A stretch of DNA of 64,000 bases from Burkholderiales bacterium PBB1 (GTDB lineage Bacteria > Pseudomonadota > Gammaproteobacteria > Burkholderiales > Burkholderiaceae_C), in contig NKIN01000001.1 in NCBI GenBank assembly GCA_002255905.1, forward strand, positions 62,001-126,000. The letters run 5' to 3'. Numbering within the stretch: the stretch's first letter is position 1; each line of letters starts with the position of its first letter. Under the pieces are notes generated by a model. The model did no database searches and was not told where the DNA came from. It saw only the letters and a list, made by a program, of their open reading frames with translations. Shown one piece after another: positions 1 through 64,000 of the stretch. A program made the position numbers and the translations under genes.

Positions 1-746
1 GGCACCTTCCAGCCCAGCTTGGTCATGCCGTTGGCGATCTGCGCCAGTTCCGGGCCGATGGCATAGGTGAGGATGGCCTCGGCACCGGCCTCCTTGGCCT
101 TCAGCAGCTGGGCCGTCATGTCGACGTCCTTGATGTTGAACTTCTCGACCGCAACCGGCTTGACGCCCTTCAGCTCGAGGGCCTTTTCCAGGTCGGCGCG
201 ACCGAGCTGGCCGTAGTTGGTCGAGTCGGCGAGGATCGCGACCTTCTTGAAGCCGCGCCGCACGACGGCCTCTTCCACGATCATCGGTGCCTGGATGCTG
301 TCGCTGGCCGAGTTGCGGAAGATGTAGTTCTCGGGCTGGTCCTTGAACTGCTGCGTGATCAGCGTCCCGGTGGCCACGTTGTTCATCACCGGGATCTTCG
401 CTTCCTGATAGAAGCGCTGCGCGGCCAGTGCCACGCCGGTGTTGATGAAGCCGACAGTGGCGACGACCTTCTCCTTGTTGATCAGTTCCTGCGCGATTTG
501 CACGCCGCGCTCGTTCTTGGCCTCGTCATCGCGTTCGACCAGTTCGATCTTGCGGCCGAGCAGGCCGCCGGCGGCGTTGATTTCCTCGACCGCCAGCTTG
601 ACGCCGTCGCGCATGCTGACGCCCATCGATGAAGAGCCTCCGGTGAACGGGCCGGACATGCCGATCTTGATCGGCTCAGCCGCGTAGGCGTTGCCTAGGC
701 TTGCACAGGCCAGCGCAATGGCGGCCAATTGAAGTCTGAAGTTCAT
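1..746 (-). CDS. ABC transporter substrate-binding protein, LivK-like (3' end outside window)
   Basis: Periplasmic binding protein of the branched-chain amino-acid (LivK/HAAT) type, which would deliver a ligand to an ABC permease. The N-terminus MNFRLQLAAIALACA...NAYA is a Sec signal peptide with a likely AYA|AEP cleavage site. The mature part opens with IKIGMSGPFTGG and runs through VKLAVEEINAAGGLLGR and IELVERDDEAKNE, the usual lobe I pattern of Peripla_BP_6. About 248 residues are present and the C-terminal third is beyond the left edge. The ATG at 746 is preceded by an AGGGAGA ribosome site. The permease genes are not in the window, so the substrate cannot be named. It is transcribed away from flhB. 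Confidence 0.85.
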   Translation of the reverse strand, partial: MNFRLQLAAIALACASLGNAYAAEPIKIGMSGPFTGGSSSMGVSMRDGVKLAVEEINAAGGLLGRKIELVERDDEAKNERGVQIAQELINKEKVVATVGFINTGVALAAQRFYQEAKIPVMNNVATGTLITQQFKDQPENYIFRNSASDSIQAPMIVEEAVVRRGFKKVAILADSTNYGQLGRADLEKALELKGVKPVAVEKFNIKDVDMTAQLLKAKEAGAEAILTYAIGPELAQIANGMTKLGWKV

Positions 747-845
747 GTTGTCTCCCTGGACGTACTGCCAATGTGCCAATTCAGCCCTGCCGGGCCCGGT
801 TCGCGACTCTAGTGGGTTTGACGCAGCCGCATCGCTCGCCGGATA

Positions 846-859
846 ACGGGTAAACCCGT
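846..859. repeat. Perfect inverted repeat in the divergent gap before flhB
   Basis: ACGGGT-AA-ACCCGT, two 6-base arms separated by 2 bases. It lies between the divergently transcribed binding-protein gene and flhB (gap 747-1018). Its position would suit an operator. No -35/-10 pair or sigma-54 element could be recognised with confidence in this gap. Function is inferred from position only. Confidence 0.3.
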
Positions 860-1018
860 AACTTTTGAGCCAGATTTCGATACCTGACAGCAGGCTGACG
901 CCGCAGCGCATTTCCGACCCCCCGGTGCGCTGAAGAAACCATCAGTTTGCCGTGCTTCTCCGGCGCCAGCGTGCTGTAGGGCTGGGAACAATGCGATGGA
1001 AACCTCACGCACCCGCTC

Positions 1019-2182
1019 ATGGCCGAGTCAGACGCACAAGACCGCAATCTTCCCGCCTCGGCGAGGCGGTTGAAGAAGGCGCGCGAAGACGGCAATGTGC
1101 CGCGCTCGCGCGACCTCGGACACTTTGCGGCGCTGGCCGCCGGCGGGTTGGGGCTGGTCGTGATGACACCGACCCTGATCGGCTGGACCCAGGCCGGTCT
1201 GATCCGCAGCCTGAGCTTCGACGCCAACGCGCGACTCGGGCCGTCGGCGATGTTCGAGCGTCTGGCCGACCTGACCGTGATGATGCTCTGGGTGGTCGTG
1301 CCCCTCGGGCTGTGGATGAGCTTCGTCGGCATCGCCAGCGCGCTGGCCCTCGGGGGCTGGAACTGGACCTTGAAGCCCTTGATGCCCAAGTCCACGCCGT
1401 TCAACCTGCCGGCGGGCATCTCCCGCCTGCTGTCGAAGCAGCACGTGATCGATGCCCTCAAGGCGTCGTTGCTGGCGCTGCTGCTGGGCACGGTCGGTTG
1501 CCTCTATCTTTACTTTCACATCGATGAGTTCCGCGGCCTGATGGGCATGCCACTCACCACCGGACTCGCGCAGGCCGGCTCGGCGCTGCAAGGCGGGCTG
1601 TGGCTGCTGCTCGGCGTGCTGGCGGTCTTCGCGGCGGTGGACGCTCCTTTGCAGCGCTATCTGAATGCCAGCAAGCTGAAGATGACGGTGCAGGAGATGA
1701 AGCAGGAGCACAAGGAGTCCGAAGGCAGCCAGGAGGTCAAGGGTCGTCGCCGTCAGCTGATGCGCGAACTCTCACGCCGCCGCATGCTGGCCGCGGTGCC
1801 GACCGCCGACCTGGTGGTGATGAACCCGACCCACTACGCGGTTGCGCTGAAGTACGACGAGGCACTGATGGGCGCGCCGCGCGTGGTGGCCAAGGGCGCC
1901 GATCTGCTCGCGATGACGATCCGCGACACCGCCCGCACTGCCCAGGTCCCGGTGCTGCAGGCCCCGGTGCTGGCCCGTGCGCTGTACGCACACGCCGAAC
2001 TCGACCGCGAAATCCCGACCGCGCTGTTCGCCGCCGTGGCGCAGGTGCTGGCCTATGTCTACCAGCTGCGCGCAGCAATGAGCGGCCGCGGCGCGATGCC
2101 TGGCGACCTGCCCGAACTGGTGGTGCCACCGGAGCTCGATCCGCACAACACGCCAGTGGTCGAAGACGCTGATCCCGCGTGA
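1019..2182 (+). CDS. flhB: Flagellar type III export switch protein FlhB
   Basis: Inner-membrane component of the flagellar type III export apparatus. It switches export from hook to filament subunits by cleaving itself. The 387 residues have the hydrophilic N-terminus rich in Arg/Lys, four hydrophobic segments (about 37-56, 90-115, 150-170, 190-212), and a cytoplasmic domain with the autocleavage motif NPTH at residues 269-272, the same numbering as the Salmonella protein. The C-terminus is Pro-rich. The ATG at 1019 lacks a strong Shine-Dalgarno sequence. It is first in the order flhB-flhA-flhF-flhG-fliA, but 491 bases containing repeats separate it from flhA, so co-transcription is uncertain. 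Confidence 0.97.
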   Translation: MAESDAQDRNLPASARRLKKAREDGNVPRSRDLGHFAALAAGGLGLVVMTPTLIGWTQAGLIRSLSFDANARLGPSAMFERLADLTVMMLWVVVPLGLWMSFVGIASALALGGWNWTLKPLMPKSTPFNLPAGISRLLSKQHVIDALKASLLALLLGTVGCLYLYFHIDEFRGLMGMPLTTGLAQAGSALQGGLWLLLGVLAVFAAVDAPLQRYLNASKLKMTVQEMKQEHKESEGSQEVKGRRRQLMRELSRRRMLAAVPTADLVVMNPTHYAVALKYDEALMGAPRVVAKGADLLAMTIRDTARTAQVPVLQAPVLARALYAHAELDREIPTALFAAVAQVLAYVYQLRAAMSGRGAMPGDLPELVVPPELDPHNTPVVEDADPA

Positions 2183-2190
2183 TGCGTGGT

Positions 2191-2323
2191 GCTGCCGAGG
2201 GCGCGGGGTGACCGGCTCCGCTCATGTCCTCCGGGCCGGTTCACCGATTGCTCGCTTCGGGTAAAGCCAATCCGGCCCTCCCCCTTTACTTCGCTGCGCC
2301 GGTCACCCCACGCCCTCGGCAGC
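2191..2323 (-). repeat. Hairpin repeat unit 1 (stem 25 nt, conserved core)
   Basis: Left arm 2191-2215 (starts GCTGCCGAGGGCG) and right arm 2299-2323 are reverse complements with one difference in 25. They enclose a core at about 2216-2298. On the minus strand the single difference becomes a G-U wobble, so an RNA from that strand would pair fully. The core holds AAGTAAAGG, GGAGGGCCGG and CCGAAGCGA followed by GGTGAACCGGCCCGG and GGACATGA (minus-strand reading). It also has an internal GGGCCGG/CCGGCCC hairpin. The core is shared with unit 2, but the stem sequences are unrelated. See findings. Confidence 0.8.
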
Positions 2324-2379
2324 CGGCACCGCCGTTGCACGCAAAGGCATGAAACACCAGCCTGCTTCGATGGTGGCAG

Positions 2380-2508
2380 GAGCGCTGCGGTGGGCCGCTG
2401 TGTGGAGTGAAGTAAAGGAGGAGGGCCGGCGCGGTTGAAACCGAAGCGAATGGCTGGTGAACCGGCCCGGGGGACATGAACGCAACACAGTGGCCCGCCG
2501 CAGCGCTC
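2380..2508 (+). repeat. Hairpin repeat unit 2, inverted relative to unit 1
   Basis: Left arm 2380-2403 (GAGCGCTGCGG...) pairs with right arm 2485-2508. The two differences in 24 positions are both G-U wobbles in a plus-strand RNA. The core (about 2404-2484) is the same as in unit 1 but in the opposite orientation, reading AAGTAAAGGAGGAGGGCCGG then CCGAAGCGA, GGTGAACCGGCCCGG and GGACATGA on the plus strand. Short ORFs across both units read out similar peptides only because of the DNA repeat. No coding gene is called in 2183-2673. Confidence 0.8.
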
Positions 2509-2650
2509 ACGCGTTGAACTCGGCAACCCAGAACTGCAGGTCCTTCCCCCCCCTTATCCGGCTCAAGTTTGGGCGGTGCCTCGGAACAATGGCAAGCATC
2601 AACCGACGCTTTGCATGTCCGCACATCTCCTCTCCACACGGCCGCTGACG

Positions 2651-2672
2651 GTCACCTTCCGGGTGACGTCAC
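2651..2672 (+). promoter_or_regulatory. Hairpin and palindrome abutting the flhA start codon
   Basis: GTCACC (2651-2656) and GGTGAC (2662-2667) can pair around a five-base loop. GTGACGTCAC (2663-2672) is a perfect 10-base palindrome ending one base before the flhA ATG. The only weak ribosome-site candidate, GGGTGA, sits inside this structure. Either a DNA operator or a structure that masks the ribosome site is possible. No function is shown. Confidence 0.35.
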
Positions 2673-2673
2673 G

Positions 2674-4758
2674 ATGAACCCGTTGCAGCAAGTGAAGGCC
2701 TGGCTGGGCCCCAATGCCACCGCGATCCGGGCGCTGATGGCGCCGCTGTTCATCGTGATGGTGCTGTCGATGATGGTGCTGCCGCTGCCGGCCTTCGTGC
2801 TCGACTTGCTGTTCACCTTCAACATCGCGATGGCGCTGATGGTGATGATGGTCGCGGCCTACATGGTCAAGCCGCTCGACTTCGCGGCCTTCCCGACGGT
2901 GATCCTGCTCACCACGCTGTTGCGCCTGTCCTTGAACGTGGCCTCGACGCGCGTCGTGCTGCTCGAAGGTCACACTGGCCCGGGTGCTGCCGGCGCGGTG
3001 ATCGAATCGTTTGGCCACTTCCTGATCGGCGGCAATTTCGCGGTCGGTCTGATTGTTTTCGCGATCCTGGTGGTCATCAACTTCATCGTGGTCACCAAGG
3101 GCGCGGAGCGCATTGCCGAGGTTGGCGCACGCTTCACATTGGATGCGATGCCCGGCAAGCAGATGGCGATCGACGCCGACCTGAACGCCGGTTTGATCGA
3201 CGAGAAGGAAGCCAAGCGCCGTCGCGCTGAAGTCGGCGACGAGGCCGAGTTCTTCGGCTCGATGGACGGTGCCAGCAAGTTCGTTCGCGGCGACGCGATT
3301 GCCGGCCTGATGATCCTGGTGATCAACATCATCGGCGGCTTCATCATCGGTGTGGCGCAGCATGGCCTGTCGGCCGGGCAGGCTGCCGACAGCTACATCG
3401 TGCTGGCCGTCGGCGATGCGCTGGTCGCGCAGATTCCGGGCCTGCTGATTTCTGTCGCGGCCGCGATGGTGGTCTCGCGCGTCGGCAAGGGCAACGATGT
3501 CGGCACGCAGATCGCCGCGCAGATGTTCAACTCGCCGCGCTCGCTGACCATCACCGCAGGCGTGATCGGTACGCTGGGCCTGATTCCCGGCATGCCGCAC
3601 CTGGTGTTCATCCTGATCGCGTCCGGCCTGGGCTATGCGGCCTACTGGATGCGCGAACGCGATCGCCTCGCCCGCGAGGCGCCGCAGCCGTCGGCGGTCG
3701 CGTTGCCCGAGCCGAATGCAGAAGCCACCTGGGACGACCTGCTGCCCATCGACACGCTGGGCCTGGAAGTGGGCTACCGCCTGATCTCGCTGGTCGACAA
3801 GGCGCGCGAAGGCGACCTGCTGGCGCGCATCAAGGGCGTGCGGCGCAAGTTCGCACAGGACGTGGGCTTCCTGCCGCCACCGGTGCACATCCGCGACAAC
3901 CTCGAGCTGAAGCCCAGCATGTACCGGTTGACGCTGCGTGGCGCGGTGGTGGGCGAGGGCGAGGCGTTCCCGGGCATGTGGTTGGCCATCAACCCGGGCG
4001 GCGCCACCACGCAATTGATCGGCACGCGCACCACCGACCCGGCCTTCGGACTGCCCGCGGTGTGGATCGAGGACCGCCAGCGCGAGTCAGCCCAAATGAG
4101 TGGGTTTACGGTGGTTGATTGCTCGACCGTCGTGGCGACCCATCTTTCACACTTGATGCAACTCCACGCTGCCAAGTTGCTGGGTCGTGTGGAGGTCCAG
4201 CAACTGGTCGAACACGTGACCAAGCTGGCCCCCAAGATGATCGAGGACGTGGTGCCCAAAATGGTCGCGATTCCGGCTCTGCAAAAAGTCCTCCAGCTGC
4301 TGCTGGAAGAAGGCGTGCACATCCGCGACATGCGCTCCATCGTCGAGAGCCTGGCCGAGAACGCCTCCACCGTCACCGACCCGGCCGAGCTGGCCCGCCG
4401 CATCCGCGTGCACCTGGCCCCGTCCATCGTCCAGCAGATCTACGGCCCGAGCAAGGAGCTCGATGTCATCGCGCTGGAACCCGACCTCGAGCGCATGGTG
4501 GCGCAGGCCCTCACCTCGCCGCATGGCGCGGCGCTCGACCCGGGCGTGGCCGACACCTTGACCCGCCACGCCGCCGATTCGGCCAAGCGCCAGGAAGACC
4601 TGGGCCTGCCCGCCTGCCTGCTGGTGCCGGATGCGATCCGCGCGCCGATGGCCCGCCTGCTCAAGCGTGCCGCACCGCGGATGCGGGTGCTGGCGCACAG
4701 CGAAATACCTGAAACCCATTCGATCCGCATCGGGTCAGTCATCGGAGGTACCGCATGA
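2674..4758 (+). CDS. flhA: Flagellar type III export gate protein FlhA
   Basis: Large membrane component of the flagellar export gate; its cytoplasmic domain docks substrate-chaperone complexes. The start is set at the ATG beginning MNPLQQVKAWLG, giving 694 residues, the usual length. The open frame extends 35 codons upstream through non-homologous sequence. The N-terminal half has about eight membrane segments with the FHIPEP signature region (FPTVILLTTLLRLSLNVAST...) and the loop GARFTLDAMPGKQMAIDADL. The C-terminal half (from about residue 350) is the soluble docking domain, with EDVVPKMV and LLLEEGVHIRDMRSI. It overlaps flhF by 4 bases (ATGA), so the two are translationally coupled. Confidence 0.97.
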   Translation: MNPLQQVKAWLGPNATAIRALMAPLFIVMVLSMMVLPLPAFVLDLLFTFNIAMALMVMMVAAYMVKPLDFAAFPTVILLTTLLRLSLNVASTRVVLLEGHTGPGAAGAVIESFGHFLIGGNFAVGLIVFAILVVINFIVVTKGAERIAEVGARFTLDAMPGKQMAIDADLNAGLIDEKEAKRRRAEVGDEAEFFGSMDGASKFVRGDAIAGLMILVINIIGGFIIGVAQHGLSAGQAADSYIVLAVGDALVAQIPGLLISVAAAMVVSRVGKGNDVGTQIAAQMFNSPRSLTITAGVIGTLGLIPGMPHLVFILIASGLGYAAYWMRERDRLAREAPQPSAVALPEPNAEATWDDLLPIDTLGLEVGYRLISLVDKAREGDLLARIKGVRRKFAQDVGFLPPPVHIRDNLELKPSMYRLTLRGAVVGEGEAFPGMWLAINPGGATTQLIGTRTTDPAFGLPAVWIEDRQRESAQMSGFTVVDCSTVVATHLSHLMQLHAAKLLGRVEVQQLVEHVTKLAPKMIEDVVPKMVAIPALQKVLQLLLEEGVHIRDMRSIVESLAENASTVTDPAELARRIRVHLAPSIVQQIYGPSKELDVIALEPDLERMVAQALTSPHGAALDPGVADTLTRHAADSAKRQEDLGLPACLLVPDAIRAPMARLLKRAAPRMRVLAHSEIPETHSIRIGSVIGGTA

Positions 4759-6392
4759 ACGTCAAACGTTTCACCGCGCGCACATCGCGCGAAGCACTGG
4801 CCCTGGTGCGCCAGGCCCTCGGCGAGGATGCGGTCGTGCTGTCCACCAAACCATCCGGCGACGGCGTCGAGGTGGTGGCGATGGCCCCGGAAAGCATGGC
4901 CCAGATCGAGCGCATGGCCACCAGCGCCGCGACACCCGCTGCGCCTGCCACGGCCCCAGCGTCCAGCCGTGCCGCAGCAACGCGGCCTGGCCCGGGCCGG
5001 CCGGGTGTTGCCAGAACGCAATCTGCACGGGGCGATGCGGTGGCCGCGCCAGCCGCCGAATCGGTCGAAGACGACATCGAGCAGCTGTCGATGAGCACGC
5101 TGTCGTTCCAGGACTATGTCCGTGACCGCATGCTCAAGCGCCGCCAGGTCGCGCTGCAGGCCGAATCGGTCGCAGCACGCGCTGCCGTACCGGTGGCCGA
5201 GGTGCCTGCCGGGCCGCTGGCCGCGCGGATGGCCGAGGCACCAGCCGCACGGCCTGCCGTGGCCATGAAGCGCGCGCAACCTGTTGTTCAGCCCGGCCAC
5301 GCGCCGGTGCTGGGCACGCTCCACTCGGAGAGCGCCGCCCACGTGTCCTTGCACGAACCCCCGGTGCTGCGCGAAGAAGTGATCGTGCGCACGCCTGCTG
5401 CGCCCGCTGCCGAAGCCATCGTGGCCCGTCGCGACCAGCAGGACATGATGAACGAGCTGCGCAGCATGAAGGGCATGATCGAAGAGCGCTTCGGTGCGCT
5501 GGCCTTCATGGAGAAGCTGCAGCGCCAGCCCGCGCAGGCCCGTCTGACCCAGAAGCTGATTGACTGCGGCTTCTCGCCGGCGCTGATCCGCAAGCTGGCC
5601 GAAGGCATGGGCCCCGACGTCACCGACGAGATGGCCTGGGCGGCCAGCGTGCTCGAGCGCAACCTGCTGAGCGCCGACCGCGAGCCACCACTGGAAGACC
5701 AGGGCGGCGTCTATGCGCTGGTCGGGGCCACCGGTGTCGGCAAGACCACCACCACCGCCAAGCTGGCGGCCGCATTCGCCACCCGCTACGGCGCCTCGCA
5801 CCTGGGGCTGATCACGCTCGACGCCTACCGCGTCGGCGCGCACGAACAATTGCGGGCCTACGGCCGCATCCTGGGTGTGCCCGTGCACACCGCACACGAC
5901 CGCGCCTCGCTGGAAGACCTGCTCGACCTGCTGTCGGGCAAGAAGATGGTGCTGATCGACACCGCTGGCATGGCGCAACGCGACACCCGCACCCGCGAGC
6001 TGCTCGACATGCTGGGTCACCGCTCGATCCACAAGCTGCTGGTGGTCAACTCGGCCGCGCAGGGCGAGACGATCGAAGACGTGTTGCTGTCCTACCGGGC
6101 GAACACCTGCCGCGGCGTGGTGCTGTCCAAGATGGACGAGGCGGTGAAGCTCGGGCCGGCGCTTGATGCACTGATCCGCCACAAGCTCACCGTGCTGGGT
6201 GTCGCCAACGGCCAGCGGGTGCCCGAAGACTGGCACCGCCTGTCGTCGAACGCGCTGATCCACCGCGCCTTGCGCCCGACGATCGCCACCGCCTACCGGA
6301 TGGACGCCAGCGAAGTGAACCTGATCTTCGCGGCGCCGCACCACCAGTCACATGGCATGGCATCGCATGCGGCGCTGATGGAACACGCCTGA
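4755..6392 (+). CDS. flhF: Flagellar SRP-like GTPase FlhF
   Basis: Signal-recognition-particle-type GTPase that sets the position and number of polar flagella and works with FlhG. 545 residues: a short N-terminal segment (MNVKRFTARTSREALALVRQ), a long Ala/Pro-rich low-conservation region (about 50-200), an N domain, and the G domain. P-loop GATGVGKT is at 324-331, DTAG at 402-405, and SKMDEA near 458-463 (G4-like). The B region is longer than in many homologues. It is coupled to flhA by ATGA and to the next gene by TGATG. Its presence predicts polar or subpolar flagella. Confidence 0.96.
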   Translation: MNVKRFTARTSREALALVRQALGEDAVVLSTKPSGDGVEVVAMAPESMAQIERMATSAATPAAPATAPASSRAAATRPGPGRPGVARTQSARGDAVAAPAAESVEDDIEQLSMSTLSFQDYVRDRMLKRRQVALQAESVAARAAVPVAEVPAGPLAARMAEAPAARPAVAMKRAQPVVQPGHAPVLGTLHSESAAHVSLHEPPVLREEVIVRTPAAPAAEAIVARRDQQDMMNELRSMKGMIEERFGALAFMEKLQRQPAQARLTQKLIDCGFSPALIRKLAEGMGPDVTDEMAWAASVLERNLLSADREPPLEDQGGVYALVGATGVGKTTTTAKLAAAFATRYGASHLGLITLDAYRVGAHEQLRAYGRILGVPVHTAHDRASLEDLLDLLSGKKMVLIDTAGMAQRDTRTRELLDMLGHRSIHKLLVVNSAAQGETIEDVLLSYRANTCRGVVLSKMDEAVKLGPALDALIRHKLTVLGVANGQRVPEDWHRLSSNALIHRALRPTIATAYRMDASEVNLIFAAPHHQSHGMASHAALMEHA

Positions 6393-7231
6393 TGTCACAC
6401 GCCACGCTCGACTCCTTTCCGCCGAACCAGCCCTTTCCCGCGATGACGCCCACGTTCTCCACCCCCATGCCGCTCGACCAGGCCGATGGCCTGCGACGCC
6501 TGTTCGCCCACGCGCAAGTGCGCTTCGTGCCGGTGGTGTCGAACCCGCACATGGCCTTTGGCGGCGTGATGCTCGAGCGCTTGTGCAGTGGCTTCGCCGA
6601 GCAGGGCTGCCACACGCTGGTGGTCGATGCCGGCGAGAACGCACCCGAACCGAACGAGATCGCGCCGCTCGATCTGGCTGAATCCATCGAAACCCTGTCG
6701 CACGAGGTCTCGTACCTGGCTGCGCGCGGGCTGCCGCTGCGGCATGTCGATGCCCAGGGCTCGACCGCTGGCTTCCTCGACGCTGTGGCGCGTGCCGCTC
6801 CGGGGGCCGATGTGGTGCTGGTGCACGCCAGCGCGACCGATCTGTGCCGTCTTTTCATGCGTGGTGAGTCCCTGACCCGTCCGCGACCGCTGCTGCTGGC
6901 CGACGACCGGCCCGTCAGCGTCACGCACGCCTACGCCGCGATGAAGCTGCTGACGCAACGCGGCGGCCTGCTGGTGCACGACCTGCTGCTGAGCGCCGCG
7001 CCGAGTTCACCGCGCGCCGAACGCATCGCGATGCAGATCGCGACCTGCGCCGACGATTTCCTGGGCGCCGTGCTGCGCGACTGGATGCAGATCGATCCCG
7101 CCAGCGACCCACGCACCGCTTCGATCCCCGCGCTCAGGCGCTGGGTGCGCGACACCCTGCAGCCGGCCGGTGCCGAGCTGGCCGCATTGCGCCCTGCCAT
7201 GGCCGCGCCCTCTCTTCACGCGCTGAACTGA
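6392..7231 (+). CDS. FlhG/FleN-like MinD-family protein with degenerate nucleotide site
   Basis: By position (between flhF and fliA, overlapping flhF by one base in TGATG) this is the FlhG/FleN gene, whose product normally activates the FlhF GTPase and limits flagellar number. The 279-residue product keeps a MinD-like layout: a beta strand and helix (RFVPVVSNPHMAFGGVMLERL, about 40-60), LVVDAGENAP for the switch region, and ADVVLVHASATDL. The deviant Walker A lysine motif (KGGxGKT) is absent; its place is taken by NPHMAFGGVM. The N-terminal FlhF-activating helix is also not obvious. It could be a non-hydrolysing variant. Family placement rests mainly on context. Confidence 0.7.
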   Translation: MSHATLDSFPPNQPFPAMTPTFSTPMPLDQADGLRRLFAHAQVRFVPVVSNPHMAFGGVMLERLCSGFAEQGCHTLVVDAGENAPEPNEIAPLDLAESIETLSHEVSYLAARGLPLRHVDAQGSTAGFLDAVARAAPGADVVLVHASATDLCRLFMRGESLTRPRPLLLADDRPVSVTHAYAAMKLLTQRGGLLVHDLLLSAAPSSPRAERIAMQIATCADDFLGAVLRDWMQIDPASDPRTASIPALRRWVRDTLQPAGAELAALRPAMAAPSLHALN

Positions 7232-7247
7232 ATCTCTGGAGCCATCC

Positions 7248-7967
7248 ATGTCCACGTACACCGCCAAAGGACAGCTCGACAACACGTCGATGCTCAAGCA
7301 GTACAGCCCGCTGGTGCGTCGCCTTGCGCACCAGATGATCGCCAAGTTGCCTGCCAACGTCGAGCTCGACGACCTGATCCAGGTCGGCATGATCGGCCTG
7401 GCCGACGCGCTGACCCGCTTCGATGTGGCGCAGGGCGTGCAGTTCGAGACCTTCGCCACGCAGCGCATCCGCGGCGCGATGCTCGACGAGCTGCGCGGCA
7501 ACGACTACCTGTCACGCGGCACGCGCAAGCAGCAACGCACCATCGAGGCGGCGGTGCACAAGCTGGAGCAGCGCATGGGTCGGGCCCCGGCCGAAAGCGA
7601 GATCGCCCGCGAGATGGGCATCACGCTGGCCGAATACCAGGAACTGCTGGGCAAGGTGCGCGGCACACAACTCGTCTACCTCGAAGACATGTCGGGCGAC
7701 GACGGTGACCATGATTACCTCGACCGCCATGTCGCCGACGAATCGTTCAACCCGCTGGCGCAGTTGCAGGATCACCGCATGCGCGAGGCGCTGGTCGCCG
7801 GCATCAAGGTGCTGCCCGAGCGCGAGCAGTACGTGATGAGCATGTACTACGAGCACGACATGAATCTGAAAGAGATCGCTGCGGTGCTGAAGGTCACCGA
7901 GTCCCGCGTGTGCCAGCTGCACAGCCAGTCGATCGCACGGCTGCGTGTCAAGCTCAGGGAATACTGA
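7248..7967 (+). CDS. fliA: RNA polymerase sigma factor FliA (sigma-28)
   Basis: Alternative sigma factor for late flagellar and chemotaxis genes. 239 residues with sigma region 2 (SPLVRRLAHQMIAKLPANVELDDLIQVGMIGLADAL..., including the core-binding DDLIQVG), region 3 (RGTRKQQRTIEAAVHKLEQRMGR) and a helix-turn-helix region 4 near the C-terminus (MNLKEIAAVLKVTESRVCQLHSQ). Length and motifs match FliA rather than RpoS or RpoH. A CTGGAG ribosome site lies 8 bases before the ATG. It is the last gene of the flagellar block in this window. Confidence 0.97.
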   Translation: MSTYTAKGQLDNTSMLKQYSPLVRRLAHQMIAKLPANVELDDLIQVGMIGLADALTRFDVAQGVQFETFATQRIRGAMLDELRGNDYLSRGTRKQQRTIEAAVHKLEQRMGRAPAESEIAREMGITLAEYQELLGKVRGTQLVYLEDMSGDDGDHDYLDRHVADESFNPLAQLQDHRMREALVAGIKVLPEREQYVMSMYYEHDMNLKEIAAVLKVTESRVCQLHSQSIARLRVKLREY

Positions 7968-8001
7968 AGCCCTGGGGCGGCCGGTGTCGCCCTCGGTGGT
8001 C

Positions 8002-8760
8002 ATGCCCTGGCCGCTGCCGGCGTTGCTGACCTGGGCCGCAGCCTGGCTCGTCTACCTCGGCCTGCGCGCCCTCGATGCCCCTGCATTCGTCGCACTGCTG
8101 TGCGGCGCCCTGATCGGGGCGCTGCCGGCTTGGTGTTCCCCGTGGCCGTTGTCGGGCTGGCGCCGTTGTTTCATGGCGCTGGGCTTCCCGCTGTCGTTGG
8201 CGGCCTCTGGCGTCGCGGTCGATCTGCCGGCCTGGGCCTGGCTGCTGCCACTGGGTGCGCTGGTCTTGCTGTATCCGTTGAACGCCTGGCGAGACGCGCC
8301 TTTTTTCCCGACCCCGCAGGGAGCCTTGCACGGATTGAAGCGGCTGGTACGTCTGCCGGAGGATGCCCGCGTTCTCGAGGCCGGCTGCGGTCTCGGCGAC
8401 GGCCTGCGCGAGCTGCATGCCGAGTTCCCGCTCGCCCGTCTTGACGGCGTGGAGTGGAGCTGGCCCCTGCGCATCGCCTGCCAATGGCGTTGCGGCTTTG
8501 CGCGCATCACCCGCGGCGATCTGTGGAAGACCGATTGGTCACCCTATCAGCTGGTCTATCTGTTCCAGCGGCCCGAGAGCATGCCGCGTGCGGTCGACAA
8601 GGCCGCACGCGAACTGGCCGCCGGGGCATGGATGGCGAGCCTCGAGTTCGAGGCGGTGCAGCTCGAGCCCGATGCGTGTCACGCCTGCCCCGACGGACGC
8701 CGGGTGTGGCTGTACCAGCAGCCGTTCAGACCACGGCGCAACCCAACGCCGGCGGCATAG
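8002..8760 (+). CDS. Membrane-anchored class I SAM-dependent methyltransferase
   Basis: About 252 residues from the ATG at 8002. GTG codons at 7945 and 7984 are alternative starts, and the first would overlap fliA by 23 bases. The first ~90 residues contain three or four hydrophobic segments (LLTWAAAWLVYLGLR, FVALLCGALIGALP, WAWLLPLGALVLLYPL). A soluble methyltransferase domain follows, with motif I VLEAGCGLGDGLRE, an acidic post-I strand (LDGVEWS) and GDLWKTDWSPYQLVYLF for motif IV. The substrate is unknown. Tight packing after fliA suggests read-through transcription, but it is not a known flagellar gene. Confidence 0.75.
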   Translation: MPWPLPALLTWAAAWLVYLGLRALDAPAFVALLCGALIGALPAWCSPWPLSGWRRCFMALGFPLSLAASGVAVDLPAWAWLLPLGALVLLYPLNAWRDAPFFPTPQGALHGLKRLVRLPEDARVLEAGCGLGDGLRELHAEFPLARLDGVEWSWPLRIACQWRCGFARITRGDLWKTDWSPYQLVYLFQRPESMPRAVDKAARELAAGAWMASLEFEAVQLEPDACHACPDGRRVWLYQQPFRPRRNPTPAA

Positions 8761-8854
8761 CGCGACCGGCGAGGTGACCCCAGGCTGGCGGGTCGGTTGA
8801 CGAGCGGTCAAAATCCCGCAGATTGCCACTCGCAGTTCCTGCGCGGAGTCCGCC

Positions 8855-10000
8855 ATGCCCGGTTTGTTGCCCGATGTCGATCCCGACGGCCTGCTCGAGT
8901 ACTCGGTCGTCTACACCGACCGTGCGATCAACCACATGTCCAAGCGCTTCCAGCAGGTGATGAAGGACATCTCCGCCACGCTGAAGGAGGTCTACCACGC
9001 GAAGGCTGCGGTCATCGTGCCGGGCAGTGGCACCTTCGGCATGGAAGCCGTGGCACGCCAGTTCGCCACCGGCCGCAAGGTGCTGGTGATCCGCAACGGC
9101 TGGTTCAGCTACCGCTGGACGCAGATCTTCGAGATGGGGAGCATCCCCTCGCATGCAACCGTGCTGAAAGCGCGGCGCATCGGCGCCGGCGCGCAGGCGC
9201 CGTTCGCCCCCGCGCCCATCGACGAGGTGGTGGCCGCCATCAAGGAACAGCGCCCTGAGGTGGTGTTCGCGCCGCACGTCGAGACCTCGGCCGGGATGAT
9301 CCTGCCCGACGGCTACCTGCGCGCGGTGGCCGATGCGGTGCACTCGGTGGGCGGGCTGTTTGTGCTCGACTGCATCGCCTCGGGCACGATCTGGGTCGAC
9401 ATGGTCGCCACCGGCGTCGATGTGCTGGTGAGCGCCCCGCAGAAGGGCTGGAGTGGCCCACCATGCTGCGCGATGGTGATGCTGAGCGAACAGGCCCGTC
9501 AGCGCATCGACAGCACGCAAAGCACCAGCTACGCCTGCGACCTGCGCAAGTGGCTGCAGATCATGGAAGCCTACGAAGGCGGTGCCCACGCGTACCACGC
9601 GACGATGCCCACCGATGCGCTGGCCCGCGTGCGCGACGTGATGTTCGAAACCCGCGCCTATGGCTTCGACCAGGTGCGTGACGAACAGCAGCAGCTCGGG
9701 GACGCGGTGCGCTCGATGCTGACGCAGCGCGGTTTCAAGAGTGTCGCGGCGCCCGGCTTCCAGGCGCCCGGCGTGGTGGTTTGCTACACCGACGACGCCG
9801 AGATGCAGTCCGGCAAGAAGTGGCTGGGCCTGGGCCTGCAGATCGCGGCTGGCGTGCCGCTGCAGTGCGACGAAGGGCCCGACTTCCGCTCGTTTCGCAT
9901 CGGCTTGTTCGGTCTGGACAAGTTGCACCAGCGCGAGCGCACGGTGAAGAGCCTGAGCGACGCGCTGGATCGCCTGCTGGCGCCAGCAACCACGGTTTGA
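8855..10000 (+). CDS. Class V aminotransferase (alanine/serine-glyoxylate type)
   Basis: PLP-dependent aminotransferase of fold type I, class V. 381 residues. Recognisable pieces are VIVPGSGTFGMEAVARQ (cofactor phosphate region), FAPHVETSAGMILPD, LFVLDCIASGTIWVDM (the Asp that contacts the pyridine nitrogen) and VLVSAPQKGWSGPP, with the Schiff-base lysine. This set matches alanine-glyoxylate or serine-glyoxylate aminotransferases and their relatives. The exact substrates cannot be read from sequence. The ATG at 8855 follows an upstream GGAG. The next gene starts 13 bases after its stop, so they probably share a transcript. Confidence 0.85.
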   Translation: MPGLLPDVDPDGLLEYSVVYTDRAINHMSKRFQQVMKDISATLKEVYHAKAAVIVPGSGTFGMEAVARQFATGRKVLVIRNGWFSYRWTQIFEMGSIPSHATVLKARRIGAGAQAPFAPAPIDEVVAAIKEQRPEVVFAPHVETSAGMILPDGYLRAVADAVHSVGGLFVLDCIASGTIWVDMVATGVDVLVSAPQKGWSGPPCCAMVMLSEQARQRIDSTQSTSYACDLRKWLQIMEAYEGGAHAYHATMPTDALARVRDVMFETRAYGFDQVRDEQQQLGDAVRSMLTQRGFKSVAAPGFQAPGVVVCYTDDAEMQSGKKWLGLGLQIAAGVPLQCDEGPDFRSFRIGLFGLDKLHQRERTVKSLSDALDRLLAPATTV

Positions 10001-10013
10001 GGAGCAAAGAGAC

Positions 10014-10439
10014 GTGTTTGTGCGATCCGAATGGAGGCCTGGGCGGCGCTGGATCATCTGCGCGATCGGTGCGTTGCTGGTGAGTGCGTTCGGCTCGGCG
10101 TCAGCGGCCTGGGTGCGATTGCGCGGGGATGGCGTGGTGACGGTGTTGGTCGACCCGGCGAAGATCACCCGCAGCGCCGGCCGCGCCACGATGTGGAGCG
10201 TGATCAACTACACCCAGCCTCGCAAGACGACCGATGGCAGAGAGTTCGTCTCTTCGAGGCAGCAGATCGAGTACGACTGCGTCGAAGCCCGCAGCCGCCA
10301 TCTGGCGTTCACGCGCCACACCGAGTACACCGGTTTGGGCGAGGTGGTCTACACCAACAATGCGCTGGGAGAATGGACGGCATTGCCGCCCGGTTCGATC
10401 GGTGACGCCCTGCGGGTATTCGCCTGCCGCCTGCCTTGA
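10014..10439 (+). CDS. Secreted protein, surface-adhesin protein E family
   Basis: 141 residues starting at GTG, which is preceded by GAGGAG at the end of the aminotransferase gene. A Sec signal peptide (WIICAIGALLVSAFGSASA) precedes a small domain with WVRLRGDG, TMWSVINYTQPR, YDCVEARSRHLAFTRHTEYTG and a C-terminal FACRLP. This pattern is that of the surface-adhesin protein E-like family (PF16747) common in Betaproteobacteria. Two Cys residues (in YDC and FAC) could form a disulfide in the periplasm. Function is unknown. Confidence 0.7.
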   Translation: MFVRSEWRPGRRWIICAIGALLVSAFGSASAAWVRLRGDGVVTVLVDPAKITRSAGRATMWSVINYTQPRKTTDGREFVSSRQQIEYDCVEARSRHLAFTRHTEYTGLGEVVYTNNALGEWTALPPGSIGDALRVFACRLP

Positions 10440-10500
10440 CGGCAGGCCGTGACCCACCGCCCGACTTGATTTTTCACGAACCATCCAGCGCATTCACCCC

Positions 10501-11640
10501 ATGGACATGGAACAGGCCATCATCCTGACGATCCCGTTTCTGGCGCTGGCTGTCGCGCTGGAAATGATGGTCAGCATCAAGCGCGGGCGCAAGACCTACC
10601 GCACCAACGACACCCTGGCCAACCTCAGCCAGGGCTTGATCAGCCAGCTGGTTGCCGCCTGCACCCCGCTGTTGCAGATCGGCATCTACGCCTTGGTGTT
10701 CACCACGCTGGGCTACCAGGTCGATTCGCCGTTCTGGCACACCTGGTACGGCTTCGCGGTGGCGGTGGTGCTGTTCGATTTCTGTGAGTACTGGCTGCAC
10801 CGGGCCGGCCACGAGATCGCCATCTTCTGGGCCGCTCACACCGTGCATCACCAGAGCGAGGAGTTGAACATCTGCACCGCGCTGCGCCAGGAAAGCCAGA
10901 ACGCGGTGCTGGGCTGGCCGTTCTACCTGCCGATGGCCCTGGTGGGCGTGCCGCCGGACATCTTCGGTTTCAGCCTGCTCTTCGTTCAGTACTACCAGAT
11001 CTGGGCGCACACCGAGCAGGTGGGCAAGCTGGGCTGGATGGACCGTGTGTTCACCACACCGTCCAACCACCGCGTGCACCACTCGGTGAACGACTGCTAT
11101 GTCGACCGCAACTACGGTGGCCTGTTCGTGTTGTGGGATCGCCTGTTCGGCACCTACGCTGAAGAAACCGAGCGCTGCGTGTTCGGCACCCGGACTCCGT
11201 TGCGCAGCTTCAACCCGCTGCGCGCCGTTGTCCAGGTGTACGGCGCCTTGCTGCACGACGCCTGGCATGCGCGACGCTGGCAGGACAAGCTGAAGGTCTT
11301 TGTCATGCCGCCCGGCTGGCGGCCCGCCGATGTCGCGCAGCGTTTTCCGCAGGCGCCGTTCGATGTGGCCCGTGAGCGCTACGACCCGCCCGCCACCGGC
11401 GCGGCGCGCGCGGCGGCCATCGTGCTGTTCCTGGTCACCGCCGTGGCTTGCGGCTTCTTTCTGTGGGATGCCGAGACGATGGACAGCACCACGCGCTTCC
11501 TGTGGATGGCCGTGTTGCTGATCCCGCTGTGCGGCGTCGGCTGGCTGCTCGAGCGGCGCCCTGCTCAGCGCACGCCGGCGGGTGCCACCGAAGGCGCTGC
11601 GCTCGCCTCGCCGATGCCACCGCTGGGGCACAGCGATTGA
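10501..11640 (+). CDS. Sterol desaturase / fatty acid hydroxylase family membrane protein
   Basis: Di-iron membrane oxygenase of the fatty acid hydroxylase superfamily (PF04116). 379 residues with several membrane segments (about 5-20, 50-72, 85-100, and two near 300-345). The histidine clusters that bind iron are HRAGH, HTVHH and NHRVHH, with an earlier YWLHR. The layout resembles bacterial relatives of alkylglycerol monooxygenase, and the last ~70 residues add two membrane helices. The substrate (ether lipid, sterol, hopanoid or fatty acid) cannot be assigned. It directly precedes the deacetylase gene. Confidence 0.85.
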   Translation: MDMEQAIILTIPFLALAVALEMMVSIKRGRKTYRTNDTLANLSQGLISQLVAACTPLLQIGIYALVFTTLGYQVDSPFWHTWYGFAVAVVLFDFCEYWLHRAGHEIAIFWAAHTVHHQSEELNICTALRQESQNAVLGWPFYLPMALVGVPPDIFGFSLLFVQYYQIWAHTEQVGKLGWMDRVFTTPSNHRVHHSVNDCYVDRNYGGLFVLWDRLFGTYAEETERCVFGTRTPLRSFNPLRAVVQVYGALLHDAWHARRWQDKLKVFVMPPGWRPADVAQRFPQAPFDVARERYDPPATGAARAAAIVLFLVTAVACGFFLWDAETMDSTTRFLWMAVLLIPLCGVGWLLERRPAQRTPAGATEGAALASPMPPLGHSD

Positions 11641-11693
11641 CGGCGGTCGTCGAGCATGCTGCGGGCACGGCGCCCCGGGCCGGCGCCGACCCG

Positions 11694-12440
11694 ATGCGCG
11701 CGCCGAACGCCGCGCCGCCCATTTCGGTGTTGATGTACCACCAGGTGGGCCCCTTCGCCGAGCCCACGCAGCACCGCTCCAGCTTCTGCGATGTGCGCCG
11801 CTTTCGTGCCCAGATGCGGTTGTTGAAGACCCTGGGTTGTCGCGTCATCAGTCTGCGCGAGGCGCAGGCCGCGCTGTTCGAGGGCCAGCCACTGGCCGGC
11901 CGTTCGGTCGTGCTCAGCTTCGACGATGGCTACGAGAATTTTGCCGACCATGCGCTGCCGGTGATGGCCGAGTTCGGCTACCCGTCGGTGTTGTTCGCCG
12001 TGTCCGGCCTGTTGGGGCAACCGGCGCGCTGGCTCAGCAACGGCGGGCAGACCTCGCCCTTGCTGTCGGCGCAGCGCTTGCGCGAACTGCGCGCGGCCCG
12101 GGTCGAGATCGGCTCGCACACCGTCAACCACCCGCGCCTGAGCCAGCTCGGTGCCAGCGAAGCCCGGCGAGAAATTGCCGACAGCAAGGCCGCGCTGGAG
12201 CAGTCGCTGGGCGCCGCGGTGGATTTCTTTGCCTACCCGTACGGCGACTACAACCCCGCTGTGCGCGATGCGGTGGCCGAGGCCGGTTACCAGGCCGCGC
12301 TCACGTGCAGCCGTGGCACCGCCAACACCGCGCCCAACCGCTACGAGATCCCGCGCAAGGCCATCGCCTATGGCGACGACCTGATCGGGTTCGCCTGGAA
12401 GCTGCTCGTGAAGAACCGCCGCAAAGACCGCTATGCCTGA
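11694..12440 (+). CDS. Polysaccharide deacetylase (NodB homology, CE4)
   Basis: Carbohydrate esterase family 4 enzyme that would remove N-acetyl groups from a polysaccharide or lipid-linked sugar. NodB motifs are visible: SFDDGYEN (motif 1, metal-binding DD), SHTVNHPRL (motif 2, two His) and YPYGDYNP (motif 3). From the ATG at 11694 it is 248 residues. A TTG at 11637 overlapping the preceding stop would add 19 residues, and the open frame continues upstream. No signal peptide is evident from the chosen start. It overlaps the glycosyltransferase by 8 bases, suggesting a shared role in cell-surface polysaccharide. Confidence 0.88.
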   Translation: MRAPNAAPPISVLMYHQVGPFAEPTQHRSSFCDVRRFRAQMRLLKTLGCRVISLREAQAALFEGQPLAGRSVVLSFDDGYENFADHALPVMAEFGYPSVLFAVSGLLGQPARWLSNGGQTSPLLSAQRLRELRAARVEIGSHTVNHPRLSQLGASEARREIADSKAALEQSLGAAVDFFAYPYGDYNPAVRDAVAEAGYQAALTCSRGTANTAPNRYEIPRKAIAYGDDLIGFAWKLLVKNRRKDRYA

Positions 12441-13524
12441 TCACCCGGCCTCCATCCACGTGCTGGGTGGGCGGCAATTCGGCGGGGCCGATCAGTTCTA
12501 TGTGCGGCTGATCCGGGGCCTGCGCGAGGCCGGTCAGGGCGTGACCGCGATCAACCGCGCGGGCAGTCCGGTGGCGCAGGCCTTGGCCCATGACGACGTG
12601 CCCCAGGTCCACTTTCCGTTTGCCAACAGTTACGACGCCTGGACCGCGTGGCGCTTGCGTGCGCTGCTTGCGCAACGCGAGCCCTGCATCGTGCAGACCT
12701 ACATGGGCCGCGCGACCCGCCTGACCCGTCTGCCCCGCCACTCGCCTTCGGTGCACATCGCCCGACTCGGGGGCTATTACAAGATCGACGGCTACTACCG
12801 CCACGCCCACGCCTGGGTCGGCAACACCCGGGGCCTGTGCGATTACCTGGTGCATTCCGGCCTGCCGGCCGAGAGGGTCTTCCACATCGGCAATTTCGTG
12901 CCCGACCCGGTGGTGGCCTCGGCGCCGCAGCTCGATGCCTTGCGGGCCGAATGGCGGCTGCCGCAGGGCGCCTGGGTGCTGTTCACGCTCGGCCGCCTGA
13001 TCGACATCAAGGGGTTCGACGACTTGCTCAGAGCCGTCGCGCTGCTGCCCCGCGAAATCGATGGCCGGCCGTGGGTGCTGCTGATCGCGGGCAATGGGCC
13101 GCTGGAGGCCGAACTGAAATCGCTGACCGCGCAGCTGAAGCTGGAGAGCCAGGTGCGCTGGTTGGGCTGGCAGGACCCGCCCGATGCCTGCTACGGCCTG
13201 GCCGACGTGTTCGTCTGTCCGTCGCGCAAGGAAACGCTGGGCAATGTGATCCTGGAGGCCTGGAACCACGGCCTGCCGGTGGTCAGCACGCGCACCCCCG
13301 GCGCGATCGAGCTGATCGACGAGGGCCGCACCGGGCTGCTGGCACCGATTGAGTCGCCCGAGGCACTCGCCGCGCGCCTCCAGGAGATGCTGGCTGCCAC
13401 GCCCGTGCAGCGCGCCGGGTTGGGCGAGGCGGGTCGCCAATACCTGCAGGCGAACTTCAGCCAGCCTGCGATCGTGGGCGCCTACCTGTCGCTGTACGAC
13501 CAGTTGCTGGCCACGCGGCGCTGA
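12433..13524 (+). CDS. Glycosyltransferase family 4
   Basis: GT-B fold retaining glycosyltransferase. 363 residues. The N-terminal acceptor half begins SIHVLGGRQFGGADQFYVRL. The C-terminal nucleotide-sugar half has LFTLGRLIDIKGFDDLLRA, VLLIAGNGPLEAEL, VRWLGWQDPPDACYGLADVFV and the E-x7-E region SRKETLGNVILEAWNHGLPVV. This is the typical GT4 layout. With the upstream deacetylase it may act on a cell-surface glycan. Donor and acceptor are unknown. The gene runs convergently into the MmgE/PrpD gene, 10 bases away. Confidence 0.88.
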   Translation: MPDHPASIHVLGGRQFGGADQFYVRLIRGLREAGQGVTAINRAGSPVAQALAHDDVPQVHFPFANSYDAWTAWRLRALLAQREPCIVQTYMGRATRLTRLPRHSPSVHIARLGGYYKIDGYYRHAHAWVGNTRGLCDYLVHSGLPAERVFHIGNFVPDPVVASAPQLDALRAEWRLPQGAWVLFTLGRLIDIKGFDDLLRAVALLPREIDGRPWVLLIAGNGPLEAELKSLTAQLKLESQVRWLGWQDPPDACYGLADVFVCPSRKETLGNVILEAWNHGLPVVSTRTPGAIELIDEGRTGLLAPIESPEALAARLQEMLAATPVQRAGLGEAGRQYLQANFSQPAIVGAYLSLYDQLLATRR

Positions 13525-13534
13525 TCCGGTCGGC

Positions 13535-14893
13535 TCAGTCGGCCGACAAAAAGGGCCCGACCGACGGCGCCTGTGCCAGCGCCCACACCCTGGCAATCAC
13601 CTGCCGCATTTCGGCCTGGCTCGCACCGCCACGGTAGGCAGCCAGCGCGAGGGCCTTGTCTTCGAGCTCGGGCCGTGTGAGGGTGTTGCCGGGGTCGCCC
13701 TTCGGTTCGACCACCATGGCGCTCAGGTGCCGCCCGTCCGTGGTCTCCACACGGACCTTGCCGAGCCAGCGCGCGGGGTAGGCGGCATCGACCTCGGGGT
13801 CGAGCTGCATCCTGACCTGGTCGTGCACCCCACGCACCGGTGCGCCGCGCCAGTGCATGTCGAATTCAGTCAGTCCTGCGCGGCCGTGCACCGCGATCAA
13901 CCCGAGCACTGTGCCCATCGAGAACTTGGCCTGGTGCACCGTTTGTGGATCGACCACCGGGCCCAGCACGTCGATCGCCGCCTGGTGCACGTGCGCCGTG
14001 ACGCCACGCAGGTCGCCCGCGCTCAGGCCATGCTCGCGCATGAGCAGCTGCAACGCGTCGGCAGCCGGGTGCGTGTGTCGGCACGACGCGTGAAACTTGA
14101 ACGACGTCTCGGCCAACGTCCAGCGTGTTCCGAGGCCGTCGGCGAGGCGCCGCGCGTCGGCGTCGCTGGAGGTGCCTGCGGCCAGGCCTTGCGGGCCGTC
14201 GAGGATGTGGCGCGCGCCGGTGAAGCCGTCTCGCGCCAGGTAGGCGGCCGTCAGCCCGGCTGCGGCCGCGTGCGCAGTGTGCAGCTGCTTCGAGTCGGCC
14301 GCATCGCGCAGAAACTCCCACAGCCCTGCCGACTGCGTGCCGGCCGAACCGAAGGCGTGCCCCATCTGCTCGGGCGTGAGCTTCAACAGGTGGCCCACCG
14401 CCGCTGCCGCGGCGAACGTGCCTGCGGTGCCGGTGGTGTGGAAGATGCGGTAGTGCGAGCGCCCGAGGAATTCACCGACGCGGATGCCCACCTCGTAGCC
14501 GGCGACGCTGGCGGCCAGCAGCTCGCGGCCACTCGCACCGATTGCTTGCGCCACGGCGAGCGTCGCTGGGAAGACCACGGTGGCCGGGTGAAAGACCGAG
14601 CCGTTGTGCACGTCGTCCTGCTCGGCGACATGCGACGCGGCGGCGTTCACCATCGCCGCCACCAGCGGGCTGCTGCCGCGGCGGTGGATCAGGATCTCGC
14701 TGGGCCCGTCTGCCGGCCCCATCGATTCGGCAAAGCGTGCGATGGCCTCGACCGGCCGCGCCTCCTTGCCCGCCAGCGCCGAGGCGAACCAGTCGAGAAA
14801 CAGGTCTTCGGCGCGGCGCACCACCGCGTGGGGGATCGCCTCGAACGACAGCGTGGCCGCGAAGTGCGCCAGCGCCTGGGTGGAATCGGTCAT
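13535..14893 (-). CDS. MmgE/PrpD family protein
   Basis: Member of the 2-methylcitrate dehydratase / aconitate decarboxylase family (PF03972). The ATG at 14893 gives MTDSTQALAHFAATL and 452 residues, the normal family length. The open frame upstream of it is a shadow of the CoA transferase. Family features include LFLDWFASALAGKEA, ASHVAEQDDVHNGSVFHPATVV and KFHASCRHTHPAADAL. The gene is 17 bases downstream of a CaiB/BaiF CoA transferase and in the same operon as an acyl-CoA dehydrogenase, so a role in breaking down a CoA-activated organic acid is likely. It should not be called PrpD specifically, because prpB/prpC are not nearby. Confidence 0.88.
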   Translation of the reverse strand: MTDSTQALAHFAATLSFEAIPHAVVRRAEDLFLDWFASALAGKEARPVEAIARFAESMGPADGPSEILIHRRGSSPLVAAMVNAAASHVAEQDDVHNGSVFHPATVVFPATLAVAQAIGASGRELLAASVAGYEVGIRVGEFLGRSHYRIFHTTGTAGTFAAAAAVGHLLKLTPEQMGHAFGSAGTQSAGLWEFLRDAADSKQLHTAHAAAAGLTAAYLARDGFTGARHILDGPQGLAAGTSSDADARRLADGLGTRWTLAETSFKFHASCRHTHPAADALQLLMREHGLSAGDLRGVTAHVHQAAIDVLGPVVDPQTVHQAKFSMGTVLGLIAVHGRAGLTEFDMHWRGAPVRGVHDQVRMQLDPEVDAAYPARWLGKVRVETTDGRHLSAMVVEPKGDPGNTLTRPELEDKALALAAYRGGASQAEMRQVIARVWALAQAPSVGPFLSAD

Positions 14894-14910
14894 CGGGGTC
14901 TCTTTCAGAT

Positions 14911-16101
14911 TCAGATGGCGGCGTCGGCCTGCAGGCGTTCGATCTCGGTTGGCGTGAAACCCAGTTCTGCCAGCAGTGACACGGTGTGCTGCCCCAACGC
15001 GGGCACGGCGTCCATGCGCGCATCGAAGCTCGCAGGCAGGCCTGGCGGCAGCAATGCCGGTACCGGCCCGTGGGGCGTGGGCACCTCCACCCATCGCCCG
15101 CGCGCCTTCAACTGCGGATGCGCCCACACGTCGTGCATCGTGTTGACGTGGGCGTTGGCGATCTGCGCGCCTTCGAGCCGCGCGATGACCTCGTCGAGGG
15201 TCAGCCGGGCGAAGTGCTCGGTGATGAGGCGTTGAAGTTCTGGCTTCGCGGCGACGCGTCGCGCATTCGACTGGTAGCGCGCGTCGCCGGCCAGCGCCGG
15301 TTCACGCAACACCTGGGTGCAGAACGCCTGCCACTCGCGCTCGTTCTGCACGCCCAGCATCACGGTGCGGCCGTCACCCGCGACAAACGGGCCGTAGGGG
15401 TAGATGGTCGCGTGCGACGCCGCAGCGCGTGGCGGCGGATCGGCGCCCTCGAACGCGTAGTACAGCGGATAACTCATCCACTCGGCCATGCTCTCGAGCA
15501 TCGACACGTCGATGCGGCAGCCGCGCGCCGACTTGCCGCGCTGGATCAGCGCGGCAAGGATGTTCGAGTAGGCGTACATGCCCGCGGCGATGTCGGCGAC
15601 CTAGCAGCCAGCCTTCGAGGGTTCGTCGGGTGTGCCAGTGATCGACAGGAACCCCGCCTCGCTCTGGATCAGCAGGTCGTAGGCCTTCTTGTCGCGGTAG
15701 GGCCCGGGCTGCGCCGGGTCGTCGCCGTAGCCCGAGATGTCGCAGACGATCAACGCGGGATGCGCTTCGCACAACGCCTCGTACGACAGCCCGAGCCGCG
15801 CCGCAGCACCGGGCGCGAGGTTCTGCACCAGCACGTCGGCCCTGGTCAGGAGCCGCGCCAGCACCTCGCTCGCCTGCGGGTGCTTGAGGTCCAGCGTCAG
15901 GCTTTCCTTGGAGCGGTTCGTCCACACGAAGTGCGAGGACTGGCCATGCACCCGCGTGTCGTAGCCGCGCGCGAAATCGCCGACGCCGGGGCGTTCGACC
16001 TTGATGACGCGGGCCCCCAGATCGGCCAGTTGCCGGGTGCAGAAGGGCGCGGCGATCGCGTGTTCGAGCGTGACGACGGTGATGCCTTCGAGCGGGCGCA
16101 T
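14911..16101 (-). pseudogene. CaiB/BaiF CoA transferase interrupted by an in-frame TAG
   Basis: Class III CoA transferase. The start MRPLEGITVVTLEHAIAAPF at 16101 and the C-terminus ending near 14911 make a full-length 396-codon frame. Codon 167 (15601-15603) is TAG. Homologues read GCS-(V/I)ADIAAG here, so TAG stands where TCG (Ser) is expected, a single-base change at 15602. The stop falls three codons before the Asp of VADIAAG (residue 170), which corresponds to the catalytic Asp of formyl-CoA transferase. No shift of frame is involved. It is either a recent null mutation or a sequencing error; the rest of the frame shows no decay. Confidence 0.85.
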
Positions 16102-16112
16102 CGGATGGGTCC

Positions 16113-17405
16113 TTAGAAAGAGCGCGGCAGGCCGAGCACGTGCTCGGCGATGTACGACAGGATCAGGTTGGTCGAGATCGGCGCCACCTGGTACAGCCGC
16201 GTTTCGCGGAACTTGCGCTCGACGTCGTATTCGTGGGCGAAGCCGAAGCCGCCGTGGAACTGGATGCAGGCGTTGGCCGCTTCCCAGCTGGCCTTGGCTG
16301 CCAGGTACTTGGCCATGTTGGCCTGGGCGCCGCAGGGCTGGTGGGCGTCGAACAGCCGGCACGCTTCCCAGCGCATCAGGTTGGCGGCTTCGACCTCGAT
16401 GTAGCTCTCGGCAATCGGAAACTGCACGCCCTGGTTCTGCCCGATCGGCCGGCCGAACACGACGCGTTCGCCAACGTACTTCGACACGCGGTCGATGAAC
16501 CAGTAGCCGTCGCCGATGCATTCGGCGGCGATCAGCGTGCGCTCGGCATTGAGCCCGTCGAGGATGTACTTGAAGCCCTGGCCCTCTTGGCCGATCAGGT
16601 TCTCGGCAGGGATCTCGAGGTTCTCGAAGAAGAGCTCGTTGGTCTCGTGGTTGACCATGTTGGGGATCGGCCGCACCGTCATGCCGCTTTGCTCGGCGGC
16701 GCGCAGATCGACCATGAAGATCGACATGCCCTCCGACTTTTTCTTCACCTCGGCCAGCGGCGTGGTGCGCGCGAGCAGGATCATCCAGTCGGAGTGCTGC
16801 ACGCGCGAGATCCAGACCTTTTGGCCATTGATCACGTAGCGGTCGCCGCGCCGCACCGCCGTGGTCTTGATCTTGGTGGTGTCGGTGCCGGTGGAGGGCT
16901 CGGTCACGCCCATCGACTGCAGGCGCCACTCGCCGCTGGCGATCTTCGGCAGGTAGTGCTGCTTCTGGGCGTCGCTGCCGTGCCGCAACAGCGTGCCCAT
17001 GTTGTACATCTGGCCGTGGCAGGCGCCGGAGTTGCCGCCGCTGCGGTTGATCTCCTCCATCACCACGCTCGCCTCGGACAGCCCCAGGCCCGAGCCGCCG
17101 TATTCCGTTGGGATCATCGCGGCCAGCCAGCCGGCTTTGGTCAGCGCATCGACGAACGCCGCCGGATAGCCGCGCTCGTGGTCGATCTGGCGGTGGTACT
17201 CGGCAGGGAATTCGGCGCACAGCGCGCGCACCGCATCGCGGATGTCCTGGTAGCGGGCGTCGGGGGGGGTGTCGGTGTGAGCGTGGGCGGCAGGTGCAGT
17301 CACGGCGAAGGCGGGTGGCAAGACAGGCGCCGAGCTTGCCCTGTCTGCGCCGTGGTGGCAATTCGTCATTTGAAAAGGCGGCGTTCGGCTCTGACGAACG
17401 GGCAT
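16113..17405 (-). CDS. Acyl-CoA dehydrogenase
   Basis: FAD-dependent acyl-CoA dehydrogenase, 430 residues from the ATG at 17405; an internal ATG at 17369 is an alternative start. The first ~45 residues are not conserved. The core shows EYGGSGLGLSEASVVMEEI, the flavin/substrate motif SMGVTEPSTGTDTTKIKT, NGQKVWISRVQHSDW, and the C-terminal helical domain with IQFHGGFGFAHEYDVERKFRE and ETRLYQVAPISTN. The last pieces form the cofactor-binding and catalytic region. It is first in an operon with the CoA transferase (gap 11 bases) and the MmgE/PrpD gene, and divergent from the LysR gene that probably controls it. Confidence 0.93.
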   Translation of the reverse strand: MPVRQSRTPPFQMTNCHHGADRASSAPVLPPAFAVTAPAAHAHTDTPPDARYQDIRDAVRALCAEFPAEYHRQIDHERGYPAAFVDALTKAGWLAAMIPTEYGGSGLGLSEASVVMEEINRSGGNSGACHGQMYNMGTLLRHGSDAQKQHYLPKIASGEWRLQSMGVTEPSTGTDTTKIKTTAVRRGDRYVINGQKVWISRVQHSDWMILLARTTPLAEVKKKSEGMSIFMVDLRAAEQSGMTVRPIPNMVNHETNELFFENLEIPAENLIGQEGQGFKYILDGLNAERTLIAAECIGDGYWFIDRVSKYVGERVVFGRPIGQNQGVQFPIAESYIEVEAANLMRWEACRLFDAHQPCGAQANMAKYLAAKASWEAANACIQFHGGFGFAHEYDVERKFRETRLYQVAPISTNLILSYIAEHVLGLPRSF

Positions 17406-17417
17406 GGTGACGCGACC

Positions 17418-17455
17418 GGCCCGCGGGCCAGGGCGCAGGGTAAGGTTGCAACCTT
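17418..17455. promoter_or_regulatory. Palindromes in the LysR/acyl-CoA dehydrogenase divergent region
   Basis: Two perfect palindromes lie in the 71-base gap between the divergent genes: GGCCCGCGGGCC (17418-17429) and AAGGTTGCAACCTT (17442-17455). The second is 22 bases before the LysR start and has the size and dyad symmetry expected of a LysR-type recognition site. LysR regulators usually bind such sites between themselves and the divergent operon. Confidence 0.5.
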
Positions 17456-17476
17456 CTCAATGACCTGCGGCACGCC

Positions 17477-18412
17477 ATGGGCATGGCCATGCATTTCGAT
17501 CTGGTGGACCTGCGGCTGATGGTGCGTGTGGCCGAGGCCAACAGCCTCACCCGAGGCGCCGAGGCCGCTCACTTGTCGGTGCCCACGGCCAGCACCCGCA
17601 TCAAGAACATCGAAGACAGCCTGGGCGTGAAGCTGCTCTACCGCACCAGCCAGGGCGTCACACTGACACCGCCGGGTCAGGCCTTCGTGCACCACGCCAG
17701 GCTGGTGCTGGGGCAGCTTGAGCACCTGAGCGGCGACCTGCAGGAGTACGCCAAGGGCATCAAGGGCCACCTGCGCGTGTTTGCCAACACCACCGCGCTG
17801 GGCGAGTTCCTGCCGCCGGTGTTGCGCGCCTACCTGCTGACCCATCCCGATGTGAACATCGATCTGCGCGAACGGCTGAGCGACGACATCGTGCGTGCCG
17901 TGTCCGACGGGCAGACCGACATCGGCATCGTTGCGGGTACGGTGCGCACCGAGAACCTCGAGGTCATCCCCTACCGGCGCGACCGGCTGGTGCTGGTGGT
18001 GCCGCGCGAGCACCCGCTGGCGTCACGGCCTTCGGTCGCATTCGCCGACACGCTGGATCTCGAACACATCGGGCTGCATGAAGCGAGCGCGATCCACGCC
18101 TTCTTGCGGCAGATCTGCAGCGGCCTGCGACGAACCATCCGCTTGCGCATCCAGGTCGGCAGTTTCGAAGCCGCCTGCCGGATGATCGAGGCGAAGGTGG
18201 GCGTGGGCGTGCTGCCTGAATCGGCCGCGCGGCGACACGCGCAGACGCTGGCGATCCAGATCGTCCCGCTGTCCGACGAGTGGTCGCTGCGCGCGATGCA
18301 GATCTGCGTGCGCAGCCTGGAATCGCTGCCACCGTTTGCGCGCGACCTGGTGGCGCTGCTGGTAGAGGATGCGCGTGTGGCGAGTGAGGCGGCGCCCGCG
18401 TCTTCGCAGTGA
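17477..18412 (+). CDS. LysR-family transcriptional regulator
   Basis: 311 residues. An N-terminal winged helix-turn-helix (FDLVDLRLMVRVAEANSLTRGAEAAHLSVPTASTRIKNIEDSLG) is followed by the linker helix and a periplasmic-binding-like effector domain from about residue 90 (LRVFANTTALGEFLPPVL...). The ATG at 17477 is followed by an in-frame ATG five codons on (17489), an alternative start. It is divergent from the acyl-CoA dehydrogenase operon and likely regulates it in response to an organic-acid-derived inducer. Confidence 0.93.
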   Translation: MGMAMHFDLVDLRLMVRVAEANSLTRGAEAAHLSVPTASTRIKNIEDSLGVKLLYRTSQGVTLTPPGQAFVHHARLVLGQLEHLSGDLQEYAKGIKGHLRVFANTTALGEFLPPVLRAYLLTHPDVNIDLRERLSDDIVRAVSDGQTDIGIVAGTVRTENLEVIPYRRDRLVLVVPREHPLASRPSVAFADTLDLEHIGLHEASAIHAFLRQICSGLRRTIRLRIQVGSFEAACRMIEAKVGVGVLPESAARRHAQTLAIQIVPLSDEWSLRAMQICVRSLESLPPFARDLVALLVEDARVASEAAPASSQ

Positions 18413-18425
18413 ACTGTCTGAGGTG

Positions 18426-18610
18426 TCAGCGCGAAAGCGCCGAGCAACTCCGCTTGCGCGTCAGCCCCGCGACGCCCACCAGTCCGGCCAGCCAAAGTCC
18501 GAAGGTAGCCGGTTCTGGCACGGCGGAAACGCCCAGCTGAAGGTTATCGAAGCCGTTGTCAATCGACCAGCATCGGTTGAGGATGTCGCCTAGGCCAGCT
18601 TCGAATCGTT
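18426..18610 (-). pseudogene. 3' remnant of a PEP-CTERM protein gene
   Basis: Reading the minus strand down to the stop at 18426-18428 gives SIDNGFDNLQLGVSAVPEP, then a hydrophobic stretch (ATFGLWLAGLVGVAGL) and TRKRS: a complete PEP-CTERM sorting signal. The PEP codons are at 18510-18518. The frame can be followed up only to a TGA just above 18610, inside the end of the NERD gene, and no start or rest of the protein exists. It looks like the tail of a gene lost when the restriction/NERD module arrived. Recognition of the C-terminal signal is firm; the history is inferred. Confidence 0.7.
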
Positions 18611-19384
18611 CTGACGTTCAACACTGCGAATGAATCTGGACAGGTGAAACGCCGCCAGCTTGGCGTCGCGAGCATCCAATTGCGACGCTTCATGGTCAAG
18701 GAATGCAGGCAACGCCTTTGGCTCCAGCACCCAAACGTCGCTTCGAACATCTGCAGGCTTTTCAATAAACCAGCCGGGGAAAAGCACAACAGGGCGAACA
18801 TCAAACGTTTTCCCGGTGCTTTCGGCAAGCGAGTTCCGCAACCATGCCGCCTGAGCGCGCGCTTGCTGAACCGGGTCTCGATCAGGGGCGAGGCTTCCCG
18901 CCAGCAGCTTCTCTCCATCGAACTTGATGCGCGCCTCGCCCTTGAGTGGCTTGCTCCAGGTCTTGGTTTCGATGGTCATCACACCGGCCGGCCCAATCAG
19001 TACATGATCAATGTTGAAGCCTGGGGCGACGATGTCATGAAACACGTCGTAGCCCTTCTCCCGCAGCCGCTCCAAGTACTGCCCGACGACTTTCTCGCCT
19101 TCGATGCCCTGAAGGAGAGCTCGCATCCTCGGGCGGATTTTGAAGAACTGCCAGAAGCCAAATGCCACGGCAACTATGGCAACCGCCGTGAAAACAATCG
19201 GGCTGGGCTTCATGTCCTTGTAGTACCGCCACCACTCAAGAATCGCAAGCACCACAAACATCAGCGCCTGCAGTAGGTACGGCTCGACCTTGTCAGACCA
19301 AAGCGTCCGCCGCTCCTCCTCAAGCGACTGTGCGGGTTGCCGCAGCGGCTTGTCCTTGATCGGGGACTTGCGCGCGTCGCTCAT
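18590..19384 (-). CDS. Membrane-anchored NERD-domain nuclease-related protein
   Basis: 264 residues. Charged N-terminus, two membrane segments (about 36-52 and 61-82), then a NERD domain from about residue 93 (GIEGEKVVGQYLERL). The PD-(D/E)XK-like active site appears complete: D126 in FNIDHVLIGP, then E139 and K141 in MTIETKTW (D-x12-E-x-K). The start overlaps the end of the restriction-methylation gene by 4 bases (ATGA), so the two are coupled. NERD domains are found in several bacterial defence contexts. Its role as a companion nuclease is inferred. The membrane anchor is notable for a nuclease. Confidence 0.85.
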   Translation of the reverse strand: MSDARKSPIKDKPLRQPAQSLEEERRTLWSDKVEPYLLQALMFVVLAILEWWRYYKDMKPSPIVFTAVAIVAVAFGFWQFFKIRPRMRALLQGIEGEKVVGQYLERLREKGYDVFHDIVAPGFNIDHVLIGPAGVMTIETKTWSKPLKGEARIKFDGEKLLAGSLAPDRDPVQQARAQAAWLRNSLAESTGKTFDVRPVVLFPGWFIEKPADVRSDVWVLEPKALPAFLDHEASQLDARDAKLAAFHLSRFIRSVERQNDSKLA

Positions 19385-22314
19385 GAGGCTGCCTGTTGCC
19401 CCGCAGCGCGTGCGCGGTTGAGGGCAAGCAATCTGCGAAGTATTTCGTAGTCAGTCATGGCGGGGCTGTAGTCGGCCCAGCCATAGGCGCCAGCGACGGC
19501 AGCATCGAGTGTTTGATGGGCCTGGGCTAACCACGCAGGCCGCTGGTTGTAGAGCTTGGTTAATGTGCGATCGCTGAGTTGCTTCTCGAAGCCAGACTTT
19601 GCAACGATGCGGTCCGGGTAGGGAGACTGCTCCAGCCCGAGGGGGACGACCTCGGGCACACGCTCTGTCCATTCGGGGGGGTTGAGCCAACGGTCGCGAA
19701 GATCGCTCAGTGCCTTGGTTGCGCGGGCGATATTGGCTGCCAATAGCTTCTGGTCGGACGGCAAGTCGGCCGGTATCACCGCGCCGTCTGGCAGCGCCTC
19801 GGTGCGCTGGTGAGCGGTGTCGGCGGGTGTTAGGCCGACGGGGAATGGAAAAGTCTCGAAGCAAGTGGTCGGCGTGTAGCGGGGGTCATTGCCGACACCG
19901 ATCGAGGTACCCATGCGCAGCGACCACAGTTCGTGAAAACGCGAATGCAGCAGGCCGAGCGTGGTGTCGTCTGCACGCGCGACCGTGATCAGCGCCTGAT
20001 CGGGCGAGGTCGTGATCGGCAGCCAAACGAAGAAGCGGTGCTTGCTGTGCGCGATGGTGGCGATGAATCGCGGCAAGGTCTTCATCGCATGACGCATCTC
20101 AACGCGCGGCCGACCAAAGCGCCACCAGTAGTCGCGCAGCGCCGTCTCGGACTTGCCAATACGCTCGGGCTTAATGTGCTGCACGGCGTGCGCGAACGGT
20201 TGCTCGTATAGCGCCGCTTCGACAGCGCTCATCGAATTGCCGAAATCGATGATCCACTGCTCCTGCGGCCGTCGGCTCAATTCGAAGCCGTTGGCCCAGG
20301 GCTTTAGCACGTCGCTGTTGGGCCGGCCGTGCGGGTTGGGCAGCAGTAGCCAATCGCGCGCCAAAGCGGAATCGATTTCGAACTTGGCCTTCTTTGATGC
20401 ACCCTGGAAGCTGGCTCCGAGATTCGCCAGTAGCGTGGTGGCCGTGCTCACGTCGAGCGCGTCGCCTGCCACTGTGGGCGCGGTGAGATCGGCGTAGATC
20501 TGTGGCACTGCACGACCGTCGAGCTGTACGCCTTCGCCTTGCCCGAAGCACACCAGCGACACCCGCACCGCCGCGCCGTCATTGATCCAGGGCTCGTCGC
20601 TCCAGGCGGCAAAGATGCGGCTGGAGCGGTTGATCGCTTCGAGCACGCTGCGGCTGGCGCCGCCGCGAATCGAGTTGGTGGACACCAATCCCACTGTGCA
20701 AAGCTCGCCGCGCTTGATCGCTGACAGCGCCTTATCAAACCAGTAGCAGACCAAATCCGACGCCCCGGGAACGCGCGGTGCGAACCGCCTATCCAGGGCT
20801 TCGACGTAAGCGTCCCCCAACTCCCGTCGCTTGCGTCCAACCCCGACGAAGGGGGGATTCCCCACCACAGCATCCGCCTTTGGCCATGCGGCTTCGCTAC
20901 CGTCCGCGTTCAGCAGTGCGTCGCGGCATGCGATGTGGTCTAAAGGCTCCAGCACCGGATTCAACTTGAACGGATAACCCTGCTGCAGCCGCCACTGCAG
21001 CTCACCGATCCAGACCGTTACGCGTGCTAATTCGGCGGCGTACTCGTTGAGCTCGATGCCCAGCACATTGGCAGGGCTGGTGTAGCTGTCGACTTCGCGC
21101 TGAAGACCGAAGGCTTCTGCCTCCAGATTGGCTTGGTGCTCCAGGTCCTTCAGGCACTTGAGGGCAAGGTACAGAAAGTTCCCGCTGCCGCACGCTGGGT
21201 CGAGTACGCGGAATGCCCGGAGTCGCTCCAAGTGCCCGATGAACAAGGCGCGGGCATCCCGCCAGGACTTGTCGTTTGCGCGCTTGCTCTTAGCGAGTAA
21301 CACCGCGATCCGTGGCTTGATCGCCTCCCACTCAGCGCGCAGGGGACGGCGGATCACCGGATCAATCAAACGCTCGATCGTCGCCGGATCCGTGTAGTGG
21401 GCTCCGAGCTGGCTGCGCTTTTTGGGGTCGAGCCCGCGCTCAAACAGCGTTCCGAAAATGCTGGGGTCGATTGCGCTCCAGTCCAGCGCAGCGGCGTTGC
21501 GCAGCGCGGTCACGTCCATTTCAGTCAGCGAGGGGACGCTGATTTTCTGGAACAGACCGCCGTTGAACCACGAGATGTCGTCTGCGCCGAAAAGTCCACC
21601 AGAGCACATGGTGGTGAAAAGTTGCTGCAGGCCAGCGCGTAGCTTCTCAGGCTCAGCGCGCACCCCGACCAGCTTTTCAAACAGGCGCTCGGGTAGCAGC
21701 CCAACATCCTCGGCAAAGAAGCAGAACAGGCACTGAGTCAGAAAATGGCTCACTGCCTCCGGTGCGTGCCCGCTCTCCCGCAAACGCTCGGCAGTGGTGG
21801 CGAAGGCGTGGGCAGCATCCTCGGTGATCTGGCGGTTGGTGCGCTTTGGCCGAAAGGTGTCGGGCGCGTCAAAAACACGTCGCAGCAACTCGCGCTTTGC
21901 GGGGTCCGCCAGCTCATGCTGCTCGACCACGTGTTTCTCGCTTGGCGTCCCATTGAAATGGGTATGCACCTCGATACGCAGTCGATCGCTCACGACCAGC
22001 AGCGGCGGATTGTCGAGCGCCAGCGCATAGCGCATGAGCTGGCTCAGTGCTGCATCCAGAGGTCGGCCCGGCGCCTTGTACTCCCAGGCGAAAGCGCCTC
22101 GCTTGAATACATCAGCGAACCCGCGCTGCTGGCCGAGCGCCAGCGTGCCTTTTTCAAAAACGTAGTCTTCGCCCCCTGCTGGGGATGCCACTTCCAGAAC
22201 GGCACACAGCTCGATGAAGTGCTGCTGCGCACCCTGGCGCTCGTTGAGTGTGAAGCCGAGGCCACCCGGCCCCCACTTGGCTAAGAACTCGGCAATGCGC
22301 TGTTGTGTGGTCAT
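19381..22314 (-). CDS. MmeI-like restriction-methylation enzyme (type IIL/IIG)
   Basis: 977-residue single-chain enzyme. The N-terminal nuclease site D68-x9-E78-Y-K80 (FADVF...WEYK) has the same spacing as in MmeI. A helical linker follows, then an N6-adenine methyltransferase domain with motif I DPACGSGNF at 372-380 and motif IV NPPF at 486-489, then target-recognition and C-terminal regions. Length is close to MmeI (about 920). This predicts one protein that methylates one strand of a short asymmetric site and cuts about 20 bases away. A BREX PglX or DISARM methylase is less likely because of the intact N-terminal nuclease motif and lack of partner genes. It sits next to tRNA-Arg. Confidence 0.85.
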   Translation of the reverse strand: MTTQQRIAEFLAKWGPGGLGFTLNERQGAQQHFIELCAVLEVASPAGGEDYVFEKGTLALGQQRGFADVFKRGAFAWEYKAPGRPLDAALSQLMRYALALDNPPLLVVSDRLRIEVHTHFNGTPSEKHVVEQHELADPAKRELLRRVFDAPDTFRPKRTNRQITEDAAHAFATTAERLRESGHAPEAVSHFLTQCLFCFFAEDVGLLPERLFEKLVGVRAEPEKLRAGLQQLFTTMCSGGLFGADDISWFNGGLFQKISVPSLTEMDVTALRNAAALDWSAIDPSIFGTLFERGLDPKKRSQLGAHYTDPATIERLIDPVIRRPLRAEWEAIKPRIAVLLAKSKRANDKSWRDARALFIGHLERLRAFRVLDPACGSGNFLYLALKCLKDLEHQANLEAEAFGLQREVDSYTSPANVLGIELNEYAAELARVTVWIGELQWRLQQGYPFKLNPVLEPLDHIACRDALLNADGSEAAWPKADAVVGNPPFVGVGRKRRELGDAYVEALDRRFAPRVPGASDLVCYWFDKALSAIKRGELCTVGLVSTNSIRGGASRSVLEAINRSSRIFAAWSDEPWINDGAAVRVSLVCFGQGEGVQLDGRAVPQIYADLTAPTVAGDALDVSTATTLLANLGASFQGASKKAKFEIDSALARDWLLLPNPHGRPNSDVLKPWANGFELSRRPQEQWIIDFGNSMSAVEAALYEQPFAHAVQHIKPERIGKSETALRDYWWRFGRPRVEMRHAMKTLPRFIATIAHSKHRFFVWLPITTSPDQALITVARADDTTLGLLHSRFHELWSLRMGTSIGVGNDPRYTPTTCFETFPFPVGLTPADTAHQRTEALPDGAVIPADLPSDQKLLAANIARATKALSDLRDRWLNPPEWTERVPEVVPLGLEQSPYPDRIVAKSGFEKQLSDRTLTKLYNQRPAWLAQAHQTLDAAVAGAYGWADYSPAMTDYEILRRLLALNRARAAGQQAAS

Positions 22315-22411
22315 CGGGTGCTGAAAGTTGACGCCACCATTTCATCACGCCGGCCGTTGATCGGCGCTGCACGATGGGCTCACCGAATTCCTGGGGTAAT
22401 CGACAGATTTC

Positions 22412-22461
22412 GCAGGCAATCACGAATCAAGCCCGGTAGCACTTGGGCGTGGCTTGCCTGC
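22412..22461. repeat. Inverted repeat upstream of the restriction-methylation gene
   Basis: GCAGGCAA (22412-22419) and TTGCCTGC (22454-22461) are perfect reverse complements; CAAGCC and GGCTTG nest between and partly overlap them. It lies in the 240-base gap between the restriction gene and tRNA-Arg, about 100-150 bases upstream of the start codon. Operator, hairpin or an old recombination site are all possible. No promoter could be called here. Confidence 0.35.
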
Positions 22462-22513
22462 CGGGTCAGTTGAACCTGAAGCTTCAGCCTTGGTATCCCA
22501 GCAGGCACCAAAC

Positions 22514-22549
22514 AAAAAGGGCTAGCTCCTTGTGAGAGCTAACCCTTTG
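22514..22549 (-). terminator. Intrinsic terminator after tRNA-Arg
   Basis: On the minus strand AAAGGGTTAGCTCT and GGAGCTAGCCCTTT form a long stem with a short CACAA-type loop, followed by a run of T. It starts 8 bases after the CCA end of tRNA-Arg and faces the right way. Confidence 0.8.
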
Positions 22550-22556
22550 ATTTAAC

Positions 22557-22633
22557 TGGTGCGGCTGGCAGGAATCGAACCCACGACCCCTTGGTTCGTA
22601 GCCAAGTACTCTATCCAGCTGAGCTACAGCCGC
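22557..22633 (-). tRNA. tRNA-Arg (anticodon ACG)
   Basis: Cloverleaf on the minus strand: acceptor GCGGCTG/CAGCCGC, D arm GCTC...GAGT, anticodon stem CTTGG/CCAAG around loop CTACGAA (anticodon ACG), T arm GTGGG-TTCGAAT-CCTGC (G-T/T-G tolerant stem). Discriminator A and CCA are encoded (TGGT at 22557-22560 on the plus strand). The A of ACG is normally edited to inosine. A -10 element TATACT lies 10 bases before the 5' end. Confidence 0.95.
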
Positions 22634-22636
22634 AAC

Positions 22637-22651
22637 GCCCACGAGTATAGC
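22637..22651 (-). promoter_or_regulatory. tRNA-Arg promoter block, shared with tRNA-Thr
   Basis: Minus strand GCTATACTCGTGGGC, containing -10 hexamer TATACT and a GC-rich discriminator. It ends three bases before the mature tRNA. The same 15 bases stand at the same distance before tRNA-Thr (51230-51244). The -35 is weak. Confidence 0.65.
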
Positions 22652-22669
22652 AGCCGCGGTGGGCTTTTT

Positions 22670-23914
22670 TCAGAGTGTTGCAGCGGTTCGATAGCTGTTG
22701 GCGGCGCGCTCGGTCTGGCCTTCGTTTTCAGCCAGCCGCGCCAGCGTCAGCCAGGCCATGCGCTTCGCCGTGATGGGCAGGTTGGCATCGGCGACCGCGG
22801 CCTCGAGCAGCAGCCGCGCCTTGCCCCACAGCTGCCGCTCGGCCAGCGCCGTGCCTACCGCGTGGGCCACGGCGGCCTCGCGCGGGAACGCGAGCTGCGC
22901 CGATTCGAGGCGCGGCAGCCAGTCGGCGCCGATGCCGGCGATGGCGCACACCAGCGCGAACGACAGAGCGGCGCGCTCGTCGTCACTGGTGTCCTCGATG
23001 CGTTCCCAACCCGGGCGCAGCCAGTTGCGTGCGTCATCGGGCGCGCCCAGTTGTGCGGCACGCAAGGCTGCACGCGCTGCCACGAAGTTGTCGCGGCGAT
23101 CGACCGCATCGAGCGATTGCCAGGTGCGCCGCAACTGGTCGATGTCGTGCGCGGTGTCCAGGCATTCAAAGGCCAGCGAGCGCAGCAGCCCCTGGCTGGC
23201 GGCCTTCGACAGGCCCTGGTGCTTGACCAGCAAGCGCGCGGTCTTCAGGGCTTCCTGCGGTTGCTGCCCGAGTCGGGTGGCCTGCAGCTTGAGCCGCAAG
23301 GCCTGCGTGCGCCGAACCACGCCGGGTGGCAGGTCGTTCAGCAACTGAAGGCTGCGCTGGGCGTCGCGGTCGTCGATGGCCCATTCGGCAGCCATCAGTC
23401 GGGCGCCTTCTTCGGCCGATCGTGCTGCGCTGTTGCCTTGCGCGAGCGCAAAGGCACGTGCCAGGTGCTCGTCGCGTTGCCGGCGATCTTGCAGCCGGTG
23501 CGCACTGCCTGCGGCCAGCAGCAGCCCCAGCACGCCGAACTCGGCGTCGCGCCGGAGCTCGGGCGTGTCGTCCTGGATGGCCAGCGCATGCTGGGCTGCG
23601 GATTTGGCACGGCTGTATCGGCCGGCGAAATACTGCGCCAGCGATTCGCGCAGCGCGGCCTGGGCGGTGCGTTCGCGTCGCGCCACGCGCCACAGCCGTG
23701 CCCGCTCGGGCAGCCCGATCAGCCGGTTGGCCGCATGGATCAGCGACACCAGTGCGAAGCAACTGCCCACCAGCACCAGCAGGAAGAGATTCAGCGACAC
23801 GTCGAATCGCCAGGTGCCCGCATAGACGCTGACCAGCCCGTCGTTGGCACCCAGGGTCGATGCGGCCACCACCGCAGCGCCGAACAGCAACACGAACCAG
23901 ATGACCGAGCGCAT
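22670..23914 (-). CDS. hemY: HemY protein
   Basis: Inner-membrane protein encoded with haem-biosynthesis genes. 414 residues. Two N-terminal membrane helices (VIWFVLLFGAAVVAAS and LFLLVLVGSCFALVSLIH) carry the HemY_N signature. A long alpha-helical, TPR-like cytosolic or periplasmic region follows (ALRESLAQYFAGRYSRAKSAA, EALKTARLLVKHQGL, ...). This is the Gram-negative 'HemY' of the hemCDXY cluster and not the oxygen-dependent protoporphyrinogen oxidase of Bacillus. It starts 21 bases after hemX. Confidence 0.88.
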   Translation of the reverse strand: MRSVIWFVLLFGAAVVAASTLGANDGLVSVYAGTWRFDVSLNLFLLVLVGSCFALVSLIHAANRLIGLPERARLWRVARRERTAQAALRESLAQYFAGRYSRAKSAAQHALAIQDDTPELRRDAEFGVLGLLLAAGSAHRLQDRRQRDEHLARAFALAQGNSAARSAEEGARLMAAEWAIDDRDAQRSLQLLNDLPPGVVRRTQALRLKLQATRLGQQPQEALKTARLLVKHQGLSKAASQGLLRSLAFECLDTAHDIDQLRRTWQSLDAVDRRDNFVAARAALRAAQLGAPDDARNWLRPGWERIEDTSDDERAALSFALVCAIAGIGADWLPRLESAQLAFPREAAVAHAVGTALAERQLWGKARLLLEAAVADANLPITAKRMAWLTLARLAENEGQTERAANSYRTAATL

Positions 23915-23935
23915 CGCCGCAGCCGCCTGTGGTGC

Positions 23936-25093
23936 TCAGCGTCCGGCCGCGGCAGCGGCCAACGCAACCAGCGTGTCGTCGGGCTTGGGCACGTTGACCT
24001 GCCTCGCCTGCGCAGCCACCTGGCTCAGCGTCTGGGCCAGCAGCACCGTGCTGCGGGCGCTGCGATCGAAGTAGCGGTCGAGCGCGGCCTGTGCCAGTTG
24101 CAGGTCGCTCTGCGTGGTCTCGAACTGGCGGCTGAGCAGCGCCAGACGGGCGTTCAGCAGCCGCAGCTTCAGGTTCTCGCGCACGAAGAACGCGTTGTCG
24201 GGTGCCAGCAGCACCGCATCGGGGTGGTCGATGCGTGTGACGCGGATCAGCGACTTGGCCTCGTTCCAGATGCGCTCGGTCACCGCGGCCCATGTGCCGT
24301 CCCAGGTCTGCCACCAGGGCGTCTGCGGCACCGAGGCGACGCTCTTGGGCGCGCTGGCCGCAGCGGGTTCGGCCGCGGCGGCGGGCTTGCTCTTGGGGGG
24401 CACTGGCCGCGGCACCGCGTTGGCCAGCAGCGGCAGCTCGTCGATCATCCGGGCGGCCTCGTCAAGCTTGATGGTCAGCGTCGGGATGTCGATCAGGCCG
24501 ACGGCTTTCACGCGGTCGAGGTCGCGCGCGATGGCACGCCTAACGCCTTCGAGCCGGGGCTGGTTGTAGTGCAGCAGCCGGTCGTCGGCCTGCTTGAGCA
24601 TGGCCACCAGTGGCTCGGCGCTGCCAGTGATGGCGGTTTGCTGCATCGCCACGCGGATGCCGGCGTCGATGTCGACCAGCAGGTTCTCGTCGCGTGAGCG
24701 CGACAGCGACTGCATCAGGTCTTCCAGCTGGCTGCGCTGGACGGCTACCTCGGCCACGCGCGCCTCGAGCAGGGCCACCTTGGCCGCGGTGGCAAGCGCG
24801 CTGTCTTGCGACTGCTTCGACAGCAGCTGCGCTTCGCTGGATTGCTTGCGGCCTTCATCGAGCCGCTTGACCATCTCTTGCTCGACCGCCTTGACGCGTT
24901 GCTGCGTCTTCCAGGCCAGCGTCAGGCTGACACCCGCCATCACCGCCAGCACGGCCGCCAGCGCAGACCACCAGCGCATGTCCAGCCCCAGCGCGTTGCG
25001 ATGGGTGGGTTGCAGGTCGGTGAAGGGCAGATCGGCCACGGGCGGCGGCGGCGGAGATCCCGCTGGAGCGGCGGCGGTGGTGTGGTCGTTCAA
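23936..25093 (-). CDS. hemX: HemX family protein (uroporphyrinogen-III C-methyltransferase-like)
   Basis: 385 residues if translation begins at the TTG whose last two bases share the hemD stop (TTGA at 25090-25093); the first ATG is 46 codons further. A Pro-rich N-terminus is followed by one membrane helix (WWSALAAVLAVMAGVSLTLAW), a predicted coiled coil (VKAVEQEMVKRLDEGRKQSSEAQLL...), an Ala/Pro linker, and a conserved C-terminal helical domain (FFVRENLKLRLLNARLALLSR). Although often annotated as a methyltransferase, no SAM-binding motif is visible, so a membrane scaffold role in haem synthesis is more likely. Start codon uncertain. Confidence 0.8.
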   Translation of the reverse strand: MNDHTTAAAPAGSPPPPPVADLPFTDLQPTHRNALGLDMRWWSALAAVLAVMAGVSLTLAWKTQQRVKAVEQEMVKRLDEGRKQSSEAQLLSKQSQDSALATAAKVALLEARVAEVAVQRSQLEDLMQSLSRSRDENLLVDIDAGIRVAMQQTAITGSAEPLVAMLKQADDRLLHYNQPRLEGVRRAIARDLDRVKAVGLIDIPTLTIKLDEAARMIDELPLLANAVPRPVPPKSKPAAAAEPAAASAPKSVASVPQTPWWQTWDGTWAAVTERIWNEAKSLIRVTRIDHPDAVLLAPDNAFFVRENLKLRLLNARLALLSRQFETTQSDLQLAQAALDRYFDRSARSTVLLAQTLSQVAAQARQVNVPKPDDTLVALAAAAAGR

Positions 25094-25857
25094 AGTGCGA
25101 TCGATTGTATGCAGGCGACCACCTCGGGCAGCGTCGGCAGGGACTGCCACACCGGCGAAAACCCAGCCGTCGTGGCCCGCGCTGCGATGCGCGGGTGCGT
25201 GGCCAGCGCCTTGGCGCCTGCGGGCAGGGCGAGTGCCCGCTCGTCCAGACGTGCCATCAGGTGATCGATGGCCTCGGAGCTGCTGAAAAACCACAGGTGA
25301 TCGGCGGGCTGCGCGAGGGCGTCGGCCAGCAGCGATTGCGCTGCGTTGTCCCAGCGCGGCGCACTGCGCCGGTAGGCCGACACGAAACCCACGCGGGCGC
25401 CGTGCTCGCGCAAGGTGTCGGCCAGCCAGTCGCGTCCGCCGTCGCCGCGCACCACCTGCACCGCGGCACCTTGCCAGTCCTGCAGGCGCAACACCTGCCA
25501 CAGCGCTTCGGAGTCGAACTGCGCGCTGTCCGGTGCTGGCTCGACGATCTGCGATATCGGCACGCCCGCGTCCTGCAGTGCGCGCGTGGTGCCAGGGCCG
25601 GGCGCTGCGGCCTGGGTGTGGGGCGGCCAGGCGGCTTGGGGTGGACGCAGGGCAAAGAAGTGCTCGACCGCGTTGGCACTGACGAACATCACCAGGCGCG
25701 CATCGGCCAGTTGCTGCCACGCCGCGGTCACGGCCGCGGTGTCTGGCGTCGGCACGATCTCGATCAGTGGCAACGCGGCGGCATGCAGCCCGTGCTGCGC
25801 CAGTGACTGCACCCAGGGCGTCGCCTGCGCGGCCGGGCGGGTGACGATGATGCGCAT
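25090..25857 (-). CDS. hemD: Uroporphyrinogen-III synthase HemD
   Basis: Cyclises hydroxymethylbilane to uroporphyrinogen III, the step after HemC. The start at ATG 25857 (MRIIVTRPAAQATPWV) matches the family N-terminus; a GTG at 25902 would add 15 residues that do not look conserved. The two-domain fold is recognisable from LVMFVSANAVEHFFA, QVVRGDGGRDWLADTLREHGARV, YRRSAP and HLWFFSSSEAIDHL. 255 residues, normal length. It lies 63 bases after hemC and overlaps hemX. Confidence 0.93.
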   Translation of the reverse strand: MRIIVTRPAAQATPWVQSLAQHGLHAAALPLIEIVPTPDTAAVTAAWQQLADARLVMFVSANAVEHFFALRPPQAAWPPHTQAAAPGPGTTRALQDAGVPISQIVEPAPDSAQFDSEALWQVLRLQDWQGAAVQVVRGDGGRDWLADTLREHGARVGFVSAYRRSAPRWDNAAQSLLADALAQPADHLWFFSSSEAIDHLMARLDERALALPAGAKALATHPRIAARATTAGFSPVWQSLPTLPEVVACIQSIAL

Positions 25858-25920
25858 CCGATCAGCCTTGTGTAGCGGCCCGATGCAGGCCGGGGCCGTC
25901 ACCGGTCGCGCGAGCCGCGC

Positions 25921-26859
25921 TCAGGCGCTGCCCACGGCGCTCAGGTAGGCCGCAGCACCCGCGTCGCGCAAGGCCGCAGCGGCCTGTTCGCCGAGGGAGC
26001 GGGCCTGTGCTTCGGTCTGCACGACGGCATTGACCGACGCGCGCAACAGCGGCGCGGCGGCGTCCTCGGGGTGGCCGACCGCAGCGCGCAGACTCAGCGC
26101 GCCGTCGAGCCAGACCGCGTGCGCGGCCAGCGGCATGCTGCAGCTGCCGCCGAGTGCCCGCGAAACGGCGCGTTCGGCCTGCACCGCCAGGGCGGTCGGC
26201 ATGTGCACCAGCGTGGCGAGCTTGGCGCGCAGGGCGGTGGCATCGCTGCGCACTTCGAGGCCGAGTGCACCTTGTCCGGCGCAGGGCAGCATCTGGTCGG
26301 TGGCGAATTCGCTGCGGATGCGCGAGGCCATGCCCAGGCGCTTCAGCCCGGCGGCGGCCAGCACGATGGCGTCGTACTGGCCTTCGTCGAGCTTGCGCAG
26401 ACGGGTGTCGAGGTTGCCGCGCAGCGGCTCCACCAGCAGGTCCGGGCGCAGTGCGCGCAGCTGCACCACGCGGCGCAGGCTGGACGTGCCGACCTTGGCG
26501 CCCTGCGGCAGATCGGCAAGCGACATGTGGGTGTTCGAGACGAACGCATCGCGGGGATCCTCGCGCTCGAGCACCGCGGCCAGCTCGAAGCCATCGGGCA
26601 GGTCCATCGGCACATCTTTCAGCGAATGCACCGCGAGCTGCGCGCGGCCCTCTTCGAGCGCGGTTTCCAGTTCCTTGACGAACAGGCCCTTGCCGCCGAC
26701 CTTCGACAGCGTGCGGTCCAGAATCTCGTCGCCACGCGTGGTCATGCCGAGCAGTTCGACGCTGAGGCCGAAGCAGCTTTTCAACAGGTCGCGGACGTAT
26801 TCGGCTTGCCACAGCGCGAGGCGGCTTTCCCGGGTGGCGATGATGATGTGTGAGCTCAT
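25921..26859 (-). CDS. hemC: Porphobilinogen deaminase HemC
   Basis: Hydroxymethylbilane synthase, which assembles four porphobilinogens. 312 residues with [16 protein letters not shown], the substrate region [41 protein letters not shown] and the dipyrromethane-cofactor cysteine C240 in [12 protein letters not shown]. It heads the hemC-hemD-hemX-hemY operon and is divergent from ppc with a 76-base gap. That gap must hold both promoters; no clear -35/-10 pair was seen. Confidence 0.97.
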
Positions 26860-26935
26860 CCGGGAATGCTAGCAGGCGCGAGTCTTGCAGCCATCCGTAG
26901 ACGCCCGCCACGAAACCCAGCCGAACCGACCCACC

Positions 26936-29794
26936 ATGCCCCAGAAAACACCGCACGCGGCCGCTGCCGACAAGAACCGACCGCTGGTCGAAGACATCCG
27001 GTTGCTCGGCCGCATCCTCGGCGATGTCATCCGCGAGCAAGAAGGCAAGGAGGCGTTCGAGCTGGTCGAGCGGGTGCGGCAGTTGTCGGTGGGCTACCGT
27101 CTGAAGCGCGATGCGCAGGCGGGCCGCGCGCTGGACCGGCTGTTGAAGAACCTGTCGGGCGACCAGACCGTGAGCGTGATTCGCGCGTTCAGCTATTTTT
27201 CGCACCTGGCGAACATCGCCGAAGACCGCCACCAGGTGCGTTTGCGCGAAGCGCAGGCGCTGCACGGCGACCTGCAGCAGGGCTCGCTTGCACTCACCTT
27301 CGAGCGGCTGGCAGCGGCCGACATCCGCGCCGCCGACATCGTGCGCACGCTCGAGCACGCCTACATCTCGCCGGTGCTGACCGCGCACCCGACCGAGGTG
27401 CAGCGCAAGAGCATCCTCGATGCCGAGCGCGCCATCGCCGAGCTGGTCGAGCAGCGCGATCACCTGCGCATCGAGCGCGAGCGGGCCGACAACGAGGCGC
27501 TGATCCGCGCCCGCGTCACCCAGCTGTGGCAGACGCGCATGCTGCGCAACACCAAGCTGACCGTGGCCGACGAGATCGAGAACGCGCTCAGCTACTACCA
27601 ATCCACCTTCCTGCGGCAGATCCCGCGGATGTATCGCGACATCGAAGCCGCGCTGCCCGGTCACCCGATCGCCAGCTTCTTCCGCATGGGCAACTGGATC
27701 GGTGGCGACCGCGACGGCAACCCCTACGTCACCGCCGCCACCCTGCAGACCGCGCTGGCGCGGCAGAGCGAGACCGTGCTGCGCTTTTATTTGACCGAGG
27801 TGCACCAGCTCGGCGGCGAGCTGTCGATCTCGGCCACGTTGGCACCGATCGCGCCGGCGATGCGGGCGTTGGCCGAGGCCTCGCCCGACCACAACCCGCA
27901 CCGCGAGGACGAACCCTACCGCCGCGCACTGGTGGGTATGTACGCACGGCTCGCCGCGACCTTGCACGAGCTCACCGGCACCGAGGCGCTGCGCCATGCG
28001 GTACCGCCGCAGAACCCGTATCCCTCGGCCGCCGACTTTCTGGCCGACCTGCAGGTCATCGAGGCGTCACTGAATGCCCACCATGCCCAGGCGCTGGCCG
28101 CGCCGCGGCTGCGGCCACTGATGCGCGCGGTGCAGGTGTTCGGATTCCACCTCGCCACGGTCGACCTGCGGCAAAGCTCGGACAAGCACGAAGCCGTGCT
28201 GGCGGAACTGATGCGCGTGGCGAAGATTGAGCCGAACTATTCAGCGCTGGATGAGGCCGCACGGCGCGCGCTGTTGCTGACGCTGCTCAACGATGCCCGA
28301 CCGCTGCGGGTGCGGGCCGCGTCGTACAGCGAGCTGGCGGTGAGCGAGCTGGCCATCTTCGAAACCGCGCTGGAGATGCGCCGACGTTACGGCCCCGACG
28401 CGCTGCGCCACTGCATCATCTCGCACACCGAGGAGGCGAGCGACTTGCTCGAGGTGCTGCTGCTGATGAAGGAAAGCGGCCTGATGCGCGGCACGCTGGA
28501 CGATGCCGAAACATCAGCAGGGTCGCCTGGTGGCTCCGTGGCCGACCTGATCGTGGTGCCGCTGTTCGAGACGATCGGCGATCTGCGCAACGCCGAGCCC
28601 ATCATGCGGGCCTTCTACGCGCTGCCGGGCATCACCGAACTGGTCAAGCGCTCGGGTGCCGGCGCAGACGGTCAAACGTGTGCCGAGCAGGACATCATGC
28701 TCGGCTACAGCGACAGCAACAAGGATGGCGGCACCTTCACCAGCAACTGGGAGCTCTACCGCGCCGAGATCGCGCTGGTCGAGTTGTTCGATGCGCTGGG
28801 CCGCGAGCACGGCATCACGCTGCGGCTGTTCCACGGCCGTGGCGGCACGGTGGGCCGCGGTGGTGGCCCGAGTTATCAGGCCATCCTGGCGCAACCGCCC
28901 GGCACGGTGAACGGTCAGATTCGTTTGACCGAGCAGGGCGAGGTGATCGCGTCGAAGTACGCCCATCCCGAGATCGGCCGACGCAACCTCGAGACCCTGG
29001 TGGCGGCCACGCTCGAAGCCACCTTGCTGCCGGCGAGCGCTGGGGGCAGGAAGGCCGGTCGCATGGGCGCACCCAAGAGCTTCCTCGACGCCGCCGCCGC
29101 GATCAGCGAGGCCAGCTACGCCGCTTACCGCAAGCTGGTCTACGAAACGCCGGGCTTCACCGAGTATTTCTTCAGTGCGACGCCGATCCGCGAGATCGCG
29201 GGGCTGAACATCGGCTCGCGTCCGGCCGCGCGCAAGGCCACCAACGCGATCGAGGACCTGCGTGCGATCCCGTGGGGCTTCAGCTGGGGCCAGTGCCGGG
29301 TGGCGCTGCCCGGCTGGTGCGGCTTCGGCTCGGCGATCGACACCTTCCTGACCCGCGATGCCGCCACCCGCGCCGAGCGCCTGGCGCTGTTGCAACGAAT
29401 GCACAAACAGTGGCCGTTCTTCCAGACGCTGCTGTCCAACCTCGACATGGTGATCGCCAAGAGCGATCTCGGCATCGCCGCGCGGTATGTGGAACTGGTC
29501 GAAGACAAGAAGCTCGGCAAACGCATCTTCGGGTTGATCCAGGCCGAGTGGGCGCTGACCAACGACGCGCTCACGCTGATCACCGGCCACACCGACCGCT
29601 TGGCTTCGAACCCGTCGCTCGCGCGCTCGATCCAGCACCGCTTCCCCTACCTCGACCCGCTGAACCACCTGCAGGTCGAGCTGATGCGCCGCCATCGCCA
29701 GCGCCGCGAGGGCGACCCGGGCAACGAACGGATGCAGCGCGGCATCCACATCTCGATCAACGGGGTGGCTGCGGGCCTGCGCAACACCGGGTGA
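26936..29794 (+). CDS. ppc: Phosphoenolpyruvate carboxylase
   Basis: Carboxylates PEP to oxaloacetate to refill the TCA cycle. 952 residues from ATG 26936 ([10 protein letters not shown]...); an in-frame TTG at 26885 was rejected because its 17 extra residues look non-conserved. Catalytic features: H151 in [14 protein letters not shown]596 in [12 protein letters not shown]635 in [14 protein letters not shown], and the C-terminal [19 protein letters not shown] ending typical of the family. It is somewhat longer than the E. coli enzyme (883), mostly at the N-terminus and in a loop near residue 528. Confidence 0.97.
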
Positions 29795-29805
29795 GGGGCC
29801 GATGC

Positions 29806-29827
29806 TGAGCGCATCAGTCAGCGCTCA
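29806..29827. terminator. Hairpin between convergent ppc and mscS-type genes
   Basis: TGAGCGC (29806-29812) and GCGCTCA (29821-29827) flank an 8-base loop and cover the facing stop region. It could serve both directions. There is no T run, so intrinsic termination is uncertain. Confidence 0.35.
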
Positions 29828-30710
29828 AGCGGCCAAGGGTGTGGCCGGTGGCGGGTGACAGGTGGAACACCACCTGCGGGAACGGGATTTCGATGCCCGC
29901 GCGATCAAACGCCTGCTTGAGCCGGCGCAGCATCTCGCGGCGAACGTTCCACTGCTCCAGGGGTGCGACCTTGAAGCGTGCGCGAATGACGACGGCGGAA
30001 TCGGCCCAGCGTTCGACACCGGCGATCTCCAGATCACCCACGATGCGGCCGCCTTGCACCGGATCGAGCCTCATCGACGTGCCCACCTCGCGCATCAGCG
30101 ACATCGCTGCATCGACATCCGCGTTGTACGAAATGCCGACGTCGACAACAGCCTGCGCGTGGCCCCTGCCCATGTTGACGACACTGGTGATGGTGCTGTT
30201 GGGTACGAAGTGGACATGGCCGTCGTAGTCGCGCAGCTGCACGTACCGCAGCGTCACCTGCTCGACCAGGCCGCTGTGCTCGCCGAGCTGGACCACGTCG
30301 CCCTGTCGAATCTGGTCTTCCACCAGCAGGAAGAAGCCGGTGAAGTAGTCCTTGACCAGACTCTGCGCGCCGAAGCCCACCGCCAGACCGGCCACGCCAG
30401 CCGCGCCCAGGATCGGCGCCACGCTGATGCCCATCTCACTGAGTACCAGCATGCCCGCCACCAGCGAGACGATCACCGCGACCAGGTAGCGAATGACGCG
30501 GCCCAGTGTCTCGGCTCGTTGCACAGCCTCGCGGTCGTCGAGGCGGCTCGCGATGCGCATGCGCATCGCCCGGACGGCCTTTTGTGCCACCGCGATCAGC
30601 ACCCACGCGCCGATCACGATGCCGCAGATGCGCATCGCCGATGCCAGCAAGCCGCCCAGGCCCTGCATGCCGGGCAGCATGGCTTGCAGCCATTCCGGGG
30701 TGACACTCAT
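29814..30710 (-). CDS. Small-conductance mechanosensitive channel, MscS family
   Basis: Membrane channel that opens under tension to release solutes in hypo-osmotic shock. 298 residues from ATG 30710. Three N-terminal membrane helices: about 22-40, 65-90, and pore helix TM3 with the Gly/Ala pattern GAAGVAGLAVGFGAQSLVKDYFTG. Then the beta domain (QIRQGDVVQLGEHSGLVEQVTLRYVQLRDYDGHVHFVPNS, quoted in two halves: QIRQGDVVQLGEHSG and HVHFVPNSTI) and the alpha/beta C-terminal domain. The start overlaps the stop of the GH15 gene (ATGA), so the two are co-translated. This links it to the trehalose genes. Confidence 0.92.
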   Translation of the reverse strand: MSVTPEWLQAMLPGMQGLGGLLASAMRICGIVIGAWVLIAVAQKAVRAMRMRIASRLDDREAVQRAETLGRVIRYLVAVIVSLVAGMLVLSEMGISVAPILGAAGVAGLAVGFGAQSLVKDYFTGFFLLVEDQIRQGDVVQLGEHSGLVEQVTLRYVQLRDYDGHVHFVPNSTITSVVNMGRGHAQAVVDVGISYNADVDAAMSLMREVGTSMRLDPVQGGRIVGDLEIAGVERWADSAVVIRARFKVAPLEQWNVRREMLRRLKQAFDRAGIEIPFPQVVFHLSPATGHTLGRLSAD

Positions 30711-32545
30711 ACGGCCGTCTCCCAGTCGGCCGACAACCGCACGGCGCCGTTGATGATGCCGACCATCGAATAGGTCTGCGGGAAGTTGCCCCACAACTCG
30801 CCGGTGGCGGGTGCCAGGTCTTCGCTGAGCAGGCCCATGGGGTTGCGGCGGGCCAGCAGCGCCTCGAAGGCCTCGCGCGCCTGCTCGCGCTGGCCGATCC
30901 GGGCCAGCGCATCGACCCGCCAGAACGAGCAGACATTGAACGCGGTCTCCGGACGCCCGAAGTCGTCGGGCGCCTCGTAACGTCGCATGAAGGGGCCATC
31001 GCACAGCACGCGCTCGAGCGTCTGTACCGTGCTGACGAAGCGGGGGTCGTTGGGCGGCAGGAATCCCACCTCGGCCATCAGCAACACGCTGGCATCGAGA
31101 TCGCGCCCACCCAGGCTCTCGACGAAGGCCTGGCGATCAGGATTCCAGGCGCCTCTCAGAATGGTTTCCTTGATGGCCGCAGCGCGCGCCTGCCAATGCT
31201 GGGCACGCGCCGATTCCCCGAGCACCGCAGCAATGCGCGCCAGTCGGTCGCAGGCGGCCCAGCACATCAGCGTCGACGAGGTGTGCACACGGGCGCGGGT
31301 GCGCAGTTCCCAGATGCCGGCGTCGGGCTGATCGTGCAGCCGCCAGGCCTGCTCGCCCATCACCTCGAGGGCCATGAAATCAGACCTGTCACCGCGCTTG
31401 AACAGCCGGTGGTCGTGGAACGCCTGCGCCGCACCGAGCACCACGCTGCCGTAGACGTCGTGCTGGAAGTGCTCCTGGGCCTGGTTGCCCACCCGCACCG
31501 GACCCATGCCGCGGTAGCCGCTGGCCTGCGCAATCACGCGCTCCGGCAGGGAACGCTCCAGGCCGATGCCGTACAGCGGCTGCACGTGGCCGCCGTCGGC
31601 GCCGCGTACGACGTCGTAGAGCCACTGCAGGTAGTTCTCCATCGTCCCCACCTCGGACAGGCTGTTCAGCGCACGCACGACGAAGAACGCGTCGCGCAGC
31701 CAGCAGTAGCGGTAGTCCCAGTTGCGCCCGCTGTGGGGGGCCTCGGGCAGGCTGGTGGTCATGGCCGCGACGATGGCACCGGTTTCCTCGAACTGGCACA
31801 ACTTCAGCGTGATCGCCGCGCGTATCACCGCGTCCTGCCATTCGAGGGGCACGGCGAGCCGGCGCGTCCAGTGACGCCAATGTGCCGCGGTCATTTCCTC
31901 GAACTCGCGGGCGGTGTCGTCGACGCTGCCGGCCAGGGTCTCGTCGAGGCCGAGCAGCAGGCTGACCGCGCTGTGCAGCGTGAACCAGGTGCTGTCGATC
32001 AGGTAGGTCAGGGGCACGCTGGTGTTGAGCCGCAGCGTGCACTCCGGCATGACGAAGCGCAGGTGATGGCTGCCCCTCGTCAGTGTGGGTGGCGATGCGC
32101 CCCAATCCCCGTGCGGGCGCACCGTGAAACGCACCCGGGGATGCCCGGCCAGCGGCCGCACCCGCCGCACCAGCTGTACCGGCCGAAAGATGCGATCCCG
32201 ATTCACGAAGCGCGGCGCGAAGTCCACCACCTCGACGCCATGACCTCGTGCGTCCCACAGGCGGGTGCGCACGATGGCGGTCCCTGGGTCGTACGACTGT
32301 TCGGTGCGCACCAGGCCTTCGAGTTCGATCGACATCGCGCCATCGACGGGCACGCCCTCGGCGCTGTTGAGCAGCGCATCGAAGACGGGTGTGCTGTCGA
32401 AGCGCGGCATGCATGACCAGACGATGCTCGCACTGCGATCGATCAATGCGCTGACGGTGCAGTTGCCGATCAGCGCGAGATCGAGGGTCGCTGGCCGAGG
32501 TGTGGCTGAACCTGGTACCGCAGAAGCTTGAATGGCGTTGTTCAT
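30707..32545 (-). CDS. Glycoside hydrolase family 15 protein (trehalase/glucoamylase-like)
   Basis: 612 residues from ATG 32545 (MNNAIQASAVPGSATPRPAT). The N-terminal beta-sandwich domain (LALIGNCTVSALIDRSASIVWSC, MPRFDSTPVFDALL) is that of trehalase-like GH15 proteins. The (alpha/alpha)6 barrel follows from about residue 215, with AMTTSLPEAP, RNWDYRYCWLRDAFFVV, GYRGMGPVRVGNQA, MCWAACDRLARIA and the C-terminal GLLSEDLAPATGELWGNFPQTYSM, which supplies a catalytic acid region. No signal peptide, so cytoplasmic. Divergent from otsA-otsB, it may hydrolyse trehalose or an alpha-glucan. The exact substrate is unproven. Confidence 0.88.
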   Translation of the reverse strand: MNNAIQASAVPGSATPRPATLDLALIGNCTVSALIDRSASIVWSCMPRFDSTPVFDALLNSAEGVPVDGAMSIELEGLVRTEQSYDPGTAIVRTRLWDARGHGVEVVDFAPRFVNRDRIFRPVQLVRRVRPLAGHPRVRFTVRPHGDWGASPPTLTRGSHHLRFVMPECTLRLNTSVPLTYLIDSTWFTLHSAVSLLLGLDETLAGSVDDTAREFEEMTAAHWRHWTRRLAVPLEWQDAVIRAAITLKLCQFEETGAIVAAMTTSLPEAPHSGRNWDYRYCWLRDAFFVVRALNSLSEVGTMENYLQWLYDVVRGADGGHVQPLYGIGLERSLPERVIAQASGYRGMGPVRVGNQAQEHFQHDVYGSVVLGAAQAFHDHRLFKRGDRSDFMALEVMGEQAWRLHDQPDAGIWELRTRARVHTSSTLMCWAACDRLARIAAVLGESARAQHWQARAAAIKETILRGAWNPDRQAFVESLGGRDLDASVLLMAEVGFLPPNDPRFVSTVQTLERVLCDGPFMRRYEAPDDFGRPETAFNVCSFWRVDALARIGQREQAREAFEALLARRNPMGLLSEDLAPATGELWGNFPQTYSMVGIINGAVRLSADWETAV

Positions 32546-32597
32546 GGGAGGCGATCCGCTTTTCTTGTTGCAGTTATATTTGCACAAACACAAATGT

Positions 32598-35042
32598 ATG
32601 GGCAAAGTTTCCTTGAATGTCAGTGAGCCTCGGTGGGTTCTCCCTCGATGGACTCTTCCTCCTTGGACGGCGCTGAGGACCATCCGACTGCAGCTGCGGT
32701 TTCTGCTGCCGCTGTTGGCGACCTTGGTCGTGGCCTCCTACCTTGCAGTTCCGCTGCTCGATCAGGTGACCTTGCGCTGGTTCAGCCGCGACCTGAACAG
32801 CCGCGGGGTGCTGGTCGCCAACGCGTTGTCCGACTCCGTGGCAGAGGCGCTGGAAACCCAGCGACTGTCGCGCCTGGATACGCTGTTCGATCGCGCTGCA
32901 CAGGACGAGCGCCTGTTCGCCGTCGGCCTGTGCAGCCCTGAGGGAGTTCTGCTCAAGAGCACAGCCCGCTTTCCCCGCAGCCTGAGCTGCGCGTCGGCGC
33001 TGGAGCTGGCCAAGAAGGAGGAGCCGCGGCTCGCACTGGACGGTGGCCCGGTGCACGTGGGGGTTCAGGACATCACCGGACACGCTGCGGTGGCTTCAGC
33101 GCCGCCGCCCCCCGAAGCACCGATCGACGAGCCGCTCACGTCACGCTGGTGGGCTGCCGAAGTGGCCGCGGTCGCTGCGTCCAGTGACGAGGGTGCCGAC
33201 GCCCTGCGCACGCCCGCGGTGGTGCTGGCACGGCTGGTGATGCTGCACGACCTCAGCTTCATCGACCGCCGCAGCCAGGACACCCGGCGCTATCTGATCG
33301 GGCTCATCACCGCGCTGGGTTTCGTCATCGCGGTGATCACCGTGGTGGTGGCGCAGCTGAGCTGGCGCGGATGGGTCAATGGCGCGCGGGCCATCATGCG
33401 CGGCGAGGGCCTGCTCAGTCCGCTGTTGCCGGCGCCCGAACTGGCGCCCTTTGCGGCCGATCTGCGCACGCGGCTGCGCGACCTCGAGGATGAATACCGT
33501 CGGGCCCAGGGCCCTGACGCCGAGTGGACGGCCGATCGGCTGCGCACCTTGCTGCGCACGCAGTTGGTCGGAGACCAGGTGATCGTGGTGTCGAACCGCG
33601 AGCCCTACATCCACGAGCGCACCGCCGATGGCGTCGTCGTGAAGCGACCGGCCAGCGGACTGGTGACGGCGGTCGAGCCCGTCATGCGCGCCTGTTCAGG
33701 CACCTGGGTTGCGCACGGCAGCGGCAGCGCCGATCGCGACGCCGTCGACGCGATGGACCGGGTAAGCGTGCCTCCTGGCCAGGACGATTACTGGCTGCGC
33801 CGCATCTGGATGACGGCCGAAGAAGAGCAGGGCTATTACTACGGGTTCGCCAACGAGGGCATGTGGCCGTTGTGCCACGTGGCGCATGTGCGGCCGGTGT
33901 TCCGCGAAGCCGACTGGGAGGCCTACCGTGCGATCAACCAGCGTTTTGCCGACGCCGTGATCGCCGAGGCGCGCAGCGACGACCCGGTGGTGCTGGTGCA
34001 GGACTACCACTTTGCACTGCTGCCGGCGATGATCCGCGAGAAGCTGCCGCAGGCGACGATCCTCACTTTCTGGCACATCCCCTGGCCCAACCCCGAATCC
34101 TTCGGCATCTGCCCGTGGCGACGCGAAATCTTGCAGGGCATGCTGGGCAGCACCATCCTCGGCTTCCACACCCGCTTCCACTGCAAGAACTTCATCGAGA
34201 CCGTCGATCGTTACCTCGAGGCGCGCATCGAGCACGAGCACTCGACCATCGCGTACCAGGAAAAGGAAACGCTGGTCGAGAGCTACCCGATCTCGATCGA
34301 GTGGCCAGGCGACGCGGAGGTCGCGGGCTGGGCCTCGGTCGCTGCGTGCCGACAGGCGGTGATCGATCGACTGGGCCTGCCCGCCGATGTCTGCCTGGCC
34401 GTCGGCGTCGATCGCTTCGACTACACCAAGGGCATCCTCGAGCGACTGAACGCGGTTGAGCGCTTGCTGGAGAAGTGGCCGGGGTGGATCGGTCGCTTTG
34501 TCTTCGTGCAGGTGGCCGCGCCCACACGCTCCGCGCTCGACGAGTACCGAAGCTTCCAGGAGCGCATCGAGCGGGTCACCCAGCGCATCAACGATCGCTA
34601 CGGGCGGGAGGGTTACAAGCCGGTGCACCTGCTGGCGCAGCACCATGAGCACAGCGCCGTGGTGGAGCTGTTTCGCGCCGCCGACATCTGCGTCGTGACC
34701 AGCCTGCACGACGGGATGAACCTGGTCTGCAAGGAGTTCGTCGCCGCGCGCGATGACCTGCAAGGTGTGTTGCTGTTGAGCCGGTTTGCCGGTGCCTCGC
34801 GAGAACTGTCAGAAGCGCTGATCGTGAACCCGTACCACGTCGAGGAGACCGCCGATGCGCTCAATCGTGCCGCGCTGATGCCGCCGGCCGAGCAACGCGA
34901 ACGGATGTCCAGCCTGCGCAGCACGGTGCGCGAGTTCAACGTGTTCCGCTGGGCGGGTCGCATGCTTGCAGACGCCGGGCGCTGGCGTCTGCGTGCGCGC
35001 ATCGAGGCGCGGGTGCGGCGGCACCAGCACGAAAATGGCTGA
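32598..35042 (+). CDS. otsA: OtsA trehalose-6-phosphate synthase fused to an N-terminal membrane sensor-like domain
   Basis: 814 residues from ATG 32598; an ATG at 32532 would overlap the GH15 start and was not chosen. Residues ~34-54 and ~232-254 are membrane helices enclosing a ~175-residue periplasmic region (SRDLNSRGVLVANALSDSVA...), followed by a HAMP-like stretch. The GT20 domain starts near 327: SNREPYI (R334), QDYHFALLPAMI, FWHIPWPNPESFG, GVDRFDYTKG (R606, K611) and LHDGMNLVCKEFVA. It makes trehalose-6-phosphate from UDP-glucose and glucose-6-phosphate. Classical OtsA is about 470 residues and soluble, so this is a large fusion. It overlaps otsB by 8 bases. Confidence 0.92.
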   Translation: MGKVSLNVSEPRWVLPRWTLPPWTALRTIRLQLRFLLPLLATLVVASYLAVPLLDQVTLRWFSRDLNSRGVLVANALSDSVAEALETQRLSRLDTLFDRAAQDERLFAVGLCSPEGVLLKSTARFPRSLSCASALELAKKEEPRLALDGGPVHVGVQDITGHAAVASAPPPPEAPIDEPLTSRWWAAEVAAVAASSDEGADALRTPAVVLARLVMLHDLSFIDRRSQDTRRYLIGLITALGFVIAVITVVVAQLSWRGWVNGARAIMRGEGLLSPLLPAPELAPFAADLRTRLRDLEDEYRRAQGPDAEWTADRLRTLLRTQLVGDQVIVVSNREPYIHERTADGVVVKRPASGLVTAVEPVMRACSGTWVAHGSGSADRDAVDAMDRVSVPPGQDDYWLRRIWMTAEEEQGYYYGFANEGMWPLCHVAHVRPVFREADWEAYRAINQRFADAVIAEARSDDPVVLVQDYHFALLPAMIREKLPQATILTFWHIPWPNPESFGICPWRREILQGMLGSTILGFHTRFHCKNFIETVDRYLEARIEHEHSTIAYQEKETLVESYPISIEWPGDAEVAGWASVAACRQAVIDRLGLPADVCLAVGVDRFDYTKGILERLNAVERLLEKWPGWIGRFVFVQVAAPTRSALDEYRSFQERIERVTQRINDRYGREGYKPVHLLAQHHEHSAVVELFRAADICVVTSLHDGMNLVCKEFVAARDDLQGVLLLSRFAGASRELSEALIVNPYHVEETADALNRAALMPPAEQRERMSSLRSTVREFNVFRWAGRMLADAGRWRLRARIEARVRRHQHENG

Positions 35043-35847
35043 GCGAGATCAGGAGGAGCGGTTGGCAACGATGCAGCATTTGTTCAGTCCCCACGGCGAG
35101 GCAGCGCTCGCTGCTGCGCTCAAGCGCAAGCCGCTGCTGGCTTTCGACTTCGACGGGACACTGGCACCGATCGTGGCGCGGCCGGAATCGGCTCGTATCT
35201 CGCGTGGCGTCTCGACACGCCTGAGTGCCTTGAACGCCCAGCTGCCCGTGGCGATCGTGACGGGTCGAACCGTGGCAGACGTGCGCACTCGGCTCGAGTT
35301 CAGCCCGAGCTACGTGATCGGAAATCATGGCGCCGAAGACGCGATCGGCGCGGCAGAGAACCTCCAGCCCGCCTCAGAGCTGACTTTGCTTCGCGAGGCA
35401 CTGTGCGGGCAGGTCCAGGCGCTGGAAGCGCTGGGCGTGACGGTCGAAGACAAGCGGCTCTCGATCGCCTTGCATTACCGCTTGTCCAGACAGCGCGAGC
35501 AGGCGCTGGCGCTGATCCAGGACCTGCTGGCGCCGTTCGCCGCCGAGCTGCATGTCTTCGCCGGCAAGATGGTTGTCAACGTGTCGCCGGCGAACGCGCC
35601 GGACAAGGCCGACGCGGTCCACGCGCTGGTGGCCAAGTGCGGGGCCGACTGCGCGGTGTTCGCCGGAGACGACGTCAATGACGAGCCGGTCTTCGCATCG
35701 GCGCCGGCCGATTGGCTGACGGTGCGCGTCGGCCGCGACGATCCGCATTCCCGAGCGAGGTACTTTCTCGATGGGCCCAACGAAGTGGCGCTGATGCTGG
35801 AGCACATGCTGTCGCTGCTGTCGTCGGCCCAGCGCCTGCGAGGATGA
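35035..35847 (+). CDS. otsB: Trehalose-6-phosphate phosphatase OtsB
   Basis: HAD-superfamily phosphatase producing free trehalose. 270 residues from ATG 35035 (MAERDQEERL). Motif I is FDFDGTLAP (nucleophile D38, D40), motif II IVTGRT, the cap region follows, motif III has the conserved K of GKMVVNVSP, and motif IV is FAGDDVNDEPVFA. The start lies inside the end of otsA, so the pair is translationally coupled. Length and motifs match OtsB. Confidence 0.95.
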   Translation: MAERDQEERLATMQHLFSPHGEAALAAALKRKPLLAFDFDGTLAPIVARPESARISRGVSTRLSALNAQLPVAIVTGRTVADVRTRLEFSPSYVIGNHGAEDAIGAAENLQPASELTLLREALCGQVQALEALGVTVEDKRLSIALHYRLSRQREQALALIQDLLAPFAAELHVFAGKMVVNVSPANAPDKADAVHALVAKCGADCAVFAGDDVNDEPVFASAPADWLTVRVGRDDPHSRARYFLDGPNEVALMLEHMLSLLSSAQRLRG

Positions 35848-35924
35848 GGCATCGCCAGGATGCGGCTGCAACGAACTCGGTCGCCCGGCGCTGGGTGTGA
35901 CGCCAGCCGCCCGTGCCGCCGTGC

Positions 35925-36449
35925 TCACTGGCCCAGCGGGATGTTCGCTCCACGTTCGTCGGCATCGAGCGCCGCGATCAGTTTTGACAGGTCTTTGTCG
36001 AGCCGGGCCAAGGTACGGGCGTCCAGGCTGGCCAGGGCTTGCGGCAACACCCCGGCCAGGGGTCCGGGTGCCTTGCGCAGGACCTTCTCGCCGGCAGGCA
36101 GGATCGAGACATGAACCGTGCGTCGATCGGGCCCCTGCTTGTTGGCAACGACCAACTCGCGCTCGATGAGCGACCTGACCAGGTTGCTGGCGGTCGATGG
36201 GTGGACGTCCATGGACTGTGCCAGGTCGTTCATCCTCAGACCGGGTCGGGCGCGAATGATGCTCAAGGCCCAGAGTTGCGCACCGCCGACCCCGGCCTTC
36301 TTCTCGACCTGCTGGAAATGGGTTTTCACCGCATTGAAGACCAACCGAAAACGGCGCAGAACCTGGCTCGCCGATTCCCCGATGTCATGGTGGAGCGTGC
36401 TTGCGGGCGTGGCATTTGCTTGCCTCGCGGGGGGAGTGCCTTTGGCCAT
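35925..36449 (-). CDS. MarR-family transcriptional regulator
   Basis: 174 residues from ATG 36449 (MAKGTPPARQ). The longer open frame upstream is not conserved in character. Winged helix-turn-helix: LWALSIIRARPGLRMNDLAQSMDVHPSTASNLVRSLIERELV, with recognition helix HPSTASNLVRSL and wing QGPDRRTVHVSI. It is divergent from the ClC gene (82-base gap) and convergent with otsB. It may control ClC or the stress group. Ligand unknown. Confidence 0.9.
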   Translation of the reverse strand: MAKGTPPARQANATPASTLHHDIGESASQVLRRFRLVFNAVKTHFQQVEKKAGVGGAQLWALSIIRARPGLRMNDLAQSMDVHPSTASNLVRSLIERELVVANKQGPDRRTVHVSILPAGEKVLRKAPGPLAGVLPQALASLDARTLARLDKDLSKLIAALDADERGANIPLGQ

Positions 36450-36531
36450 CCGACAATGATATGAGTGGACAGACCCGTAGAGACGCCGTGGCTCGTGGCC
36501 CCGCAGCCGAATTGACTCGCTCGCCGTCTCG

Positions 36532-37875
36532 ATGAGGCACGCACCCCGCATTACCGTCTCTGTGCGGCGGGCGGTCTCGGACTGGCGCATCTGGCTGGCC
36601 CGTGGCCTCGTCGTCACGTTCGCCGCTGCAGCGGGGCTGACGGTCGTGGGCTACACCTGGCTCACAGAGCGTGCGCTGGAGGGGTTCTTCGTGGCCTCGT
36701 CGATGTGGTGGTGGAGTCCTCTGCTGTGGACTCCCCTGTGCACGGGACTGATCGTCTGGCTGACGCGCCGCTGTGCGCCCGGCGCCGCTGGGTCGGGGAT
36801 TCCGCAGGTGATGGCGGCGCTCGATGCCTCCGTGACGGCGCGCGACCGCGGTCTGTTCGTCTCACTCCGATTGGCCGTGGCCAAGATGGCGCTGACCGCG
36901 TGGGGCCTGCTGGCAGGACTCTCCTTGGGCCGTGAAGGCCCGTCCGTGCAGATCGCCGCCGGCGTGCTTCTGGCTGCCAAGCGGTGGCTGCCCCGGCGTT
37001 CGGCCATCAACGAGCAGAGTCTGTTGGTGGCGGGCGGCGCAGCAGGGATTGCGGCGGCGTTCAACACCCCGCTGGCGGGTGTCATGTTCGCCATCGAGGA
37101 GCTCTCGCGCTCACCCGAGCAGCGCAGCAACGGTCTGGTGATCACGGCCATCGTGCTGGCTGGCCTGGTGGCCATTTCGGTCTATGGCAATGGCACCTAC
37201 TTTGGCGTGATGCACGTGCCCGAAGTCGGGCTGGCGTTGTTGGGGCCTGGAATGCTGGTGGCGTTGAGCAGCGGCGTCGCCGGAGGACTGTTTGCGCGCC
37301 TGCTGATCGTTTCGCTGAGCGGCGGGTCCAGCGATCGGTTCAGTCGATGGAAGCGCGCACGTCCGGTCGGGTTCGCCGTGGTCTGCGGTGTCGTGATCGC
37401 CGTGATGGGCCTGGTCACCCAGGGCGCAACCTTCGGCAGCGGCTACGCCCACACCAAGGCCTTGCTGGAGGGCAGCGACAACGCGCCGGCGGTCTTTGTG
37501 CTGTTCAAGTTTCTGGCGACATGGTTGACCGCCTGGAGCGGCGTCCCGGGCGGCATCTTCGCCCCGTCGCTGGCCATCGGCGCTTCCCTGGGCAACGACA
37601 TCGCCGTGTTGACCCACTATCCCCATGCCGCCACGCTCATCGCGCTCGGCATGGCCGGCTTCCTGGCGGCGGCGACGCAGGCACCCCTGACGGCCTTCAT
37701 CATCGTCATGGAGATGGTGGATGGGCACGCCATGGTGCTCAGCCTGATGGCCTGTGCGCTGATCGCAAGCGGGGTGTCGAGGCTGTTGAGCCGGCCGCTC
37801 TACCGCGCACTGGCTGACATGCAGCTGGGCCGGCTGCCCATCGCCACTCGCGTCGCCGACAAAGCGGAACCTTGA
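36532..37875 (+). CDS. ClC-type chloride channel/transporter
   Basis: 447 residues, about 12 membrane or re-entrant helices. Selectivity-filter motifs are GSGIPQ (87-92), GREGP (133-137, gating glutamate E135) and GVPGGIFAPSLAIG. The internal proton-pathway Glu is suggested by FAIEELSRS, and both acidic residues are present, which favours an H+/Cl- exchanger over a passive channel. No CBS domains. The ATG at 36532 has no strong ribosome site. Divergent from marR and near the trehalose/MscS genes, so a role in acid or osmotic stress is plausible. Confidence 0.93.
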   Translation: MRHAPRITVSVRRAVSDWRIWLARGLVVTFAAAAGLTVVGYTWLTERALEGFFVASSMWWWSPLLWTPLCTGLIVWLTRRCAPGAAGSGIPQVMAALDASVTARDRGLFVSLRLAVAKMALTAWGLLAGLSLGREGPSVQIAAGVLLAAKRWLPRRSAINEQSLLVAGGAAGIAAAFNTPLAGVMFAIEELSRSPEQRSNGLVITAIVLAGLVAISVYGNGTYFGVMHVPEVGLALLGPGMLVALSSGVAGGLFARLLIVSLSGGSSDRFSRWKRARPVGFAVVCGVVIAVMGLVTQGATFGSGYAHTKALLEGSDNAPAVFVLFKFLATWLTAWSGVPGGIFAPSLAIGASLGNDIAVLTHYPHAATLIALGMAGFLAAATQAPLTAFIIVMEMVDGHAMVLSLMACALIASGVSRLLSRPLYRALADMQLGRLPIATRVADKAEP

Positions 37876-37928
37876 GTCGCCGGGGGTGTTCGAGGGTGCC
37901 TGCATACCCCGGCAGACGCTCCTGAGGT

Positions 37929-37951
37929 CACCCCCCCTGTTCAGGGGGGTG
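37929..37951 (+). promoter_or_regulatory. C-run/G-run inverted repeat upstream of a PEP-CTERM gene
   Basis: CACCCCCCCTG-TT-CAGGGGGGTG forms a near-perfect dyad. It contains CCCCCCTGTTCA (37932-37943), which recurs in the same relative orientation upstream of the second PEP-CTERM gene. It lies 54 bases after the ClC stop, so it might also act as a terminator, but no T run follows. Enhancer-binding site is the preferred reading because a sigma-54-like promoter lies 88 bases downstream. Confidence 0.45.
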
Positions 37952-38030
37952 TGCGTGGTGGGGTGCATCCCGATGCAACTCGCCGTCGTAGTGCGGGTGA
38001 CGGTGCGCGCCATCGAGCGCCACAGCGGGC

Positions 38031-38046
38031 TGGGTGCCGCTTTGCA
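38031..38046 (+). promoter_or_regulatory. Sigma-54-like promoter of the first PEP-CTERM gene
   Basis: TGGGTGCCGCTTTGCA has the -24 GG and -12 GC with exactly ten bases between, plus the preferred TGG and TTGCA flanks. The ATG is 51 bases after it. PEP-CTERM/exosortase genes are known in some species to depend on RpoN with PrsK/PrsR. Confidence 0.55.
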
Positions 38047-38096
38047 GCGTGTTCCGTCTCCCCACAGACCTTCCACGCACTTCATCGGAGTCCCTC

Positions 38097-38972
38097 ATGC
38101 CTTTCACGCTTTCCTCACCCAAGACCTTGCTCGGCGCAGCACTGGCACTGGCCGCGTTGTCCAGCCAGGCGGTCACGCTGGTCGGCCTCACGAGCAGCAA
38201 CCAGGTCGCCCGCATCGACACCTCGAACGTGGCTGCCGCGACGAGCACCGCCATCAGCGGGCTCGACGCCGGTGATCGCTTCGTCGGCATCGACCTGCGG
38301 CCCGGCAACAACACGATCTACGGTGTCACGCTGTCGAACAAGCTGTACACCCTGAACGAGGTCACTGGCGTCGCCACCTTCGTGGCCGGCCTCTCGAGCT
38401 CGATCGTCAATCCTTCCCTGGGCTACGGCATCGATTTCAACCCGGCAGCCGACTTCTCCGGTGCAGCCTCGCTGCGTTTCGTCAGCTCGGCGGGCGACAA
38501 CTACGCCATCAACGCCAACACCGGTGCGGTGACCGTGGCGACCTCCATCGCGGCGGGGTTCAGCGGCGTCGGCTACACCAACTCCAAGCCCAATCCCACC
38601 AGCGCACCTGCTGCGCCGAGCCTGTACTACATCAACAGCAGCGGCGACTCGCTGGCGGTGGCCACATCGGCCTTCAACAACCCGACGATCAGCACCGTCG
38701 GCAGCCTGGGCGTCGATGTGCTGCGCGCCAACGGCTTCGAAGTGCTTGCCGATGGCTCTGCGTACGCAGGCCTGAACGTCGACGGCAGCTCGCTGACCTC
38801 GGGCATCTACCGCATCAATCTGGCGACCGGGGCGGCGACCTCGGTGGGGACCTTCAACGGCACCCTGTCCGGCCTGACCGTCTCGGCCGTTCCCGAGCCG
38901 CAGACGTACGCGCTGATGATGGCCGGCCTGGGTCTGGTGGGCGTCATGGCCAAGCGCCGCAAGTCGGCCTGA
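38097..38972 (+). CDS. PEP-CTERM sorting domain protein with DUF4394
   Basis: 291 residues from ATG 38097, with GGAG 8 bases upstream. Signal peptide MPFTLSSPKTLLGAALALAA...SQA, then a DUF4394 beta-propeller-like domain (VGIDLRPGNNTIYGV, LGYGIDFNPAADFSGAASLRFVSSAGDN quoted in part: GIDFNPAADFSG), and the C-terminal VPEPQTYALMMAGLGLVG plus KRRK. This tripartite tail is the signal recognised by exosortase, which would process the protein at the membrane and release it to the cell surface or matrix. No exosortase gene is in the window. Function unknown. Confidence 0.9.
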   Translation: MPFTLSSPKTLLGAALALAALSSQAVTLVGLTSSNQVARIDTSNVAAATSTAISGLDAGDRFVGIDLRPGNNTIYGVTLSNKLYTLNEVTGVATFVAGLSSSIVNPSLGYGIDFNPAADFSGAASLRFVSSAGDNYAINANTGAVTVATSIAAGFSGVGYTNSKPNPTSAPAAPSLYYINSSGDSLAVATSAFNNPTISTVGSLGVDVLRANGFEVLADGSAYAGLNVDGSSLTSGIYRINLATGAATSVGTFNGTLSGLTVSAVPEPQTYALMMAGLGLVGVMAKRRKSA

Positions 38973-38978
38973 ACGGGC

Positions 38979-39030
38979 TGAGCCCATCCGGGCTCGGTGA
39001 GCGCGGCCAGCGGGCTACCAACCGCTGGCC
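38979..39030. terminator. Hairpins between convergent PEP-CTERM and response-regulator genes
   Basis: GAGCCC-ATCC-GGGCTC (38980-38995) and GGCCAGCGG...CCGCTGGCC (39005-39013 with 39022-39030) form two GC-rich hairpins around the facing stop codons. Neither has a T run. They may end or shield both transcripts. Confidence 0.4.
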
Positions 39031-39857
39031 GCCAGCGCTTCGCGCACCGCAGTGGCCTGACGGCGTGACACAGCCAGCCACTCACCGACTGGCGCCACCT
39101 TCACCGCCCAGCAGTCGCTGGCCGGGCCGTCTTCGGCGTCGTCGCCCTCGTTGCCCTTGTCGTTCATGGCGCGGCGTTCAAGTGCGCTGATGGCCGAACG
39201 GGCAACCAGTGCATTGCGGTGCACCCGCAGGAAGCGTGGGCCCAGTCGTTGTTCGAGATCGCTCAGCGCATCGTCGAGCACATGCGTGTGGGCAGCGGTG
39301 CGCAGCGTCACGTATTTCAGCTCGGCCTTCAGGTACAGCACCTCGGCCAGCGGCACCCGCACAACACGCCCGCGTTCGCTCACCACCAGCACGGGGTCCG
39401 GCTGAACCACGGCATCGGCAGCAGCAGCGATCGGTGCGAGCCGCGCTGCGACCCGCTGCAAGGCCAGTTGCAGCCGCTCGCTGCGCACCGGCTTGGTCAG
39501 GTAGTCCACCGCTTCCAGGTCGAAGGCCTTCAGCGCGTGGCCGGCATGCGCAGTCACGAACACCACCGCCGGTGGCCGGGGCAGGGCACGCAACTCTTCG
39601 GCCAGTTGGGTGCCGTCGCGCCCGGGCATCTGGACGTCCAGCAACACCAGGTCGCAGGGCCGATGGTCGGGCTCGTTGCCGGTCGCCGCCTGCAGCCATT
39701 CCAGCGCCTGTGCCGCGTTGGCGACCTCGCCCGCCACGGTCGCGCCGGGCTCGCTGCAGTCGGCGAGCAACGTGCGCAGCCGCAGGCGCGCCAGCGCCTC
39801 GTCATCGACCAGCAGCACGCGCAGCGCGTGCGAGGCGGAGGGGGGTGAACCGGTCAC
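39015..39857 (-). CDS. LytTR response regulator, AlgR-like
   Basis: 280 residues from GTG 39857, which overlaps the kinase stop (GTGA). Receiver domain with DDE at 18-20, phospho-acceptor D74 (LLDVQMPG) and K122 (LTKPV), then a LytTR DNA-binding domain from about residue 155 (VVRVPLAEVLYLKAELKYVTL, FLRVHRNALVARSAI). Same family as AlgR of Pseudomonas, which also lies by argH and the hem genes. LytTR proteins bind direct repeats; targets here are unknown. Confidence 0.9.
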   Translation of the reverse strand: MTGSPPSASHALRVLLVDDEALARLRLRTLLADCSEPGATVAGEVANAAQALEWLQAATGNEPDHRPCDLVLLDVQMPGRDGTQLAEELRALPRPPAVVFVTAHAGHALKAFDLEAVDYLTKPVRSERLQLALQRVAARLAPIAAAADAVVQPDPVLVVSERGRVVRVPLAEVLYLKAELKYVTLRTAAHTHVLDDALSDLEQRLGPRFLRVHRNALVARSAISALERRAMNDKGNEGDDAEDGPASDCWAVKVAPVGEWLAVSRRQATAVREALAASGW

Positions 39858-40915
39858 AGCGGCACCACGATCTGCACGCGGAAGCTGTCGGCATCGCGCC
39901 GACTCTCGAATTGCGCATTCACGTCGTGCATCAGCCGCAGCCGCTCCTGCACGTTGTTCAGCGCCATGCCCAACCCCGGCCGCGATGCGGTGGCGGGCAC
40001 GCTGTTGGCGATCGAGATCACGGCGCGGCCACCCTTGACCCGGGTGCGCACGCGGATCGTGCCGCCGTCATCGGCGGTCTCGACGCCGTGGCGCACGGCG
40101 TTCTCGACCAGCGGCTGCAGCAGCAGCGGCGGCATGCGCGCCGCGCCGGCGGCGGGGTCGAGCTCCCAGGTCACGGCCAGCCGCTCGCCGAAGCGGATCT
40201 GCTCGATCGCCAGGTAGCGCTGCGCCAGCTCGACCTCTTCGTTCAGCGACACCGACTCGCCGACCTCGGTCAGCGCGACGCGGAACAGTTCGGCCAGGTC
40301 TTCCAGCACGGCTTCTGCGCGCTGTGGATCGTGGCGCACCAGGGCCAGCGCCGAATTGAGCGTGTTGAACAGGAAGTGCGGTCGGATCCGCGATTGCAAC
40401 TCGGCCAGCTTGGCCGCGGTGTCGGCCGGGGTGCGCGCCAGCGCCCGCATGCGCAACCATTGCAACATCACCAGCGCCATGCCGGCGCCCGCCAGCACCG
40501 GCCCCAGCGGGCCGATGCGCTCGAACTCGCTCAGGCCGAACTGTGCGCCCAGTTGCCAGCCGCCCATGGCGCACAAGGCACCCAGCGCGCCGATCACGAC
40601 CGCCTGCGGCCCGACCGACAGCCGTGCCAGCGGCGCCTTCAACGCACACGCCACGATCAGCCAGGCCAGCAGGGCCGGCGTCACGATGCCGGTGCCGAGT
40701 GCGAAGTTAAGTACCCAGGCGCCGAAGGTGGACGCGGTGAACAAGACCCCGACGGCGAGCACGGCGTGCGCGAACAGCATGGCACGCAGCACCACCCCGA
40801 CGTGGCAGACATCGAACAGCGCTGCCGGGCGCCCTGCAGCCGCATCGGGCTCCGGCAAGGTGCCGAAGCCCGACAGGAAGGTCGAGGCGGGGTCGTCGGG
40901 GGGCAGGGGGCTCAT
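39854..40915 (-). CDS. LytS/AlgZ-type sensor histidine kinase
   Basis: 353 residues from ATG 40915 ([10 protein letters not shown]). Four membrane helices between about 40 and 155, then a His_kinase (PF06580) domain with H180 in [15 protein letters not shown], and an ATPase domain with [12 protein letters not shown] (N box) and [13 protein letters not shown] (G box). No periplasmic sensor domain, so sensing is likely within the membrane. Translationally coupled to the response regulator and divergent from argH (86-base gap). Confidence 0.9.
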
Positions 40916-41001
40916 CGATAGAATCGGCGTCGCTTCGGCGCATTGTCTACAAACCCTCCACCACACCGGCGACGACGCGCACCGCCGCTCGCCGCGAGCC
41001 C

Positions 41002-42399
41002 ATGGCGACCAATCCACTCGACAACAAATCCGAAGCCTGGTCGGCGCTTTTTTCCGAACCGATGAGCGAGCTGGTCAAGCGTTACACCGCCAGCGTGTCC
41101 TTCGATCAGCGGCTCTGGCGTGCCGACATCGCGGGCTCGCTGGCCCACGCCGAGATGCTGCACCACCAGGGCATTGTCAGCGCCGAAGACCGCGCCAGCA
41201 TCGAGCGCGGGATGGCGCAGATCACTGCCGACATCGAGGCCGGCCGCTTCGAGTGGAAGCTCGATCTCGAAGACGTGCACCTCAACATCGAGGCGCGTCT
41301 GACGCAGCTGGTCGGCGACGCCGGCAAGCGGCTGCATACCGGCCGCTCGCGCAACGACCAGGTGGCCACCGATGTGCGGCTGTGGCTGCGCGGCGAGATC
41401 GATGCGCTGCTGCCGCTGCTGCGCGCGATGCAGAGCGCGCTGGTCGAGGTCGCCGAGAAGAATGTCGACACCATCCTGCCGGGTTTCACACACATGCAGG
41501 TGGCGCAGCCGGTGAGCTTTGCGCACCACCTGCTGGCCTACGTGGAGATGTTCGCGCGCGACGCAGACCGGCTGGCCGACGTGCGCAAGCGCGTCAACCA
41601 GTTGCCGCTGGGCGCGGCCGCGCTGGCCGGCACCAGCTACCCGCTGGACCGCGAACGCGTGGCGCGCACGCTGGGCTTCGACGGCGTGTGCCAGAACAGC
41701 CTCGATGCCGTCAGCGACCGCGACTTCGCACTTGAATTCACCGCCTTCGCGTCGATCATGATGGTGCACATCTCGCGGCTGGCTGAAGAGCTGGTGCTGT
41801 GGATGAGCCAGAACTTCGGCTTCATCGATCTGGCCGATCGCTACTGCACCGGCTCATCGATCATGCCGCAGAAGCGCAACCCCGACGTGGCCGAACTGGC
41901 GCGGGGCAAGAGCGGCCGCGTGGTCGGTCACCTGATGGGCCTGATCACGCTGATGAAGGGCCAGCCGCTGGCCTACAACAAGGACAACCAGGAAGACAAG
42001 GAGCCGCTGTTCGACACCGTCGACACGGTGCGCGACACCTTGCGCATCATGGCCGAGATGGTGCAGGGCATCATCGTCAAGCCGGAGGCCATGGAGCGTG
42101 CGGCGCTGAAAGGCTACGCCACTGCCACCGACCTGGCCGACTATCTGGTCAAGAAGGGCCTGCCGTTCCGCGATGCGCACGAGGCTGTCGCCCATGCGGT
42201 CAAGCACGCGATCGGCCAGGGCGTGGACCTGAGCGCGTTGCCGCTCGCCACATTGCAAGGCTTCCACGCCAGCATCACCGACGACGTGTTCGACGTGTTG
42301 ACGCTGCGAGGCTCGCTGAACGCCCGCAACGTGCTGGGCGGTACCGCCCCGGCCCAGGTGCGCGCGCAGATCGCCCGCCATCGTTCTCGTCTGAGTTGA
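41002..42399 (+). CDS. argH: Argininosuccinate lyase
   Basis: Last step of arginine synthesis: argininosuccinate to arginine and fumarate. 465 residues, normal length. Signature [16 protein letters not shown], substrate-binding [16 protein letters not shown] and the His region [18 protein letters not shown] are present. The ATG at 41002 begins [13 protein letters not shown]. The order algR-algZ-argH is the same neighbourhood seen in Pseudomonas. Confidence 0.97.
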
Positions 42400-42406
42400 C
42401 GCGACT

Positions 42407-43270
42407 GTGCCGCGCGTGTTGCTGACGCTCGCCATCCTCATGGTGGCGTGCGTCGGCTACGCGGCGTTGGCACCGGTCGCTGTGCTCAACTTGCTCGCCG
42501 CCACCGGCGGTGACCTGCTGACACCTCCAGTCACTTACGGCACGCTGCCTCGACAGCGGCTCGATGTGTACCGCCCGAGTGTTGCCGCGCCCCCCGACGG
42601 TTATCCGGTGGTGGTGTTCTTCTACGGCGGCTCGTGGAACCGCGGTGAGCGGGCCAACTACAAGTTTGTCGCCGCTGCATTGGCCTCGCGCGGCGTGATG
42701 ACGTTGGTGGCTGATTACCGTCTCTACCCGGCGGTTCGCTACCCCGAGTTTCTGGAAGACAGCGCCAAGGCCCTGGCCTACGGCCTGGAGAACGCGAAGG
42801 CGTTGGGTGGCAACCCGAAGCGCGTGTTCGTGATGGGCCACAGCGCCGGTGCCTACAACGCAGCCATGCTGGCGTTCGATGCGCGCTGGCTGCGCCCCAG
42901 TGGCCACAGCCCGACTGAACTGGCGGGCTTCATCGGGTTGGCGGGCCCGTATGACTTCCTGCCTATCGTCAATCCCGACGTGAAACCCGTGTTCTTCCAT
43001 CCCGACTATCCGCCAGGTACCCAGGTGTTCGAGCATGTCAGCGCCGCGGCGCCAAGGACCTTCCTGGGTGCCGCACGCACCGACGACCTGGTCGATCCGC
43101 AGCGCAACACGGTGGGTCTGGCCGGGCGCCTGCAGGCTGTGGGCCGGCCGGTGACGATGCAACTCTATGACCGCGTCAACCACATGACGCTGGCCGCGGC
43201 CTTTGCGGCACCGCTGCACTGGCTGGCGCCGGTGCTCGACGACGTGGTGGCATTCATCAACACGCCCTGA
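42407..43270 (+). CDS. Alpha/beta hydrolase with N-terminal membrane anchor
   Basis: 287 residues from GTG 42407, 7 bases after argH. One hydrophobic N-terminal segment (VLLTLAILMVACVGYAALAPVAVL) is either an anchor or a signal peptide. The hydrolase fold has oxyanion region FFYGGSW (YGG in place of HGG), VADYRLYPAVRYPEFLED, nucleophile elbow GHSAGAYNAAML, an acid near RTDDLVDPQ, and the catalytic His in VNHMTLA. It resembles the BD-FAE/carboxylesterase group. Substrate unknown. Confidence 0.85.
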   Translation: MPRVLLTLAILMVACVGYAALAPVAVLNLLAATGGDLLTPPVTYGTLPRQRLDVYRPSVAAPPDGYPVVVFFYGGSWNRGERANYKFVAAALASRGVMTLVADYRLYPAVRYPEFLEDSAKALAYGLENAKALGGNPKRVFVMGHSAGAYNAAMLAFDARWLRPSGHSPTELAGFIGLAGPYDFLPIVNPDVKPVFFHPDYPPGTQVFEHVSAAAPRTFLGAARTDDLVDPQRNTVGLAGRLQAVGRPVTMQLYDRVNHMTLAAAFAAPLHWLAPVLDDVVAFINTP

Positions 43271-43300
43271 GCGCCAGGAGGCGGCCGGCGCGTCGGCTGA

Positions 43301-43732
43301 TCAGGACGGCGATTGGCCGTAGGTGATCGACTGCACCCGGCCGTACTGGAAGCGCACCGTGGCCGTGAGGTTGCCGGGCCCGCGGTCGTACTGCCATTCG
43401 TCGACCTGCAGGCACGGTGTGACGATCGCGGCGATCGGTGCCGGTACGGGCTGCAGCGTGGGCGCGACATACACCGGGGCGCAGAACGAGTCCTTCAGCC
43501 GGGGTTCTCCGCACTGGGCCAGCACGGTCAGCCGGGAGTCGCCCACCTCGGTCGTGCGGCCATTGCAGCGCAGGGTTTCGGCGTGGGCCACGGGCGCCCA
43601 CAACAGCATCAGCCAGAGCAGAGACATCAATGCCAGGAAGCCGAAAAGAGGCTGCCATCGGCGAGAGGCTCGAAGACTCTGCGGTGCCGCAGCGCGCCGC
43701 AGGCCCCGCCGCGGCGGGGCAATGAATCGCAT
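43301..43732 (-). CDS. DUF2845 family secreted protein
   Basis: 143 residues from ATG 43732 (MRFIAPPRRG). A long basic N-region precedes the signal-peptide core FGFLALMSLLWLMLLWAPVAHA|ETLRC. The mature part has TLRCNGRTTEVGDSRLTVLAQCGEPRLKDSFC (key parts: RCNG..., QCGEP) and ends VDEWQYDRGPGNLTATVRFQYGRVQSI. Four Cys can form two disulfides. This is the DUF2845 pattern; such proteins resemble BamE-like small folds. Function unknown. Confidence 0.8.
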   Translation of the reverse strand: MRFIAPPRRGLRRAAAPQSLRASRRWQPLFGFLALMSLLWLMLLWAPVAHAETLRCNGRTTEVGDSRLTVLAQCGEPRLKDSFCAPVYVAPTLQPVPAPIAAIVTPCLQVDEWQYDRGPGNLTATVRFQYGRVQSITYGQSPS

Positions 43733-43742
43733 GCGTCTGGTG

Positions 43743-44240
43743 TCAGCGGGATGGCGCATACGGGGTGCCATCCTTGTGTACGAACTGCCAACGGCCCTCG
43801 ACCAGAAGGGCTTGCAGATCGTCATCGGGGTACGAACCTTCGTCGCCCGGGGTGCGGTCGCCGACTTCCAGGTAGACCACCGGCTCGGTCGTGGTGTTGA
43901 GCAAGCGGTGAGCATTGCCCGTTCCCGCCTTGAAGCCAGCGCACATGCCTGGCGCCAAAGGCGTTTGGCCTGCATCGGTTTCGAGCGTGGGATGGCCCGC
44001 GAGGATGTAGATGAACTCGTCCTGCTTCGAATGCGCGTGCCGCAGCGCCGACATGGCGTTGGGCGCCAACTGCGTCAGGTTGACGCCGAAATTCGACAGG
44101 CCGAACACATCACCGAGCGCGCGCTTCTCGCGCCCGGCCATCATTGACGCAAACGGCTCGGGGTAATTGGACTTCTTCGCCCTCACCGGCACGGCAAGGG
44201 CTTCGATGGCCACTGGAGCAGCGGGATCAGGCATGGTCAT
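43743..44240 (-). CDS. Cupin-domain protein
   Basis: 165 residues (ATG 44240, or 44234). A single double-stranded beta-helix: SALRHAHSKQDEFIYILAGHPTLETD carries the HxH...E metal motif 1, and NAHRLLNTTTEPVVYLEVGDR the second motif. The C-terminal GRWQFVHKDGTPY is common in a small cupin subfamily annotated as possible sugar epimerases. Enzymatic role not assignable. It begins 28 bases beyond the ompA-type terminator. Confidence 0.85.
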   Translation of the reverse strand: MTMPDPAAPVAIEALAVPVRAKKSNYPEPFASMMAGREKRALGDVFGLSNFGVNLTQLAPNAMSALRHAHSKQDEFIYILAGHPTLETDAGQTPLAPGMCAGFKAGTGNAHRLLNTTTEPVVYLEVGDRTPGDEGSYPDDDLQALLVEGRWQFVHKDGTPYAPSR

Positions 44241-44268
44241 CTACGATCGAACGGACAGGCGCCGCCCA

Positions 44269-44300
44269 CAAAAAAGCCCCGCAACGGGTGTTGCGGGGCT
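44269..44300 (-). terminator. Intrinsic terminator of the OmpA-family gene
   Basis: On the minus strand AGCCCCGCAAC-acc(c)-GTTGCGGGGCT forms an 11-base-pair stem (plus-strand arms 44275-44285 and 44290-44300) followed by TTTTTT. It stands 13 bases past the stop of the OmpA-type gene. Confidence 0.9.
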
Positions 44301-44312
44301 CTGGTTCAGCGC

Positions 44313-45356
44313 TTATTGAACCCGGCGCTCGACCGTGATCTGCTCGACCTCGACCCGACGGTTCGGCTCCAGGCACTTGATCAGGGCTGCGCGGTTCTTG
44401 TCCTTGCATTCAACGACAGGATTTGCTTCGCCTTTACCGACAGCGGTCAGGCGGTTGGCGGCCACGCCCTTGCTGACCAGGTAGTCCTTGACCGTGTTGG
44501 CGCGGCGCTCAGACAGCTTCTGGTTGTACTTGTCGTTACCCAGCCGGTCGGCGTAGCCCGTGATGACCACATTCCCGATGCCGCTGTTTTCATTCAGCAG
44601 CTTGGCGATGTCGTCGAGCTTCGGCTGAGCAGAGTTCAGCTTGTCGCTGTCGAACGAGAACAGTTCGGTGGCCGAGAGAGAGATCTTCTCGAAGCGCGGC
44701 GCTGGCGCCGCGGCTGGCGGCGGTGCCACAGGCTCTGGCGCTGGCAGCACTGCTGGGGCGACGGGTGGTGCTGCTGCGGGTGCCGGGGCCGGTGGTGCGT
44801 CGAACGCAATGTTCAGGCCGACCGTCATGTAGTAGTTGTTGCTCTTGATGTGGTCAAAGTTGTTGCCACCAGCGAAGCCGTGGACGTTGCGCAGATCCGC
44901 CTGGAAGGTGAGGCGGTCATTGATGACGGCCTGAAAGCCCAGACCCGCGCTGACATAAGGCGCAGTTTGCGATGTGCTCCCACCGTTCAGCCTGACCTTG
45001 TCGTGTTCGACCCCGGCACCGATCAGCAAGAACGGGCGGAAGGTGTCACGCGAGAACAGATACAGAGCGTCAGCACCAAACAGATGCTGCTGGTAGCGGT
45101 CGCCGCTTTCACGGGCACGGCCGTAGACGTAGCCCATCTGGACATCCCAGTGTTGACTGAGCGCCTTGCCGAATTTCAGGCCACCGCCATAGCCGACCGG
45201 TTTGCCGTTGTTCAGACCGAAGTCCGGGTCCGGCTTGAAGCCATTGATGCTGGGCTGGATGTACCAGGAAGGGTTGAAGGCCGCGTCTTGGGCCAGGACG
45301 GCGCATGACGCACCGATCATGGCGACGGCCAGGGCGAGCTTCTTATGTTGATTCAC
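44313..45356 (-). CDS. OmpA-family outer membrane protein
   Basis: 347 residues from GTG 45356 (GTG AAT CAA CAT...), with GGGAGAAA 9 bases upstream. Signal peptide MNQHKKLALAVAMIGASCAVLA. Residues ~23-190 form an 8-strand beta-barrel (WDVQMGYVYGRAR, FRPFLLIGAGVEH, YYMTVGLNIAF). An Ala/Pro-rich linker follows. The peptidoglycan-binding OmpA domain is at ~235-345: LFSFDSDKLNSAQPKLD, VVITGYADRLGNDKYNQKLSERRA and NRRVEVEQI. An outer-membrane to cell-wall tether and possible porin. Confidence 0.93.
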   Translation of the reverse strand: MNQHKKLALAVAMIGASCAVLAQDAAFNPSWYIQPSINGFKPDPDFGLNNGKPVGYGGGLKFGKALSQHWDVQMGYVYGRARESGDRYQQHLFGADALYLFSRDTFRPFLLIGAGVEHDKVRLNGGSTSQTAPYVSAGLGFQAVINDRLTFQADLRNVHGFAGGNNFDHIKSNNYYMTVGLNIAFDAPPAPAPAAAPPVAPAVLPAPEPVAPPPAAAPAPRFEKISLSATELFSFDSDKLNSAQPKLDDIAKLLNENSGIGNVVITGYADRLGNDKYNQKLSERRANTVKDYLVSKGVAANRLTAVGKGEANPVVECKDKNRAALIKCLEPNRRVEVEQITVERRVQ

Positions 45357-45501
45357 AGGGTTTCTCCCAATCAGTTGACGAGCTTTCAATTCCAACCAAA
45401 GTGTCGCACCTCTGCGGGGCGGAAAGCTAGGGGGGAGAACTGCTACACGGCGTAGGAAATCTCTGACCCTGATCGGGCAGCCTGGAAAGATGCCGAGTGA
45501 A

Positions 45502-46494
45502 TCAGTGGCGACGGCGAACCGCCACACCGATCACGCCCAGCCCCGCCAGCATCAGCGCGTAAGACTCCACCTCGGGTACGGCCGTCACGGCAGCCACCAC
45601 AGCCACACCGCGAACCTTCGAGGGGCTGAACGGCAGGAACGGGTCGTAGACTTCAGGTGCCCGGTAGATCTCCGTGACGCCGCTTCCATTGAGCGCCATG
45701 CCGAGAATGCGACCCGCACCCAGGGTCTGTGTCCCGCTGGACAGCGTGGTCACGCCTTCGAGCACCGAGACATAGATCGCGTCATCGGTGACGTCGATGC
45801 CGTTCAGGAAGCCCAGCCCGCTGGCCAGCGTCACCAGATCACCACCGTCGAGGTTCGAGCGCTTGATGAAGCCGTCGGTCGTGCTCAGGTAGATGTAGCT
45901 GCCGACCACCTCGAAGTCGTAGGACTGAATGCCTGTCAGCAGGGTCTGAACGTTGGTGCCATCGAGGTTCGAGCGCATCAACCGGTTCGAGGTAGCGACC
46001 TGGCTCCAGTAGAGCGCACCAGCGGTCGCATCGATCGCGAACGGCGAGGCCAGCCCGGGGCCCAGCAAGAGCGTCGAGTCCGGATCGGCCTGTGACAGGT
46101 CGATGCTGTAGATCTGGTTGGTTTGCTGGCTGGTCCAGTACAGCTTGTTGCCTTGCACATCAAGGTCGTAAGGCGTCCTGGAGGTGAACAATGCCTGGTA
46201 GTCGGAGCCGTCTGCCTTGACGGAGCTGATCAAGCCCAGTTGCTGATCAGGCCACCAGATGCGGCTGGCCACGAACTCCACACCATTCGGCCCCTTGACT
46301 TCAGTGGCGGCCGTGATCAGCGCGCTGGCCGCAGAGCCCGGGATCGAAGAACCGGTGTTGATGGATCCGATGTTGGCGAACCTGGGCAGAAACTTCTGGT
46401 ACGTTTCAGACCACACGAGTGAGTCGGCCGCGACTGCGGTGAAGCTGGAAACTGAAAGCACGAGCGCGAGCAGCCAACGTCCCTGAAATTTCAT
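45502..46494 (-). CDS. PEP-CTERM-like secreted beta-propeller protein
   Basis: 330 residues from ATG 46494 (MKFQGRWLLALVLS), with GAGGAG upstream. Signal peptide ends near AVAADS. The body has LDL-receptor class B-like repeats: IWWPDQQLGLISSVKADGS, KLYWTSQQTNQIYSIDL, ALYWSQVATSNRLMRSNLDG, YIYLSTTDGFIKRSNLDG, together a six-bladed propeller. The tail is VPEVESYALMLAGLGVIGVAVRRRH, the PEP-CTERM architecture but with PEV for PEP. Processing by an exosortase is therefore uncertain. The sigma-54-like promoter upstream parallels the other PEP-CTERM gene. Confidence 0.85.
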   Translation of the reverse strand: MKFQGRWLLALVLSVSSFTAVAADSLVWSETYQKFLPRFANIGSINTGSSIPGSAASALITAATEVKGPNGVEFVASRIWWPDQQLGLISSVKADGSDYQALFTSRTPYDLDVQGNKLYWTSQQTNQIYSIDLSQADPDSTLLLGPGLASPFAIDATAGALYWSQVATSNRLMRSNLDGTNVQTLLTGIQSYDFEVVGSYIYLSTTDGFIKRSNLDGGDLVTLASGLGFLNGIDVTDDAIYVSVLEGVTTLSSGTQTLGAGRILGMALNGSGVTEIYRAPEVYDPFLPFSPSKVRGVAVVAAVTAVPEVESYALMLAGLGVIGVAVRRRH

Positions 46495-46540
46495 TCTCTT
46501 GATCTCCTCAAGCATTGTTTTTTTTTGCGGCACACGCAGA

Positions 46541-46556
46541 AGCAAGCGCTATTCCA
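46541..46556 (-). promoter_or_regulatory. Sigma-54-like promoter of the second PEP-CTERM gene
   Basis: Minus strand TGGAATAGCGCTTGCT: GG and GC ten bases apart with TGG and TTGCT flanks. The start codon is 46 bases downstream, close to the 51 seen for the first PEP-CTERM gene. Confidence 0.55.
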
Positions 46557-46873
46557 CGCTCACTCACTGCCGCGCTCGAAGGCACAGCTCTGGCGCTTGA
46601 GATCATGTCTTCGGAGTTGCTTGCGACTGTGTCGCGGAGTTAGAGGCTGAGCGGCTCTGCATGGCGCTCTCCCCAGGTGTAGCCCGGCATCGTTCGATGT
46701 CAGAGCGCGTTCTCGGTCAGAACCGGCTAGCCGTGAACAGGGGGGTTCTGTCAGCGCCGCGCTGAAAGCCGGGCTCGCCAATCACGCCTGACCTGACCCG
46801 AGACCCGAGCGCCGTGTCAATTTTCTCGACACCGCTGGCCGCTCGACCAGTCGGTCGTTGCGCTGCAGAAAAG
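46557..46873. other. Non-coding stretch upstream of the second PEP-CTERM gene
   Basis: No gene is supported here. It contains CCCCCCTGTTCA on the minus strand (46734-46745), shared with 37932-37943. CAGAACC (46719-46725) and GGTTCTG (46744-46750) form an inverted repeat enclosing a CGGCTAGCCG palindrome. A TTGACA on the minus strand near 46816-46821 has no matching -10. Confidence 0.5.
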
Positions 46874-46963
46874 TGGCGGAAGCGGTGAGATTCGAACTCA
46901 CGGTGGGGTTACCCCCACGGCAGTTTTCAAGACTGCAGCCTTAAACCGCTCGGCCACGCTTCC
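46874..46963 (-). tRNA. tRNA-Ser (anticodon TGA)
   Basis: Minus-strand cloverleaf with the long variable arm of serine tRNAs: acceptor GGAAGCG/CGCTTCC, anticodon stem CTGCA.../...TGC around loop CTTGAAA (anticodon TGA), variable arm CGTGGGGGTAACCCCACCG, T arm with TTCGAAT, discriminator G and encoded CCA. 90 bases. A TACAAT -10 lies 9 bases before the 5' end (46973-46978). Confidence 0.95.
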
Positions 46964-47018
46964 ATCGCCTGAATTGTAGGGGGCGGTCTTGGCGCGGACA
47001 TGCTGCCCGAGGGGGTCA

Positions 47019-47843
47019 TCAGCCGGGGTGTTGCGCTTGCTCGCAGTCGACCTGGATGATCTCGCTGCTGCCGTCGGTCGCGATGCGTGCGGCGCTGAGT
47101 TTTCCGCCCCAGATGCAGCCGGTGTCGAGTGCCAGCAGGTCGGGTCGCTGGATCAACCCCAGCGTGGACCAGTGGCCGAATGCCATCGGCACGCCCTGCG
47201 TCTGCCGCTGCGGGTGCTCGAACCACGGAAGCAGACCGGATGGTGCCTGTGCCGCACCTTCCTTCGCGCTGAAATCGAGTGTGCCGTCGGCCGCCACGAA
47301 GCGGGTACGCGTCAGTGCGTTGATGGCAAAGCGCAGGCGGTCGGCGCCTTGCAGCGTCTCGCTCCAGCGGTCGGGCTGGTTGCCGTACATCACGCTCAGG
47401 AAGGCATGCAGGTCCGGCCCGCGCAGCTGCTGTTCGACCTCGGCTGCCAACTGCAGCGTGGTGGCCAGCGACCATTGCGGTGGCACGCCGGCATGCACCA
47501 TCAGCCAGCCGTGTGCATGCAGTGCCAGGCGGCGCTGGCGCACCCAGTCGATCCAGGCATCGCGGTCAGATGCGTTGAGCAGGCCATTCAGCGTGTCGCT
47601 GCGATGCGCCTTGCGGATGCCGTGCGCCACGGCCAGGAAGTGCAGGTCGTGGTTGCCGAGCAGGCAGGTGGCGGCGTCGCCCAGGCCGCGCAGCAGGCGC
47701 AGCGTGCCCAGGCTGTCGGGGCCGCGATTGACCAGGTCGCCCAGCACGACCACGTGGTCCCGCGAGGGCGAAAACGCCAATGTATCCAGCAGCCGCTGCA
47801 GCGCGCCGCAGCAGCCTTGCACATCGCCTATCAGGTAGACCAT
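47019..47843 (-). CDS. apaH: Symmetrical bis(5'-nucleosyl)-tetraphosphatase ApaH
   Basis: Cleaves Ap4A to two ADP and removes Np4 caps from RNA. 274 residues, normal length. Metallophosphatase motifs GDVQGC, GDLVNRGPDS, GNHDLHFLA, VHAGVPP and FGHWSTLG are all present, and LDTGCIWGGKL is typical of ApaH. ATG 47843 (MVYLIGDVQG) is divergent from the CorC/HlyC-type gene (47-base gap). Confidence 0.95.
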   Translation of the reverse strand: MVYLIGDVQGCCGALQRLLDTLAFSPSRDHVVVLGDLVNRGPDSLGTLRLLRGLGDAATCLLGNHDLHFLAVAHGIRKAHRSDTLNGLLNASDRDAWIDWVRQRRLALHAHGWLMVHAGVPPQWSLATTLQLAAEVEQQLRGPDLHAFLSVMYGNQPDRWSETLQGADRLRFAINALTRTRFVAADGTLDFSAKEGAAQAPSGLLPWFEHPQRQTQGVPMAFGHWSTLGLIQRPDLLALDTGCIWGGKLSAARIATDGSSEIIQVDCEQAQHPG

Positions 47844-47890
47844 CGGACGATTCTGCTACGCTGCCCTGACCTGCTTCATTTGCGCCCCGC

Positions 47891-49189
47891 ATGGACGTTG
47901 TCTTACTGACTTTCTTGATCGTGTTGAACGCCTTGTTCGCGATGTCGGAGATGGCGCTCACGGCCAGCCGCAAGGCGCGGCTGCAAGTGATGGTGGAGAC
48001 CGGCGACGCGGGCGCGCAGGCTGCGATGGAGCTGCACGACGATCCCACCAAGTTCCTCTCCACGGTGCAGATCGGCATCACCTCGATCGGCGTGCTCAAC
48101 GGCATCGTCGGGGATGCCGCATTCTCGGCACCTTTTGCGCTTTGGCTCGAGCGCACCTTTGCCGTACATGACCAGGCGGCCGAGATCACCGCCACCGCGA
48201 TGGTGGTGGTGGTCATCACCTTTCTGACCATCATCTTCGGCGAGCTGGTGCCCAAGCGCCTGGGCCAGATGTACCCCGAAGCGGTGGCGCGGCTGGTGGC
48301 GCAGCCGATGAACTGGCTGTCGATGGCGGCACGACCGTTCGTGATGCTGCTGTCGTTCTGCACCGAAGGCACCTTGAAGCTGATGGGCATCCGCGGTGGC
48401 CCGAGCCGCAGCGTGACCGAAGAAGAAATCGCGGCCAGCCTGGAGGAAGGGTTGGACGCCGGCGTGATCGAGGCGCAAGAGCACCAGATGGTGCGCAACG
48501 TGTTCCGTCTCGACGACCGCCAGGTCGGCTCGATGATGATTCCGCGCGGTGAGATCGTGTGGCTGGAAGCCACCGCGCCCGCCGAAGACGTGCTGAAGGT
48601 GATCGCTGCCGACGAGCACTCGCGCTACCCGGTGTGCCGAGGCGGGCTCGACGATGTGGTGGGCGTGGTGTCGGCGCAGAGCCTGCTGCAGCAAGCGATC
48701 GGTGGCGCCGCACTCAACATCACCGAGCGCCTGCAGCCGGCGGTGTTCGTGCCGGAAACACTGTCGGGCATGGAACTGCTGGACCAGTTTCGCGCGTCGA
48801 GCGCGCAGCTGGTGTTCGTGGTCGACGAGTACGGCGAGGTGCAGGGCATGATCACCGTGCGCGATGTGCTCGAAGCCATCACGGGTGAATTCACCACCCC
48901 GAGCGATGATGCCTGGGCGGTGCGCCGCGAAGACGGCAGCTGGTTGTTCGACGGCCTGATCCCGGTGCCCGAACTGAAAGACCGGCTCGAGCTGAAAGAC
49001 CTGCCCGAAGAAGGCCGCGGCCGCTACAACACACTGGCCGGCATGATCATGCTGCTGCTCGGTCGGCTGCCCCATACCACCGACACCGTCGAGTGGGAAG
49101 GCTGGCGCTTCGAGGTGGTCGACCTCGATGGCAAGCGCGTCGACAAGGTACTGGCCAGCCTGTCGCCGACCGGCGACCACGACCGCTGA
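47891..49189 (+). CDS. CNNM/CorC (HlyC) family membrane protein
   Basis: 432 residues. CNNM (DUF21) domain at about 1-190 with four membrane helices (LTFLIVLNALFAMSEMALT, ITSIGVLNGIVGDAAF, ATAMVVVVITFLTIIFGELVPKRL). A CBS pair follows (MMIPRGEIVWLEATAP, DEHSRYPVCRGGLDDVVGVV, IVFDEYG-type VFVVDEYGEVQGMIT), then a CorC_HlyC domain (DGLIPVPELKDRLEL, YNTLAGMIM). Relatives take part in Mg2+ or Co2+ efflux. Often annotated hemolysin, which is not supported by function. Confidence 0.9.
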   Translation: MDVVLLTFLIVLNALFAMSEMALTASRKARLQVMVETGDAGAQAAMELHDDPTKFLSTVQIGITSIGVLNGIVGDAAFSAPFALWLERTFAVHDQAAEITATAMVVVVITFLTIIFGELVPKRLGQMYPEAVARLVAQPMNWLSMAARPFVMLLSFCTEGTLKLMGIRGGPSRSVTEEEIAASLEEGLDAGVIEAQEHQMVRNVFRLDDRQVGSMMIPRGEIVWLEATAPAEDVLKVIAADEHSRYPVCRGGLDDVVGVVSAQSLLQQAIGGAALNITERLQPAVFVPETLSGMELLDQFRASSAQLVFVVDEYGEVQGMITVRDVLEAITGEFTTPSDDAWAVRREDGSWLFDGLIPVPELKDRLELKDLPEEGRGRYNTLAGMIMLLLGRLPHTTDTVEWEGWRFEVVDLDGKRVDKVLASLSPTGDHDR

Positions 49190-49209
49190 TCCCCACAGCC
49201 CCATCCCGG

Positions 49210-50526
49210 GTGGATCTCTTCTCGCAGCGATTGCTCAACGACGGCGTGCGCAAGCGCGAGGTGTTTGGCTGGTCGATGTACGACTTCGCCAACTCGGGCT
49301 ACACCACCGTCGTGCTGACGGCGGTGTTCAACGCCTACTTCGTCAGCGTGGTCGCGCAAGGCGCCCCGTGGGCCACGCTGGCCTGGACGATGGCGATTGC
49401 GGCCTCGAGCCTGATCGTGATGATCACGCTGCCGGCGATCGGTGCGCACGCCGATCTGCGCGGGTCGAAGAAGCGCGTGCTGGGCGGTTGCACACTGGCT
49501 TGCGTGCTGGGCACCTACGCGCTCGTTGGTGCCGGCCCGGGAGACTTGTGGTGGGCGGTGCTCGCCATCGTGGTGTCGAACGTCGCGTACTCCTATGGCG
49601 AATCGCTGATCGCAGCGTTCCTGCCCGAGCTGGCGCGCCAGGAGGCGCTGGGTCGCGTGTCGGGATGGGGCTGGAGCTTCGGCTACTTGGGCGGCATGCT
49701 GACGCTGGGGCTGAGCCTGGCCTATGTGCTGGCCGCGCAGCAGCGCGGCGAGCCAGCCACTTCCTTCGTACCGGTCACGATGGCGATCACGGCCACGATC
49801 TACGCGGTGGCCTCGTTGGCCACGTTCACGTTGCTGCGCGAGCGGGCGGTGCCGCAGATCACGACGGCGCAGGCATCGGCGGGCGCAGGCGTCGGCGCTT
49901 CGCTGGCACGACTGGCCGCCACATGGCACGCGGCACGCCGCTACCGCGACTTCTGCTGGCTGCTGGCCTGCGGCGCCTGCTACCAGGCCGGCATCGCGGT
50001 GGTCATCACGCTCGCAGCGGTGTATGCCGAGCAGGCGCTGGGCTTCAAACAGGCCGACACCATGCTGCTGATCTTCGTGGTCAACATCGCTGCGGCCGCA
50101 GGCGCGTTTTCCTTTGGCTACGGGCAGGATCGCATCGGCCATCGGCTGGCGCTGGCGCTCACCCTCATGGGCTGGATCGTGATGACGGTGCTCGCGGTGC
50201 TGGCCACCGGCCCCGGCTTGTTCTGGCTGGCTGCATTGATCGCTGGCCTCTGCATGGGCTCCAGCCAGTCCGCCGGTCGGGCCATGGCCGGCCTGTTCAC
50301 GCCCGCCGACCGCCGCGGCGAATTCTTCGGTCTGTGGACCTTCGCCACGCGGGCCTCGGCCGTCGTTGGCCCGTTGACTTTCGGGCTGATCACCTGGTTG
50401 ACCGGTGGCAACCAGCGCCTGGCGATGGCGTGCACCGCGGCGTTCTTCGTGGCGGGCCTGCTGTTGCTGGCCAAGGTGGACATGGCACGCGGGGAGCGCG
50501 CGGCACTGCCGGAGGGCACCGCCTGA
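49210..50526 (+). CDS. MFS transporter, UMF1 (Atg22-like) family
   Basis: 438 residues from GTG 49210. The open frame runs on upstream but overlaps the previous gene. FGWSMYDFANSGYTTVVLTAVFNAYFV is the hallmark N-terminus of the UMF1 family (key part YDFANSGYTTVV). Twelve membrane helices are visible, and SYGESLIAAFLPELA and GRVSGWGWSFGYLGGML match family positions. Substrate unknown; relatives include Atg22, an amino-acid exporter. It starts 20 bases after the CNNM gene. Confidence 0.88.
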   Translation: MDLFSQRLLNDGVRKREVFGWSMYDFANSGYTTVVLTAVFNAYFVSVVAQGAPWATLAWTMAIAASSLIVMITLPAIGAHADLRGSKKRVLGGCTLACVLGTYALVGAGPGDLWWAVLAIVVSNVAYSYGESLIAAFLPELARQEALGRVSGWGWSFGYLGGMLTLGLSLAYVLAAQQRGEPATSFVPVTMAITATIYAVASLATFTLLRERAVPQITTAQASAGAGVGASLARLAATWHAARRYRDFCWLLACGACYQAGIAVVITLAAVYAEQALGFKQADTMLLIFVVNIAAAAGAFSFGYGQDRIGHRLALALTLMGWIVMTVLAVLATGPGLFWLAALIAGLCMGSSQSAGRAMAGLFTPADRRGEFFGLWTFATRASAVVGPLTFGLITWLTGGNQRLAMACTAAFFVAGLLLLAKVDMARGERAALPEGTA

Positions 50527-50544
50527 CGCACATCGCTTGGCCGT

Positions 50545-51006
50545 TCAGGCCGCGCTCAACTCGCGCAACTGGCCCGAATCGAGATGCTCGAGCAACAGCG
50601 CCAACACTTTTGCGTTGCACGGGTCTTCGGCTGATTCGAGCGCGTCCTCCAGAACATCGCGGATGTCGTCGGGTGACACTCGTTCCATGTCCCAGTCGGT
50701 GAACATCCGCTCGCGGACTTCCTCGCTTTCGCTGAGCGAAACGACCTCCCGATGGCGGGCGTCGGTTTTCAGCAGCGCCATCAGTTGTTCCACCTGCTCG
50801 CGCGGCCCCTCCAGCCACTGGAAGAAGATCCCGCTGCCGAAGACCAGCAATCCGGTGATGCTGCGTTCGCGGTTGCGGCGCTGCGAGGTCTCGATGATGC
50901 GCGTCACTGCAGCGTCGTCCACATCTGCGGACGCGCGGCTGCAATACACCACGTTGTAGAGCAGAGAGGCCTCTGCTTCGTCGTCTGAGGTATCGAAAGG
51001 AGTCAT
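50545..51006 (-). CDS. BLUF-domain blue-light photoreceptor
   Basis: 153 residues from ATG 51006; a GTG at 51072 would add 22. The BLUF fold has Y21 (VVYCSRAS), N45 (RRNRERSITGLL) and Q63 (GIFFQWLEGP), the Tyr-Asn-Gln set that binds FAD and makes the light switch, at the same numbers as in AppA. The semi-conserved Trp is in FTDWDME. The C-terminal ~40 residues are acidic and helical with no output enzyme domain, so it signals by protein contact. Convergent with the MFS gene. No partner is obvious nearby. Confidence 0.9.
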   Translation of the reverse strand: MTPFDTSDDEAEASLLYNVVYCSRASADVDDAAVTRIIETSQRRNRERSITGLLVFGSGIFFQWLEGPREQVEQLMALLKTDARHREVVSLSESEEVRERMFTDWDMERVSPDDIRDVLEDALESAEDPCNAKVLALLLEHLDSGQLRELSAA

Positions 51007-51111
51007 GGCCTGAGGTGCTCGCAAGGTCCAGGCCTGCAAGCGGGCCATGGCGGTGGCGATCAAATCGGCCACTGCCTGATGATGCGCTGGTTAAAGCGCT
51101 AGAAACGACAA

Positions 51112-51134
51112 AGCCCCGTCTTTTGAACGGGGCT
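51112..51134 (-). terminator. Terminator after tRNA-Thr
   Basis: Minus strand AGCCCCGTT-caaaa-GACGGGGCT followed by TTTGTCGTTT. A strong stem with a broken T tract, 17 bases past the CCA end. Confidence 0.65.
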
Positions 51135-51150
51135 CAGCGCTTGAATCGAC

Positions 51151-51226
51151 TGGTGCCGGAGAAAGGAATCGAACCCTCGACCTTCTCATTACGAATGAGC
51201 TGCTCTACCAACTGAGCTACACCGGC
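51151..51226 (-). tRNA. tRNA-Thr (anticodon CGT)
   Basis: Minus-strand cloverleaf: acceptor GCCGGTG with CTCCGGC (one G-T type mismatch region), D arm GCTC/GAGC, anticodon arm GCTCA-TTCGTAA-TGAGA (anticodon CGT), T arm GAGGG-TTCGATT-CCTTT, A discriminator and encoded CCA. It closely resembles E. coli thrW. 76 bases. Confidence 0.94.
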
Positions 51227-51229
51227 GCA

Positions 51230-51244
51230 GCCCACGAGTATAGC
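51230..51244 (-). promoter_or_regulatory. tRNA-Thr promoter block, identical to that of tRNA-Arg
   Basis: Minus strand GCTATACTCGTGGGC ending three bases before the mature tRNA. It holds the -10 TATACT, 10 bases upstream of the tRNA 5' end, and a GC-rich discriminator. Confidence 0.65.
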
Positions 51245-51258
51245 TGGGAGCCTCCTGG

Positions 51259-52278
51259 CTAGGCCGTCCGGCCCGCCTCCTGGTGGTAACGGGTCACACG
51301 CTCGACCTCGTTCTTGGAGCCGAGCATCACGCTGACGCGCTGGTGCAGTGCCTCGGGCGCGATGTCGAGGATGCGTTGCTGTCCGTTGGTGGCCGCGCCG
51401 CCGGCCTGCTCGACGAGGAAGCCCATCGGGTTGGCCTCGTACATCAGCCGCAGCTTGCCGGCCTTGCCGGGCTCGCGCTGGTCCCAGGGGTAGATGAACA
51501 CGCCGCCGCGGGTCAGGATGCGGTGCACGTCGGCCACCATGCTGGCGATCCAGCGCATGTTGAAGTTCTTGCCGCGCACGCCCTCGGTACCGGCCAGGCA
51601 CTCGTCGATGTAGCGGCGCATCGGCGGCGCCCAGTGGCGCATGTTGCTCATGTTGATCGCGAATTCCTGGGTGTCTTCGGGAATCTTCACGCCGTCCTGC
51701 GTCAGCACCCACGATCCCTGCTCGCGGTCGAGCGTGAACATCGCGACGCCATCACCGACCGTGAGCACCAGCGTGGTCTGTGGCCCGTAGACGCAGTAGC
51801 CGGCCGCGGCCTGCTGGCGGCCGGGCTGCAGGAAATCGGCTTCGGTGACAGGGCCGCTGGCGTCGTCACGCTTGAGCACCGAGAAGATGGTGCCGATGCT
51901 GACGTTCACGTCGATGTTGCTGGAGCCATCGAGCGGATCGAACAGCAGCAGGTATTCGCCCTGAGGGAAGCGGTTCGGCACGGCGTAGACGTTTTCCATT
52001 TCCTCGCTGGCCATCGCCGCCAGGTGGCCGCCCCATTCATTGGCCTCGATCAGCACCTCGTTGGCGATGATGTCGAGCTTCTTCTGCACCTCGCCCTGCA
52101 CGTTCTCCGTGTGGGCGCTGCCCAGCACGTCACCCAAAGCACCCTTGTTGACGCTGATGCTGATGCGTTTGCAGGCGCGAGCCACCACCTCGATCAGCAA
52201 GCGCAGTTGCGCCGGGATATGACCGTGCTGGCGCTGCTGTTCGACCAGGTATTGCGTCAGGCTGATTCGTTTGCTCAT
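51259..52278 (-). CDS. fbp: Fructose-1,6-bisphosphatase class I
   Basis: Gluconeogenic (or Calvin-cycle) phosphatase. 339 residues from ATG 52278 ([15 protein letters not shown]); a second ATG directly precedes it. Metal and active-site features: [29 protein letters not shown] (key part DPLDGSSN), [26 protein letters not shown] and [19 protein letters not shown]. Normal length. It is 35 bases downstream of pepN in the same direction, a common Burkholderiales arrangement. Confidence 0.97.
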
Positions 52279-52313
52279 CATCGGTCACTCGGGTGGGGCT
52301 GCGGTTGCGGTGC

Positions 52314-54980
52314 TCAGGATGCCAGGGCGCGGGTGACGATCTCCCGCACGTCGCTCGACAGATCGGGCTTGGCCGCGACGCGGCTGATGGCCTGGTGCGC
52401 GGCGCTGCGGTAGGGCTCGGCCAGTCGACTCCAGCGGTCCATGATGCGGGCGATGCGGGCGGCCAGCTGCGGGTTCGCGCCATCGAGCTCGAGCACCCGA
52501 TCGGCCCAGAACGCATAGCCTGCGGCGTCGGCGCGGTGGAACGCTGCCGGATTCATCATGCACAACGACGTGATCAGGCTGCGCGCGCGGTTCGGGTTGC
52601 GGATGGAAAAGTCCGGGTGCTGCAACAGCTGTTGCGCCCGCGCGAACACCCGGCCATCGACCTCGGGGGCGGTGGCCTGCAGCGCGAACCATTTGTCGAT
52701 GACCAGCGCCTCGCCGCGGAACATGGCATGGAAGCGTTCGAGCGCCGGCTCGGCCAGTTCGGCGTGGGCGTTGACCAGGGCCGCCAGCGCGCCCAGGCGG
52801 TCGGTCATGTGGGCGGCGTCCTTGAAGCGCTGGTAGGCGCGGCCCGGCCAGACCGCATCGCCGCGCGCCACGGCATCGAGGCACAGCATCGACAACGCCA
52901 GGTTGGCCAGTGATCGCTTGCCGGCAGGCACCGGGTCGGGCGTGTACGCGCCGGCCAGCTGGTGCTGTTCGTAGGCCCAGGCCCAGTCGTCGCGCAGCGC
53001 GGCAGCCAGTTGCATGCGCATCGATTCACGGGCGGCGTGGATGCGCTGCGGATCGACGACGGCGAGCTTCTCGGCCACATAGGCTTCGCTCGGTGGCGTC
53101 AGCAGCAGGTCCTTGAAGGCGGCGTCCAGCGTCGGATGGCGCAGGATCTGCCGCATCGCGGCGATGAAGGCGTCGTCCAGCGTCAACGCGCCAGCGTCAT
53201 GGGTGCCCGCCAGCAGCCGGTTGAGCGCGAGGCGTTGGCCGGCCTCCCAGCGGCTGAAGGGATCGCTGTCGTGCTGGAGCAGCACCAGCAGGTCGGCGTC
53301 GCTGAGGTCGTCAGCGAGGATCACGGGCGCCGAGAACCCTCGCAACAACGACGGCACCGGGGCGCTGGCGATACCGGTGAAGGTGTAGCGGCTGTGGGTG
53401 GCGTCCAGCACCAGCACGCGGTGGTGGCCAGCCGCTCCGGCTTCGCCTTCGAGCCGCAAGGGAAGGGCAGTGCCGTCGCGCGAGATCAGGCCCATCGCCA
53501 GCGGGATGACGAAGGGTTCCTGGCCCGCAGCCAGCGTCTGCTCCACCGTGAGCGTGTAGCTTTGCGCCTGCGCATCGAAGTGGCCGGCCGCGCTGAGATG
53601 CGGTGTGCCGGACTGCGAATACCAGCGCTTGAAGGCTGTCAGGTGCGTTGCCAGGGCGCTGCCCGAGTTGGCGTCGGCGATCGCCTGCGCGAAATCGTCG
53701 CAGGTCACGGCCTGCCCATCGTGGCGCTCGAAGTACAGCGTCATGCCGCGGGCGAAGCCGTCGCGGCCGACCAGCGTCTGCATCATGCGCACGACCTCGG
53801 CGCCTTTTTCGTAGACGGTGGCGGTGTAGAAATTGTTGATCTGCTGGTAGCTGTCGGGACGCACCGGGTGCGCCATCGGGCCCGCGTCTTCAGGGAACTG
53901 CAACTGGCGCAGCTGTCGCACATCTTCGATGCGCTTGACCGCGCGAGCGCTCTCGCTGCCGGCCATGTCGATGCTGAATTCCTGGTCGCGGAAGACGGTC
54001 AGGCCTTCCTTCAGGCTGAGCTGGAACCAGTCGCGGCAGGTGATGCGGTTGCCAGTCCAGTTGTGAAAGTACTCGTGGCCGACCACGCTCTCGATGCCGG
54101 CATAGTCGACATCGGTGGCGGTGGCGGGCGTGGCCAGCACGAACTTGGTGTTGAAGATGTTCAACCCCTTGTTCTCCATGGCGCCCATGTTGAAGTCGCC
54201 CACCGCGACGATCATGAAACGGTCGAGGTCGAGCGGCAGCTTGAAGCGGGCTTCGTCCCACACCACGCTCGCGATCAGCGAGTTCATCGCGTGCTCGGTC
54301 TTGTCGAGGTCGCCTCGGCGCACAAACACCTGCAGCAGGTGATCACGCCCAGCGCGTGTGCGGATGTGCTGCTCGCGGGCGACGAGGTCGGCAGCCACCA
54401 GAGCGAACAGATAGCTGGGCTTGGGGAACGGGTCGTGCCACACGGCCTGGTGCTTGCCACCGTCGAGCTCGCTCTGCGAAACCAGGTTGCCGTTCGACAG
54501 CAGCACTGGGTAGGCCACCTTGTTCGCGCGCAGCGTCACGGTGTAGACCGCCATCACATCGGGGCGATCGAGGAAGTAGGTGATGCGCCGGAAGCCTTCG
54601 GCCTCGCACTGGGTGAACAGGCCGCCGTTCGAGGTGTACAGGCCCGACAACTGCGTGTTGCGCTCGGGTGCGCAGGTGTTGCGGATTTCGAGCGTGAACG
54701 GGCCCTCAGGCATGTTTTGCAGGCTGTCGAGCACCAGCAGTCCGTCCTCGTGGCGGAACGACACGCTCTCGCCATTGACCAGCACCCGCAGCACCGACAG
54801 GTCTTCCCCGTGCAGCTTGAGGGGCTGCGCCGTAACGGCCGGATTGCGTTCGAGCTGCATGCGGCTCGTCACCAGGGTGCGCACCGGGTCGAGGTCGAAG
54901 GTCAGGTCGACGGTCTTGATCCAGAACGCCGGCGCGCTGTAGTCCTCGCGTCGGATCAGGGGGGCAGTGCCTTCACGCAT
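52314..54980 (-). CDS. pepN: Aminopeptidase N
   Basis: M1-family zinc aminopeptidase releasing N-terminal residues from peptides in the cytoplasm. 888 residues from ATG 54980, which shares one base with the prfB stop (TGATG). GAMEN exopeptidase motif in NMGAMENKGLN; zinc site HEYFHNWTGN at about 302-311, with the third ligand Glu in LSLKEGLTVFRDQEF. C-terminal ERAP1-like helical region ends in SSDVREIVTRALAS. Length matches E. coli PepN (870). Confidence 0.97.
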   Translation of the reverse strand: MREGTAPLIRREDYSAPAFWIKTVDLTFDLDPVRTLVTSRMQLERNPAVTAQPLKLHGEDLSVLRVLVNGESVSFRHEDGLLVLDSLQNMPEGPFTLEIRNTCAPERNTQLSGLYTSNGGLFTQCEAEGFRRITYFLDRPDVMAVYTVTLRANKVAYPVLLSNGNLVSQSELDGGKHQAVWHDPFPKPSYLFALVAADLVAREQHIRTRAGRDHLLQVFVRRGDLDKTEHAMNSLIASVVWDEARFKLPLDLDRFMIVAVGDFNMGAMENKGLNIFNTKFVLATPATATDVDYAGIESVVGHEYFHNWTGNRITCRDWFQLSLKEGLTVFRDQEFSIDMAGSESARAVKRIEDVRQLRQLQFPEDAGPMAHPVRPDSYQQINNFYTATVYEKGAEVVRMMQTLVGRDGFARGMTLYFERHDGQAVTCDDFAQAIADANSGSALATHLTAFKRWYSQSGTPHLSAAGHFDAQAQSYTLTVEQTLAAGQEPFVIPLAMGLISRDGTALPLRLEGEAGAAGHHRVLVLDATHSRYTFTGIASAPVPSLLRGFSAPVILADDLSDADLLVLLQHDSDPFSRWEAGQRLALNRLLAGTHDAGALTLDDAFIAAMRQILRHPTLDAAFKDLLLTPPSEAYVAEKLAVVDPQRIHAARESMRMQLAAALRDDWAWAYEQHQLAGAYTPDPVPAGKRSLANLALSMLCLDAVARGDAVWPGRAYQRFKDAAHMTDRLGALAALVNAHAELAEPALERFHAMFRGEALVIDKWFALQATAPEVDGRVFARAQQLLQHPDFSIRNPNRARSLITSLCMMNPAAFHRADAAGYAFWADRVLELDGANPQLAARIARIMDRWSRLAEPYRSAAHQAISRVAAKPDLSSDVREIVTRALAS

Positions 54981-56084
54981 CACACACCTTGCTTCAAGCT
55001 GGCTTCAATGAATGGGTCGAGGTCACCGTCGAGCACCTTCTGCGTGGCCGATACCTCGTAGCCGGTGCGCAGGTCCTTGATGCGGCTCTGGTCGAGCACG
55101 TAGCTGCGGATCTGATGGCCCCAGCCCACGTCGGTCTTGGTGTCCTCGAGTTTCTGCTGTTCTTCCATGCGCTTGCGCATCTCGAAGTCGTACAGCCGCG
55201 AACGCAGCCGTTTCCAGGCCACATCGCGGTTGCTGTGCTGGCTGCGGCCGTCCTGACACTGCACCACGATGCCGGTCGGGATGTGCGTCAGGCGCACGGC
55301 CGAGTCGGTCTTGTTGATGTGCTGGCCGCCCGCACCCGAGGCGCGAAAGGTGTCGGTGCGCACATCAGACGGGTTGATCTCGATCTCCACCGTGTCATCG
55401 ACCTCGGGGTAGACGAACAGGCTCGCGAAAGAGGTGTGGCGACCGCCCGCCGAATCGAACGGGCTCTTGCGCACGAGGCGATGCACGCCGGTTTCGGTGC
55501 GCAGCAGACCGAAGGCGTACTCGCCCTCGACCTTGATGGTGGCGCTCTTGATGCCGGCAATGTCGCCCGGGGTTTCGTCTTCCAGCGTGGCCTTGAAGCC
55601 CTTGCGTTCGCAGTACTTCAGGTACTGGCGAAGCAGCATGCCGGCCCAATCGCAGGCCTCGGTACCACCGGCACCCGCCTGGATGTCGATGAAGCAGTTG
55701 CTCGGATCGGCCGGGTTGTTGAACATCCGGCGGAACTCGAGCTGGGCCACGATCTCCTCGAGCTTGGCCGCGTCGGCCTCAATGGCCAGCAGGCCGTCGA
55801 AGTCGCCGTCGGCCTTCGACATGTCGTACAACTCGGTGTTGTCGGCGAGGTTGCTGTTGAGGTGGTCGATGGTCTGAACCACCGACTCCAGCGTGCGCTT
55901 CTCACGGCCCAGTTCCTGAGCCCGTTTCGGCTCGTTCCATACGCTGGGGTTTTCCAGGGCTGCGTTGACCTCGTTCAGCCGCAGTGCTTTGCGATCGTAG
56001 TCAAAGATACCCCCGAAGATCGACTGTGCGGCGGCTCAGGTCGATCAAACGATGGCCAATTGCGTTGATGTGTTCGACGTCCAT
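54980..56084 (-). CDS. prfB: Peptide chain release factor 2 with programmed +1 frameshift
   Basis: RF2 ends translation at UGA and UAA. The first frame starts at ATG 56084 and reads [16 protein letters not shown]...LRGYL, then meets TGA as codon 28 (56001-56003). The context CGGGGGTATCTTTGAC is the classical slippery site with an internal Shine-Dalgarno-like G run. A +1 shift on CTT continues in [12 protein letters not shown] through to [18 protein letters not shown] (GGQ) and the stop at 54980. 367 residues after the shift. The TGA lets RF2 sense its own supply. Next gene pepN is coupled by TGATG. Confidence 0.96.
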
Positions 56085-56125
56085 GAGATGACAAGCCTGT
56101 TCAAATTGCAGCACTCGATTCTCTC

Positions 56126-56452
56126 ATGCGCACCCGCGCCACGATGATCGCGCCGACTGGCCAATCCGCTGCAGACCAACCCATGCCATCGACCAACAGA
56201 CACGAGGCGCACTGGCGCCAGAACCGCCGCATCACCGCACTGCTACTGGCGATCTGGTTCGTGGTGACCTTCGTGCTCACCTTCTTTGCACGAGAGCTGA
56301 ACTTCAGCTTTTTCGGTGGGCCGTTCAGCTTCTGGGTGGCGGCGCTGGGCACTCCCCTGGTCTACGTCATCATCGTGGCCTATTACGCCCGATACATGGA
56401 ACGCCTCGACCGCCAGCACGCGCTGTCGGAAGACCACCAAGACCCCGCATGA
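56126..56452 (+). CDS. DUF4212 membrane protein (solute-symporter small subunit type)
   Basis: 108 residues from ATG 56126; an internal ATG at 56183 (MPSTNRHEAHW) may be the true start. HWRQNRRITALLLAIWFVVTFVLTFFARELN and FFGGPFSFWVAALGTPLVYVIIVAYYARYMERLD (key parts RITALLLAIWFVVTF and GPFSFWVAA) are the DUF4212 pattern with two membrane helices. Such proteins normally precede a sodium:solute symporter gene. Here the next gene, overlapping by ATGA, is a GNAT acetyltransferase and no symporter follows. Confidence 0.85.
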   Translation: MRTRATMIAPTGQSAADQPMPSTNRHEAHWRQNRRITALLLAIWFVVTFVLTFFARELNFSFFGGPFSFWVAALGTPLVYVIIVAYYARYMERLDRQHALSEDHQDPA

Positions 56453-56955
56453 CCACCGACGCTTCTGCCCCCGTTTCCAAATCCTTTTCCATTCGCGTAG
56501 CGGAACTGCGCGACGTCACTGCCATCGTTCAGCTGATCCGCGAATTGGCTGACTTCGAACACCTCACGCATTTGCTGCAAGTCACTCCCGAGAAGCTGCG
56601 TCCGCACCTGTTTGGCGAGCGCGCCGTGGTCGAGGCGTTGGTTGCCGAGCGCCAGGGCGACGTGGTGGGATTCGCCGTGTTCTTCACCAGTTTTTCGACC
56701 TTCCTTGCACAGCCCGGGCTGTACCTCGAAGACCTGTATGTCCAGCCCGCTCACCGAGGCTGCGGCGTCGGCGAGGCCTTGCTCAGCCGAGTCGGCCAAT
56801 TGGCCGTCGAGCGGGACTACGGACGCTTTGAGTGGAGCGTTCTGGACTGGAATGCCAATGCCATCCGCTTCTACGAAAAGATGGGCGCCACAGTGATGCC
56901 CGACTGGCGCATCTGCCGAGTCACGGGGGAAGCGCTGCAGCGCTTCGCAGCCTGA
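56449..56955 (+). CDS. GNAT-family N-acetyltransferase
   Basis: 168 residues. GNAT fold with IRVAELRDVTAIVQLIRELADFE at the N-terminus, LYLEDLYVQPAHRGCGVGEALLSRVGQLA with the acetyl-CoA loop (Q/R-x-x-G-x-G/A form RGCGVG), and WNANAIRFYEKMGATVM. It resembles diamine (spermidine/thialysine) acetyltransferase relatives. The substrate is not proven. It overlaps the DUF4212 gene by 4 bases. Confidence 0.9.
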   Translation: MTTDASAPVSKSFSIRVAELRDVTAIVQLIRELADFEHLTHLLQVTPEKLRPHLFGERAVVEALVAERQGDVVGFAVFFTSFSTFLAQPGLYLEDLYVQPAHRGCGVGEALLSRVGQLAVERDYGRFEWSVLDWNANAIRFYEKMGATVMPDWRICRVTGEALQRFAA

Positions 56956-57049
56956 CCCGCGACCCGGCTTGCCCGTCGCTCCGCGGTGAAGTTGTGGCGC
57001 GGCATGACCGGGCAGATCTGAAGACTGCTTACTCGCCTTCAATATAAAA

Positions 57050-58108
57050 ATGAGAATCATCGGTATCAGCTGTGTCCGCGATGAGGATGACATCGTCGAA
57101 TCATTCGTTCGGCACAACCTTGGGTATCTCGACAAGCTTTATGTCATCGACAACCTGAGCAAGGACAAAACCGCTTCCATTCTGACCTCGCTGATGAAGG
57201 AGGGGCTGGCCGTTGAAATGTGGAAGAGCACCAGTTGCAGCAACCAGCAGGATCGCGCCATCACCGTCGCGGTGAAGAAGATGGCCGAACTGGAGCCAGC
57301 CGCTGATTTCGCGGTTCTGCTGGACGCCGATGAGTTTCTCGCTGCCCCTGATCGACAGTCGTTCATCGACGATCTTGAAAAAATCGACCGACATGGATAC
57401 GGGGTCATGCCGTGGAAGACCTATATCCCCGTCGAAGATGATCTGGAAAATCTGAATCCTTCGGTTTCTGTGACCTCGCGGATGACGCATCGGCGCTTCG
57501 CCGAAGGTTCTCAAATGTACAAATCGGTGATTCCAAAGGCCTTGTTTGGCAAAGTGCGTGTTCGACCGGGCAGCCATGTTGTGACGTGGCTTGACGGACG
57601 AGCTTGTGAGAGAACCGTGCTTTCAAGCCCGTTGGCCCATTTCCCGATTCGCAGCGCCAATCAACTGATTGCGAAAATCATACTTTTCAATCATGCCCGG
57701 ATGCTGAAAAAAGACAGCCGGAACAATGAATCATTTCACTGGGCGGAATTGGCGACATCGATTCGAGAAAGAAATTTCCACATCACAAGGGATGAGATCA
57801 GAGAATATGCGTTGTCATACTCTGTTCTCCCTGTTGATGAAAAGCCCACTGAATTTTTATACGATCCACTTCCGGCCCACGATTCGATCACCTTAAAATA
57901 CTTCGATTCTGAAAGAGAATCCCTCATACATCGATTCGACAGATACATCATCCGGCTGCAGGAAAACAACCATATCGTGCCCAAGGAAGATACTGAATTC
58001 GAGAAAAAAGAGTTTCATCCGATAGGCGCCGTGCGTGAATCACTCAAACAGGGCCGTCGCTGGATCAAGCGCCGGCTCGGATTGAGCCGCAAAGCCCGAA
58101 CAACATGA
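57050..58108 (+). CDS. Family 2-type glycosyltransferase, AT-richer than neighbours
   Basis: 352 residues. N-terminus IIGISCVRDEDDIVESFVRHNL, LYVIDNLSKDKTASIL and the DxD-like FAVLLDADEFLAA match the Glyco_tranf_2_4 group (PF13704), often acting on surface polysaccharides. The C-terminal third is charged and lacks membrane helices. Codon use in 57650-58020 is clearly AT-richer (for example TTTTTATACGATCC) than the flanks. No Shine-Dalgarno sequence precedes the ATG; instead TATAAA abuts it. It overlaps ybaK by ATGA. Likely acquired; acceptor unknown. Confidence 0.82.
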   Translation: MRIIGISCVRDEDDIVESFVRHNLGYLDKLYVIDNLSKDKTASILTSLMKEGLAVEMWKSTSCSNQQDRAITVAVKKMAELEPAADFAVLLDADEFLAAPDRQSFIDDLEKIDRHGYGVMPWKTYIPVEDDLENLNPSVSVTSRMTHRRFAEGSQMYKSVIPKALFGKVRVRPGSHVVTWLDGRACERTVLSSPLAHFPIRSANQLIAKIILFNHARMLKKDSRNNESFHWAELATSIRERNFHITRDEIREYALSYSVLPVDEKPTEFLYDPLPAHDSITLKYFDSERESLIHRFDRYIIRLQENNHIVPKEDTEFEKKEFHPIGAVRESLKQGRRWIKRRLGLSRKARTT

Positions 58109-58632
58109 GTCGCAAGGAACACGCCTCCGAAACCCCCGCCACACAACTGCTCAAGCGCCGTGCGGTGGTCTACACCGAGCACCTGTACGACTATGTGGAC
58201 AACGGCGGCACGGCGGAATCCGCACGGCAGTTGGGTGTCGACGAGCACCACGTGGTGAAGACACTGGTCATGGAAGACGAGCGCGCCCAACCGCTGGTGG
58301 TACTGATGCACGGCGACCTGCAGGTCAGCACCAAGAACCTGGCGCGCCAGATCGGCGTGAAGAAAGTGCAGAACTGCAAGCCCGAGGTGGCGCAGCGACA
58401 CAGTGGTTACCTGGTCGGTGGCACGTCGCCGTTCGGTACGAAGAAGGCCATGCCCATCTACGTCGAGGCCACGGTCCTGGAGTTGCCGCGCGTCTACATC
58501 AACGGTGGCCAGCGTGGCTACCTGGTGGGCATCGACCCGAAGGTGCTGGTCACGTTGCTGGGCGCACGACCAGTGCAATGTGCGACCGGTGGCGTTGTGG
58601 TGGCGCAGGGGCCGTTGAAATCGCAGCGCTGA
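58105..58632 (+). CDS. ybaK: Cys-tRNA(Pro)/Cys-tRNA(Cys) deacylase YbaK
   Basis: Trans-editing factor that clears mischarged aminoacyl-tRNA. 175 residues. Key parts: YDYVDNGGTAESARQLGVDEHHVVKTLV, with the catalytic-pocket Lys in VVKTL; MHGDLQVSTKNLARQIG; GYLVGGTSPFGTKKAMP; and VYINGGQRGYLVGIDP (each the family pattern). Overlaps the glycosyltransferase end by 4 bases. Confidence 0.92.
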   Translation: MSRKEHASETPATQLLKRRAVVYTEHLYDYVDNGGTAESARQLGVDEHHVVKTLVMEDERAQPLVVLMHGDLQVSTKNLARQIGVKKVQNCKPEVAQRHSGYLVGGTSPFGTKKAMPIYVEATVLELPRVYINGGQRGYLVGIDPKVLVTLLGARPVQCATGGVVVAQGPLKSQR

Positions 58633-58701
58633 AGCGGGCTCCGCGAGAGCAGGGCGCAAAATCACGTGCCCACTGACTGACCTGCTCAACACGCATCCCG
58701 C

Positions 58702-59361
58702 ATGGCGCCTTTCTTTCCCCTCCTGGCGGCGCTGGTCGCCTACCTGATCGGTTCACTCTCCTTCGCGGTGCTGGTCAGCCGAGCCATGGGTTTGGGTGAT
58801 CCCCGCAGTTATGGCTCGGGCAATCCCGGCGCGACCAATGTGCTGCGATCGGGCAACAAGGGCGCTGCGGCGTTGACGCTGGTTCTCGACGCCCTGAAAG
58901 GCTTCATGCCGGTGTGGTCGGTGGCGTCTTTTGGCGGTGCCTGGGGTCTGGGCGAGGGCACGGCGGCGCTGGTCGGCGTGGCGGCCTTCCTCGGGCACCT
59001 GTGGCCGCTGTTCTTCGGCTTCAAGGGTGGCAAGGGCGTGGCCACGGCAGCAGGCGTGCTGATGGGGCTGAACCCGTGGCTGGGCGTGGCCACGTTGCTC
59101 ACCTGGCTGATCGTGGCCTACTTTTTTCGCTACTCGTCGCTGGCTGCTCTGGTGTCGGCGCTGTTCGCTCCGTTCTATCAGGTGCTCATCTGGGGCCCCG
59201 GGCCGACGGCGATTGCCGCGGGCGCGATGGGGGTGTTGCTGATCTGGCGGCACGCCGCCAACATCCAGAAGCTGCTCAACGGCACCGAAAGCAAGCTGGG
59301 ACAGAAATCGGGCCAGGCTTCGCCTGGATACGGCGCCCAGCGCGACCACCCCAAGCGATGA
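58702..59361 (+). CDS. plsY: Glycerol-3-phosphate acyltransferase PlsY
   Basis: First acylation in phospholipid synthesis, using acyl-phosphate from PlsX. 219 residues with five membrane helices. Family motifs [12 protein letters not shown] (residues ~38-49), [19 protein letters not shown] (~100-118) and the third loop [12 protein letters not shown] are visible. The C-terminal ~25 residues are polar. Confidence 0.95.
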
Positions 59362-59374
59362 GGAATCCCCCGCC

Positions 59375-59740
59375 ATGTCCCAGAGCCTGAAGCGTTTTCA
59401 TGTGGGCGATCGGCTGTCCGAGATGGCCGTGTTCCAGAACCTGGTGTACCTCGCGGGGCAGGTGCCCAGTGATGCCACGCAGGACATTTGCGGCCAGACG
59501 CGGCAGGTGCTGGCCATGGTGGACAGCCTGCTGGCCGAGGCCGGCACCGACAACGCGCACATCCTGATGGCACAGATCTACCTCGCCGACCTGGCCGACT
59601 ACGACGCGATGAACGCCGTCTGGGACGACTGGGTACCGCCCGGCGATGCGCCACCGCGTGCCACGGTGCAGGCGCGCCTGGCCCGACCGGACTGGAAGAT
59701 CGAGATCGTGGTCACGGCGGCGGTCTCGGCGGGCGCCTGA
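59375..59740 (+). CDS. RidA/YjgF family protein
   Basis: Likely enamine/imine deaminase subunit, normally a trimer. 121 residues. Signature parts: VFQNLVYLAGQVPSD, TRQVLAMVDSLLAEAGTDNAHILMAQIYLADL, PPRATVQARLARPDWKIEIVVTA, with the conserved Arg in PPRATV. Closest to the Rid7-like subgroup with the short C-terminus; the exact subgroup is unsure. 13 bases after plsY. Confidence 0.9.
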   Translation: MSQSLKRFHVGDRLSEMAVFQNLVYLAGQVPSDATQDICGQTRQVLAMVDSLLAEAGTDNAHILMAQIYLADLADYDAMNAVWDDWVPPGDAPPRATVQARLARPDWKIEIVVTAAVSAGA

Positions 59741-59746
59741 ACTGCG

Positions 59747-60142
59747 ATGTCGACCGAGCCGAACCCCACTCCGGCCTTGCTGACGCCATTGCGCCGCCGG
59801 TCCTGGTTGCGCCCGTTGCTGATCGCACTGGCCGCCTGGGTGGTGCTGCAAAGCTGGCAGTCGTACCACGCGCGGCAAGCGGCCGTGTCGCTGGCTGCGC
59901 TGGCCAAGCCCGGCGACATCGTGATGCTGTCGTCCGAGACCTGCGCCTATTGCAAAAGTGCGAGCCGCTTCATGACTCAGCACCAGATTCCCTTCAGCGA
60001 GTGCTTCATCGAAACCGATGCGGCCTGCGCCGAGCGCTATCGCGCGCAGCAGTCGCCGGGCACACCCACACTGCTGGTGCGGGGCCAGCGTCTGATCGGC
60101 TTCGATCCCGAGCGCATCGCGAAGGTGCTGGGCGGCGCCTGA
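59747..60142 (+). CDS. Membrane-anchored glutaredoxin-like protein
   Basis: 131 residues. Basic N-terminus, one membrane helix (~20-37, LRPLLIALAAWVVLQSW), then a thioredoxin-fold domain with dithiol motif C66-A-Y-C69 and the cis-Pro region GTPTLLVRGQRLIGFDPERI. The topology (helix then redox domain) suggests a periplasm-facing active site. Physiological partner unknown. Six bases after the Rid gene. Confidence 0.85.
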   Translation: MSTEPNPTPALLTPLRRRSWLRPLLIALAAWVVLQSWQSYHARQAAVSLAALAKPGDIVMLSSETCAYCKSASRFMTQHQIPFSECFIETDAACAERYRAQQSPGTPTLLVRGQRLIGFDPERIAKVLGGA

Positions 60143-60177
60143 GGCGGGCTCGGGCCCCTCGCGAGGCGCGGCCAGGG

Positions 60178-60816
60178 TCAGTCGGCGTCGGCCTGCAAAC
60201 CCAGCAAGCCGGGATCGCCGCGCCCCAGGCGCATCAGCACCGGCGTGTCGCCGGTCAGATCCACCACCGTGGTCGGCTGCGCTGCGCAGGCCCCGGCGTC
60301 GACCACGGCCTGCACCTGCTTGCCGTACCGGTCGCGGATGTCGTCCGGATCGTTCAGTGCGTCGGCCTCGCCCGGCGGGATCAGCGTCGTGGCGACCAGG
60401 GCTTCGCCATACACCGCCAGCAGTTCCTGCAGCATCTTGTGGTCGGGCACGCGCAGGCCGATCGTGCGCCGTGACGGGTGCGAGATGCGGCGCGGCACTT
60501 CCTTGGATGCTTCGAGGATGAAGGTGAACGGCCCCGGCGTGCCCAGCTTCAGCAGCCGGTATTGCCGGTTGTCGACGCGTGCGTAGTTGGCCAACTCACT
60601 CAGGTCCCGGCACAGCAGCGTCAGGTGGTGCTTGTCGTCGACGCCGCGGATGCGCCGCAGGTTGTCGACGGCCACCTTGTCATCGAGCCGGCACACCAGG
60701 GCGTAACTTGAATCGGTGGGCACGGCCGCCACACCGCCATCGTGCAGGACCTGCGCAGCCTGTTTCAGCAGGCGAGACTGCGGGTTATCGGGGTGTAACT
60801 CGAAATGCAGGGACAT
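60178..60816 (-). CDS. YciO/Sua5/YrdC-family protein
   Basis: 212 residues of the YrdC fold. GGVAAVPTDSSYALVC, RIRGVDDKHHLTLLC and GPFTFILEASKEVPRRI (KRxT-like), plus RTIGLRVPDHKMLQELL. The PTDSSYAL variant and the length point to the YciO branch, not the essential TsaC/Sua5, and dedicated t6A synthesis is not assured. Convergent with the glutaredoxin gene. Confidence 0.85.
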   Translation of the reverse strand: MSLHFELHPDNPQSRLLKQAAQVLHDGGVAAVPTDSSYALVCRLDDKVAVDNLRRIRGVDDKHHLTLLCRDLSELANYARVDNRQYRLLKLGTPGPFTFILEASKEVPRRISHPSRRTIGLRVPDHKMLQELLAVYGEALVATTLIPPGEADALNDPDDIRDRYGKQVQAVVDAGACAAQPTTVVDLTGDTPVLMRLGRGDPGLLGLQADAD

Positions 60817-60858
60817 CGCTTGATTGTCGGCGTCACAGCCGCGCCGGGATGGCGCTGC

Positions 60859-61191
60859 TCACAGCACGGTGTAGACCATGATGAATCCGGAGGCCACCAT
60901 GCCGGTCATGGCGGCCAGGAACAAGGCATCGGCAATCTTTTCCAGCCGCAGGGCCAGTCGCTCGGTCTGGGTCCGCAGTGCGAAGAAGATGAAGTAGATG
61001 CAGACCAGAAACAGCAACGCCGACATGGCCAGCAGGTCATCGGCAATGGTGGCGGACACCACCGATTTGCCGATGGTGTGGAACAGCGCCACCGCCGCGA
61101 TGCAGAGCCCGGCCAGATTGCCGGACACCGACAGCAGGTGCAGCAGTTCTTCGCGCTGCCACGTCGTGTTGGTCGCCTTCGGGTTGTTCAT
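60859..61191 (-). CDS. Small hypothetical membrane protein
   Basis: 110 residues, ATG 61191. Three hydrophobic helices: about 26-45 (GNLAGLCIAAVALFH), 52-72 (LLAMSALLFLVCIYFIFFAL) and 88-108 (LFLAAMTGMVASGFIMVYTV), with a charged N-terminus (WQREELLHLL). No family recognised. It sits between the YciO-type and PHP genes in the same direction, with about 40-50 base gaps. Confidence 0.7.
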   Translation of the reverse strand: MNNPKATNTTWQREELLHLLSVSGNLAGLCIAAVALFHTIGKSVVSATIADDLLAMSALLFLVCIYFIFFALRTQTERLALRLEKIADALFLAAMTGMVASGFIMVYTVL

Positions 61192-61245
61192 CGATGCAGC
61201 GCATCCAATGCGGCGGCCACCGGGCTTTGCGCTGGCAAGGCGGAC

Positions 61246-62121
61246 TTAACGATGATCCGGCCGCTGCACCCGATCTGTCAGCGCCTCCCAGACCGGCGTC
61301 AGCCGCACGGGCAGCGCGGGCAGGGTGCCGAGGTCGGTCCGGCTTTCTTCCGGGCTGTGGAAGTCGCTGCCGCGCGAGGCGAGCAGGTCGAGCTCGATGG
61401 CCATATCGGCGTACTTGGCGAAGTCGGCGCTGGTGTGGCTGCCGGTCACGACTTCGACACCGCGGCCCCCGTGGGCCTTGAATTCGGTGAACAGCGCGAA
61501 CTCTTCGTTGACGGTGAGCTTGTAGCGACCCGGGTGAGCGATCACGGCGATGCCACCGGACTGCGTGATCCAGGTCACTGCATCGCCCAGCTTGGCCCAC
61601 CGGTGTTCGACAAAGCCCGGCTTGCCTTCGACCAGGTACTTGCGAAACACCTCGTGGGTGCTGGCGCAGTAGCCGGTTTCCACCATGTAACGGGCGAAGT
61701 GGGTGCGGGCGATCAGTTCGGGGTTGCCAGCGTAGTTCAGCGCGCCCTCGAAGGCGCCCGGAATGCCGACCTGGGCCAGCTCCGCGGCCATTTCCTGGGC
61801 ACGTGCGATGCGGCCATCGCGGGTGTTGGCCAGGCCTTGCACCAGTGCAACGTTGTCGGGGTCGACGCCGAGCCCGACGATGTGCACCGTCACGCCGGCA
61901 AAGGTGACGGAGATCTCGACGCCGGTCAGGTAGGGCAGCCCGAGCGCCTGAGCGGCCTGGCGTGCACGCTGCTGCCCACCGATCTCGTCGTGGTCAGTGA
62001 GCGCCCACAACTCGACACCATTGGCCTGGGCGCGTGCGGCCAGCGCCTCGGGCTCCAGCGTGCCATCAGACACACAGGAATGGCAGTGCAGGTCGGCGTT
62101 GGTCCAGGCAGCAGGGGTCAC
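61246..62121 (-). CDS. PHP-domain phosphoesterase (YciV/RNase AM-like)
   Basis: 291 residues from GTG 62121 (VTPAAWTNADLHCH); an ATG at 62199 would add 26 unconserved residues. PHP metal motifs: DLHCHSCVSDGTL, ALTDHDEIGG, GVEISVTF, IAHPGRYKL and RGSDFHSPEE. This set matches the 3',5'-nucleoside bisphosphate phosphatase / 5'-3' exoribonuclease AM (trpH/yciV) group, which acts on pAp and on rRNA 5' ends. It is often found next to YciO-type genes. Confidence 0.88.
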   Translation of the reverse strand: MTPAAWTNADLHCHSCVSDGTLEPEALAARAQANGVELWALTDHDEIGGQQRARQAAQALGLPYLTGVEISVTFAGVTVHIVGLGVDPDNVALVQGLANTRDGRIARAQEMAAELAQVGIPGAFEGALNYAGNPELIARTHFARYMVETGYCASTHEVFRKYLVEGKPGFVEHRWAKLGDAVTWITQSGGIAVIAHPGRYKLTVNEEFALFTEFKAHGGRGVEVVTGSHTSADFAKYADMAIELDLLASRGSDFHSPEESRTDLGTLPALPVRLTPVWEALTDRVQRPDHR

Positions 62122-62223
62122 TGTCGGATTGTAGGCAAGGGGTCCTGACGCTCGCCCGCACAGCCGACCCGCCGCAAGGGCATCGGCGCACTGGTTCACG
62201 AACCGCCGCGCGCCCGACGGTGC

Positions 62224-63456
62224 TCAGCGATCGATGCGGATCAGCTTGCCGCTGTCGGTCAGCAGGTACAGCCAGCCATCGGGCCCCTGGCGAACGCAGC
62301 GTATGCGCTCATCCAGGCTGGCGAACAGCCGCTCGCGCGAGACCTCGGTGGCGCCGCTCAGCACCACCCGCCACAACGCCTGGCCGGCCAGCGCGCCGAG
62401 GAAGGCGTTGCCCTGCCATTCAGGGAAACCGGCGCCGGTGTAGAACACCAACCCCGAGGGCGCGATCGACGTGGGCACCCAATAGGACACCGGCTCGATG
62501 TAGGTCGGTGCGTGCGTGCCGCCACCGATCCGGCACGCGGTGCCGACCGGATCGCCGTAGTTGCAGCCATAGCTCTTCACCGGCCAGCCGTAGTTGCCGC
62601 CTGGCGTGACCCGGTTCAACTCGTCCCCGCCCTGCGGGCCGTGCTCGACCAACCACAGATCGCCGGTGGTGGGGTGCAGCGCCGCGCCCTGCGGATTGCG
62701 GTGGCCCAGGCTCCACAGCTCGGGCCGTGCGGTCCCACCGAGGTTCGGGTTGCCGCTGGGCACGCTCCCATCGCGCTCGATGCGCACTACCTTGCCCAGG
62801 TGCGTGGTCACGTCTTGCGCCGGGCTGCCTTTCTGCCGCTCGCCGAGGGTGACGAACAAGGTCTTGTCGCTGCGAAACACCAGCCGGGACCCGAAGTGCC
62901 CATCACCCGACACCTTCGGGAGCTGCCGAAAGATCACCTGCACATCCGCCAACGCCGTGCCCGACAAGCGGCCACGCGCCACTGCCGTACCGCTCCCGCC
63001 GCTGCCGGATTCGGCATAACTCCAGTACACCCACGGATCGGTCTCGAAGTCCGGGTCGATTGCGACATCGAGCAGCCCGCCCTGGCCGGCCGATGCCACC
63101 GCCGGCACGCCACTCAGAGGGCCTGACACCGTGCCGCCGTCGGCACTGACGATGACCATGCTGCCGCTCTTTTGCGTCACCACCATCCGACCGTCGGGCA
63201 GGAAGGCGAAGCCCCAGGGCGACGACAGCGCGCTCGTCAGCACCACGGCACGCGCCGCCACGGACGGAGGGGGCGTGGGCGTGCTGCTGTCCGTGCGGCT
63301 TCCACCGCCTCCGCCCCCGCACGCCGCCATGCCGCTGAGCAGCCCGGTGCCCGCAGCGGCAAAGGCGGTCAGCTTCCAGGCGGCGTCGATCAGCTCGCGT
63401 CGGCGGCTGTCCGGGATGGCGGTGAATGGCGGTTGGCGCATCGCGGGTTGCGACAT
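62224..63456 (-). CDS. PQQ-type soluble aldose sugar dehydrogenase-like protein
   Basis: 410 residues. The N-terminus has a hydrophobic segment ending LSGMAACGGGGGGS, a lipoprotein-like box (SGMAAC), followed by a Ser/Thr/Pro linker. The six-bladed propeller of the GSDH/Asd family follows: LSSPWGFAFLPDGRMVVTQKSG, GQGGLLDVAIDPDFETDPWVY, GDGHFGSRLVF, SLGHRNPQG, VEHGPQGGDELNRVTPGGNYGWP (key motifs GHRNPQG and EHGPQGGDE). PQQ and calcium are expected cofactors. Probably attached to the outer membrane on the periplasmic side. Confidence 0.88.
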   Translation of the reverse strand: MSQPAMRQPPFTAIPDSRRRELIDAAWKLTAFAAAGTGLLSGMAACGGGGGGSRTDSSTPTPPPSVAARAVVLTSALSSPWGFAFLPDGRMVVTQKSGSMVIVSADGGTVSGPLSGVPAVASAGQGGLLDVAIDPDFETDPWVYWSYAESGSGGSGTAVARGRLSGTALADVQVIFRQLPKVSGDGHFGSRLVFRSDKTLFVTLGERQKGSPAQDVTTHLGKVVRIERDGSVPSGNPNLGGTARPELWSLGHRNPQGAALHPTTGDLWLVEHGPQGGDELNRVTPGGNYGWPVKSYGCNYGDPVGTACRIGGGTHAPTYIEPVSYWVPTSIAPSGLVFYTGAGFPEWQGNAFLGALAGQALWRVVLSGATEVSRERLFASLDERIRCVRQGPDGWLYLLTDSGKLIRIDR

Positions 63457-63531
63457 ACAGGCTCCTGGCGGCTCGCCGCGAGTATGCCGGCGCAGTGGCG
63501 GTCTGCCCGCGGATTTGCGTTGCCAGGTGTG

Positions 63532-64000
63532 TCAGACGCTGCGGCCGGTGGCCTGGCGGCCATCGCCGTGATCACCCGCCGCCTGCGCGGCCTCGACGAT
63601 CAGCTGCAGCCGTTGGCGACCGTTGTACTCGTCGAGGCTCAGCCGGTAGGCCAGCGTCACCCGCGGCGGCAGCGGGTCCACGTGGCCGAACCAGATCGCT
63701 TCGCGCACAGTGCCCGCGTGCCGCAGGCTCAGCTTCAGGTGCTTCTCGCCGACCAGCCGCTGGCTGATCACCTCGACCTCGTCGCTGAACAGCGGTGGCT
63801 CGAACGACGGCCCCCACACCTGCGCGTTCAGCGCCTGCACCGTCTCCACGTTGAAATGTTCGATGTCGAGCGGCCCGTCGCTGAGCAGGCGGCGCTCGAG
63901 GGTCGCGGCGTCCAGTCTCTCGCGTGCGACCTGCTGGAAAGCGCTCTGGAAGGTGTCGAAATCGGCCTCGTCGAGGGTGCAGCCGGCCGCCATCGCGTGT
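63532..64000 (-). CDS. recJ: Single-strand DNA exonuclease RecJ, C-terminal part
   Basis: The last ~156 residues of RecJ; the start is beyond the right edge. The first codons in view give HAMAAGCTLDEADFDTF, the DHHA1 motif GGHAMAAG. An OB-fold C-terminal domain follows (PPLFSDEVEVISQRLVGEKHLKLSL, LAYRLSLDEYNGRQRLQLIVEAAQ). RecJ degrades 5' ends in recombination and mismatch repair. Stop at 63532, 75 bases before the sugar dehydrogenase gene. Confidence 0.92.
   Translation of the reverse strand, partial: HAMAAGCTLDEADFDTFQSAFQQVARERLDAATLERRLLSDGPLDIEHFNVETVQALNAQVWGPSFEPPLFSDEVEVISQRLVGEKHLKLSLRHAGTVREAIWFGHVDPLPPRVTLAYRLSLDEYNGRQRLQLIVEAAQAAGDHGDGRQATGRSV

Follow-up and report, generated by a model that had tools for sequence, protein, structure and literature searches.

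The element between flhB (PF01312) and flhA (PF00771) in the 64,000-nt stretch of DNA analysed here (the window) is one copy of a small repeat that is dispersed in the genomes of many related bacteria. Comparison of its copies established covariation of the paired positions, a preference of this covariation for one strand, a composite layout of two inverted units and a low divergence of retained copies. Our preferred reading, to which we give slightly less than an even chance, is that of a dispersed, non-coding and non-autonomous repeat of two inverted structured units which would take its form as RNA, act through its conserved loop and be spread in trans. In short, we regard it as a structured element that is independent of direction, is probably RNA and was spread by a putative agent; the main rival is a single-stranded DNA element of the REPIN type. 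Dispersed repeats of bacteria are commonly regarded as palindromes of DNA. In the repeat described here, the nucleic acid is structured: its stems covary, its non-canonical loop is conserved and one strand is clearly preferred. Once inserted, the retained copies seem to be preserved.

In the first-pass annotation of the window, two hairpin units with an inverted shared core and unlike stems were described, and alignment of arms and cores as well as folding recovered both of them in place (Table 1). The self-complementary arms measure 31 nt in unit 1 (90% complementary) and 29 nt in unit 2 (86% complementary), and the cores at 2219-2295 and 2406-2482, 77 nt each, lie in opposite orientation with an identity of 78%. 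The fold z-scores were -6.7 for unit 1 and -6.6 for unit 2 against 200 shuffles each, none of which was equally stable. Among the 25 P1 pairs per unit, read on the AAGTAAAGG strand, the two units together contain three G-T pairs, one G-A pair and no A-C pair. The general plan of a unit, about 100-141 nt in size, is a long stem P1 leading to a conserved internal loop (5' strand GAAGTAAAGGRGGAG, 3' strand CGGRGGACATGA) and then to a hairpin P2; there is no gene inside the usual composite. On a single strand, one long hairpin is the more stable fold of the window composite (-218.0 vs -183.5 for the parts folded apart). This counts against our preferred reading of the element; the long hairpin could serve an RNA mechanism or a single-stranded DNA mechanism alike.

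Table 1 Features of the composite element. Positions are those of the window unless a contig is named.
Feature	Position	Strand	Basis or remark
Whole composite: type-B unit (minus), spacer, type-A unit (plus)	2187..2514	.	covariance model R1; recurs in own genome and genus
R1 model matches to window composite	G000:C16:64187-64327(-), 64374-64514(+)		window = G000:C16:62001-126000
Unit 1 (type B): P1 stem, core, P2 hairpin	2191..2323	-	arm pairing, fold, R1 match
P1 5' arm, unit 1	2293..2323	-	arm pairing
P1 3' arm, unit 1	2191..2221	-	arm pairing
Conserved core 5' strand, unit 1, GAAGTAAAGGGGGAG	2278..2292	-	sequence; alignment A2
Conserved core 3' strand, unit 1, GGAGGACATGA	2222..2232	-	sequence; alignment A2
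Inter-unit spacer, faced by sense 5' ends of both units	2324..2379	.	23.5% orthologue divergence
Unit 2 (type A): P1 stem, core, P2 hairpin	2380..2508	+	arm pairing, fold, R1 match
P1 5' arm, unit 2	2380..2408	+	arm pairing
P1 3' arm, unit 2	2480..2508	+	arm pairing
Conserved core 5' strand, unit 2, GAAGTAAAGGAGGAG	2409..2423	+	sequence; alignment A2
Conserved core 3' strand, unit 2, GGGGGACATGA	2469..2479	+	sequence; alignment A2
Co-varying core purine pair, A.G in unit 2, G.A in unit 1	2419 with 2471	+	A2; locus groups
P2 hairpin, unit 2: pairing kept in stem, loop freely varying	2423..2468	+	orthologue divergence

Used as a query against its own genome, unit 1 matched itself, seven further full-length copies with 82-90% identity and many partial ones. 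The covariance model R1 was built from 34 units (alignment A2) which had been chosen by BLAST and then by the core motif in sense orientation. In the same genome, it found 23 units or fragments up to an E-value of 1, corresponding to eight window-like composites, three units on their own, a pair separated by 874 bp, and two fragments. The DNA search of the genus was positive for 12 of 15 genomes, the own genome counted. The searches of the family, order and class were run with stricter filters and at most 9-14 candidates scored per genome, and their copy numbers and absences apply at that sensitivity: 97 of 250 family genomes and 68 of 141 genera had a match, the other 153 genomes had none at the cut-off and filters used, the order sample gave 11 matching genomes out of 250 (seven outside the family, in two other families) and the class sample 5 out of 369 (three outside the family). 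Outside the family, the element is thus sporadic, and one of the class matches there (G352, locus L127) is without the purine core and may be due to chance. With an exact core pattern, the matches listed included Hydrogenophaga, Rubrivivax, Variovorax, Paucibacter, Methylibium and Sulfurisoma as well as Lysobacter, Luteimonas and Pseudoxanthomonas of the Xanthomonadaceae; there was no record of Bordetella among the named loci listed. Run on related genomes, as the first-pass annotation had foreseen, the covariance model returned many copies with a conserved core and covarying stems. The accompanying view that the stem sequence is free while pairing is kept holds between genera and between unit types. 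It fails within the species, where the seven other matches to unit 1 are alike with their stems included; likewise, conservation of the stems in other copies, which had been named as a sign against a structured family, was found within the genus and not across genera. The comparison with known repeats did not place the element in any known insertion sequence or REP family, which had been named as another such sign.

The paired positions covary. Two-sided changes were found in 28 of 35 pairs in the 34 units of A2 and, across genera, in 34 of 35 pairs in the 65 rows of alignment A3 (model R2; 64 units and one antisense match). In A3, 95.3% of the cells were paired, compared to 66.0% after shuffling and at most 42.7% when partners were slid, the latter control being lenient since the structure was derived from the same sequences. 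In the core, the two facing purines of the 34 units were A.G in 22 and G.A in 12 cases and never both alike; in 46 units at seven loci, they were A.G 26 times, G.A 17 times, A.A and T.G once each, with one unit unread, and both states were present within 9 of 14 locus groups. A larger set (A5) of 135 rows gave A.G 125, G.A 7, A.A 2 and A.C 1, and a core A-U pair was replaced by G-C in 12 of these 135 rows and in 2 of the 34 units. The loci of A5 were picked by the exact core pattern, which gave at least 120 stretches, 80 of these 120 being taken further, so that core conservation in this set is inflated and core variation understated; the pattern touches neither P1 nor the partner units. The tandem G.A of the core gave way to Watson-Crick GAA/TTC in 6 of 132 rows and also in L096, L101, L124 and L126, and this replacement rules out reading the tandem G.A as a K-turn. 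A Shine-Dalgarno-like string had been pointed out in unit 2. It turned out to be part of the structured core, and the ATG that follows becomes ACG where its A-U pair becomes G-C. As the ATG changes with its paired base, no conserved start codon is seen and a coding origin of the AAAGGAGG...ATG string is ruled out. A derivation of the stems from pre-existing terminators is ruled out as well, since the stems are alike among the copies of one genome.

The imperfect pairs of P1 show a strong bias on the AAGTAAAGG strand. In the BLAST-selected units of A2, we counted 60 G-T and 5 A-C pairs; two further counts gave 112 vs 13 (antisense row left out) and 268 vs 42. Matches of a covariance model favour G-U over A-C, a bias of which A2 is free. 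At orthologous loci, the distinct non-Watson-Crick states comprised 48 G-T, 5 A-C and 15 others (p 7e-10 for 48 vs 5). Both the A2 units and the orthologous loci bear out the strand argument of the first-pass annotation, and with the units on opposite strands, the constraint follows the strand of each unit. In DNA hairpins, too, G-T is the better mismatch, so the strand bias alone is no proof of RNA.

Far from being independent, the two units recur jointly as one composite of about 318 bp. Among 55 pairs of neighbouring units within 1 kb, 52 were ordered minus-then-plus, two plus-then-minus and one had both units on the same strand, and the gap between the model ends was 28-36 nt in 38 of the 52 minus-plus pairs. 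With stem types assigned by a profile whose training set was 23 units typed by eye, we found one stem of type A and one of type B in 42 of the 52 composites, two of type B in eight and two of type A in two (p 9e-6 vs one half). Some composites depart from the usual form in other ways. In L101, L124 and L136, the two units carry identical P2 hairpins and in L079:1314-1641 the 3' half of P2 is near-identical in both units, as if exchanged inside the composite.

Orthologous copies of seven own-genome loci were found by their flanking DNA and aligned, giving 32 comparisons which share the seven reference loci and are not independent. Divergence was 8.6% in P1 (137/1600 sites), 6.9% in the core (75/1084) and 8.3% in the P2 stem (32/384, unit types pooled), compared to 29% in the P2 loop (285/978, unit types pooled), 23.5% in the spacer (150/637) and 31% in the outer flanks (254/829), where forced alignment may inflate the value. 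Changed P1 pairs stayed paired in 64 single and 16 double changes, gained or lost a standard pair in 26 single and 6 double changes, and were unpaired on both sides in two cases. These values come from 46 of 61 orthologue matches, 10 antisense and 5 degraded ones (two in L344, two in L330, one in L340) being left out, and the constraint looks stronger for the omission of degraded units. Gene conversion as the cause of the low divergence is not favoured, since stems within the genome differ by 0.096/0.093 (types A/B) and those of orthologues by 0.085/0.089. With copies of the same genome no more alike than orthologues, concerted evolution is not an obvious cause; the distance between orthologues, which is almost that between paralogues, would still allow for occasional exchange. 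Selection seems to keep retained copies intact. The constraint is visible in retained copies, yet copies are dispensable: the one between flhB and flhA is internally deleted in G014, and another is present as a remnant only in G005.

According to our preferred reading, the fold of each unit, formed on the unit's own strand, would comprise a long P1 and a P2, both variable, and between them a conserved, purine-rich internal loop containing non-canonical pairs. The folded form would be RNA, transcribed when the locus is read through from one side or the other. Since the units are inverted, any transcript would contain exactly one unit in working orientation, and the direction of insertion would be irrelevant. 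The conserved loop may be a site for a protein or for RNA processing, with the stems merely displaying it, and the composite would be spread by a putative trans factor. In 19 composites between co-directional genes, 438 of 475 P1 cells were paired in the sense unit and 445 of 473 in the antisense unit; 16 of these composites combine a type-A with a type-B unit, and in them the sense unit was of type A in 6 and of type B in 10. The equally good pairing in the antisense unit goes against the prediction of simple read-through and rules out read-through from neighbouring genes as the only driver; the element acts, if at all, irrespective of the direction of its neighbours. Since the antisense unit is equally paired and the RNA form is deduced from the sequences, we place the RNA mechanism somewhat below an even chance. 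Should the element prove to be RNA, each genome would provide many natural sites at which to test a new motif and the ways in which a selfish repeat can become tolerable or useful to its host.

Alternatively, the element could be a REPIN-like miniature mobile DNA, the inverted units being transposon ends which form single-stranded DNA hairpins for a transposase acting in trans, with selection operating only via copying. We consider this somewhat unlikely. The layout resembles that of REPIN/BIME elements, i.e. RAYT-linked doublets of REPs, in that narrowly spaced inverted palindromic pairs without a gene inside are dispersed between genes (here 52 of 55 pairs, 38 of the 52 with 28-36 nt spacing) and adjoin unrelated genes. 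Movement of some kind is argued for by this dispersal, by the patchy distribution, which includes the sporadic Xanthomonadaceae records (Lysobacter, Luteimonas and Pseudoxanthomonas among the matches listed), and by internally deleted copies in which the outer ends are kept (L040, L043, L044). In contrast to REPIN/BIME, the stem outside is variable and the internal loop inside is conserved; REPs carry a conserved foot tetranucleotide. The low divergence of stem and core at old orthologous sites would also be unexpected if the DNA were inert after insertion. Neither the own genome nor two copy-rich genus-mates had a match at E<=1e-5 to the Y1 transposase (PF01797, under which we take RAYTs to fall). 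At this threshold, 31 of 97 carriers, the own genome included, had no match, and there was no association between transposase and element (66/97 carriers vs 100/153 non-carriers, p 0.68). Comparison of three loci with seven empty or degraded sites, whose flanks are much diverged, revealed no clean target duplication. No blastn match was obtained in a plasmid collection with two queries or in a phage collection with one query, blastn being weak at such divergence, and viral contigs gave no match to one exact pattern. An autonomous copy with a transposase between the units was rejected for the wide pairs in L045 and L096, whose ORFs are unlike each other and without a Pfam match at threshold. 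These two pairs (L045:640-1525 and L096:733-1501) enclose a segment of ~770-890 bp with an ORF, which could be captured cargo or chance. With regard to size, the units of about 100-141 nt exceed the 20-40 bp given for REPs in the available part of PMC3733652, in which none of the lineage names that we looked for occurs.

A second known repeat, the Beta-proteobacterial repeat element (BRE) of Hot et al. 2011, is described in the available part of that article as a chromosomal, mostly intergenic sequence of about 90 bp in Bordetella, Comamonadaceae and other Betaproteobacteria, often in tandem arrays and variable in copy number, with one copy in a Bordetella pertussis region yielding small transcripts (PMC3110155). 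Compared by description alone, BRE and our element are both chromosomal, mostly intergenic and Betaproteobacterial; inverted pairing or structure is not reported in that part of the text (PMC3110155), and the direct tandem order of BRE was seen here in only one of 55 neighbouring pairs within 1 kb. We found no recognisable description of our element in open-licence papers with the terms used. Compared by eye with integron attC sites, the variable outer stem and conserved inner loop are the reverse of the usual arrangement. These sites are imperfect palindromes with variable arms that work on one strand as folded DNA.

A single unit resembles the structured RNAs of Rfam, such as ribozymes and riboswitch-like motifs, in that covarying helices surround an internal loop which is conserved and non-canonical. 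Helix covariation beyond the shuffled and slid controls and the strand-specific constraint are in line with such an RNA. The element differs from these families by its inverted pairs at many unrelated loci and by having no match in Rfam 15 at the gathering score, where the window gave three tRNAs only and ten loci gave nothing above threshold. At a relaxed E-value, there were three chance-level matches in four loci and none in six more; one of them, to a microRNA family, overlaps an element with 23.4 bits against a cut-off of 90. The first-pass annotation had offered a structured RNA family or a small mobile element, and both suggestions would fit a dispersed repeat with units resembling structured RNA. 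The two may be combined in a more specific form: a self-spreading RNA-type element, in which inverted twins give one working RNA structure in either direction and the purine loop is a new protein-binding or catalytic RNA motif selected at many sites per genome. The loop would consist of GG-R-GG facing GG-R-GG, with an A.G pair flipping to G.A in place, a motif that would be undescribed. We regard this form as unlikely.

Quite improbable, in our judgement, is a generic bidirectional terminator or stabiliser of mRNA 3' ends, for which a strong hairpin alone would suffice. In line with such a role, the elements are mostly intergenic and often near a stop codon: of the 51 elements placed, counting single units, 42 lay between two genes, eight overlapped an ORF call and one had no gene, as judged by a home-made GC3 method of gene calling. 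The 42 comprised 26 co-directional, 13 convergent and 3 divergent gene pairs, compared to 183, 61 and 56 for neighbouring genes at the same loci. Divergent pairs were somewhat rarer (3/42 vs 56/300, p 0.08); neither this departure in orientation nor the other (p 0.16) was significant. Five consecutive T residues are rare within 20 nt of the stem, with 0/34, 1/64, 0/44 and 2/134 units in A2 to A5; the A3 case may be the same locus as one of the two A5 cases. Moreover, a hairpin alone leaves the conserved purine core and the co-varying non-canonical pairs unexplained. A special tie to flhB and flhA, which had been suggested, is not supported, since the neighbours elsewhere are unrelated genes and the window site is one of many. 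A specific gene neighbourhood in general is ruled out, with at most 4 of 99 scanned proteins (the 97 nearest genes and two ORFs between units) sharing a Pfam family.

The plan of several small ribozymes is a conserved, asymmetric internal loop set between two variable helices. That the loop is such a ribozyme, cutting the transcript from either strand and thereby limiting the damage of insertion into operons, is very improbable: the two variable helices around an asymmetric loop with co-varying non-canonical pairs and the frequent location between co-directional genes (26/42) agree with it, but no Rfam 15 family matches and the sequence names no catalytic residue or cleavage site.

A few copies deviate in structure from the window element. 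In L033 (G000:C15:288350-288739), the core of the type-A unit carries an insertion of ~68 nt with self-complementary stretches of its own, and in L126:1154-1616, from a genome outside the family, three units follow each other in the order minus, minus, plus. The units of G110 (L143-L152) are mostly single; upstream of those in L150 and L151, sequence resembling a degenerate partner unit without the purine core was recognised by eye. Compact P2 hairpins of roughly 16-20 nt, compared to about 46 nt, were seen in L053-L055 of the own genus. Finally, the region between element and flhA in the window (2515-2673) contains ~150 bp of non-coding sequence (TTATCCGGCTCAAGTTTGGGCG...CGGAACAATGG) which is common to L109, L110 and L114 and missing in genus-mates with abutting flhB and flhA (L115, L116, L119, L120); this sequence may be a promoter gained on splitting of the flhB/flhA pair.
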